Virus record (IMG/VR): IMGVR_UViG_3300027499_000018
Span: 1 to 34,305 of that record
DNA length: 34,305 nt
From: a virus
Strand: one strand, 5' to 3'
This document shows, piece by piece, positions 1 to 34,305 of this stretch; the first letter of the stretch is position 1; each line of letters starts with the position of its first letter. The notes below the pieces were generated by a model that saw only the letters and a program-made list of their open reading frames with translations, had not been told where the DNA came from and made no database searches. The position numbers and the translations under genes were made by a program.

Positions 1-23
1 ATATAATTTATATATACTCTTTA

Positions 24-46
24 AGAAATTTACTATGTAAATTTCT
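24..46. repeat. Perfect inverted repeat, 10-bp arms
   Basis: AGAAATTTAC (24-33) and GTAAATTTCT (37-46) are perfect reverse complements separated by TAT. It could be an operator, a weak hairpin or part of an AT-rich origin; the sequence does not decide. Confidence 0.75.
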
Positions 47-50
47 ATAA

Positions 51-78
51 ATAAGTAATACTTATAATATATATTATA
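51..78. repeat. Two overlapping AT-rich palindromes
   Basis: ATAAGTA-A-TACTTAT (51-65) is a perfect inverted repeat with a one-base centre. TATAATATATATTATA (63-78) is a perfect 16-bp palindrome that overlaps it by three bases. With the repeat at 24-46 they form a run of easily melted symmetric sites. A dimer-binding regulator or an origin unwinding element are both possible. Confidence 0.7.
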
Positions 79-240
79 TTTGCAACTTTCGTGCCAACCT
101 TCGGTCACAGTTTCTGTCTGTGGCGAATTAAACACAATAGCATTGCTTTCCGTATACATATGTGAAATACTGCATATATGTACTTTTTGCTTCATTTCTT
201 CACTCCTTGTCTGGCTTCCGGGTAGCGAACCGGTGGAATT

Positions 241-272
241 TTCACTGCTAGTGAAGAAGTGTAGCACTGCTA
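241..272. promoter_or_regulatory. Candidate repressor operator upstream of the repressor gene
   Basis: TTCACT-GCT-AGTGAA (241-255) is a perfect inverted repeat, and its CACTGCTA is repeated in direct orientation at 265-272, 22 bp (about two helical turns) away. The same CACTG half-site recurs on the other side of the repressor gene, at 786-790 and inverted at 763-767. This pattern fits an autoregulating phage repressor binding on both sides of its own gene. The assignment is inferred from symmetry and placement only. Confidence 0.5.
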
Positions 273-315
273 ATAATGTTGAGCAAGTACGACTTGTAAA
301 AAGGAGATAGGAGTT

Positions 316-768
316 ATGGTTTCAAGACGAGACCTTACCGCCGAGGAAAGGGCGGAACGTGAAAGACTTCGCGAGTTGTGGGATGCGAAGAAGGACGAGT
401 TGCATCTCACACAAGTCAAGGCGGCGAAGGCTCTGGGCTTCAGCAACCAGACCGCCATCTCTCAATACCTGAACGGGAGGATACCCCTGAACTTTGAGGC
501 GGTAGTGAAGTTCTGCAAACTTCTCAAGGTTGACGTTGCGGATGTGTCCGATCGGTTCTCAAAGATGATCCCATCTGAGAGCGCACTGGCAACGCGCATT
601 ACCGTATCTGACCTAGATTCGCTTGAGTTTGTCAGGGCGATGAATGATGTGATGTCACCGAGCGTTCGCAAGGGAGACCTGATGATCATCGACAAGGGCG
701 ATCTGTCTGGCTCCGGACTGAGCCTCCCAACAGGCAGGATCGTGGCGGTGCTTACTGCACCTCAGTGA
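316..768 (+). CDS. XRE-family phage repressor with truncated, serine-less S24-like C-terminus
   Basis: Likely lysogeny repressor of 150 residues. A lambda-type helix-turn-helix spans about residues 31-56, and a short S24/LexA-like segment follows at about 108-147. In that segment the usual G/D-S-M-x-P serine motif reads N-D-V-M-S-P, so valine (V112) occupies the catalytic serine position. The chain stops at RIVAVLTAPQ, before the strand that would carry the catalytic lysine. It is therefore much shorter than self-cleaving repressors such as lambda CI (236 residues) and probably cannot autocleave. The start is supported by AAGGAG at 301-306 (a second AGGAG lies at 309-313). Candidate operators sit on both sides. 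A Cro-like role is an alternative, but the C-terminal domain favours a CI-type repressor. Confidence 0.8.
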   Translation: MVSRRDLTAEERAERERLRELWDAKKDELHLTQVKAAKALGFSNQTAISQYLNGRIPLNFEAVVKFCKLLKVDVADVSDRFSKMIPSESALATRITVSDLDSLEFVRAMNDVMSPSVRKGDLMIIDKGDLSGSGLSLPTGRIVAVLTAPQ

Positions 769-792
769 AATTATCAAAATATCAGCACTGAT
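762..792. promoter_or_regulatory. Candidate repressor operator next to the early promoter
   Basis: ATCAG-CA-CTGAT (781-792) is a perfect 12-bp palindrome ending two bases before the -35 box. TCAGTG at 762-767 and CACTGA at 786-791 are also reverse complements. The CACTG half-site matches the upstream operator candidate at 241-272. Binding here would block polymerase at the early promoter. Confidence 0.5.
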
Positions 793-793
793 G

Positions 794-822
794 TTGACAA
801 CTCTATGCAAGGCTCATATACT
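794..822 (+). promoter_or_regulatory. Sigma70-type early promoter
   Basis: TTGACA (794-799) and TATACT (817-822) are separated by 17 bp, which is consensus spacing. Transcription would start near 829, upstream of the annealing-protein gene at 858, and run through the early operon. A TGTGT-TCGCT-ACACA inverted repeat (828-842) sits on the predicted start site and may be a further regulator site. Confidence 0.85.
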
Positions 823-857
823 CGGTCTGTGTTCGCTACACATATCGAAAGGAGCCT

Positions 858-1586
858 ATGGAGAACATCCAGCAATCGGGGGTAGAACCCTCATCGTTTG
901 AGCGGCTATCCGCTATCGACTGCGCCGACCACATCGAGTCCAAGAACGGTCTCTCGTACCTGTCTTGGGCTTGGGCGGTGCATTACCTGCTGAAGGAAGA
1001 CCCACAAGCATCGTGGTGGTATCTATTCTGGGACAGTAAGCCTTACTGTCAGGTCGGAGATACCGCGATGGTTTTCTGCGTGGTCAAAGCCTTTGGGATG
1101 GAACGCACGGCGCAACTGCCCGTGATGAACCATCGCAACCAACCAATCCCAAACCCCAACGCCTTTGAATTGAACACCGCTATGCAACGGTGCTTGGCTA
1201 AAGCCATTGCCCTGCATGGACTTGGGCTGTACATCTATCAAGGAGAAGACGTTCCCGTAGGAGATGACGATGCAGTTGAAACGCCGCGACCTGTTAAAGC
1301 CGATAGCAAACCAAAGGAGACTGTTTCGTCAAAGACGGCTGGAAAATCTTCGTCTACAAGTACGAGCAGTGCTACTGCGGCTAAAAGCCTTGGTGATACG
1401 GAGTTGAAAACAATTCGCGCCTTGGCGGAACAAGCCGGAGTCAGTGAACTCGTCATCGCAAAAAAGTACGGGGTCGACACCTTGGAGCAAGTCGGTCTTG
1501 AAAAGACGGCAGAGATCACCACAAGACTGCAAGAAGTAATCAAGCAAAAAGCAACCAAACAAACCACGGAGAAAGAACCAGCATGA
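858..1586 (+). CDS. DUF1071/Sak3-like single-strand annealing protein
   Basis: Probable recombinase that anneals complementary single strands during phage recombination. Residues 14-135 carry the DUF1071 signature: YLSWAWA at 34-40, LPVM at 87-90, and the run RCLAKAIALHGLGLYIY at about 111-127 followed by GED. DUF1071 is the Sak3 group of phage annealing proteins. A Lys/Ser/Thr-rich linker (about 145-175) leads to a small helical C-terminal domain (about 178-235), an arrangement common in annealing proteins. AAAGGAG lies only three bases before the ATG, so spacing is short. It is the first gene after the early promoter and overlaps the next by ATGA. The nuclease gene at 1900 supports a two-component recombination module. 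Confidence 0.82.
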   Translation: MENIQQSGVEPSSFERLSAIDCADHIESKNGLSYLSWAWAVHYLLKEDPQASWWYLFWDSKPYCQVGDTAMVFCVVKAFGMERTAQLPVMNHRNQPIPNPNAFELNTAMQRCLAKAIALHGLGLYIYQGEDVPVGDDDAVETPRPVKADSKPKETVSSKTAGKSSSTSTSSATAAKSLGDTELKTIRALAEQAGVSELVIAKKYGVDTLEQVGLEKTAEITTRLQEVIKQKATKQTTEKEPA

Positions 1587-1900
1587 GCAACATTCCCGCA
1601 ATCAGCATCGCAGTTTTCGAAAACACCAAGCGCAAGTCTGACAAAGCCCCCAACCGCAACGTCGTCATCGAGGTGAACGAGGACATCACCCTGCGTGATG
1701 GTACCTTCCTGCCTCGTGGTCTGAAGTTGGAGGGTGGTTTGTGGGGTGCAAAGGCAAAGTCTGGCATGACCTATGAGCGTGGCTCAGTTGGTGATCCTTA
1801 CCAACCGCAAGGCGGCTCACGCCCGGTGGCACGTTCGGCTCCAGCCGCTCGTTCCGAAGAACCCCGTCGCTCTGACTTGGACGAAGGTGTGGACTTCTAA
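1583..1900 (+). CDS. Small protein with SSB-like acidic C-terminal tip
   Basis: 105 residues, not assignable to a family by eye. Residues 1-70 look like a compact beta-rich domain. Residues 71-95 are a Gly/Pro/Ser/Arg-rich disordered linker. The chain ends DLDEGVDF, resembling the acidic-plus-phenylalanine tip (DDDIPF) of bacterial single-stranded DNA-binding proteins. It lies between an annealing protein and an exonuclease, overlapping the former by ATGA and the latter by one base (TAATG). A role as a phage ssDNA-binding protein or a recruiter of SSB-tip-binding host proteins is plausible. No OB-fold signature is visible, so the function is inferred from tail and context. Confidence 0.6.
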   Translation: MSNIPAISIAVFENTKRKSDKAPNRNVVIEVNEDITLRDGTFLPRGLKLEGGLWGAKAKSGMTYERGSVGDPYQPQGGSRPVARSAPAARSEEPRRSDLDEGVDF

Positions 1901-2745
1901 TGAACCTCACCAATCTTCACGGACTGCCTGACGCATTCGTTGCCGCTGTACGCAACGATGCGTATGTGGGCGGCGGTGACATCAGCGTAACCAAACTGAT
2001 CGATGCTCCGCAACGCAGAGCCTTGTACAAGCAGTACAAGTCTGCGGTTGTTGAGGATGTGTCTGAGCGTGTTTGGTCTCTGCTTGGTCAGGCTGTTCAC
2101 ACGGTATTGGAAAGGGCTGGTACATCAGCCCTTGTTGAAGAACGCTTGTACGCAAAGGTCAATGGCTGGGAGTTAAGCGGTCAGTTTGACCGGCTTCACC
2201 TTGGCGACAAGACTCTTCAAGACTGGAAGGTCACAACAGTATTTAAGGCTGACGGCTCAGAAGACTGGGAACGTCAACTTAATGTCCTGCGCTTTCTCGC
2301 CCATGAGAATGGATACGAGGTAGATCACCTTCAGATCATTGCGATCTTTAGGGACTGGCGCAGGAGTGATGCCGCCCGGAATCCTGACTATCCACAGACA
2401 AACGTGAAGGTTATTGATGTTCCGGTTTGGTCACTAGACCAGACCAAAGCCTATGTGGAAGAGCGGATTGCAATGCATCAGAAGGCTGATCGTGGCGAGT
2501 TTGTTCCATGCTCTGATGAAGAGCGGTGGTATGCCGGGACAACTTACGCCCTGATCAAAGAGGGTGGCAAACGGGCAACGAAAGTTGCCCAAACCAAAGA
2601 GGAACTTGGTGAGCCAGCCAAGGGTTATGTAATCGAAGAGCGCAAAGGTGGCTACCGCAGATGTGAAAACTTCTGTGAGGTTGCACCCTTCTGCGGTCAG
2701 TTCCAGTTCGAAAAAGGAGAAGTGAAAAATGATGATACCAATTGA
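1900..2745 (+). CDS. PD-(D/E)XK exonuclease, RecB/Cas4-like, with four conserved cysteines
   Basis: Probable exonuclease partner of the annealing protein, making single-stranded DNA ends. Motifs in order: GQAVH (H67), GQFD (D97), DWK (D108, K110) and a QLN element (about 126-128), the usual RecB-family order. Cysteines at 204, 255, 259 and 265 (one upstream, three clustered near the end) match the iron-sulfur arrangement of Cas4/AddB-type nucleases, so a 4Fe-4S cluster is likely. The start shares one base with the previous stop (TAATG); GAAGGTG at 1881-1887 is a distant ribosome site, so coupling probably matters. At 281 residues it is a normal size for phage nucleases of this class. Confidence 0.8.
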   Translation: MNLTNLHGLPDAFVAAVRNDAYVGGGDISVTKLIDAPQRRALYKQYKSAVVEDVSERVWSLLGQAVHTVLERAGTSALVEERLYAKVNGWELSGQFDRLHLGDKTLQDWKVTTVFKADGSEDWERQLNVLRFLAHENGYEVDHLQIIAIFRDWRRSDAARNPDYPQTNVKVIDVPVWSLDQTKAYVEERIAMHQKADRGEFVPCSDEERWYAGTTYALIKEGGKRATKVAQTKEELGEPAKGYVIEERKGGYRRCENFCEVAPFCGQFQFEKGEVKNDDTN

Positions 2746-2944
2746 TCAAGCCGCCACTTTCTTGGGCATGACAGTTGAGTCGGTGCGATACCTCGCCCGA
2801 CACAAGCGAATCCCAGCCGCCAAGGTTGGGCGCTCATGGAGATTCCATCGAGACGATCTCGAAGGATTCATTCGCAATCAATACGGCTCAAGCCAACAAG
2901 AAAAAGGACAAGAACATGGCGACAGTGCAAGTCACGCTCAGTGA
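2729..2944 (+). CDS. Excisionase-family (HTH_17) DNA-binding protein
   Basis: 71 residues. Residues 4-50 match the MerR-like helix-turn-helix typical of excisionase-family proteins: IDQAATFLGM, SVRYLARHKRIPAAKVGR, then WRFHRDDLEGFI. The tail is polar and disordered. AAGGAG at 2714-2719 sits nine bases before ATG 2729. It overlaps the nuclease gene by 17 bases and the next small gene by 29. It is the best candidate in the window for a recombination directionality factor working with the integrase at 5514, but a role as a transcription regulator is equally allowed by the fold. Confidence 0.68.
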   Translation: MMIPIDQAATFLGMTVESVRYLARHKRIPAAKVGRSWRFHRDDLEGFIRNQYGSSQQEKGQEHGDSASHAQ

Positions 2945-3116
2945 CACGAATGGTGGCGTGGAGATGACGGTTAGTTGCGACCAAGATTCTGATAGTGGGT
3001 TAACCCCGGCGATGCTGATGGGTCATGCACTAGCGAATCTTGCAAGTCAATTAACACAGGGAAGGCTTTTGAATGAGGTGTCGATGCACAGCGAAAGCGA
3101 AGTTAGATGTCATTGA
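2916..3116 (+). CDS. Small hypothetical protein
   Basis: 66 residues, unrecognised. It opens with a short beta-like stretch (MATVQVTLSD), has an acidic patch, and then a helical segment rich in Ala/Leu/Met. The ATG at 2916 follows an AAGGAC site and overlaps the end of the HTH gene in another frame. Upstream in-frame codons would run through the HTH gene, so the internal ATG is preferred. It overlaps the following zinc-ribbon gene by 44 bases, within the tight early operon. Confidence 0.55.
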   Translation: MATVQVTLSDTNGGVEMTVSCDQDSDSGLTPAMLMGHALANLASQLTQGRLLNEVSMHSESEVRCH

Positions 3117-3438
3117 CAGTCGGATTGTTGGAGACGAGGTAGTTAAGCGCAAGCGATTCTGCCCCGTCTGCAAGACGACATATCGAACCATTGAAACCAT
3201 GTTGGGAGTGCATGAGAAACCGAAACCTAAACCAGTAGAGAAGAAAGAACCGAAGGTCGACCCTTCAATCATTGCCCGTAGACAAGCCCCAAAGCCAAAG
3301 AAGGTGGCAAAAAAGGCTTCAGTAGAGATACCCAAGTCTCAGAGGCGAGAGAAAGAAGAGTTGGGCTGGAGTTCAGGGAGTTATGACGATGACCTCAGAG
3401 ACCTTGGAATTGACTTTTATAGAGACGATGACTTTTGA
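3073..3438 (+). CDS. NrdR-like zinc-ribbon protein
   Basis: 121 residues. The N-terminus carries a zinc ribbon: C3 and C5, then the NrdR-type phrase VIDSR, then C30-P-V-C33 and TYRTIE. It uses C-x-C rather than C-x2-C for the first pair, as I recall for short phage versions. The ATP-cone of true NrdR repressors is absent; a Lys/Pro-rich linker (about 47-95) follows instead. The chain ends with an acidic run finishing RDDDF, another SSB-tip-like ending. A ribosome site (AAGG, 3062-3065) lies seven bases before the ATG. The role may be DNA binding or transcription control; the substrate is unknown. Confidence 0.65.
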   Translation: MRCRCTAKAKLDVIDSRIVGDEVVKRKRFCPVCKTTYRTIETMLGVHEKPKPKPVEKKEPKVDPSIIARRQAPKPKKVAKKASVEIPKSQRREKEELGWSSGSYDDDLRDLGIDFYRDDDF

Positions 3439-3631
3439 ACAAAGGGACTTTGTTCGACGGTTGTTGAGGGATAGGTCGTTGCTTTCAGAAGCGTTTAGGA
3501 GATCCTCCCACGAGATCAGTTTGCTTCGGCACGTTGAGTCTCATATTCGGGCGTGGATCAATGGCGAATCAGAGTTGGATCAGGAGTACTTGGATCGTTT
3601 GTTCAACACTTTGGATGGGATTAGGGGATGA
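3389..3631 (+). CDS. Hypothetical early protein
   Basis: 80 residues, unrecognised, charged and mostly helical (FEQRDFVRRLLRDRSLLSEAFRR, then a second helix ending DRLFNTLDGIRG). The ATG at 3389 is preferred because AGGGAG at 3375-3380 lies eight bases upstream; in-frame ATGs also exist at 3383 and 3428. It overlaps the zinc-ribbon gene by about 50 bases and the next gene by ATGA. A DNA- or protein-binding adaptor is possible but cannot be shown. Confidence 0.5.
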   Translation: MTSETLELTFIETMTFEQRDFVRRLLRDRSLLSEAFRRSSHEISLLRHVESHIRAWINGESELDQEYLDRLFNTLDGIRG

Positions 3632-3933
3632 AAAAAGTAGACATGGTGAATCATCCGCCGCACTACACCAGCGGCAAGATTGAGTGCATTGACTACATGG
3701 AGGACGTGCTGTCCCCCGAAGAGTTTCGGGGTTACCTCCGTGGTCAGATCATCAAGTACAACCACCGGCTGGTTTCTAAAAGCAAGCCGGGTGAAGATGC
3801 AGGTAAGTTGGCTTGGTACTCTGCACGACTTCAAGAGTTCATGAGTAAGCCCGTGCCGAAGCGTCGGGGCAGACCGCTTGGGTCCAAGAACCGCAAGAAG
3901 GTCTCGGCTCCAGAACAGGCGGTAACTGCATGA
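3628..3933 (+). CDS. DUF3310 protein with AT-hook-like tail
   Basis: 101 residues. The N-terminal 70 residues match DUF3310, a small family frequent in phages: VNHPPHYTSGKIECIDYME, EEFRGYLRGQIIKYNHR, and a Lys-Trp-Tyr segment (KLAWYSARL). The family function is not established. The C-terminus adds KRRGRPLGSKNRKK, which contains the R-G-R-P core of an AT-hook, so this copy may bind AT-rich DNA minor groove. It overlaps both neighbours by ATGA. Confidence 0.75.
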   Translation: MKKVDMVNHPPHYTSGKIECIDYMEDVLSPEEFRGYLRGQIIKYNHRLVSKSKPGEDAGKLAWYSARLQEFMSKPVPKRRGRPLGSKNRKKVSAPEQAVTA

Positions 3934-4448
3934 GTGTTTTCGAAGACCAGAAAAAGTTCATGCGGGTTTGTGGTCAGACGCCGTCGTTCCAGAATGTTCA
4001 GTTGTACAAGCGTTTGATTGCGGAGGAGTACCAAGAACTTCTGGAGGCTTGGTACAAGTTGACCTATCAGCCAGCGATCAACGGCGGTGACGATGATCAC
4101 AAAGACTATCCGGATCATGTTGCGGAGATAGCAGACGCTTGCCTTGATCTGATCTACGTCACGGTTGGCATGATGCATAGCCTTGGTCTTCGACCACAGC
4201 AGTTATGGGATGAAGTCCAGCGATCAAACATGAGCAAGTTTGTGAAGCGCTCGTGTTCGACCTGCGATGGGATTGGCTCGGTGTCCGAGTCAACTGACAT
4301 TGGTTTGGCTGAGAAGCCATGCCCATCCTGTGATGGCGCTGGCTTTGAGTACGAAGTGATCAGGCGAGAGGATGGAAAGATCCTCAAGCCAGACACGTTT
4401 TCCCCACCTGATTTGGCGACTATCGTCAGATGGCAATACGCACGGTAA
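3930..4448 (+). CDS. MazG-like nucleotide pyrophosphohydrolase with inserted DnaJ-type zinc finger
   Basis: 172 residues; expected to hydrolyse nucleoside triphosphates or related nucleotides in the cytoplasm. The all-alpha pyrophosphatase signature is clear: E32-E33-x2-E36 and E66-x2-D69-x3-D73 as metal ligands, followed by SLGL and SNMSKF. In related phage enzymes, as I recall them, SNMSKF runs almost directly into a phrase like REDGKILKPPNFSPPDL. Here two CxxCxGxG-like knuckles (C109/C112 and C131/C134) sit between them, and REDGKILKPDTFSPPDL resumes at 146. The start overlaps the previous stop by ATGA. The insertion may add a protein or nucleic-acid contact. Confidence 0.8.
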   Translation: MSVFEDQKKFMRVCGQTPSFQNVQLYKRLIAEEYQELLEAWYKLTYQPAINGGDDDHKDYPDHVAEIADACLDLIYVTVGMMHSLGLRPQQLWDEVQRSNMSKFVKRSCSTCDGIGSVSESTDIGLAEKPCPSCDGAGFEYEVIRREDGKILKPDTFSPPDLATIVRWQYAR

Positions 4449-4708
4449 TCGTCGCGCTGTTCTGGTCTAGTCTGGGTGCGCTTCTCGCACTTCATTTTTC
4501 CGCTCCGCAACAAGGGTTACTTGATGCTGAGTTCGCCAGAGGGAGGGAGGCTGGCAAGCGGGAGGCTCTCCAGACTAGACCGCCATCAGAACAACTGGAA
4601 CTTGTGTGTGCTGGGCTTTGGTTTTCAGATCAGACCTTAAAACACAGATACCTAGAAGAGAAGAGACGGATGATCAATGAACTCAAAAGCACCTGCACCA
4701 AAACCTAA
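4430..4708 (+). CDS. Small membrane-anchored protein of unknown function
   Basis: 92 residues. Residues 3-23 form a single hydrophobic segment (IRTVIVALFWSSLGALLAL), followed by a soluble, charged part with a short Arg/Glu helix. It overlaps the MazG-like gene by 19 bases and the next gene by 32. No strong ribosome site is seen, so coupling to the upstream gene is likely. Being early, it could act on the inner membrane, for example in exclusion, but nothing shows this. Confidence 0.5.
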   Translation: MAIRTVIVALFWSSLGALLALHFSAPQQGLLDAEFARGREAGKREALQTRPPSEQLELVCAGLWFSDQTLKHRYLEEKRRMINELKSTCTKT

Positions 4709-4916
4709 CACGGTTCCATACGAGGAACTGATTGACAGGATTGACTACGCCCTTGCTGGGGCGGATTACAACGACGTGATCCCGGCTCTGGCCGCTTTCT
4801 ATGCGATGGCTGGCAGGAAACTGAACACTGACAAAAAATTGCTGATCACCTATATGGTCGAGACAGTTGACCGGGTGTACAGCGGGAAAGGTAAGCGTGA
4901 TTGTCCAAAGCACTAA
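4677..4916 (+). CDS. Hypothetical early protein
   Basis: 79 residues, unrecognised. It is acidic and helical (YEELIDRIDYALAGADYNDVIPALAAFYAMAG), ending in a Lys-rich tail. The ATG lies inside the end of the previous gene, with GAGACGGA about seven bases upstream. It also overlaps the start of the HTH gene. Confidence 0.5.
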   Translation: MNSKAPAPKPNTVPYEELIDRIDYALAGADYNDVIPALAAFYAMAGRKLNTDKKLLITYMVETVDRVYSGKGKRDCPKH

Positions 4917-5337
4917 GGAGAAGAAGCGTCGCATCATCAAGGTGAATGCTCTTAGTTTTGCTCAGTTGGTCAAGTACATGAACGAGGGAACCTACACCTG
5001 TATGGAATTGGCGGAACTGACAGGACTGCACTACGTCACCGTCCTTCAGTACACCCGTGAGATGTACCGTGCGAAAGCCGCGCACATTGCTATGTGGGAA
5101 AAGGATTCGTGGGGCAGGGATGCCCTAAAGGTTTACAAGATCGGGCGAGGAAGAGACGCCAAGCGGGAGGTCATGACTCGTGCAGAAATTGCCGCACGAT
5201 ATCGAGCCAAGAAGAAGGGCAGAGACTTCATAAACATTCTGAGAGGTGAGCATGAATCAGATCATGGTGAACGCAGTGGAGTGGGATGCGTTGATGAAGG
5301 AACGAAACGACTTGAGGGTGAAGGTTGCCATGCTTGA
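4897..5337 (+). CDS. Phage HTH regulator-like protein
   Basis: 146 residues with GTG as the preferred start: AAAGG lies five bases upstream, and no ATG occurs early in the frame. An N-terminal basic stretch (KEKKRRIIK) leads to a helix-turn-helix at about residues 18-55 (LVKYMNEGTYTCMELAEL, then GLHYVTVLQYTREM). A conserved-looking phrase IAMWEKDSWGRDALKVYKIG follows, and then RYRAKKK. I associate this pattern with phage winged-helix regulators. The last 28 codons overlap the next gene in another frame and look less protein-like. It lies late in the early operon and may control later expression. Confidence 0.6.
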   Translation: MIVQSTKEKKRRIIKVNALSFAQLVKYMNEGTYTCMELAELTGLHYVTVLQYTREMYRAKAAHIAMWEKDSWGRDALKVYKIGRGRDAKREVMTRAEIAARYRAKKKGRDFINILRGEHESDHGERSGVGCVDEGTKRLEGEGCHA

Positions 5338-5431
5338 AGAGAAGATTGAGCATCAACGGGAGCGGATAAGACTCCTGATTGCAGAGGTTGCCTTCGTAGA
5401 GAACGGGTACGGGCGCAAGCCTGAGAGTTAA
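5252..5431 (+). CDS. Small coiled-coil protein
   Basis: 59 residues, mostly one predicted coiled coil (ALMKERNDLRVKVAMLEEKI followed by HQRERIRLLI). The ATG at 5252 has GAGAGG at 5241-5246. It overlaps the end of the HTH gene by 86 bases and is the last gene before the integrase promoter. Function unknown. Confidence 0.5.
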   Translation: MNQIMVNAVEWDALMKERNDLRVKVAMLEEKIEHQRERIRLLIAEVAFVENGYGRKPES

Positions 5432-5442
5432 ATCATGCCTAC

Positions 5443-5471
5443 TTGTATGAGTGCTGCACATAACTTATAAT
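5443..5471 (+). promoter_or_regulatory. Sigma70-type promoter of the integrase gene
   Basis: TTGTAT (5443-5448) and a perfect TATAAT (5466-5471) are 17 bp apart. Transcription would begin near 5478, exactly where a 16-bp repeat starts. This gives int a promoter independent of the early operon. Confidence 0.8.
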
Positions 5472-5477
5472 ATCTAA

Positions 5478-5493
5478 GCGGTACTCGATGGTA
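5478..5493 (+). repeat. 16-bp repeat, copy 1 (at the int start site)
   Basis: GCGGTACTCGATGGTA is found once here and once in perfect inverted orientation at 6715-6730. This copy covers the predicted int transcription start, a natural operator position. Confidence 0.85.
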
Positions 5494-5513
5494 GGTAGCA
5501 GAAAGGAGTGGTT

Positions 5514-6575
5514 ATGGCTATCTACAAGCGGGGAAAGACGTGGTGGTACAACTTCGGCGTCAAGGGTCAGGTCTATCGCGGGTCTTGTAATACCGGCGAT
5601 GAGAGGCAAGCGCAGGAGTTTCACGACGAACTGAAGGCGCAGGTCTGGAGGGGCAAGTTCCTGAAAGAGTCTGTCCGCAGGACGTGGGATGAAACCCTCA
5701 AGCGGTGGCTCAATGACCATGAACACAAGCGTACACATCACGAAGATGTGAAGAGGGGTGAGTGGTGGACTGCAAAGTTCAAGGCTCGCAAGGTCAAGTT
5801 CCTAGACGAGATCAATGCGGACGTTGTCCGGTTGATTCGAGACGAGGAGATTGGCAGACCTCGGCAAAGGAATGGGAAGCCTATTGCTCCCGCCACGGTC
5901 AATCGAAAGATTGCCCTACTCAGAGCGGTTATCAATGCCGCCGCCCGTGAGTATCAGTGGCTAGATCAAGCGCCCCTGTTCCGATGCTTGCCAGAGCGCA
6001 ATGAGAGGGTGAGGTTCCTGTCTCCGGCGGAAGTCCAGCGACTTCTGTCTGCGATGGAAGAACCCTACCGTTCGATGGCGATGCTGGCGGTAGCAACTGG
6101 GCTACGTCTGGGCAACATCAAGGATCTGACTTGGCAACAGGTGGACTTTGGAAGGCGCCAGATGACGTTTCCCGGGGTTGTCATGAAGAACGGAATGGCA
6201 TTGACCATCCCAATCAACGAGACAGCCTTGCAAGCGTTGCGACCGTGGGTCGGTAAGGATGATGTAAGGGTCTTTGTGAAACCCGATGGAAAGCCTGTAC
6301 GGGAGGTTCCGTCGAAGATGTGGAAGAAGGTCTTGGATAGGGCTGGAATCGACAACTTCAAGTGGCATGACCTCCGGCACACTTGGGCAAGTCTGATGCG
6401 CCAGAGCGGCGAGGGCTTGGACAAGATACAGGAACTGGGTGCGTGGCAGGATGCGAGGATGGTGAGACGCTACGCTCACCTATCAGTCGACCATTTAGCC
6501 AAGGCTTCCAGTGCAATCGACCGGGTTTTCGAGCCGGAGTCAGAGGCTTGTGTACAAATACGACACAGTGCCTAA
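5514..6575 (+). CDS. int: Tyrosine-recombinase integrase
   Basis: 353 residues, the site-specific recombinase for integration and excision. An N-terminal arm-binding-type domain (about 1-55) and a SAM-like core-binding domain (about 55-160) precede the catalytic domain. Catalytic residues are visible: R198 in GLRLGN, K225, H285-x2-R288 in HDLRH, W311 in GAWQD at the position of the second histidine, and nucleophile Y320 in RRYAHLS. ATG 5514 is chosen over GTG 5508 because AAAGGAG (5502-5508) ends five bases before it. The gene has its own promoter and ends 41 bases before the tRNA-derived attP core. Its last codons contain one of the arm-like repeats. Confidence 0.95.
   Translation: MAIYKRGKTWWYNFGVKGQVYRGSCNTGDERQAQEFHDELKAQVWRGKFLKESVRRTWDETLKRWLNDHEHKRTHHEDVKRGEWWTAKFKARKVKFLDEINADVVRLIRDEEIGRPRQRNGKPIAPATVNRKIALLRAVINAAAREYQWLDQAPLFRCLPERNERVRFLSPAEVQRLLSAMEEPYRSMAMLAVATGLRLGNIKDLTWQQVDFGRRQMTFPGVVMKNGMALTIPINETALQALRPWVGKDDVRVFVKPDGKPVREVPSKMWKKVLDRAGIDNFKWHDLRHTWASLMRQSGEGLDKIQELGAWQDARMVRRYAHLSVDHLAKASSAIDRVFEPESEACVQIRHSA
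6548..6561 (+). repeat. Arm-type site candidate P1
   Basis: TTGTGTACAAATAC occurs here inside the 3' end of int and again at 6770-6783, on the opposite side of attP. Its TACAAATAC core also occurs inverted at 6664-6672. Repeats flanking a core suit the N-terminal arm-binding domain of an integrase. Confidence 0.65.
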
Positions 6576-6581
6576 AAGCAA

Positions 6582-6617
6582 AAGGGGCTAGGCATAGCCT
6601 AACCCCTTGATTTTATT
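6582..6617. terminator. Bidirectional rho-independent terminator
   Basis: A 12-bp stem (6582-6593 with 6597-6608, one C-A mismatch, ATA loop) is followed by GATTTTATT on the plus strand. On the minus strand the same hairpin is followed by TTTTGCTTTTA. It can therefore end int transcription and also late transcription arriving from the giant gene. Confidence 0.75.
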
Positions 6618-6662
6618 GGCTCCCCGACCTGGGCTCGAACCAGGGACCTACGGATTAACAGT
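6617..6662 (-). other. attP core: 3' part of a tRNA-Asn(GUU) gene
   Basis: Read on the minus strand this is ACTGTTAATCCGT (anticodon loop with GTT), AGGTC, a complete T-arm (CCTGG TTCGAGC CCAGG), the acceptor strand TCGGGGA, then G and encoded CCA. The 5' half of a tRNA is absent, so this is not a functional gene. It is the about 46-bp identity block that rebuilds the host tRNA-Asn on integration. It lies just downstream of int, the usual arrangement. Confidence 0.9.
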
Positions 6663-6663
6663 G

Positions 6664-6672
6664 GTATTTGTA
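6664..6672 (-). repeat. Inverted copy of the arm-site core
   Basis: GTATTTGTA is the reverse complement of TACAAATAC, the centre of the repeats at 6548-6561 and 6770-6783. It abuts the attP core. Confidence 0.5.
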
Positions 6673-6714
6673 GCATTGAGTAGTGTTAAGTAACTAGCAG
6701 TTAAATCAACAACT

Positions 6715-6730
6715 TACCATCGAGTACCGC
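6715..6730 (-). repeat. 16-bp repeat, copy 2 (inverted, beyond attP)
   Basis: TACCATCGAGTACCGC is the perfect reverse complement of the sequence at 5478-5493. The pair brackets int, the terminator and the attP core. Confidence 0.85.
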
Positions 6731-6757
6731 ATTTGATGTGCAGTTGTTTTGAGTTAA

Positions 6758-6771
6758 AAACAGTACTGTTT
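6758..6771. promoter_or_regulatory. 14-bp perfect palindrome
   Basis: AAACAGTACTGTTT is fully symmetric and overlaps the second arm-like repeat by two bases. It lies about 30 bases upstream of the gene at 6800, so it could be an operator for that gene or part of the attP complex. It does not match the usual LexA box. Confidence 0.55.
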
Positions 6772-6783
6772 GTGTACAAATAC
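6770..6783 (+). repeat. Arm-type site candidate P2
   Basis: A second exact copy of TTGTGTACAAATAC, 222 bp from the first and in the same orientation, with similar bases continuing afterwards (ACA three bases on). Confidence 0.65.
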
Positions 6784-6799
6784 AGCACAAGGAAAAGTC

Positions 6800-7024
6800 A
6801 TGGGAAAGATGAAGCAACAATGCGAAGAGTTGGAACAAGCCTACTTCGAGTTATCCACAAGGTATCAGTCTGAGGTTGGTGAACCTCGTCGGCTTGCTTT
6901 GCAAGCGCGTGAGTACCTGAACAAGTTTGACTGGGAGTCGATCAACGAGCCACCAGAACTCCGAGAAGTTCTGGCGCTCGTCAATCAGATCGCCAATCGG
7001 TTCGATCAGAACTTGTCGTCGTAA
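6800..7024 (+). CDS. Small helical protein next to attP
   Basis: 74 residues, unrecognised, predicted mostly helical (KQQCEELEQAYFELSTRYQS, then a Leu-rich second half ending NRFDQNLSS). ATG 6800 follows AAGGAAAAG with suitable spacing; the longer frame from TTG 6770 would be coded by the arm site and is less likely. It is the only plus-strand gene beyond attP and overlaps the end of the giant minus-strand gene by 19 bases, tail to tail. In the prophage it would sit at the end opposite int, a common place for accessory (moron) genes. Confidence 0.55.
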   Translation: MGKMKQQCEELEQAYFELSTRYQSEVGEPRRLALQAREYLNKFDWESINEPPELREVLALVNQIANRFDQNLSS

Positions 7025-10000
7025 CCTAGTTCGACGGCTCGTTTGACCAACTGAGCGGCATACTTCCGCTCTCTGGCTTTCGACTCGTTGATAGCCTTGA
7101 TCAGCACGTCCTCAGGAATGCTCTTGTCAGCCCGGGCATTCTTGATGGACTCCCGCTCACTCATGGAGAACTTCCTCCACTGCTCGACGACTCCATGCAT
7201 ATCCGCCAGATTGGGGAACCTTGCACGGTATTTCTCTTGGTCGGCATCGCTCATGTCCTTGAGGGCTGAGTAGCGGGTCTCCACATACTCACTGAGTTTC
7301 CGCAACGCACCAATGTCGTAGCCTTCCGGCGTTGTAGAGGTGAGCCTTCCAATCAGCGGCATTGCCTTGGGTGGAACTTCGTACCCAAGAGACTTGCGGT
7401 AACCAACGTCCATTGCCTTGAAAGCGTCGCTCGGCAGACCCGGCACATAAGACCTGAACAAGTGGTCCAGCAATGCTGGGTTGATGTCGAACATCTTGTT
7501 CTCTGCTGGCAAAGTCTGCGTACCACCAGCCATCTCGTGGATCTTCCGAGTGATAAACCGGGAGAAGTACGAGGTGGACTCGAAGTACTGCTCGGATGCT
7601 GGCGGCTTGTTTGGAATGAACCCCGGGGACTCCTTGTAAATCGGAGAACCAAACCGGTTTTCGTTCATCATCCACTGGACCACTGGCTTCCCAAGGGTGG
7701 GGGTGACGTTCTTACCCATCCAGCCAAAGAAGGTGGAGGAGTCATCCCCGCCAAACACAGAGTAAGCACCAAGGAAAGCCTTGATGGCGGACAAGCCAGC
7801 ATCTGCTGTCGACTTGTTCATCAGCACCGTGTTAGCCAACTCCACGCCAGCGGCGTAGAAGAAGTTCCAGCCATAGGGCAACGGGATAGACAGCATGGTT
7901 TCTTCCGCGCCCGGGATCGGCAGAACAATCGAGGTATGACGCTTGTACTCTGGTTGCTTTTTGATCTTCGGAACGCCGTCCTCATCCTCGCCGCCTGCGG
8001 CAAGCGAGTATGCGGTAGCGGCAAAGCCCAAGACCATGAGGCTACCGGCAGTCTTCATAGCCATCTGGCGAGTAGCGGGATTCTTGAACGCACGGTAGAT
8101 GCGCTCAGTACCCTGCACAGCGGGGTTGAAGAACAGGTAAGCGGCAGAGATACCCTGTTGCTTGCCCTTCATGTTGAAGTTGACCGTCAACTCCTTGGCA
8201 TACTGGGCGGCTTGGTCCTTGGAGAACCCGTTTTCACGCAGTACCTTGTAGGCGGCTAGGCGAGGCGCGGCTTCAATCGTCTTGTTGAACGTCTCAAGAC
8301 CACGGAATACTGCACCGATCCCATCGATCGTCATGCCGCCAGCCTTAGACAAGATGCCGGACGCACCTTGTGCCTTGGCTACCTTGGCAATTGCCTTCTC
8401 CATCTGGGCTGACACATCGCCAACGGTGTCCATGTTCAGGAAGTGGGTCAGACCGCCTGCTTCACGCAGTTCGTTGTAGTACTTGACGTACACATCGTTC
8501 TGATTGCCAGCCCCGGTCAGGAACTTCAGCGCACCTTTCCAAGAGTTCTTGGTTTCGGTGAACATCTTGATGGCTCGTTCGTTACCGAAGTCAGCACGAG
8601 AGTTGTAGAAAGCGGTCTGCATATCTCGCATACCGTTGACCACCACCCAGTCAGGTGCATACACGGTCACCAGCGCAGAGGCAAAGTGATTCCAGCGCAT
8701 TGCCGCTTTGATGATCCAAGACATCTCGCCTTGGTTGTAGAGACCGCCAATAGCGTCAGCGAATGAATTCTGGGATTTGTCCATGAATTCAATCTTCACG
8801 TCCTGACCGTTGCGTTTAACAACCAGCGCACCGTTCTTCTGGTCCCACATTGGGTCGCCGACATAAGCCACGTTCCCGTTCTTGTCGAGAACTGCCTTGC
8901 GCTTGAGCGGCTGAACCACGGCAAAGTTGGGATCAGGGTTTTCCTCAATCATCTTGAGGACTGATTCAGCAACTCGGTTCTTCTCTGCTCGAATGATCTT
9001 CGCCTCAAAGTCTGCAATCGTCCGAGCCAGCACGTTGGTTGCGCGGCTTGTACGTCCGGTTGCGGCTTTGATCTCAGACCCACGCAAGTTAAAGCGTCTG
9101 CCAAAGTTGGGGATGTCCTGATCCTCCAGCGCATCCAGACCAGACAGGTTGACGTAGTGCTTCATCTTGGCAAGAGCGTCACGCTGGGCTTGAGAAATCA
9201 AGCCAGCATCAAACATCAACTGGGGCTTGGCTTCCGCCATCGCGTCAATCAGTCGACCGATCTGCTCCAACTCCATGCCATACGGCTTGTTCTGCACGTC
9301 CGTCAGGATCTGGTTGGCTTCCGCATCAGACATACCGGAGTCCTTCTTCGAGTTCCGCTGACGCAGGATCTCGTTACGAACAATGGCGTGACGTGCGTAC
9401 AAGTAGTCGTCAATTTCCTTCAGAGAACCACCAGCCTTGGCAACTGCCTTGGCAAGTTCTGTGATGGGCTTAACGTACTCGTTGTTGAAGTTGTCCAGTT
9501 TTGCGCCAGCACGACCGTGATACAGGATCAGTTTCTGCCAGACATTGGCGTCGTCAGAAAGCCGCTCGTTTGCACGAAGGTTATCCACATAACGCTTGAT
9601 CGGGAGGTACTGGTTCTGCGTGTAGATGACGATGTCGTCAATCTTGCGCTGGATCATCTTCTTGAATGCGCTCTGGTTCTGTTGCGTTGCAACCATGACC
9701 TGAGGCGAGGCAGGAGTCCTGCCCGGATAAGCCTTCATCGATGTGATTTGCACACCCGGGACGGTCTTCAAGACATTCATCACGTCGTCAATCTTCTTGG
9801 CGTATTGCACGTTGTGCTTGCCAGTTCGGATGTCGGCGTTTGGATTGGTGAAGATAGTCCACTCTTGGAGGATCGGGTCGTACACAGCCAGACCGTGGGT
9901 CTTGTCACCTTTCTTGGCGACAACTTCCACCGGACGTGACTGCTGTTTGCGCGAGTAAAGAGCAGGACTCTTGGGCGACGGCTCTTTCTTGACGATGCGG

Positions 10001-13000
10001 ATCATCTTCGGGTCGTATACGACCAGATTTGGATCTTCATCTTTCGAGCGTTGAGTCTCCCAGTGGAAACTACCTTTGACCCCACCCTCAGACATCTCGC
10101 TTGCCACATCTAGTTTGGCGGCATTGACATCCGACTGATTGCCACGGCTGTTGCCAAACATATTGGCTCGTTTGTACTCAACCAAAGCGTCATACGCCCA
10201 AGCGAATGTTGGGTTGTTTGGATCGAGGGCAGTGCGGTTACCAGATGAGCGGATATTTGCGGCAAAGTTCGGGTCTTCTGCGGCAAGTTTCAGCACAGAC
10301 TTGATGTATGGTCTGTCGGCAAAGAATTGCTGGACGGACTTGGGACCATCAGAAATCTTCCCGTCCCACTGGGCAAAGTTGTCGGAGACAACCTTGTCAT
10401 CAATCTCCACCACATACTTCACAGGATCGCCAACTTGGTTGATCTTCCAGTTGGCAATCTCACGAGCCTTGGAAATAGCCTCTGCGTATGCACTGACAGC
10501 GTCCATATCGCCATCGTTCTCGGCAACTTCCATCTCGGCTTCCATGCGGCTCTCGTACTCGCTGGCAACCTTCTTCAGGATTGGGCTTAAATCGTCCAGT
10601 TTTTCCAGACGGGCGGCATAAGCAAGACGCTTTGTCTCTTCCACAATCTCAAGAACAGCGTTTGCCTGAGGTGCCTCCAAAACTCCAGCACTTCCGCCGC
10701 TGTCGATTGCATCCTCGATGTGCTGGTTTATAGACTTTGGATTCCCACGACGAGGCACGAGACCGGCAGAGCCGAGATTCACCCGCATCAGGTAACCCTG
10801 ACCAAGGTTTGTATCACGATAGAAGTAGACGCCGCCAGAGTAGACGGAGTCACCAAAGCCTGAGTCCTGAACGCTATTGTTCAGTACGAACTCGTCGAAG
10901 TTGGCTTGGCTCAAGTGTCCTGCGCGTAGGAAGAGGGCAGTGCCAGTGGTGCTGAAGGTGAATGGGTTGCCGTCTTTTGCATACTGACGTGCATCTGCCA
11001 GCACCGATGCGACCTCGACCTCAGAGACATTGTCGAGATACTCAACAATGCTGTCCCAGCCCATAGACTCGGCAAAGTCCCGAATCATGACCAGCACTTG
11101 TTTGAACAGACCCAGTTCCTGACCCTGTGCGTTGAGGTTAGATAGACCCTCCTCAATAGCCAGCAGTCGGTTTTCTGCGTCCCATTCCTTGCCAGCGTTG
11201 TCAGGACGGTTTTCGTCCAGCCAAGCCTTGGTAGCCTCACGCACACGATTACTTGTGGCATAGGCTCTGTTCAGGAATGCGTTGAGTTTGTCGCCAAGAA
11301 TGCCACGCAAGCCGTAGTGACCGTAGGTCTCATGGAACAGGGTGAACTCAACGTCCGCGCCAGAGAACATATTGTCGGCAAAGAGGTACACCGTGCCGGT
11401 CTCTTGGTCGAAGTAACCTTGAGCAACGCCATCGGGGTTGCGCTCGATGTCTTTAGCCAACCGATCCTTAATGGATTGGGGCAAGTCAATCTCAGCGTTT
11501 ACCACCTCGATGTTGGGGGCGTTGGTCCAGCCCTTAGTCAATTGCTTGACCATTGCGTAGACAGAAGCCACGGACATACCGCCGCCACCCGTGCCAGCAC
11601 CTCGGCTAAACAGGTTGGCTGTGTCACCACCAGAACGCTCGATGTCGCCAATAACTCCGAGCAACTGCTCGTAAGAAATCTCAACACCTTCAGCGTCTGC
11701 GCCGTACTCATCGATGATGTCGATGTATCGCTTGTATTCAGCACCACGCTGGCGCATCCGTTGAGCCAAGTCCATTGCCCGGTCTTGACGCTCTGACCAC
11801 TGCTTATATCGAGCGACCTCGTCATTCGACAACCGGCTCAAAATCTGACCCTCTAGGTCTGGTCGGTTGCTGATAGCGGTAAAGATGGATTCAAACCAGA
11901 CGTTCGAACTGTCAGCGACACCACCGCCCAAGCGCAGGATTGCCCTGTACATGGCGTTGCTGGTATCAACGTCAGGGTTGCGCTGGCGCAGATACTCCAA
12001 CGGACGCTCAAACAGGGCTAGGTTGGGGTAGTCATTGAAGACATAACCGGAGAACACAAAGTCCGGGTCGTTCAGCAAGGCTTTCAGTTGCTCTTGCTTG
12101 ATGGACTTGTCCTTAGTCGCTTGGCGCAACAGGTTTAGACGCTTGCTCTTGCCTTCCTTCCAAGCCTCATAGGCTTGAAGTTCCGAATCCTTGATGGAAT
12201 CCAGAATGTTTTGGCGTAGTTCAACGTCCTTGTTCTTCGACGCCTTCCGTAGTGCGGCATCCAGTGACCGGAACCACTTGTCCTTTGACAGGAATCCAAG
12301 TCCGCCGCCGGACAAAAAGACTTCAGGGTCTTTCGTGTCCGTGAACTCATCTAATCCAAACTCAGCAAACGGCTTACCGGCAAAGTTGGACAGAACGTCC
12401 TTCGACCCCTTGGGTCTGCCAGTCTTAGTGCCAGACTCAACCACTTCCTCTGGGGTGAATTGAGCCTCATCCAGTTCGGTTGCGTTGTCACGGTTCTCGA
12501 TGCGAGTGATGGTCTCGTTGCCGCGCCCCAGAACTTTACGAGCGTTGTCGATGATCCGGTCAACTGCCTTCTGCGCTTGCTCACGAGACTTGCCAGTCTG
12601 CTCAGACTGAGCCTTTTTGACCAAGCCCTCTGCCGCACGGACATCTCGCGCTAGATTGTTCAGCGAAGACTTCACCCAAATACCAATCGATGTGTTCGGC
12701 GCAATCTCTGAGGCTCTGGTCTCAAGTTGTTTGGCAAGGCTACCCAACGCCAAAGCAGATTTTTCCAAGAAACTTGCCGATACATCTGATGAGATCCCCT
12801 CCGTTACTCGAACGATTGAGTCATTGACGTACTTGTTGACCGCTCCGATTTCCTCGGTAAGAACTTCCTTCTTGACCGCGCCACGGCTTGGTCGTTTGTT
12901 CTTAGCCTTCATCTGGGCATCTTGCTTCTCAGCCTCAATCCGGTTCAGTTCCTGACTGATGCGGTTTGTGAGGGCTTCAGAGCCACCAGACTCAGCCTTG

Positions 13001-15447
13001 GCTTGCTCGTTGGCTTTGTTTTCCTCACGGGTGCGAACAGCCTGCTCAACCTTGGACGTCAGTTGAGCCGCACGACCAGCGTTAATTTGCTTTGCCTTCT
13101 TTGCATCGGCAATTTTTGCCTTGGCTTCGTCAGCAGTGATCCGACCAGCCACAACATCCTCTTCGAGGATGTCCAGCGAGGCATCGCTTCTAGCCGCTTG
13201 GCGGTTCTTCTTGTTGGTCTCTTTGTTTGCCTCACGTTCTTCCTGCTTCAATTCACGGTTGGCTTGCAACAGGTCGCCAACAACACCTTGTTGTTTGCGC
13301 TTGCTGACACGCTTGGCTTTAGTAGCACCGGGTGCTTCAGTAGTAGCCGTGCTGTTATCGGTGGTCGTGCTTAAAGCCTCGTTAGCCAGAGCCTCGCCTT
13401 TGGCGGCAGTCTCACGAGCCTTGCTTACAGCGGCTTTGCCCTCGGCAATTGCTTGCTCGATGGCGGAGGTTTCCTCCGCTGTCAGACTCTCACCACGAGC
13501 GGCTTTCTCCTGTGCCATCTTGGTCAGGTCGTCAATGTTCTTGGAGGTTGATTCCAAGTCCGTTGTTGCGCCGCGAGAGCGGCGACCCTTGCGAGGTTTC
13601 GGGGTGGTTTGTTTGGCTACCTTTGCAGTGGTATCCGCTACTTGCGTTTCGCCCCCGCCTTGGACAGTGCTATCGCCACCGCCTGTTTCTGTGCCGCCTG
13701 TTTGCTCTGCGGTTTCGACGACCCCAGTTTGCCCGTCTGTTTGAACTTGCTCATCAGTTCCGACACGTTTGCTTTTACGACCCTTTGGCTTTTGCCCGGT
13801 TTCAGCGGCATTGGTTTCTCCAGACTGAATAGGTTCGATCTTGGCGGCGAAAGAAGCGGGAACAGTAAACGAACTGCCGTCAGGCATCTTTGCTTCAATC
13901 ATGCCGTTAGCCAGCATGGTCCCCTCATACACCTTTCCAGCCGGATCGGTGATACGGACCGAGGTCGATTGAGGCTGAGTCTCAGTAGTTGCCGGAGCCT
14001 CAGTGGTGGCATCGGCAGTCTTCTGATTGCTTGCTTTTAGATCAGCCAAAGCATCGTCAGTCACGGCAGACAGAGAGCGATTAACCACACCAATGAAGGC
14101 TTGGTTCTGCTCAACAATCTTTTGCCCTGATTCAACTGTCTTCTTGTCTTCTAGCGCAGACTGGAACTTGTCTGTCAGACCCGCGCCCTCGACAACAGCA
14201 TCAATTTTTGTCTTCACCTCAGGAGTTGCATCCTGATACATTGCGGCAAATACACTCAGACCACGGTCTGTGTTCACCATCTGGTTGAGTCGATCGACTC
14301 CAACCGTGACGCCATCCATTGCCTTATCTCTAGCCTCTTTGGCTCGATCGGCTTTAATCTCTGAGCGAGTTGCAAGAACATCAACAGGTGCGGTCAACGA
14401 TTCACCGAAGAATTCCAGTGCGAGTTCGCCGAACTTAGGATCTTCGCCGACAGACTTAGCCGCCATGTAAGCACCGGTAGCACCACCAGTACCCTGAATA
14501 ACAGCCTGAGTTCCGACGTTTGCCGTAGCGGCTAGAGTTGGACTGGCAAAACGGCTGGCAAATGGATTGAACGCCATGAATGCACCAGCGACAGCGTTGG
14601 CTGGAACTTCAGCAAGCGTCTTGGTGGTGGCATAATCTTTAGCCGCTTCGGTGTCTCCGCCAAACTTTTCCAAGCCCTCGACGTAGTTGCTACCCAGCGA
14701 CCCAGAGACAACGGCAATAGAGTTGATTGCCGCACCCTTGGCAGCCATCTCAGTGCCTCGCACGATAGCGCCCTTTACAGCGGCACTTTCAATTGAGGAG
14801 AGCGCACCACGGGTCACCAGTCCTCTGGCGATCCCGGTAGGCACTGCGGCGGCAGGGTTGCGAAGGGCAACAGCCGCACCCAAGGCAGGAACTTGCTCAC
14901 CCAAGAAGTTGACGATTGCCCCCGGGTTGTCAACAAAGAACCCGAGCATCGCCTTGGAGCCTTCATAGGTTCCAGCGACTACTCCATCTTCTTTGTCGAA
15001 TGACTCTGATGCAACCTCGATTGCTTTGGCAATCCGAGGGTCAGACTTCATTCCCAAGTACTTTTCGGCTGATGCCGCCAGAATCTGCTCAGTATCCTTG
15101 GTGTCTCCGGTGACAGCCTTTTCCAGTTTGTTCGCCAGAAAGTCCCATGTGAGCATGACACCTTGCCAACCCTTTTTAACGGAGTCGACAAAGCCGACAC
15201 CACCGCTGGGGTCGTTAGGGTCTACTGCTGGCTTTGGCTTCTCTGCCAGAGGGGTGTCATTTACCGGCTCACCAGTTTCAGTAGGGATGTCCGGCGCACC
15301 ATAGCGGCGTTGCATCTCCACCATTGTTTGAGGACGTGCGATACCACGACGGACTTCGTCCTTCGCAGTATCGGCGTCCTTGAAAACTGGGGTGGCACGG
15401 ATACCAAACTGTCGTGAGTATTCGTTGACTTCGTTTTCTAGTGCCAT
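7006..15447 (-). CDS. Giant polyvalent virion-associated protein (zincin motif, ART-like and LPD38-like regions)
   Basis: 2813 residues, probably packaged and ejected with the DNA. Visible in order: a polar N-terminus; Ala/Gly-rich hydrophobic stretches (about 175-350); a low-complexity Thr/Glu/Gly linker (about 480-640); long Lys/Glu/Ala-rich coiled-coil-like stretches (about 640-900); a zincin motif HETYGH followed by YGLR at 1372-1381 (HExxGH form); a region at about 1504-1821 resembling ADP-ribosyltransferase-like domains of polyvalent proteins, opening ALFLRAGHL, with SGGVYFYRD, and closing NLVVYDPKMIRIV; a helical region with RWNHFASALV, VVVNGMRD (about 2250-2275) recalling the LPD38 domain; a hydrophobic segment near 2468; and a charged helical C-terminus. 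AAGGG lies eight bases before the ATG. It is the last gene of the late cluster, after two ejection-like proteins. Domain names are by eye. Confidence 0.8.
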   Translation of the reverse strand: MALENEVNEYSRQFGIRATPVFKDADTAKDEVRRGIARPQTMVEMQRRYGAPDIPTETGEPVNDTPLAEKPKPAVDPNDPSGGVGFVDSVKKGWQGVMLTWDFLANKLEKAVTGDTKDTEQILAASAEKYLGMKSDPRIAKAIEVASESFDKEDGVVAGTYEGSKAMLGFFVDNPGAIVNFLGEQVPALGAAVALRNPAAAVPTGIARGLVTRGALSSIESAAVKGAIVRGTEMAAKGAAINSIAVVSGSLGSNYVEGLEKFGGDTEAAKDYATTKTLAEVPANAVAGAFMAFNPFASRFASPTLAATANVGTQAVIQGTGGATGAYMAAKSVGEDPKFGELALEFFGESLTAPVDVLATRSEIKADRAKEARDKAMDGVTVGVDRLNQMVNTDRGLSVFAAMYQDATPEVKTKIDAVVEGAGLTDKFQSALEDKKTVESGQKIVEQNQAFIGVVNRSLSAVTDDALADLKASNQKTADATTEAPATTETQPQSTSVRITDPAGKVYEGTMLANGMIEAKMPDGSSFTVPASFAAKIEPIQSGETNAAETGQKPKGRKSKRVGTDEQVQTDGQTGVVETAEQTGGTETGGGDSTVQGGGETQVADTTAKVAKQTTPKPRKGRRSRGATTDLESTSKNIDDLTKMAQEKAARGESLTAEETSAIEQAIAEGKAAVSKARETAAKGEALANEALSTTTDNSTATTEAPGATKAKRVSKRKQQGVVGDLLQANRELKQEEREANKETNKKNRQAARSDASLDILEEDVVAGRITADEAKAKIADAKKAKQINAGRAAQLTSKVEQAVRTREENKANEQAKAESGGSEALTNRISQELNRIEAEKQDAQMKAKNKRPSRGAVKKEVLTEEIGAVNKYVNDSIVRVTEGISSDVSASFLEKSALALGSLAKQLETRASEIAPNTSIGIWVKSSLNNLARDVRAAEGLVKKAQSEQTGKSREQAQKAVDRIIDNARKVLGRGNETITRIENRDNATELDEAQFTPEEVVESGTKTGRPKGSKDVLSNFAGKPFAEFGLDEFTDTKDPEVFLSGGGLGFLSKDKWFRSLDAALRKASKNKDVELRQNILDSIKDSELQAYEAWKEGKSKRLNLLRQATKDKSIKQEQLKALLNDPDFVFSGYVFNDYPNLALFERPLEYLRQRNPDVDTSNAMYRAILRLGGGVADSSNVWFESIFTAISNRPDLEGQILSRLSNDEVARYKQWSERQDRAMDLAQRMRQRGAEYKRYIDIIDEYGADAEGVEISYEQLLGVIGDIERSGGDTANLFSRGAGTGGGGMSVASVYAMVKQLTKGWTNAPNIEVVNAEIDLPQSIKDRLAKDIERNPDGVAQGYFDQETGTVYLFADNMFSGADVEFTLFHETYGHYGLRGILGDKLNAFLNRAYATSNRVREATKAWLDENRPDNAGKEWDAENRLLAIEEGLSNLNAQGQELGLFKQVLVMIRDFAESMGWDSIVEYLDNVSEVEVASVLADARQYAKDGNPFTFSTTGTALFLRAGHLSQANFDEFVLNNSVQDSGFGDSVYSGGVYFYRDTNLGQGYLMRVNLGSAGLVPRRGNPKSINQHIEDAIDSGGSAGVLEAPQANAVLEIVEETKRLAYAARLEKLDDLSPILKKVASEYESRMEAEMEVAENDGDMDAVSAYAEAISKAREIANWKINQVGDPVKYVVEIDDKVVSDNFAQWDGKISDGPKSVQQFFADRPYIKSVLKLAAEDPNFAANIRSSGNRTALDPNNPTFAWAYDALVEYKRANMFGNSRGNQSDVNAAKLDVASEMSEGGVKGSFHWETQRSKDEDPNLVVYDPKMIRIVKKEPSPKSPALYSRKQQSRPVEVVAKKGDKTHGLAVYDPILQEWTIFTNPNADIRTGKHNVQYAKKIDDVMNVLKTVPGVQITSMKAYPGRTPASPQVMVATQQNQSAFKKMIQRKIDDIVIYTQNQYLPIKRYVDNLRANERLSDDANVWQKLILYHGRAGAKLDNFNNEYVKPITELAKAVAKAGGSLKEIDDYLYARHAIVRNEILRQRNSKKDSGMSDAEANQILTDVQNKPYGMELEQIGRLIDAMAEAKPQLMFDAGLISQAQRDALAKMKHYVNLSGLDALEDQDIPNFGRRFNLRGSEIKAATGRTSRATNVLARTIADFEAKIIRAEKNRVAESVLKMIEENPDPNFAVVQPLKRKAVLDKNGNVAYVGDPMWDQKNGALVVKRNGQDVKIEFMDKSQNSFADAIGGLYNQGEMSWIIKAAMRWNHFASALVTVYAPDWVVVNGMRDMQTAFYNSRADFGNERAIKMFTETKNSWKGALKFLTGAGNQNDVYVKYYNELREAGGLTHFLNMDTVGDVSAQMEKAIAKVAKAQGASGILSKAGGMTIDGIGAVFRGLETFNKTIEAAPRLAAYKVLRENGFSKDQAAQYAKELTVNFNMKGKQQGISAAYLFFNPAVQGTERIYRAFKNPATRQMAMKTAGSLMVLGFAATAYSLAAGGEDEDGVPKIKKQPEYKRHTSIVLPIPGAEETMLSIPLPYGWNFFYAAGVELANTVLMNKSTADAGLSAIKAFLGAYSVFGGDDSSTFFGWMGKNVTPTLGKPVVQWMMNENRFGSPIYKESPGFIPNKPPASEQYFESTSYFSRFITRKIHEMAGGTQTLPAENKMFDINPALLDHLFRSYVPGLPSDAFKAMDVGYRKSLGYEVPPKAMPLIGRLTSTTPEGYDIGALRKLSEYVETRYSALKDMSDADQEKYRARFPNLADMHGVVEQWRKFSMSERESIKNARADKSIPEDVLIKAINESKARERKYAAQLVKRAVELGYDDKF

Positions 15448-15456
15448 GACCAGCCC

Positions 15457-16977
15457 TTACTTGATTTTGCCGTTTTTGATAGCCTCGTAAATCACTCGCG
15501 GAGGAGGTGGGTAACGACCAGCAATGAGTTCGTCGTAGTAAATCTCTTGCGCTCGGGCAATGCGAGAAGCAACTGCCGACTCCTCAGACTTCCGTTTCTT
15601 CCCGTCGATAGCCAACTCATTGTCAGCCTCGATTCGCTTCTGCTCTTCCTTGCTGAGTGCTTCGATGCCGGCAGATCCACGATTCATGTACAACTGGAAC
15701 AACTTGTCGTCGTCACGCTGTGCGCGATCCTTGCCACGAGAAGCCAAGTCTTGAGCCTGAAGATCAAGACCGCGCTCACGATATAGGTCGTCACGCTCTT
15801 TACCCTCTTGCTCAATCAGAGCCTTGGCGGACAGAGTGTCCAAAGCCAAACGACGAGGGTCAAGCGTGATAGTCGAGCCGTCTTGGAATTTAAGGTCGAA
15901 GACCTTCTTTTCCAGCATCCTCTTGCCATTCGGATCTCTTGGGTCAATTTCTTTGGAGATGCGAGTTTCCACATCGAAGTCACCAACGTCATCGCCAAAC
16001 TCTTTGTAAAGTTTTTTGCCCTTCTCAATATTCCCAGCCGCCATTGCAGATGCCGCTTGGAATACACCTTCCTTCTTCATCGCGGCAAGAGTGTTCACTG
16101 TTGTCATCAGAGAAGATCCGGTGACTTTCTCGTCAGCCCAATCAATCATTGACAGACCGGTAATGACGTTAGAAAGATTCTTGAAGTTGGACACCTTGTT
16201 GAACAGAGACTCCGCTGTCTTTGGATCTTTTTGAGCCAACTCTTGGAAAGGGGACTTCTGTGGTTCAGCCGCAGGTTTTGCTGACTCACCGCTAGGAGTA
16301 ACCGTAGTGCCATCTGTCGGGGTGGCAATGCCAGCCCTCTGATTTACAGGAGCCGAAACCGGCATCATGTCGATTGGAGTTGCTACGCCAGCACGACTTG
16401 CCACGGGATTAACTTGGACATCAGCGCGACCGCGACCGCCCTCAAATTCAGTGTACTCTTGTGCGCTACCGTAACCTAGACGACGAGCCTCGTCGTCAGT
16501 GATAGGGGCAACACCACCCATCGAGCCGTTGTTATACGCCCGAATGCCATACCGACGAATGGTGTCCTCATCAATGTAGGCACCATCAGCGGCTTCCAAC
16601 ATATAGCCGGGTTGAGCCAGTCCTTGACGGGATGGATCAAGCGATGGATCTTCAAAATCAACGCCAGAAGAAATCTTCATGGGCTTGATGCCATTGCCGG
16701 ATTGAGTACTCATGCCAGACTGTGGCGTCATGGATGGAGGCGGCTTTGCAATTGCGGCATCAGGTGCCTTGGGAGTCTCGACACCAAAGATGGAGCCGCC
16801 CATCCAGCCCATCATCTTCTCGGCGAAGTCGTTACGGCTTTTCTTTCTGCGAGTATCTTCCTTGGTGTCGGCGATACGAGCATCGTAGTACTCACCAACC
16901 TTGTCTTGGTACTCTTTGTCCTGCTTGAGTTTCTTTGCGGACAGGTAGCCGCTGGTTAAATCATATGGATTTGCCAT
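15457..16977 (-). CDS. Probable ejection/internal virion protein
   Basis: 506 residues, no recognised catalytic domain. The N-terminal 50 residues are Lys/Asp-rich and helical (LSAKKLKQDKEYQDKVGEYY). A Pro/Ser/Gly-rich middle contains a short duplicated phrase (RAGVATP and RAGIATP). The second half is helical, with KNLSNVITGLSMIDWADEKV and a charged region ending in a Pro-rich stretch. The ATG directly follows the stop of the previous gene, with GGAGAAAG as ribosome site. It lies between another structural-type protein and the giant gene, a position typical of ejection proteins of short-tailed phages; that role is inferred. Confidence 0.55.
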   Translation of the reverse strand: MANPYDLTSGYLSAKKLKQDKEYQDKVGEYYDARIADTKEDTRRKKSRNDFAEKMMGWMGGSIFGVETPKAPDAAIAKPPPSMTPQSGMSTQSGNGIKPMKISSGVDFEDPSLDPSRQGLAQPGYMLEAADGAYIDEDTIRRYGIRAYNNGSMGGVAPITDDEARRLGYGSAQEYTEFEGGRGRADVQVNPVASRAGVATPIDMMPVSAPVNQRAGIATPTDGTTVTPSGESAKPAAEPQKSPFQELAQKDPKTAESLFNKVSNFKNLSNVITGLSMIDWADEKVTGSSLMTTVNTLAAMKKEGVFQAASAMAAGNIEKGKKLYKEFGDDVGDFDVETRISKEIDPRDPNGKRMLEKKVFDLKFQDGSTITLDPRRLALDTLSAKALIEQEGKERDDLYRERGLDLQAQDLASRGKDRAQRDDDKLFQLYMNRGSAGIEALSKEEQKRIEADNELAIDGKKRKSEESAVASRIARAQEIYYDELIAGRYPPPPRVIYEAIKNGKIK

Positions 16978-18030
16978 TTACTTTCTCCGGATGCCGTATT
17001 TGCGCTGTTCTTGAATAGCCGCTGGTGTGTGGTAACGATCTAGCAGTTTGTCGAAGAACTCGACACCTTTCTTCTGCACCACGTCAGCCGGAATAACGTA
17101 CTCACCCTTGGACAACATCGCAGGGATTGAGTCAGATGTGGTTGTGCCGGGACCACGAACACGTCCCTTGCCGTCTTGGTCGAGGGCAGGCTCATCAGTA
17201 CCGCCCGGGGTTCCGTCAGCGGCAAAGAACATTGCCCCTGCGTTGATTAGTGCGGCAGTCTGTTGGGCTTGCATATCGTAGGACTTCAGACCGTAGTTGC
17301 TGATTGCCCCATAGATGTTGCCAGCCTGACCAAGAGCATTAACACCAGAGTTGGTGAACTGGTTGGCACTAGCCATGCCAGCGTTGTACGAGTTGTTCGC
17401 ACCAAACTGAAGACCACCAGCCGCATTGCCAGCATTCACTGACCCACTAGCCGCAGTTGCGGCAGTTCCGGGCAGACCCTTACCAATGTTTACGGCATTC
17501 ATCCGACGCTGGTCACCAGCATCACGAGCCGCATAACGGGCATTGGTCATGGCACTAGCCGTTTGACCGGCTTGTTGCGCCGACAATTGGCTGTTGATCG
17601 CCGCTAATGCGTTGGCGTTCGGTCTGAGACCGAATCGGGCTTGAGACCGCAGTGCTTGTTGCTGTGCGCCACGGAACCCTTGGGCAATATCCCCACGAGC
17701 CAGAGAGGCGTATCGCTCTTTCTCGGCATCGGTATCGAACCCCAAGGCGTCCTTGGCAATCCGATCCTCGATGGGAGCGTAGGTCTTTTGGTAGCGGTCA
17801 TACTCGCTTTGAGCAACGCCACGCTGGGTGTCCATCAGTCCCATCTGGGACTTGATCAGATCAGCCGTGAGCGCATCGGTCTTTTCGGCACGAGCCTTTT
17901 GATACTCTAGTTGCTCTCGACCAAGTTCCACCTGTGCCAAGCCAACTTTCTCAGAAGCGGCGGCGGTGGCTTGCATTCCCGGATTGGGATCTGGCGGTTC
18001 ACCGAAAATCAGATCACGCACGAAACTCAT
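16978..18030 (-). CDS. Virion protein with tape-measure-like C-terminal motif
   Basis: 350 residues. ATG 18030 is chosen (MSFVRDLIFGEPPDPNPG): GAGGT lies seven bases upstream and the start overlaps the GNAT stop by ATGA; an in-frame ATG at 18102 would lie inside the GNAT gene. Residues about 20-130 form a Gln/Glu-rich helical part, and about 150-265 are Ala/Asn/Gly-rich. The C-terminus has GPGTTTSDSIPAMLSKGEYV followed by IPADVV. I associate that motif with the ends of phage tape-measure and ejection-apparatus proteins. It is likely an internal virion or tail-interior protein. Confidence 0.65.
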   Translation of the reverse strand: MSFVRDLIFGEPPDPNPGMQATAAASEKVGLAQVELGREQLEYQKARAEKTDALTADLIKSQMGLMDTQRGVAQSEYDRYQKTYAPIEDRIAKDALGFDTDAEKERYASLARGDIAQGFRGAQQQALRSQARFGLRPNANALAAINSQLSAQQAGQTASAMTNARYAARDAGDQRRMNAVNIGKGLPGTAATAASGSVNAGNAAGGLQFGANNSYNAGMASANQFTNSGVNALGQAGNIYGAISNYGLKSYDMQAQQTAALINAGAMFFAADGTPGGTDEPALDQDGKGRVRGPGTTTSDSIPAMLSKGEYVIPADVVQKKGVEFFDKLLDRYHTPAAIQEQRKYGIRRK

Positions 18031-18437
18031 TTTGGATACCTCGTAGTTAGATTTGTGAGTTTGAATAACATGGTGCTGTGGTTGGCACTGACTAAGTGCC
18101 AATCATGTCGCCGTATGAAACGAAGCACCTTTTCGTTGTCGCGGCTCACAATTGCGTACAGAGGGTCGTTCTGTGCGAACGCCCACTTGAATGCGGGGGA
18201 AAACAACTGCCCCCATCTCCCGTGATACTCAGGGAGTACCGACAGATGCAACTTCTGACCATTTAGGACCAGACCTCCTACGCACCTGCCGTCTACTTCA
18301 AAACCTACCGATGGAAGCAAATCCATCGCCTTACAGTAATCTTCCTTGCCAAGACCAAACTCGCAGGACAACTGCTTCTCTGAAGCCATCTCAGCCTCAT
18401 ACATCACTTCGGAGTTAACCTTGTTTAAGAGCCTCAT
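18027..18437 (-). CDS. GNAT-family acetyltransferase-like protein
   Basis: 136 residues. The C-terminal half matches the GNAT fold: LHLSVLPEYHGRWGQLF corresponds to the acetyl-CoA-binding motif region (V-x-PE-x-RG-x-G type, here with HGRWGQ), followed by the helix FSPAFKWAFA and VLRFIRRHDW near the end. The N-terminal part is short. It sits inside the late cluster and overlaps both neighbours by ATGA. Phages often carry such a gene among structural genes; the acetyl acceptor is unknown. Confidence 0.7.
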   Translation of the reverse strand: MRLLNKVNSEVMYEAEMASEKQLSCEFGLGKEDYCKAMDLLPSVGFEVDGRCVGGLVLNGQKLHLSVLPEYHGRWGQLFSPAFKWAFAQNDPLYAIVSRDNEKVLRFIRRHDWHLVSANHSTMLFKLTNLTTRYPK

Positions 18438-19096
18438 GTCGACATAAATGGCTGTGAAAATAGGCTTCTTGCCAAGTCCATCCGCCTAGCCTTTTTACAA
18501 AAGAAGACATACAGGCTTTGCCAGTTCATTAGAATCCCCTCCGAATCATTGGCGGCAAAGTTTGTGTACCTTCTATAAGCGATTGGGCTGTTGTTAGAAA
18601 CCAGCGCACTATAAAGAGTGCTGTCATTGGCGTCAGACAAATCAAATCCATAGAACCCAGACAACTCTTCGTCTGGAGCGATGAAGAAGATTTCAAAAAA
18701 ATTCAACATCTCTGGTCTTGAGGGCTTGCCAAATTCCGCAAATGAGTTTGTGAAACCAATCGCATGAGACTGTGGACTCATCCACTCAGGCTTGTCTTGC
18801 TCCCACAAATCAGTGACATACATGATTGACGTTCCACTGTCTCGACCAAACAGTCTATGTGCAGTGCCAACTTGACGACCAACCACCGGCTCAACACTAG
18901 AAGTTGGCAGGCAAGTTCTTGTCACTCTCTCGTTCAAGAACTCGTGCATATAAGACTCGCTAACAGCCCTAGAGAACTCTGGATCAACCCAAGAAAACTG
19001 AGCCTTCAACTCATCCCACAATTCCGTCGCGCCATCTTCAGCGTTCTTGTAGTTCTGAACTCGAACTCCTGTGTTCAAAAACAAAGTGTCGCTCAT
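18434..19096 (-). CDS. Hypothetical late protein
   Basis: 220 residues, unrecognised, soluble, rich in aromatic and acidic residues (for example ELWDELKAQFSWVDPEFSRA, FFEIFFIAPDEELSGFYGFD). No signal peptide or membrane segment. It overlaps the upstream 67-residue gene and the downstream GNAT gene by ATGA, so it is translated with the tail genes. It may be a structural or accessory tail protein. Confidence 0.55.
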   Translation of the reverse strand: MSDTLFLNTGVRVQNYKNAEDGATELWDELKAQFSWVDPEFSRAVSESYMHEFLNERVTRTCLPTSSVEPVVGRQVGTAHRLFGRDSGTSIMYVTDLWEQDKPEWMSPQSHAIGFTNSFAEFGKPSRPEMLNFFEIFFIAPDEELSGFYGFDLSDANDSTLYSALVSNNSPIAYRRYTNFAANDSEGILMNWQSLYVFFCKKARRMDLARSLFSQPFMST

Positions 19097-19296
19097 TCAA
19101 CCCATCCCTCTTGCTTTAATGCCTTGTACAAATACTCGTCCACGTCATCACCAATAGGGACGACGATTACAGTGTTCATGGTGGTGATTGTTTTCTTGCA
19201 ACACTCGGCGTGAACAATCTTGGTGACTGAATAGTCAACCCACTTCTCGCCACTTTGCATCTCGGTGATGCTGTTGATAGTCCACGGTTTAATCAT
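19093..19296 (-). CDS. Small late protein
   Basis: 67 residues, unrecognised. It contains a Cys-Cys pair (HAECCKK) and a beta-like stretch (MNTVIVVPIGDD), ending in a short helix (EYLYKALKQEGWVE). It overlaps the previous gene by eight bases and the next by ATGA. Confidence 0.5.
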   Translation of the reverse strand: MIKPWTINSITEMQSGEKWVDYSVTKIVHAECCKKTITTMNTVIVVPIGDDVDEYLYKALKQEGWVE

Positions 19297-20215
19297 ATCG
19301 AGAGGCGTCTCCTACAATCACGGAGTTAGACGTGAGGTTGATAGTCTCGTTTGAGTACGGCCAAGATCCGCCCTCTCCGGAAGCGCCTCCGGTGCCAATA
19401 CCAAGAAACGCTCCGTCTCTTGAATAGGTCCAATTACAACCAAATGAGACTGGTATCCACCCGGCTCTTATGCTGGAACCGTCGTATCGAATGCCGCCAC
19501 GATAAAAACACCAATACGTTGATGTCCATGAATAGTTTCGTTGTGCGCCTACGCAGTTACCCTTTACGGTCGCTCCGTCACACTCCTCCTCACTGGCAGA
19601 ATATGACGCTTGCCTTTCGGCTTGAGCCAAACTCATAAAAGAAAACATTGGCTTTGCTGGCTGACCAGTTAACGAGTAAGTGTTGTACTCAGTCGGCGCA
19701 AAGAACCCACCGCTTGTAGACTCACTTGACCCACAGTACTTTGCGTCCAAGCCATAGGGAAAGGATGGTCTTGGATTTGATGGGTGCGTTACTGATAAAC
19801 CTCCAGTAATAGCAAGGGGTCTTAAGCGGCTATCAAAAGACGGAGTCCCGTCATCTCGATAGACCAGCATTCCATGAGAGTCGGTAGCGGTGCTTGCTCT
19901 TGGGTCTGCAAAGATGTACATCTCAGGAACATTCCCACTGTTTCCAGTCCTCAACACCTCAATATCCCACTGATTCCCACCTGCATTGGTAATTCTTGAG
20001 ATCGCGTAGAACTCTGTTGACGGCATCGTGATGAACGGGAGCGGGGTAACAGAACAAGTCGCCCTGTACCTTGCACGACGAATGCCACCGTAATTGTCAT
20101 TTGTGTACAGCATCTCTGCATACGTTGACAACTTCTGCACGAAGTGCAGGTTTCTTGTGTCGCTAGAAATCAGAATTTGATTGCTAGTGTTGTAGGCGAT
20201 GAATCCTTGGCTCAT
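19289..20215 (-). CDS. Tail-associated protein, possibly DUF6453-like
   Basis: 308 residues, beta-rich with many Ser/Gly/Thr/Tyr residues. The opening (SQGFIAYNTSNQILISSDTR) resembles a group of phage tail-end proteins that I tentatively associate with DUF6453. The C-terminal half holds several cysteines (KYCGSS, EECDG, GNCVG, YWCFY, FGCNW), unusual for a cytoplasmically assembled virion protein. It overlaps the 93-residue gene by ATGA; both follow the J-like protein, which suggests a tail-tip assembly role. The exact function is unknown. Confidence 0.55.
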   Translation of the reverse strand: MSQGFIAYNTSNQILISSDTRNLHFVQKLSTYAEMLYTNDNYGGIRRARYRATCSVTPLPFITMPSTEFYAISRITNAGGNQWDIEVLRTGNSGNVPEMYIFADPRASTATDSHGMLVYRDDGTPSFDSRLRPLAITGGLSVTHPSNPRPSFPYGLDAKYCGSSESTSGGFFAPTEYNTYSLTGQPAKPMFSFMSLAQAERQASYSASEEECDGATVKGNCVGAQRNYSWTSTYWCFYRGGIRYDGSSIRAGWIPVSFGCNWTYSRDGAFLGIGTGGASGEGGSWPYSNETINLTSNSVIVGDASRYD

Positions 20216-20493
20216 CTTGTCAACACCAAAATGTAAGCATTTTCATTGCCACCCGTTACCGAGACTGTTGTCCCGCTCACGGACACGGTGTGAGCCAACG
20301 CTTTGCGATCAGTCGGCGGGGCGTCAATTAGAACTTGCAGGGTTAATACCTCACGACCACTCAGAATTGGATAGGAGTTCGATGCACTGCCGTTCGCGGC
20401 GACAAAGAAGAAGTCAACCTGATTCCACGTCACATCAGTGGTGGAGTAGGTCAACGCTCCACTTTGCTGATAGACGTTCAATCCATAGGTCAT
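20212..20493 (-). CDS. Small tail-tip-type protein
   Basis: 93 residues, beta-rich. It opens MTYGLNVYQQSGALTYSTTD, the same style as the next gene (a self-referential 'quantity named by the phage' beginning common in small tail proteins). It overlaps both neighbours by ATGA. It is likely structural and works with the 308-residue protein. Confidence 0.5.
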   Translation of the reverse strand: MTYGLNVYQQSGALTYSTTDVTWNQVDFFFVAANGSASNSYPILSGREVLTLQVLIDAPPTDRKALAHTVSVSGTTVSVTGGNENAYILVLTR

Positions 20494-21473
20494 GCGTTCA
20501 GATCCCCAATCTTCACCCGCAATACCCCAGATGAGTCATAGACCTTGATCACACTGTTTGTGATCTCTGTCCTTGCCCCGGAAGTGCCACTTCGCACGTT
20601 CAGAGAACCCCGGAATACTGCGTCATTAAACTCAGCGTTACCGCTCTTCTGGATGCGCCAACCTGCGGAACCCGACGAGAAGGAATTGCTCTGAATCGTG
20701 TCGTCGATCTTCGCGTTAGTGATTGCCGCATCAGCAATCAAAGCAGTAGTTATCGCCGCTGTTTGTATTTTAGCAGTGCTAATACTAGCGTTGGAGATTT
20801 TTGCGTTAGTAACCGCCAAATCTGCAATCTTCGCCGTCACGATTGCGGCATCAACGATGCGGGTTGAGTCAACCGCTTCGGTGGTCGCTACCGTGCCAGT
20901 GCTTGAGTTATATGGTCCCACGACGTTTGTCTTGCTGACAAACCGAATCCAGTAGTAGAAGGTCTGGGATGTTTCCCCGACGTTGTCGGCGTAGATGAAA
21001 CTGTCCGTAGTGCCTATTAGCACTGCTGATCCCAGAACGTCAGTGGACGCCCTCCAGACCTCTGTAAGGGCGTGGTTGCCGTAGATGGCGGCGTCCCATG
21101 TCAGGACATTGTTTGCCAGCCCGGAGCCAACCACGAGGTTCTCAGGGGCTGGGGGAGGGGTGAAATCGTTGCCAGTTACCGGGATGGAGACGGCAGGGGT
21201 GACCGGCTGGGGAGCGTAGAGCGTACCCCCAGCCTTGATCTCTACTACGCCTTGAAGAAACAGGTCTCGCCAAGTGACCACCTGATCGTACTTTGAGCCT
21301 CGGATGCCCTCGTAGATCTCCAGAATCTCCTTGACCTTGTCGAGGAAAATCTTGATCTGCGCCGGATCGTTGGTAGGAGAGGGCAGTGCGGGAATGCTCG
21401 TCTCTCTCCCAGTAGGAGGATTGGTCTCGCCAGCGAATAGGGCTGGCGGGTTGGTCGTGATTGCCTCAGACAT
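20490..21473 (-). CDS. Tail-tip/fibre protein with Fn3-like domain and decad repeats
   Basis: 327 residues. ATG 21473 is preferred (MSEAITTNPP), with TAGGCAAG upstream; the longer frame runs into the previous gene. A Pro-rich N-terminal part leads to a fibronectin-III-like domain (TPPPAPENLVVGSG, LTWDAAIYGNHALTEVWRAS, FYYWIRFVS). Five ten-residue repeats of the type DAAITNAKI(A/D) follow, then a beta-rich end (FRGSLNVRSGT, VIKVYDSSGVLRVKIGDL). Fn3, then repeats, then such an end recalls the C-terminal half of lambda J-like tip proteins. It probably contacts the host surface or links fibres. Overlaps the previous gene by eight bases. Confidence 0.65.
   Translation of the reverse strand: MSEAITTNPPALFAGETNPPTGRETSIPALPSPTNDPAQIKIFLDKVKEILEIYEGIRGSKYDQVVTWRDLFLQGVVEIKAGGTLYAPQPVTPAVSIPVTGNDFTPPPAPENLVVGSGLANNVLTWDAAIYGNHALTEVWRASTDVLGSAVLIGTTDSFIYADNVGETSQTFYYWIRFVSKTNVVGPYNSSTGTVATTEAVDSTRIVDAAIVTAKIADLAVTNAKISNASISTAKIQTAAITTALIADAAITNAKIDDTIQSNSFSSGSAGWRIQKSGNAEFNDAVFRGSLNVRSGTSGARTEITNSVIKVYDSSGVLRVKIGDLNA
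20703..20852 (-). repeat. Five tandem ten-residue repeats in the tail-tip protein
   Basis: Fifty residues read as five decads with alternating A-x-I units (DAAIVTAKIA, DLAVTNAKIS, NASISTAKIQ, TAAITTALIA, DAAITNAKID). Such five-residue periodicity suggests a thin fibrous beta structure. Confidence 0.75.
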
Positions 21474-23121
21474 TGACTTGCCTAATTCCTCGTACAGTTT
21501 CAGACACTGCGATGTAGTTAATCTGATCTGATGCAACTACTTCGAACTCGAAGCGGTCAGCCTTGTACCCGGCTGGCAACTTGTAGACCTGTTCAGCCCC
21601 AATCGACAGAGTCGATTTGAGTGAGCCGTTGGCGTACAACTTGAATGTCACCGGGTAAGCGTCAGCACCAATCTTCACCGCGCCCATGTTTTGCTGATAC
21701 GGAGTCCTGAACTTCTTGGACCGCCAAGTCATAGTCAGGTTGTCCGTGCCGTGATCCCACTTCACGATGTCGCCATCGACGGCAAGGTACAAAGCGTCCC
21801 GCAAGCGGTCGTTGTAGCCAGCCGTGGCGTACAGATCCAGTTTGTGGATGCTGGGCTTCATGGCGAATTCAAAGACCAAGCACCCCTGCTCCGTGCCGTT
21901 GTCGTAGAAGGCGAAGTACCTTCCGTCCAACTCGTATGCGTGGATGGAAGATGGGTTGTACTCCTGCCATTCATCTCGGGGGATTAGCCCAGTAGTCAGC
22001 ATAGAGATGCCGTCTGGACCAACCCGGACGATTCCGTCCGGAGATGCGTAAACAACGCCACCGCTCATTTCCACGATACTGCGCTTGGAGACACAGGCTT
22101 GCTTCATCTCCAGTTTGATCATGGTCAGAGACGCAGGATCGGTTCCAGAGAGGATGTAAGGATTAGCCTTGGTGCCAACAAAGATTGACTGACCAAAGGC
22201 TCCCAAGCCCACAATCGGACTGTCCGTGGAGATTTGATATGCGATAGGGTAGGCGTATAGAGCAAACGGCTCTGATAGGTAAAGGGTATTGCCGGAGAAT
22301 CCGACGCCAATACCGTTAGCCATCAACTTCAGACCAACCATACTTTCTGGGGGTGGAACCCATCCCCAAGTCTCTACTACCTCCTGCAAATCCTCCGCCA
22401 ATGCCGAGTCGTTATACGACGCTTGAGCCAGCGGGATCTCCGCCACAAACTGAAAGTCAGTACCTTTAGATCCAGCATTGCTTCGATAGATGCGCTTGGT
22501 GGCTACATCCACATTCGACAGTGAGTTGTATGGGCTGGCAAACGAACCAGTCGGCAAGTTGGTCAAGGCAATGGTCTGACCCGGTTGGAACGACACAACA
22601 TCCGTTGGATCGCTCGGGGCAGATTCCTCGCCCACGCTACTGACGTAGGTGATGACATAAGCCACAGACGAGGCGATTGCCGTATCACTGGTTGGGCTAC
22701 CGCTCACCCCAAGAACTACCGTTGATACGTTGGGTGGTGGTACGCCAAGGCGGTAGGCATTCGAAGGATAGTTAGTATCCGTCGTAGCCCGAGCCGCCGT
22801 GGTTACCTTAGGGTATCCGTCACCAGTAAAGTAGGTCCGCTCTGTCGTGTCGTTATCGATGGGCGCACGGACAACATCAACGTCCGTAGTCCAAGTAAAC
22901 CAATAACGAGACTCGTCAGTTTCGTTTTCGCCAAACCGATAGATGGTCTGTTTAGTGCCAGCCTTGGTCGGCGTGGTGATGGTCTGAGTTTCCTTCCAAG
23001 GGCGCAAGTCACCATAGATCAACTTGGTGTTCACTGCGTCTTGAGCAAACTCATCACCGAGAAGTTCAGGGTTCAATCCCTTCACCATCCCGTTGAAGGT
23101 TCTAAGCACTATTGTCGTCAT
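21466..23121 (-). CDS. Conserved phage tail/hub protein
   Basis: 551 residues, beta-rich. Phrases typical of a widespread phage structural family are visible: VAYVITYVSSVGEESAPSDP (about 150-170), ATKRIYRSNAGSKGTDFQFV (about 207-226), LKLMANGIGVGFSGNTLYLS, then QACVSKRSIV and VVYASPDGIVRV (about 345-370). The family lacks a firm function in my memory; the repeated beta segments suggest a propeller-like hub or nozzle. A relation to P22 gp10-type stabilisation proteins is possible but unproven. It follows the endolysin gene after an 11-base gap. Confidence 0.6.
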   Translation of the reverse strand: MTTIVLRTFNGMVKGLNPELLGDEFAQDAVNTKLIYGDLRPWKETQTITTPTKAGTKQTIYRFGENETDESRYWFTWTTDVDVVRAPIDNDTTERTYFTGDGYPKVTTAARATTDTNYPSNAYRLGVPPPNVSTVVLGVSGSPTSDTAIASSVAYVITYVSSVGEESAPSDPTDVVSFQPGQTIALTNLPTGSFASPYNSLSNVDVATKRIYRSNAGSKGTDFQFVAEIPLAQASYNDSALAEDLQEVVETWGWVPPPESMVGLKLMANGIGVGFSGNTLYLSEPFALYAYPIAYQISTDSPIVGLGAFGQSIFVGTKANPYILSGTDPASLTMIKLEMKQACVSKRSIVEMSGGVVYASPDGIVRVGPDGISMLTTGLIPRDEWQEYNPSSIHAYELDGRYFAFYDNGTEQGCLVFEFAMKPSIHKLDLYATAGYNDRLRDALYLAVDGDIVKWDHGTDNLTMTWRSKKFRTPYQQNMGAVKIGADAYPVTFKLYANGSLKSTLSIGAEQVYKLPAGYKADRFEFEVVASDQINYIAVSETVRGIRQVNV

Positions 23122-23132
23122 CTTTTATTCCG

Positions 23133-23597
23133 TTAGGCTACGAGACCGGGGAGGTAGACAGTCTTGCCGTCCTTCTTGGTGGCAGTCAGGATCTGCTTCT
23201 TTAGGTCATTGGGGTTGTACGAAACGTGAACCCACCCGCTATCAGGGACTCCGGGTGTGTAGAACTCCAGAATCAGTTGGGTGTAGTCAAGGTTCTCCGA
23301 GATCCACTGAGCGAGGTCTGCGTTTGCTACCCCGGGAATCTCAATGTCAGCGGCTTGACCCTTACAGTGATCGGATGTTTTGGAGCCACCCACTGCCGCG
23401 TTGACGTTGGGGTGACGAAATCCGGAGTTGACCTTAACACCCTTACCGTAATGGTCCCTGACGGGCTGGAGAACTTTCTCACAAAGTGTTTTAAGGTTGC
23501 CAATCTCTTCGTCTCCGGGTGTGTTGTCCAAGTCGTGACGCAGAGCGGTCTCGCTCTTGGTCATCTCAGATAGGGTGAAGTTGGGTGACAGGTTCAT
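23133..23597 (-). CDS. Peptidase M15-family endolysin
   Basis: 154 residues, likely cuts peptidoglycan peptide stems at lysis. The M15 zinc site is complete: SGFRHPNVNAAVGG then SDH (H77), AAD (D84) and GWVH (H124), with E111 a likely catalytic acid. The N-terminal part (FTLSEMTKSETALRHDLDN) is typical of small phage M15 enzymes. No signal peptide, so it needs the holin. Its ATG overlaps the holin-like stop by ATGA. Confidence 0.9.
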   Translation of the reverse strand: MNLSPNFTLSEMTKSETALRHDLDNTPGDEEIGNLKTLCEKVLQPVRDHYGKGVKVNSGFRHPNVNAAVGGSKTSDHCKGQAADIEIPGVANADLAQWISENLDYTQLILEFYTPGVPDSGWVHVSYNPNDLKKQILTATKKDGKTVYLPGLVA

Positions 23598-24085
23598 TTT
23601 TTGAGCGCCTTTATCTCGTCTGATTTATCTTTGCTACCTTGGCTTGAGCCAAAGTAGTAGGACAGGATCTGGGTGACTGCCGCTGACAGAACACCAAGGA
23701 TGTAGATCAAGATGTCCTTTGCCTCAGGCTTGACCTCAACAAAGATCAAGATGGCGAACAGAACAAACGAAAGTCCTGTTACGCCAAGAGCCAAGGCAGG
23801 GGTGACAATCTTGTTGATGTAAGGAGCGTGTTCGCTCTTTGCAATCTCGACCTCGCGGTTACGAGCAGAGTCCCGGTCTTTGGCGTGAACCTCAAGTTCC
23901 TTGAGATCAATCTCTCGGAGTTTGAGAGCCGCATCAGGATCGTTTTGGACTGCCTTGGTCACAGCCTCAACTGTGTCCTCAACGCCTAACTTCTTTGCGA
24001 TCATTGATACGGCGGCTCCACCAAGCGGTCCAGCCACTGCTGTGGCTAGTCCGGGGGCTACGCTTTTAAGCAGGTCTACTAGCAT
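23594..24085 (-). CDS. Holin-like protein, GTA_holin_3TM-like
   Basis: 163 residues. A hydrophobic Ala/Gly-rich N-terminus (about 5-30), a charged helical middle (about 38-88: KLREIDLKELEVHAKDRDSA) and two strong membrane segments (about 94-116 and 124-146), then a basic tail, match the three-segment holin family first described with gene transfer agents. It would form the inner-membrane lesion that releases the endolysin. GAGG lies nine bases before the ATG. It overlaps the upstream membrane gene by 20 bases and the endolysin by ATGA. Confidence 0.75.
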   Translation of the reverse strand: MLVDLLKSVAPGLATAVAGPLGGAAVSMIAKKLGVEDTVEAVTKAVQNDPDAALKLREIDLKELEVHAKDRDSARNREVEIAKSEHAPYINKIVTPALALGVTGLSFVLFAILIFVEVKPEAKDILIYILGVLSAAVTQILSYYFGSSQGSKDKSDEIKALKK

Positions 24086-24368
24086 CCTTCGGCTCCTCTA
24101 AGGTTGGTTCTTTTTGGGGTGGCGGCTCCGGCTTCTTGATGGCTGAACTAACAGCACTTGCCATCACGCCAGACAAAGCACCAACAATGAAGTTGGCGAT
24201 TGGTGAAATGAGTTTGAAAAACTCAGCGTCGTTTGGGGCTTGCCCATTCATGGGCTGAGTCACAAAGATCAGCGAATACAGAACAGATCCAACAATCCCG
24301 ACCAGCGTCAACGCCAGCAAGATGCCAATCCAATACCTCAGTCTTGCGTCATATTGCTCGGGGGTCAT
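24066..24368 (-). CDS. Two-segment membrane protein of the lysis block
   Basis: 100 residues with two hydrophobic segments (about 12-36: YWIGILLALTLVGIVGSVLY; and about 54-76: SPIANFIVGALSGVMASAVS) and a Pro/Glu/Lys-rich tail. It could be a second holin or a holin regulator (antiholin), given its place directly before the holin-like gene. Start overlaps the o-spanin candidate stop by ATGA. Confidence 0.6.
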   Translation of the reverse strand: MTPEQYDARLRYWIGILLALTLVGIVGSVLYSLIFVTQPMNGQAPNDAEFFKLISPIANFIVGALSGVMASAVSSAIKKPEPPPQKEPTLEEPKDASRPA

Positions 24369-24544
24369 TTCTTAATTCCTTTCAGCAGTTCCGAATCAAC
24401 CAAATCTTTTGTGCAAGTGCCGTCCGCAGAACACGCTGGCGGCTGACACTCTTTCTTCGCCCAGTTTGCTGGGTCTTGACATGGGTAGCGGAACTGATCT
24501 CCGCACCCAGCCAGAAGAAGACAAGCCAATAAAACGACTCGCAT
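24365..24544 (-). CDS. Small lipoprotein, candidate o-spanin (Rz1-like)
   Basis: 59 residues; an easily missed gene. Translation gives MRVVLLACLLLAGCGDQFRY at the start, with a clear lipobox (LAGC), so lipidation at C14 is expected. The mature part has four more cysteines (YPCQDP, KECQPPAC, GTC) and two short Pro motifs. AGGAAGG precedes the ATG, which is two bases after the stop of the coiled-coil membrane gene, and its own stop overlaps the next start by ATGA. An outer-membrane lipoprotein following an inner-membrane coiled-coil protein fits a two-component spanin. The multiple cysteines are unlike lambda Rz1, so it could be another lysis-linked lipoprotein. Confidence 0.75.
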   Translation of the reverse strand: MRVVLLACLLLAGCGDQFRYPCQDPANWAKKECQPPACSADGTCTKDLVDSELLKGIKK

Positions 24545-24546
24545 AC

Positions 24547-24981
24547 TTACCTTCCTAGTGGGTTTACAGTCGCCCGTTTGAGGGCGTTCATTTCCGCACG
24601 GAGTCCATCAGTGATGGACTTGAGTTCCATACGGATCGAGGAAAGTGAGGCTTGAACCTCACGGCTATTGCCATCAGAGATAGCCCTCGTCTCCCGTGAA
24701 AGGGCAAGAGCATCAGCGGCTTTTTCTTGAGCCTTGATTGCAGACTCCATCGAGTTGATGAGCCTGTCTTTTAAGTTCTTGTTCTCTAACTTGAGGGCTT
24801 CAACTTCCTTGCGAAGTTCGCCTATGCCTTCAACTTCTTCAATCGCCGAAACCGCTCTGTTGTATTGGGTTATCCCAACGTAGGCTCCGCCACCGATCAC
24901 CGGCAAGATCGTTAAAAGCCCTCCCAGTATCACCCCCGGTGATAAGGTCAATGAAAAAGTCTTGGGAGAATCTGTACTCAT
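24547..24981 (-). CDS. Membrane-anchored coiled-coil protein, candidate i-spanin
   Basis: 144 residues. One N-terminal membrane segment (about 14-40: LSPGVILGGLLTILPVIGGG) is followed by a long helical coiled-coil region (about 48-138: IGELRKEVEALKLENKNLKD). This is the layout of inner-membrane spanins. AGGAG lies seven bases before the ATG, inside the end of the upstream gene, with which it overlaps by 143 bases in another frame. The lipoprotein gene follows after two bases, completing a plausible spanin pair that fuses the membranes at the last step of lysis. Confidence 0.65.
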   Translation of the reverse strand: MSTDSPKTFSLTLSPGVILGGLLTILPVIGGGAYVGITQYNRAVSAIEEVEGIGELRKEVEALKLENKNLKDRLINSMESAIKAQEKAADALALSRETRAISDGNSREVQASLSSIRMELKSITDGLRAEMNALKRATVNPLGR

Positions 24982-25921
24982 TCGGTAACTCCTGATTCAT
25001 GGGAATGTCTATGAAGACATTCGGTTGTTGAATTCCGGGTTTAACGAAGAGTTCCAACGACAGTGCTGTGCCAAATCCACCTATGCCAATCTTTGGCTTT
25101 CCAGAAGATGAGGACGACCCCGTCGATTCGGACCTCTCCGTCTTACTGCTCGAATCGGCAGTACCACCCCCGGTAGAGGTGGTGGTCTTTGTCTCTGTCT
25201 CCTTGGATGTCTGCTCCGGCTGAGACGTAACTTCTGGCGCAGACATGATCGGTAATTCCTGCGGCACAGGAACCTGCGCTGGCGTAACCACCGGGGTGGC
25301 AACAGCAGACGCTGGGTTCAATGGACTCACAGGGCTGGTTGGGTTAGTCGGGTTCGTCATCGACTTAACACAGGTGTTTGAACTAACAGCCCAGTCACCC
25401 CATACAGGAGATCCGTATGGGTCCGGGCAGGACGACGCTCTAACTTGCTCTATCGCCCCCGTGTAGCCAGAGTCACACGCTACGGTGCGGGTCTCTGCGC
25501 TTACCTTGCAGGTAGGCGGGTCTTGCTTACAGGTGTCTTGCGACACCGTCCACGGTCCCCACAGCGGGGTTCCGTATGGGTCTGGACAAGTGCTAGTCCT
25601 CGTCAGGATCTTCGATCCAGAGTAGTGGATAGGACAGGCTTCAGTCTTGGACTCCGAACTTGGCTGGCAAGTTGGAGGAGGTGGCGGTGGAGGAGCGGGT
25701 GCTACTCCGTTACAGAAGTAACTTTGCCACGTTGTGTCGTATGCCCCGGGCTGACAAGCCCAACAGGTGCTGTTAACAGGGCAGAACTGGTATCCGGTGC
25801 GTGGGTCGTTTGTCCACGACCCAGTGCAATAACATGATGTTGACTGAGCGTTACTCTTTATCGGCAGGCTTATCAGCAGAAGCGTCACGAGCAGGCTCAG
25901 GAGGTGTCCAATCTTCGCCAT
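24839..25921 (-). CDS. Secreted cysteine-repeat protein of unknown function
   Basis: 360 residues. A signal peptide (residues 1-25, cleavage after SNA) directs export. A Cys/Trp-rich part (30-70) and a proline run precede two homologous repeats, 85-131 and 138-184, with identical cysteine spacing (10, 15 and 18 residues between cysteines) and the shared phrase SCPDPYG/TCPDPYG and GxWxVSxxTC. The end of each repeat resembles thrombospondin-type W-x-x-C strands. A Pro/Thr/Ser linker (188-290) and a beta-like C-terminus (GIGGFGTALSLELFVKPG) follow. The start has AGGAAG upstream. The last 48 codons overlap the i-spanin candidate. Exported and disulfide-bonded; it may act in the periplasm or on the cell surface. 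Confidence 0.7.
   Translation of the reverse strand: MAKIGHLLSLLVTLLLISLPIKSNAQSTSCYCTGSWTNDPRTGYQFCPVNSTCWACQPGAYDTTWQSYFCNGVAPAPPPPPPPTCQPSSESKTEACPIHYSGSKILTRTSTCPDPYGTPLWGPWTVSQDTCKQDPPTCKVSAETRTVACDSGYTGAIEQVRASSCPDPYGSPVWGDWAVSSNTCVKSMTNPTNPTSPVSPLNPASAVATPVVTPAQVPVPQELPIMSAPEVTSQPEQTSKETETKTTTSTGGGTADSSSKTERSESTGSSSSSGKPKIGIGGFGTALSLELFVKPGIQQPNVFIDIPMNQELPNEYRFSQDFFIDLITGGDTGRAFNDLAGDRWRSLRWDNPIQQSGFGD
25370..25669 (-). repeat. Tandem cysteine repeats (two units)
   Basis: Two 47-residue units with cysteines at 85, 96, 112, 131 and at 138, 149, 165, 184: the spacing is identical. Identical cysteine spacing with diverged sequence indicates an old internal duplication kept for disulfide bonding. 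Confidence 0.85.
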
Positions 25922-26342
25922 AGATCTTCCTGAATTTCTCTGGCTTCAACTTGAACCATGCAAGCCTAGCCTGTTGACCAATAGCCCCTCCCATAGGGCA
26001 TGGGCTTCCACTCATCTCCATTGCGTCCCAGACTCTTTCGTCTTGGCAAAGCACAGCAACCGCTGTGATCTTCAATCCGAGGTCGTTCAGGGTCTTGGCA
26101 AGTTTGATGCGCTCACAGTTCTTGTCTGTGTAGACAGTGCCGCCCGAAACGCCAATGACGGTTGAACTGACAGCCCCGGATACGGGGATGCCACACACGT
26201 CTTGGGAAAAGGCAGACATCGAGGGAGCCATCGCTGATGCTGGCGGCTGTCCCTTGTAGTTGATCGTTGTGTCTTGTGCGCTTGCGACAGACGCAACACC
26301 GATGACCGCTACGGCGATCAGAAATAGCAGGGTGCTTCTCAT
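25851..26342 (-). CDS. Secreted periplasmic protein of the lysis block
   Basis: 163 residues. Signal peptide 1-22 (hydrophobic core LLFLIAVAVIGVASVASA, cleavage before Q23). The mature part has four cysteines (50, 76, 99, 115), allowing two disulfides, and a phrase NCERIKLAKTLNDLGLKITA then VLCQDERVWDAMEM that I believe recurs in phage proteins of unknown function. GAGG lies five bases before the ATG. It overlaps the following cysteine-repeat gene by 71 bases; both are exported, so they may work together. Confidence 0.65.
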   Translation of the reverse strand: MRSTLLFLIAVAVIGVASVASAQDTTINYKGQPPASAMAPSMSAFSQDVCGIPVSGAVSSTVIGVSGGTVYTDKNCERIKLAKTLNDLGLKITAVAVLCQDERVWDAMEMSGSPCPMGGAIGQQARLAWFKLKPEKFRKIYGEDWTPPEPARDASADKPADKE

Positions 26343-26449
26343 ATTAACCTCAGTAGTTCAATCAATAAGCCGATGTCGAGGATGATGAAGAAAGCCGCAA
26401 AGCCCCAATCAAGAGCCGTGTCTTTCAACGAATCTATCCAACTTGGCAT
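26339..26449 (-). CDS. 36-residue single-span membrane peptide
   Basis: Translation from ATG 26449 gives MPSWIDSLKDTALDWGFAAF and then a hydrophobic run (FIILDIGLLIELLRLI). One membrane segment spans about residues 15-35. The stop overlaps the next ATG (ATGA), as between many genes here, and it bridges the gap between two lysis-block genes. It overlaps the end of the coiled-coil gene by 41 bases. No Shine-Dalgarno is visible, so it would rely on coupling. It may be a pinholin-like or accessory lysis peptide; it could also be chance. Confidence 0.5.
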   Translation of the reverse strand: MPSWIDSLKDTALDWGFAAFFIILDIGLLIELLRLI

Positions 26450-26645
26450 CGATGATGTCGAGGCGTGTCAGCACTCGATTGATGTCGGCGTGAACCTCCA
26501 CCTTTGTTACATACTCTTTGGCGACCTCTTCACGGGTTCTGTTGAGCAGAACCTGAAGGCGTTGAAGTTCAGCAGACTTCTCCTTCAGTATCCACGACAC
26601 AATCCCCACCAGTAGAGACAGCACGACGTTCCATAACAAACCCAT
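26409..26645 (-). CDS. Small membrane-anchored coiled-coil protein
   Basis: 78 residues from ATG 26645 (MGLLWNVVLSLLVGIVSWIL). An N-terminal membrane helix (about 3-20) is followed by a charged coiled coil (KEKSAELQRLQVLLNRTREE and onward). A GTG at 26663 would add six residues; the ribosome site is weak for both. It is the first gene after the terminator at 26676-26698. The layout could suit a lysis regulator, a holin accessory or a second i-spanin-like protein. Confidence 0.55.
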   Translation of the reverse strand: MGLLWNVVLSLLVGIVSWILKEKSAELQRLQVLLNRTREEVAKEYVTKVEVHADINRVLTRLDIIDAKLDRFVERHGS

Positions 26646-26671
26646 ATCCACTATGTACCTCACTAGGATTC

Positions 26672-26698
26672 CAATAAAAAAACCCGCCGAAGCGGGTT
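26672..26698 (-). terminator. Rho-independent terminator after the fibre genes
   Basis: On the minus strand AACCCGC-TTCG-GCGGGTT is followed by TTTTTATT. The stem closes with C(UUCG)G, a very stable tetraloop. It sits right after the last fibre gene and before the lysis block, so it could attenuate transcription between them. Confidence 0.88.
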
Positions 26699-26715
26699 GG
26701 TTGTGGCTTTTATTA

Positions 26716-28389
26716 CTACGACCAGTTTGATCCGTAGAAATTCACGGCAAAGTTGTATGTAGCGTTTTGCCAAGAGTAAGTTCCTGAGTAAACCCCTTGA
26801 CCACCAGAGTCTGCTACTGACTGACTTTGTCCACTGCGACCCCAGAAAGAGGTGTCAATAGATACGTTGCTACTGCTACCAGTGAAACTGACGCCGCTAG
26901 TTCCCATGCTGATGTTTGAAAGGACATAATTCGCTTCCACGTTTGCGCCACTGTATGAACTCATCCAGTCAATTGAACCGCCGCCATAAACCAGAGAACT
27001 GTAAATACCGGCGTAACTGTTGTTATTGTTGTCATACACCCACGAAAACTTATCGTACCCGCTAGTGCCACCCGGTCTCTTTGTTGGAGAAGAACCGCAA
27101 TTTTTGATCACGCAGTTTTGGATCTTCAATCTGGTAGTCGAAGAGTAGGCTCCGAAGTTGTCTTCGTTCATTCCAAAAATTGCTGTCATGTAGTTTGAGG
27201 ACATTCCCTCACTGCCACCGTTCAAGTCTCTCTCAAGAATGCACCCAATAACAGCGCAGTTATCACTTCCTAGTGCGAAATGGAAATCCCTGTTTGCCGA
27301 TCCGGGGTTGTAATGAACGATATAAGTCTTCCCCGGGTAGCCAATGATTCGGAGATTCATGCGTCTAGTTGCGTTACTTGGAGTGAAAGATGCCACCCCG
27401 TAGTTACCAAGGTTGTATGCATTCCCGGTTAAATAATGCACTTCCGGCGACAGCACAATTACGCCATCGTTTCCGGCTACCGAGACAGCCTTAGGAATTG
27501 TCCCAAATGCAGTAGCCCTGCTTGTCCCATTGTTGTTGTCGCTTCCTGATGTGGCGTTGACGTAGTAAACGGTATTCCCGGCGTTCGTAACAATGGATTG
27601 GTAGGCGGCTGGCAGTGCAATCTGCGGCTGGACTTTGATCGAGTAGGCTCGTTCAACATAGTTACCCGCGTTATCAGTCGCTCGAATGGTGAATGAAGAA
27701 GTTACTTCCGAGTTGCCGGGGCTTCCAGCCGTTCCAGACACAACTCCTGTTGAGGTGTTTAACGAAAGACCAGATGGCAAAGAGCCTGACACAAGAGAGT
27801 ATGTGACAGTGGAGCCAGCATCAACATCTGTGGCATCAAGGGTAAGGCTTACAGACGCACCGCCAACATACGTCCCAGCCAACCCAGCAGAAACGTTAAA
27901 TGTTGGACTTGTTCCGGTGGTAATTGCCCCATCCAATTGAGAAGAAAGACCAGTTGGATTTGTGACCTTAATCGTGAGTGGTCCGTTGGCTACTGTAAAG
28001 TCTTGCGGTGTCGTGACCACAATACTGGATGTGCTGTTAACAGAAGTGCTGGCTGGAGAAAATTCAGCCCCACTAGAGGTGATAATTTTTACAACCGCAC
28101 TAGCCTCAAAATTACTTCCACTTAGCGTAAAAGATGTACCAGACTCCCCGTTGTATGCATCTGGTGATACGGCAGTAAGCACCGGAGGTGCGGCAATTGG
28201 AGTCCAGCCAATAGAGTCATACACCTCATTTCTGCCGAGTGTGCTGTTATAACGAACCATGCCCTCAGAAGCGGTAGGACGTTGTGCCGTGGTTCCGTTA
28301 GGAACCCGAATAGCGGCAGTGCCGCCAAAGGTAGCCACACCAGATGTGCCTCCGCCCAAGAGGGCGGCAAGGTCTCTTGCTTTAGTCAT
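26716..28389 (-). CDS. Tail fibre/spike with IPT and Ig-like domains and beta-helix-like C-terminus
   Basis: 557 residues, a likely host-binding protein. Order: a short N-terminal attachment part with the fibre phrase GTTAQRPTASEGMVRYNSTL (about 32-52), an IPT/TIG-type domain (about 70-150, PPVLTAVSPD to TNPTGLSS), a putative-Ig domain (about 165-260, with YSLVSGSLPSGLSLNTSTGV), and a C-terminal region (about 275-557) rich in Asn/Ser/Gly with repeated beta strands (YYVNATSGSDNNNGTSRATA), typical of right-handed parallel beta-helix surface proteins. GGAG lies six bases before the ATG. It shares the IPT-Ig core with the next fibre gene. A polysaccharide-degrading role is possible, but no catalytic residues can be assigned. 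Confidence 0.75.
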   Translation of the reverse strand: MTKARDLAALLGGGTSGVATFGGTAAIRVPNGTTAQRPTASEGMVRYNSTLGRNEVYDSIGWTPIAAPPVLTAVSPDAYNGESGTSFTLSGSNFEASAVVKIITSSGAEFSPASTSVNSTSSIVVTTPQDFTVANGPLTIKVTNPTGLSSQLDGAITTGTSPTFNVSAGLAGTYVGGASVSLTLDATDVDAGSTVTYSLVSGSLPSGLSLNTSTGVVSGTAGSPGNSEVTSSFTIRATDNAGNYVERAYSIKVQPQIALPAAYQSIVTNAGNTVYYVNATSGSDNNNGTSRATAFGTIPKAVSVAGNDGVIVLSPEVHYLTGNAYNLGNYGVASFTPSNATRRMNLRIIGYPGKTYIVHYNPGSANRDFHFALGSDNCAVIGCILERDLNGGSEGMSSNYMTAIFGMNEDNFGAYSSTTRLKIQNCVIKNCGSSPTKRPGGTSGYDKFSWVYDNNNNSYAGIYSSLVYGGGSIDWMSSYSGANVEANYVLSNISMGTSGVSFTGSSSNVSIDTSFWGRSGQSQSVADSGGQGVYSGTYSWQNATYNFAVNFYGSNWS

Positions 28390-28398
28390 TCAAAACTC

Positions 28399-30405
28399 CT
28401 ATGCAAAACTGCTTCGCGTCTTGTTGTAGATGTCCGCAATTGCTCCAGCACTCAATGGAGTGTTGTAATAGCGCAAGTCTGCTTGCATCTTGTAACCGGC
28501 ATTGCCTGTCGCATAAGTGCCGGGCAAGCCGCCAGATGTCCCGTCTCCACGACCGTTAAAGTTCACCGTTTGACCGGAGCCAATAGACGGCCAAGTTCCG
28601 GTATTGCTAAGGCTATGAGATTGAGAAACTCCATTCAAATAGATGGCTATCGCGCCATTCGTATATGTGATGCCTATGTGAAACCAAACGCCCTTGTTGC
28701 CGTTAGACCCACCTGAAATGTTTGGAGTTGTCCAAGAGCCTTGACCCGCTGAATTGGCGTAATGCTGTAAGTAAACATTGCCAGTGCCATTTGTGTACCA
28801 ATCGTGCGCCACAAAAGCATTGCCGTTACCGTTGCCACTCCAAGAGTGGAATGTTGGGCTGAAAACGTTACCGCTAGTATTTGCGCTGCGATCTTCCCAC
28901 ATGATCCAATAACAGATAGTGTGGTTGCCACTGTTGCCTGCAAAGACGCTATTGTCTGTCGGCAGTGGTAGCCAAAATGAGTCACCTCCGTCGCACATAT
29001 AAGCGTACTGATCTTTTTGCTTGGCAAGCGTATTCAAACCAGAGACGCCGCCTTGGGCATCAAGTATGAACTTGGAACTGCTAACTGGACTGGAGTTCTG
29101 ATTTGACGAGTCAATGACCATCGAGTTGATGACTCGAACCACGCCACTCTGGTCATAACTTGAGGCGTACTTTGCCGCTGGAAGTGTTTGACCTTCCTTG
29201 TTTCCGGTGGACTGCCCATTCCAACCGGCTCGAAGCCATAGTTTCAGGTTGGGTTCATAAGCCGCAGACTCGTCATCTGTTACATTGATTTGGAATGTTC
29301 TGGATGTTGAATCAGAAGCGGAGTTCGCAAGCACAGCAAACGAAGTATTGGTATCGGAAGATACCGCAGAAGGCGCTCCAGAAATAACTCCGGTGGAAGA
29401 ATTCAAAGACAAGCCGGAAGGTAGGTTGCTACCTGATGCAAGGGAGAAAGACACTGATGTGCCATCTGGATCTGATGCCTGCAAAGTGGTGTTCTGAAGT
29501 ATCTCCCCCTCGTAAAGAACAGATGGGACCAACTGACCACTTGAGGTGGTCCAAGTCGGCGTCGATCCAGCGTCTAGTGCATCCGACAAATTCCCACTCA
29601 AGCCAGATGGGTTGGTCACCAAAATTGAGTACGGCTCTTTACCGGCTGGCAGATACGTTGATGGGGTCTGTGCAGTAATTTGTGTGGAAGAAACAAATGT
29701 CACCACAGGCGAGTTGTACTCAGTGGCGTCGCTACCAACAAATTTTACGGTTGCACCAGAGGCAAAAAACAGACCGTTAATAGTGATCTCTTCATTGGCA
29801 GTGGTAGTGGTGGTCGGAGATATAGAAGTCACCAATGGAGGCGAGTCTAATTGCTTCCATGCAGAACCATCATAGTACTCAGCCAGCGATGTGGTGGTGT
29901 TAAACCGAATGTTGCCAGCCTGAGGTGACGCAGGTCTTTGTGCTGTTGTACCGGCTGGCAAATCAAAATATCCAGTACTCGTATTGTTTTGGTCGCTTAC
30001 CGAAGTGGGGGTGGGCTGAGCAATCGTTGACCAAGATGGGTCGGTGCCGTCAGTGGTCAAATACTTTCCAGACTGACCAGTCTGGCTTGGCAGAGTCTCT
30101 TCGTTGATGCTCATGTAACGAGCATCAGCCTCCGCCTTGGTGTACCCATCAGACAGACCACGGGGCAGATAGGCAACACACTCGACAACGTCATCCGCAG
30201 AGGCGGCGGCAGTCAGTACGACTGTCGTGCCATTGGATGCCGTGTAGTCTTCACCAATAATCAGTTTGACACCGTTCTGGTACACGTCGATGTACCCGGG
30301 CGTGTAGCCACTGGACGGTGTGAATGTAGTCTGACCAGAGGTAGCCGTGAACGTACTTACAGTACGTTGCGACGATACCCCGGGTGCGTTGCCGATATAA
30401 GCCAT
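28399..30405 (-). CDS. Tail fibre with IPT, Ig-like and lectin-like C-terminal domain
   Basis: 668 residues. The N-terminus (MAYIGNAPG, then a beta domain with YIDVYQNGVKLIIGEDY) is a common fibre attachment module. PSQTGQSGKYLTTDGTDPSW (about 106-125) and GTTAQRPASPQAGNIRFN (about 152-169) follow, then an IPT domain (about 190-275) and an Ig-like domain (about 290-385, with NLPSGLSLNSSTGVISG). The C-terminal about 270 residues (KLWLRAGWNG, then GVWFHIGITYTNGAIAIYLN and DLRYYNTPLSAGAIADIYN) match a LamG/concanavalin-A-like lectin fold. It is expected to bind surface glycans. AAGGA precedes the ATG. Confidence 0.8.
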   Translation of the reverse strand: MAYIGNAPGVSSQRTVSTFTATSGQTTFTPSSGYTPGYIDVYQNGVKLIIGEDYTASNGTTVVLTAAASADDVVECVAYLPRGLSDGYTKAEADARYMSINEETLPSQTGQSGKYLTTDGTDPSWSTIAQPTPTSVSDQNNTSTGYFDLPAGTTAQRPASPQAGNIRFNTTTSLAEYYDGSAWKQLDSPPLVTSISPTTTTTANEEITINGLFFASGATVKFVGSDATEYNSPVVTFVSSTQITAQTPSTYLPAGKEPYSILVTNPSGLSGNLSDALDAGSTPTWTTSSGQLVPSVLYEGEILQNTTLQASDPDGTSVSFSLASGSNLPSGLSLNSSTGVISGAPSAVSSDTNTSFAVLANSASDSTSRTFQINVTDDESAAYEPNLKLWLRAGWNGQSTGNKEGQTLPAAKYASSYDQSGVVRVINSMVIDSSNQNSSPVSSSKFILDAQGGVSGLNTLAKQKDQYAYMCDGGDSFWLPLPTDNSVFAGNSGNHTICYWIMWEDRSANTSGNVFSPTFHSWSGNGNGNAFVAHDWYTNGTGNVYLQHYANSAGQGSWTTPNISGGSNGNKGVWFHIGITYTNGAIAIYLNGVSQSHSLSNTGTWPSIGSGQTVNFNGRGDGTSGGLPGTYATGNAGYKMQADLRYYNTPLSAGAIADIYNKTRSSFA

Positions 30406-30414
30406 GTAATTTCC

Positions 30415-30777
30415 TTACGCCGGTTTTGTTGGGAATGTGACAGTAACGTCGCCGTTCGCATTCACGCTCCAGTTAGACGGGTCATCTGTGATGTCACGGA
30501 GTGCTTGCCTATAAGCCAATCTTTTAGGAGTGGAGCCAACATCTGACAAAGCCCACCAATCAGTCTCCGCCAAAAGCCGATCACGTTGAAGACGAACTTC
30601 AGACAAGGCGGCTTCTTCATTGTCTGCGATGACCCATGCGTTCATTTCAGACTCGGTTGGCTTAGGGCTTGAAGACAGCCAATTGATTGCGTTGTAACCA
30701 GTAGTGGATTGGTCAACTTCGTAGTCCACAAAAACCTTGTACCGTTTTGCAAGGCTTAAAAAAAGTCCGTAGATCAT
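30415..30777 (-). CDS. Tail fibre assembly chaperone-like protein
   Basis: 120 residues. The phrase RLQRDRLLAETDWWALSDVG followed by YRQALRDIT is the signature of small phage tail/fibre assembly chaperones. The N-terminal half is a beta-like domain; the extreme C-terminus (VTVTFPTKPA) is a typical end. It sits between two fibre genes, which it probably helps to fold or trimerise. GAGG lies seven bases before the ATG. Confidence 0.75.
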   Translation of the reverse strand: MIYGLFLSLAKRYKVFVDYEVDQSTTGYNAINWLSSSPKPTESEMNAWVIADNEEAALSEVRLQRDRLLAETDWWALSDVGSTPKRLAYRQALRDITDDPSNWSVNANGDVTVTFPTKPA

Positions 30778-30781
30778 TCTG

Positions 30782-32053
30782 TTACCTCACCCATGTCGTG
30801 TAGCCTTGGCAGTTATAGGCAGTGCCGTTGCTAGAGTAATAGCCTTCACCGGGGTCTTCACCGTCACCGTGCCCAAAATAGCAACCAGATGTTGGGTCGC
30901 CTGAAGACGCGTTCACACCAACCATTCCGATGGTGGTTTGATTGCTGTTCGCACCAATTGAACCGTCGGCGTTGTAATCTGCTTGTATTCCGTCAACGCA
31001 CCAATAGTTTGCGGTTGAATACACTGAGTCGTTCCCAGAGATTGACACGTTGGCTCTAGCAACTATCTGGCTACGCGATGTGGTATTGAATTGAGCATCA
31101 ACATACGTCCCTCTATTTGTAAACGAGTACGTCCCGTTCGTACTCCCCCTACCAAAGGCAATGCATCTGGCGCGGGAAAACGAATAGTTGTTGATCCAAG
31201 CCCCAATAATGTAGTCACTATTTGGGTCAGGAGTCCCAATTGCCCCCATGGTGCCGTTTCGATTTAGCGTATACGACAAACTATTTCGGCTAGTGCCTGT
31301 GGGCAATACTGACGACCTCTGGTCGTTACTTGCAACGAGTATCCAGCCTCCGTCCGCAGAGTCGTAATAGAGTTGTTGAGCGTCGCCATTGGAATTTTTG
31401 AACCACGCAAGACCGGTTGCTTGACCGTTAGACTGCGCCGCCGCAATAGAGGCGTATGGATTTTGTTGGGAGCCGAGAGCCGCAAATACTACATAGCCCC
31501 ATTCTGTACCCGTATAGATTCGCAGTTCTTTTGTTGAACTGTTCAAATACGCATCACCCGTTGATGGCGATGAGGGGTTTGAACTGCCAGACGGCAAACG
31601 AACCCTACTGTTGTTTGCCAGAGTAGTGCCGTTAATCTGCAATTCTGTTGTTGCATTAAGCGTAGGGAGTGCAAGAGTTCCGGTCATGGTGTCGCCGGAC
31701 TTTGCAACCTTGGATGACAAATCAACAGTAGCCCAAGAGGCTGTTGTTCCGTCAGTGGTTAGATATTTACCAGATTGACCGGACTGACTCGGAACAGCCG
31801 CACCAGCGGCTAACTTTGCCGCAGTCACAGCACCATCTGCGATGTTCCCAGTGCCGACTGCCCCGCTTGGCAGGGTCAATGTCTTGCTGGATAGATCAAG
31901 CGTGTTGTGCATCTTGACTGGAGTAACAGCCTGATCGTTGATCTTCCCAGTAGTAACAGCACCGTCCGCAAGGTCAGTCGTCTCGACAGTGCCGTCTTGA
32001 ATATTGCCGCCCGTCAGTACACCTTGGTACGGGGCGTTACCGATATAACCCAT
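30782..32053 (-). CDS. Tail fibre with fibrinogen-like C-terminal region
   Basis: 423 residues. It opens MGYIGNAPYQGVLTGGNIQD and continues with repeats of DGAVTTGKI type (about 15-85), then PSQSGQSGKYLTTDGTTASW, nearly the same as in the 668-residue fibre. A shaft (about 105-170) leads to a head module at about 195-423 with ASIAAAQSNGQATGLAWFKN and SADGGWILVASND, recalling fibrinogen-related lectin domains, and several Asn/Tyr/Cys-rich strands. It is likely the third receptor-binding protein. The ribosome site is GGGGTAGG. Confidence 0.7.
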   Translation of the reverse strand: MGYIGNAPYQGVLTGGNIQDGTVETTDLADGAVTTGKINDQAVTPVKMHNTLDLSSKTLTLPSGAVGTGNIADGAVTAAKLAAGAAVPSQSGQSGKYLTTDGTTASWATVDLSSKVAKSGDTMTGTLALPTLNATTELQINGTTLANNSRVRLPSGSSNPSSPSTGDAYLNSSTKELRIYTGTEWGYVVFAALGSQQNPYASIAAAQSNGQATGLAWFKNSNGDAQQLYYDSADGGWILVASNDQRSSVLPTGTSRNSLSYTLNRNGTMGAIGTPDPNSDYIIGAWINNYSFSRARCIAFGRGSTNGTYSFTNRGTYVDAQFNTTSRSQIVARANVSISGNDSVYSTANYWCVDGIQADYNADGSIGANSNQTTIGMVGVNASSGDPTSGCYFGHGDGEDPGEGYYSSNGTAYNCQGYTTWVR

Positions 32054-32063
32054 TGCCTACCCC

Positions 32064-32390
32064 TTATGCGAGATACGATGCAACAGCATCGGCAGAGTTA
32101 GATGCGCTGGCATAAGCGGTGATCGTGTCACCCGCTTCGAGCACAACCTTCTGGTCGCCGCCGACAATAGCCAGTGCGCCACCGGGGAGAACAGTCGCAT
32201 CCTTCACCAAGAAGGCGGATGTGCCACCAGACTTGTTGATCTTTGCAGATGCCGTAATAGATGAAGCCGTTGTGTTGGAAATCGATAGACCGATCAACGT
32301 GGCGGTTGCTCCAGAGGAGACTGTGTCCGTCACGGTTGATGGGCTACCAGACGTTCCAAGGTTCGGCGTTGCTTTAGATTTGAATGCCAT
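32064..32390 (-). CDS. Small structural protein, fibre- or decoration-like
   Basis: 108 residues, beta-rich and poor in charge: Thr/Ser/Ala-rich strands (TVSSGATATLIGLSISNTTA, VLPGGALAIVGGDQKVVLEA). This composition is typical of small virion decoration or fibre-base proteins. GGGGTG serves as ribosome site. It is packed tightly between the fibre genes and the 70-residue gene. Confidence 0.55.
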   Translation of the reverse strand: MAFKSKATPNLGTSGSPSTVTDTVSSGATATLIGLSISNTTASSITASAKINKSGGTSAFLVKDATVLPGGALAIVGGDQKVVLEAGDTITAYASASNSADAVASYLA

Positions 32391-32393
32391 GTA

Positions 32394-32606
32394 TCACCCC
32401 AGAGCGATTGCCATAGACACAGCGAAAGACTCCGCTTCCGCCGTGCTAGGGACATCAATGTTTGACCGAGCGGTAGCCGCATCTGCAACGTCACTAAGGT
32501 TGGAACTCTTCTCCATCTTGTCTGTGTTCAAGTTGGAGAAGTTGTTGTCAACCTCCGTGTTCGTCAGAGGCGACCCCTTCGTATTGCGAAGAGTTAGCGT
32601 TGACAT
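32394..32606 (-). CDS. Small fibre-type protein
   Basis: 70 residues. The phrase LTNTEVDNNFSNLNTDK is common near the N-termini of phage fibres; here it stands as a separate small protein with a helical end. It may be the detached attachment part of a fibre. GGGGTA lies before the ATG. Confidence 0.55.
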   Translation of the reverse strand: MSTLTLRNTKGSPLTNTEVDNNFSNLNTDKMEKSSNLSDVADAATARSNIDVPSTAEAESFAVSMAIALG

Positions 32607-32626
32607 GATTGGCTACCCCCTGACGA

Positions 32627-33085
32627 TTAAGATGCGCTCAGAGTGATCGTCCAAGTCACAGTCATGGTGTCGTCTGCGGCTTTGTTGACCACGTCAAACA
32701 CGGTGCGGCACAGCATATCGCCGCTCGTCGATGCGTTGAAGATACCGGCTTCAGTGACTGCGCCAGTAGCATCGCCAGCCTCGAACGAAGCAACGTACTG
32801 AACCTTCTCGTTGTTCGTGCCGGTGATGGTGGTGCTGTCCAGTGCCTCACGGGAACCCAGCATGGTGACAAGGTCAGTCTGACCAGCGGCGGCGGCAGTA
32901 GTGCCGGAACCGAGAGCCATGTGAGACATCACATCTTTGGCAGTGCCAACCATGCGGCTTGCGATGTAAGCCAAGCCAGCGTTCACCACGAGGTTCTTCA
33001 CCTCACGGGAGTCTTTGACGTTGCCGTCTTTGTCTTTCAGGACAATGTTCAGTTGACCGGAAAGTTTCAGGTTATCGATAATCAT
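32627..33085 (-). CDS. Conserved virion structural protein
   Basis: 152 residues. It begins with a beta hairpin (LSGQLNIVLKDKDGNVKDSR) and has NLVVNAGLAYIASRMVG, MALGSGTTAA and VTEAGIFNASTSG. I believe this set recurs in phage head- or tail-fibre-associated proteins. GAGG lies eight bases before the ATG. Likely structural; exact place unknown. Confidence 0.6.
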   Translation of the reverse strand: MIIDNLKLSGQLNIVLKDKDGNVKDSREVKNLVVNAGLAYIASRMVGTAKDVMSHMALGSGTTAAAAGQTDLVTMLGSREALDSTTITGTNNEKVQYVASFEAGDATGAVTEAGIFNASTSGDMLCRTVFDVVNKAADDTMTVTWTITLSAS

Positions 33086-33100
33086 GAGAAAGTCCTCTTG

Positions 33101-34147
33101 TTAAAAGGTTCTGGAAGCCCCGACGAAGTCTTCCGCAAAGTAGGTGAAGTCGCAGTACCCTTGACTTCGCAAAGACCCCGTGTCGGAGAGCAGGGTCAAT
33201 TCCGATTTACCAAGCCCCGGCTCCTTCGAGAAGAAGTCGGAAGCAGAGTAAGCGTCAGCCACGGGTCGTGAGAATGACTTCTCAGCCAACTCCGTAACAG
33301 TTGCTTGCTCACTAATAGGCTTAGTGAAGTATCTGGAATAGGCTTCGCTAAGTGCCACTGAGTCGGCAGTGTTCTTGCCGTACCCAATTTCTTGTGTGTC
33401 TGTCAGGTAAGCCGAGTCGTTGAACAACCGGACATACGCCATCAGACGATAGAAGTCGTCAGAGACTGTTGCCACACGGGTCAACGTCTTGAAGAACGAC
33501 ATCTCTTGGTCATCCAAGATTGAAGCCGCGCCATCCACGTCGTCCGTGAATGTGACCTCATCTTGTAGCAACTTCGTCAAAGCGTGGGTCTGCACGTCAG
33601 TCAGACCGGCAATCTCGGACGGGTTCTTGAAGTAGTCAATCGTGCTGTCATCAGTGATGGCAGACGAGTCAACCAGAGCCTTGCCGAATTCGTAGAACTC
33701 CAAGTCGGTAATTGACGCAGTGTCATCCTTGACCTTCTTGGTCAGGATGAATGTAGTGTCCTCAACTCCGCTCACCTCACTAAACAAATACTTGCTGAAG
33801 TCCACGGCGTGGGCATCGGTCATGCCAACCGCATCAGTCAGGGACTTGAAGAAGTCCATGACCTGTACATCAGTCAGACCAGCCGTATCCGTAAGAGCCT
33901 TGTAGAAGTCTCTTGCTACCGCATCGGATAGGGAAGCATTGTTTGAGAGGTTCTTGAAGAACGCAATGAGCGCCTCTTCCAGAGCCGAAGAATTGTCTGA
34001 GACCACAACACCGTCAGCCGGGTTGCGTCGAATGATAAAGAATCCCAACTCTGCAAGCAGAGTGATGTGCGATGCACGAGCCTCCAGCGAGATTCCAAGT
34101 CGTTCGGTGGCGGCGGTGATCGCGTTAATTGCCGCCGTTAATCTCAT
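33101..34147 (-). CDS. Late protein built of about 13 tandem 18-residue repeats
   Basis: 348 residues. After a helical N-terminus (about 1-60), most of the protein (about 63-305) consists of an imperfect repeat with the form [FY]-x-K-x-L-x-D-x2-x-L-T-D-x4-D, for example FYKALTDTAGLTDVQVMD and FFKSLTDAVGMTDAHAVD. The C-terminus is non-repetitive and ends in a beta-like segment with aromatic residues (YCDFTYFAEDFVGASRTF). The repeats are acidic and regularly amphipathic, suggesting an elongated rod. AGAGAGG precedes the ATG, which overlaps the upstream stop by ATGA. Its position before fibre genes suggests a tail or fibre-linking role. Confidence 0.7.
   Translation of the reverse strand: MRLTAAINAITAATERLGISLEARASHITLLAELGFFIIRRNPADGVVVSDNSSALEEALIAFFKNLSNNASLSDAVARDFYKALTDTAGLTDVQVMDFFKSLTDAVGMTDAHAVDFSKYLFSEVSGVEDTTFILTKKVKDDTASITDLEFYEFGKALVDSSAITDDSTIDYFKNPSEIAGLTDVQTHALTKLLQDEVTFTDDVDGAASILDDQEMSFFKTLTRVATVSDDFYRLMAYVRLFNDSAYLTDTQEIGYGKNTADSVALSEAYSRYFTKPISEQATVTELAEKSFSRPVADAYSASDFFSKEPGLGKSELTLLSDTGSLRSQGYCDFTYFAEDFVGASRTF
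33234..33961 (-). repeat. Array of about 13 imperfect 54-bp (18-residue) repeats
   Basis: Period 18 residues, with invariant-like Lys at position 3 and an (L/I/V)-(T/S)-D triad near position 12-14. Units are diverged and two are longer by insertion. Boundaries are approximate. Confidence 0.75.
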
Positions 34148-34305
34148 GCGAAGTCCTCTCTGACCTTGAACTTGAGAAGGTCATAAATGGTCTCGCGCAC
34201 TCCGGTAGAGCGGACGACTTCTACCTCGCCCTCATAGTCACCGGCATCCACATTCAAGTCACCAGACGCCCACTCGACGTAGCAGACGCCAGTCGTTGCA
34301 GTGTC
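34144..34305 (-). CDS. Partial tail/baseplate-like protein (C-terminal end)
   Basis: Only the last 53 residues lie in the window; the start is beyond the right edge. The visible part is beta-rich: VCYVEWASGDLNVDAGDYEG, then EVEVVRSTGVRETIYDLLKF and a short end. The D-L-x-V-x-A-G-x-Y-x-G-E pattern is what I associate with N-terminal domains of phage baseplate/tail-attachment proteins of the BppU type. The stop overlaps the next gene by ATGA, so it belongs to the same late cluster. Confidence 0.65.
   Translation of the reverse strand, partial: DTATTGVCYVEWASGDLNVDAGDYEGEVEVVRSTGVRETIYDLLKFKVREDFA

Follow-up and report, generated by a model that had tools for sequence, protein, structure and literature searches.

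Phage-type polyvalent proteins, as described by Iyer et al. (2017; PMC5512222), are giant multi-domain chains encoded beside virion genes, in which a zincin domain serves as a hub and ART and LPD38 domains occur. Two individual phage proteins are also relevant here. The virion RNA polymerase of phage N4 (gp50) is a giant podovirus protein that is ejected; it has a zincin-motif domain (C1) and, after it, a large helical domain (C2) for which no relatives are known (PMC12633501). The gp69 protein of phage JC1, a DarB-like protein of Bcep22-like phages, was found in virions by mass spectrometry with 51 unique peptides and the second-highest score of the virion proteins (PMC9144972).

The DNA analyzed in this study (the window) is a 34.3-kb stretch with 100% identity to part of a 54,437-bp contig. 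The giant gene that it carries and the features relevant to its analysis are as follows.

5508..6575, plus strand: integrase gene (phrog_1, 4.2e-60), convergent with the giant gene
7006..15447, minus strand: gene for the 2,813-aa polyvalent protein; the same protein is present at 100% in the 54.4-kb contig
7009..9642, minus: conserved, mostly helical C-terminal module, residues 1936-2813 (alignment A6)
7354..7962, minus: LPD38 domain (PF18857), residues 2496-2698 (E 3.5e-27; 96.1 bits against a cut-off of 27)
8623..8697, minus: RWNHFASALV...VVVNGMRD, residues 2251-2275
9643..9948, minus: linker domain leading into the C-terminal module, residues 1834-1935, conserved and common to relatives L019, L078, L056 and L072
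9949..9957, minus: Y1831-S-R, border tripeptide shortly after the ART-like cassette (motif match)
9970..10947, minus: divergent cassette resembling long ART-PolyVal domains, in the cargo slot, residues 1501-1826 (profile match with controls)
10012..10014, minus: D1812, candidate third ART residue (D in 47/66 relatives)
10825..10827, minus: Y1541, Tyr of the ART GxYF motif (60/62 relatives)
10915..10917, minus: H1511, His of ART strand 1 (62/62 relatives)
10948..11601, minus: zincin-like metallopeptidase domain of the HEXXXH type, residues 1283-1500 (alignments A1 and A8; many relatives)
11149..11154, minus: E1432-E1433, the second being the presumed third zinc ligand
11317..11334, minus: HETYGH, residues 1372-1377, kept in about 60/62 aligned sequences
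11602..11610, minus: F1280-S-R, border tripeptide directly before the zincin, a candidate processing site
12868..14040, minus: charged low-complexity linker, residues ~470-860 (sequence and composition table)
14368..14940, minus: Ala-rich hydrophobic stretch, residues ~170-360 (top hydropathy peak 1.44 at residue 177)
15457..16977, minus: 506-aa gene directly upstream, in place and size like JC1 gp68, a virion protein
16978..18102, minus: virion structural protein of 374 aa (phrog_8003), homologous to virion-borne JC1 gp64 (5e-23)

The giant gene is a real open reading frame, with an ATG start at 15447, an end at 7006 on the minus strand (the initial annotation had named no strand) and a coding-like GC content by codon position (0.59/0.42/0.61). 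Every motif on which an initial annotation had based its description was found at the residue given there (HETYGH at 1372-1377, ALFLRAGHL at 1504, SGGVYFYRD at 1537, NLVVYDPKMIRIV at 1807, RWNHFASALV at 2251 and VVVNGMRD at 2268), and these motifs exceed chance, as judged by conservation and by profile scores against controls. As proposed, the gene closes the late cluster, following two genes that are candidates for virion proteins, and the presence of an integrase and a repressor-like gene supports a temperate lifestyle. Since the zincin, ART-like and LPD38 domains, which are unrelated, are combined in one chain encoded among late virion genes, the giant protein is a phage polyvalent protein of the kind described by Iyer et al. 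Compared with the class as described there (PMC5512222), the protein itself is new, and the ART that it carries belongs to a long form and is divergent. When it was used as the sole query against viral contigs, only the same virus was matched.

The C-terminal module is homologous to that of JC1 gp69 (4.5e-79), which also carries LPD38 and has a zincin in the matching place upstream (7.8e-10) and a similar gene order. The two proteins differ in length (2,813 aa in the window, 4,515 aa in JC1) and in zincin motif (HExxxH in the window, HExxH, as HEAFH, in JC1), and gp69 has transglycosylase-like and helicase/methylase-like parts; none was found in the window protein, the SF2 helicase and methylase dyad of DarB-like antirestriction proteins giving no match in Pfam or PHROGs. 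For the 506-aa upstream protein, no sequence match to JC1 gp68 was found. The virion association proposed initially is supported by homology to a virion-borne protein, and it is very probable that virions contain the window protein and inject it together with the DNA.

Within the C-terminal module (AF2 pLDDT 82, pTM 0.80), 28 columns are invariant among 42 sequences (alignment A6). The LPD38 assignment is certain, although the domain begins about 220 residues after the motif cited for it: the RWNHF...RD segment, in which T2261, P2265, N2271, R2274 and D2275 are invariant in the same 42 sequences, lies inside the conserved module and outside LPD38. This module of about 880 residues is constant across relatives and most likely carries the packaging or ejection function. 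Its resemblance to the helical part of N4 gp50 is one of general layout, a large helical part after a zincin-motif domain, and a single-chain RNA polymerase module of the N4 type gave no match in the window protein (Pfam, PHROGs).

The window protein could also be mainly a part of the ejectosome, forming an inner-membrane or periplasmic channel as does T7 gp16, with the zincin and ART-like domains as minor passengers. The position of its gene as the last virion gene of a podovirus-like cluster, the Ala-rich hydrophobic stretch near the N-terminus (for which membrane contact is a possible function), the high score of gp69 among JC1 virion proteins and a single match in structure, with a chain of a cyanophage pre-ejectosome (Z 10.0 over 183 residues, rmsd 5.6), all speak for this. 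However, the swaps of cargo among many enzyme families described below indicate effector delivery, and no transglycosylase domain was found with Pfam; we therefore consider a mainly structural role unlikely, while noting that ejectosome and effector-delivery functions are compatible.

The alignment of homologues bears out the zincin motif. H1372, E1373, H1377 and E1433 are kept in 60, 62, 60 and 59 of 62 aligned sequences, respectively (the window protein included), and AF2 pLDDT is mostly above 80 in this domain. The predicted order of helices and strands agrees with the zincin core (helix, three strands, two helices), but the PDB zincin matches of the window model (MATCAP, lethal factor) were weak. 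By its sequence, HETYGH belongs to the HEXXXH zincin subtype, which is explicitly described by Iyer et al. (PMC5512222). The zincin-only alignment was too diverse for use as a search query. The MATCAP tubulin carboxypeptidases (PMC10499314) likewise have HEXXXH, but they are eukaryotic, lack a sequence match to the window zincin and were matched by Foldseek with a probability of only 0.30, making the likeness an analogy of motif. Whole-model searches against the PDB with Foldseek and VIA-align yielded no convincing fold for the domains, and PDB sequence profiles for the C-terminal module, ART and zincin no trustworthy relative. A PARP14 match on the ART block (E 0.36) was rejected, as were coiled-coil and designed-helix hits, which look compositional.

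The distance between the zincin and the C-terminal module proved to be variable, with a spacer of less than 120 aa in 28/63 relatives. Among the 34 longer spacers scanned, 15 contained ART-PolyVal; the other contents were LPD3, GNAT, LPD37, MuF-C, PBECR1, RadC, methyltransferase and PRTase. Conversely, 18 of the 19 ARTs found in 61 relatives were located in this slot, though the slot counts, like those of the border motif below, come from related sequences. This suggests that the ART-like domain of the window protein, which is missing from the closest relatives of the C-terminal module, occupies an exchangeable cargo slot beside the zincin.

The ART-like nature of the cassette was detectable solely with a profile built from 71 long ART-PolyVal-type relatives, which residues 1499-1835 matched over its full length with 29.3 bits, compared to 9.5 bits for the best of 3,049 shuffled or reversed sequences. 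Direct searches with the region (Pfam, NCBIfam and phage tblastn) gave no matches, in Pfam not even at E 10, BLAST comparison with four long ARTs gave no significant match, and a profile of short ART-PolyVal domains gave a marginal result (E about 0.02 for the first block). Structure comparison matched the cassette to models of viral polyvalent proteins, at best with E 3.6e-15, and to one protein resembling ART-PolyVal (8e-7). The cassette shares with ART-PolyVal (PF18760) and Tox-ART-HYD2 the H, Y and D positions (strands 1, 2 and 5), a configuration described for ARTs in PMC5512222, and the order of conserved blocks of the long variant; D1812 would correspond to the catalytic Asp of strand 5. 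Unlike PF18760, it has lost HG[ST], and it exceeds the Pfam model in length by about 190 residues, part of which form a helical insert. Residues 1499-1835 thus appear, weakly, to be a divergent relative of ART-PolyVal, and we label the cassette ART-like rather than a member of that family because no match exceeded the Pfam cut-off. The region inferred earlier therefore stands as a divergent relative, but not with an intact motif.

Indeed, the HG[ST]P of relatives (G and P each 62/62) reads HLSQ at 1511-1514 and the GEGAQAYG block is kept only in part, and for this reason the cassette may be catalytically dead, serving as a binding or structural element of a packaged polyvalent protein. An identity of 15-20% to relatives and the lack of a Pfam match are consistent with such degeneration, and the class contains inactive domains, e.g., PBECR in Mu MuF (PMC5512222). 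Nevertheless, conservation of H1511, Y1541, F1542, Y1552, W1694-D1695, G1789, G1792, R1800, N1807, V1809 and D1812 spans 330 residues, which is more than drift after loss of function would lead one to expect, and we regard a degenerate cassette as rather doubtful.

FSR (1280) and YSR (1831) bracket the zincin and the ART-like cassette. Borders of zincins and modules carry the motif [FYM]-S-[RK] about six times as often as expected from random placement (11/52, 14/52 and 14/37 observed, versus 1.8, 2.5 and 2.2), whereas the reversed motif was found 0 times. The motif precedes the C-terminal module in 26/65 proteins with an HEXXXH zincin versus 11/72 without (p 0.002), and occurs with 19/35 filled slots versus 6/27 others (p 0.02), these p-values being optimistic because the motif was first noticed in the tested data and the sequences are related. 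Both serine codon families are used, with 26 distinct 9-mers out of 41; the enrichment is therefore at the amino-acid and not the codon level, which rules out a DNA recombination seam. Many relatives lack the tripeptides, including the close L019 and L078, whose zincins look active. In L143 and L164, the C-terminal module is preceded by DIRFSR.

We propose that the bracketed zincin-ART segment is likely a self-processing release cassette. The domains, their conservation, the slot, the border motif and the homology to a virion protein are established computationally, whereas we infer that this phage packages and ejects the chain, that the chain is cut and that the ART is active on some target. 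The giant chain would be stored in the phage head and leave it together with the DNA; the zincin would then act in cis and cut at both F/Y-S-R borders (1280 and 1831). This would release a zincin-ART piece of ~550 residues into the cytoplasm of the host, and the ART may there modify a host protein or nucleic acid. We give this sequence of events about an even chance. Iyer et al. had already suggested that zincins of this kind process their own chains; the available text of that paper (PMC5512222) names no processing sites, and neither the slot position of ARTs nor the F/Y-S-R borders were found in it.

The initial annotation had seen the protease as a weapon disarming the host. That the zincin is itself the effector, cutting a host protein after injection rather than its own chain, is an option listed by Iyer et al. 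(PMC5512222) and agrees with the strong constraint on its active-site residues, but action on its own polypeptide accounts better for the border tripeptides and for its fixed place next to a slot with changing cargo, and we consider the weapon role improbable. Only just short of an even chance is the reading that the tripeptides are a habitual linker sequence and the chain acts uncut, as does the N4 virion RNA polymerase, which bears a zincin, is packaged unprocessed (PMC5512222) and counts against release. An excess of the motif is also seen before C-terminal modules without an HEXXXH zincin (11/72 versus about 3.7 expected), whereas its higher frequency in zincin-bearing and filled-slot proteins argues for release, and the mixed codons exclude at least a recombination seam.

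Why many injected phage proteins contain zincins has been a question since Iyer et al. (2017). One answer, which we put forward tentatively and hold to be somewhat unlikely, is that ejected phage giants share a standard self-releasing cassette, made of an HEXXXH zincin and a swappable slot most commonly filled by ARTs, that is cut in cis at [FYM]-S-[RK] in the host. The slot rule and border tripeptide provide testable residues (F1280-S-R, Y1831-S-R and E1373) and a fragment size, and in uncharacterized giants effectors may be located between the zincin and the LPD38 module. The C-terminal module is encoded in Stx-converting phages too; the relatives used here for comparison were those without toxin genes.

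The 2,813-residue giant protein is an unexceptional representative of an interesting class that is already known, and offers a useful new lead on how polyvalent proteins are built. It has a slot for cargo between its zincin (residues 1283-1500) and a conserved C-terminal module (1936-2813). In the relatives with the closest C-terminal modules (L019, L078, L056, L020, L072), the zincin runs directly into the linker and residues ∼1497-1824 are absent: the ART-like region is a discrete cassette. The spacer is shorter than 120 aa in 28 of 63 non-redundant zincin-module proteins. In 34 longer spacers, Pfam detected ART-PolyVal (15), LPD3 (5), GNAT (4), LPD37 (3), MuF-C (2), PBECR1 (2), RadC (1), methyltransferase (1) and phosphoribosyltransferase (1). 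Across 61 proteins, the slot contains 18 of 19 ARTs and 13% of the residues outside the zincin and module (p about 1e-15, assuming an independence that these relatives do not have). The slot of a Marinobacter giant (L108:8044-8946) resembles a phosphoribosyltransferase, with a Pfam score under the cut-off, and this protein additionally carries a long ART in front of its zincin.

Direct searches with the ART region gave no match. A profile of 71 long ART-PolyVal-type domains was collected via three relatives, one above the Pfam ART-PolyVal cut-off (L035) and two below it (L108, L162). It matched residues 1499-1835 over almost its full length, with 21.7 bits in the whole protein and 29.3 bits for the segment alone (3,049 controls, at most 9.5 bits). 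H1511, Y1541 and D1812 are in line with the H-Y-D configuration reported for polyvalent ARTs, but the strand-1 HGTP of relatives is replaced by HLSQ in the window protein. Structure matches among viral models include ART-PolyVal-like proteins. We term residues 1499-1835 ART-like. The top structural match of the ART part (model residues 193-552, window ∼1472-1831) was chain 9k3a_B of the cyanophage A4 pre-ejectosome (Z 10.0, 183 residues, rmsd 5.6), with no sequence match between the two; the helical insert may account for the structural match.

HETYGH, the zincin motif, belongs to the HEXXXH type, which Iyer et al. recognized as one set of metallopeptidases in polyvalent proteins (PMC5512222). 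Across 62 sequences, H1372 is conserved in 60, E1373 in 62, H1377 in 60, E1433 in 59 and G1379 in 61. In two related phage contigs (L029, L031) the motif reads NEIYGN and NEIYGQ, and E1433 is gone: ligand loss does occur, in few relatives. Their giants, predicted to be natural inactive versions, have no F/Y-S-R border after the zincin. The zincin was modeled confidently, and the only biologically sensible PDB matches, MATCAP and lethal factor, were both weak.

The tripeptide [FYM]S[RK] was found before the zincin in 11 of 52 proteins (1.8 by random placement), after it in 14 of 52 (2.5) and before the C-terminal module in 14 of 37 (2.2). Reversed or substituted motifs showed no comparable excess, except for a weaker one of [FYM]A[RK] after the zincin. 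The serine is encoded by both codon families (19 TCN, 22 AGY), so selection is at the amino-acid level. The motif before the module is commoner with HEXXXH zincins (p 0.002) and the motif is commoner in filled slots (p 0.02), both p-values being optimistic as it was spotted and tested in one data set. F1280-S-R and Y1831-S-R flank the zincin and ART of the window protein.

LPD38 (residues 2496-2698) is the sole Pfam domain of the protein. The broader module (1936-2813) is covered by PHROGs 14770, 616 and 10691 and has 28 invariant columns across 42 diverse sequences, among them the NGMRD motif of the initial annotation, whose quoted motifs were all recovered at the residues assigned to them. 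The AlphaFold2 model is mostly helical (pLDDT 82, pTM 0.80), and a structure search with it gave no secure PDB match. Hundreds of viral contigs and many proteobacterial genomes encode relatives; three of these (L147, L149, L172) come from contigs assigned to Phycisphaerales, Sphingobacteriales and a Nitrosotalea archaeon, likely through mis-binning.

JC1 gp69, a DarB-like virion protein, is homologous throughout the module (4.5e-79), and its zincin (HEAFH) occupies the same relative place (7.8e-10); purified virions yielded 51 unique gp69 peptides (PMC9144972). JC1 virion protein gp64 matches the 374-aa protein of the window (5e-23). This homology points to virion association of the giant protein and, JC1 being a podovirus, suggests a short tail. 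In the favored mechanism, the giant protein would be packaged and ejected together with the DNA, as its homologues indicate; the zincin would cut in cis at the [FYM]S[RK] borders, given their conservation and position; and the ART-like piece would be released and then act, as its conserved residues suggest. The main counter-example to cutting is N4 gp50, which is packaged uncut (PMC5512222).

The giant gene, the last of the late cluster, starts 9 bases downstream of a 506-aa gene and faces the integrase.

15447 to 7006, minus strand: giant gene (2,813 residues)
316-768: repressor-like gene

The window sequence lies, at 100% identity, within a 54,437-bp contig, the remainder of which has terminase, portal-like, major capsid and primase/helicase genes. 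The integrase and repressor-like gene, together with the terminase, portal-like and capsid genes, identify the virus as a temperate tailed phage. Outside the window, this contig encodes an amidoligase-like protein (L011:7887-9359), an unusual phage cargo, in the opposite orientation to the head genes. The 374-aa ORF (16978-18102) was called from TTG, and a start at the ATG 24 codons further in (MSFVRD, near 18030) agrees better with where the upstream gene ends. In the product, a short C-terminal segment matches many tape-measure proteins (PHROGs). Two neighboring tail-fibre-like proteins (26716-30405), alike in their pattern of Ig-like repeats, may have arisen by duplication.
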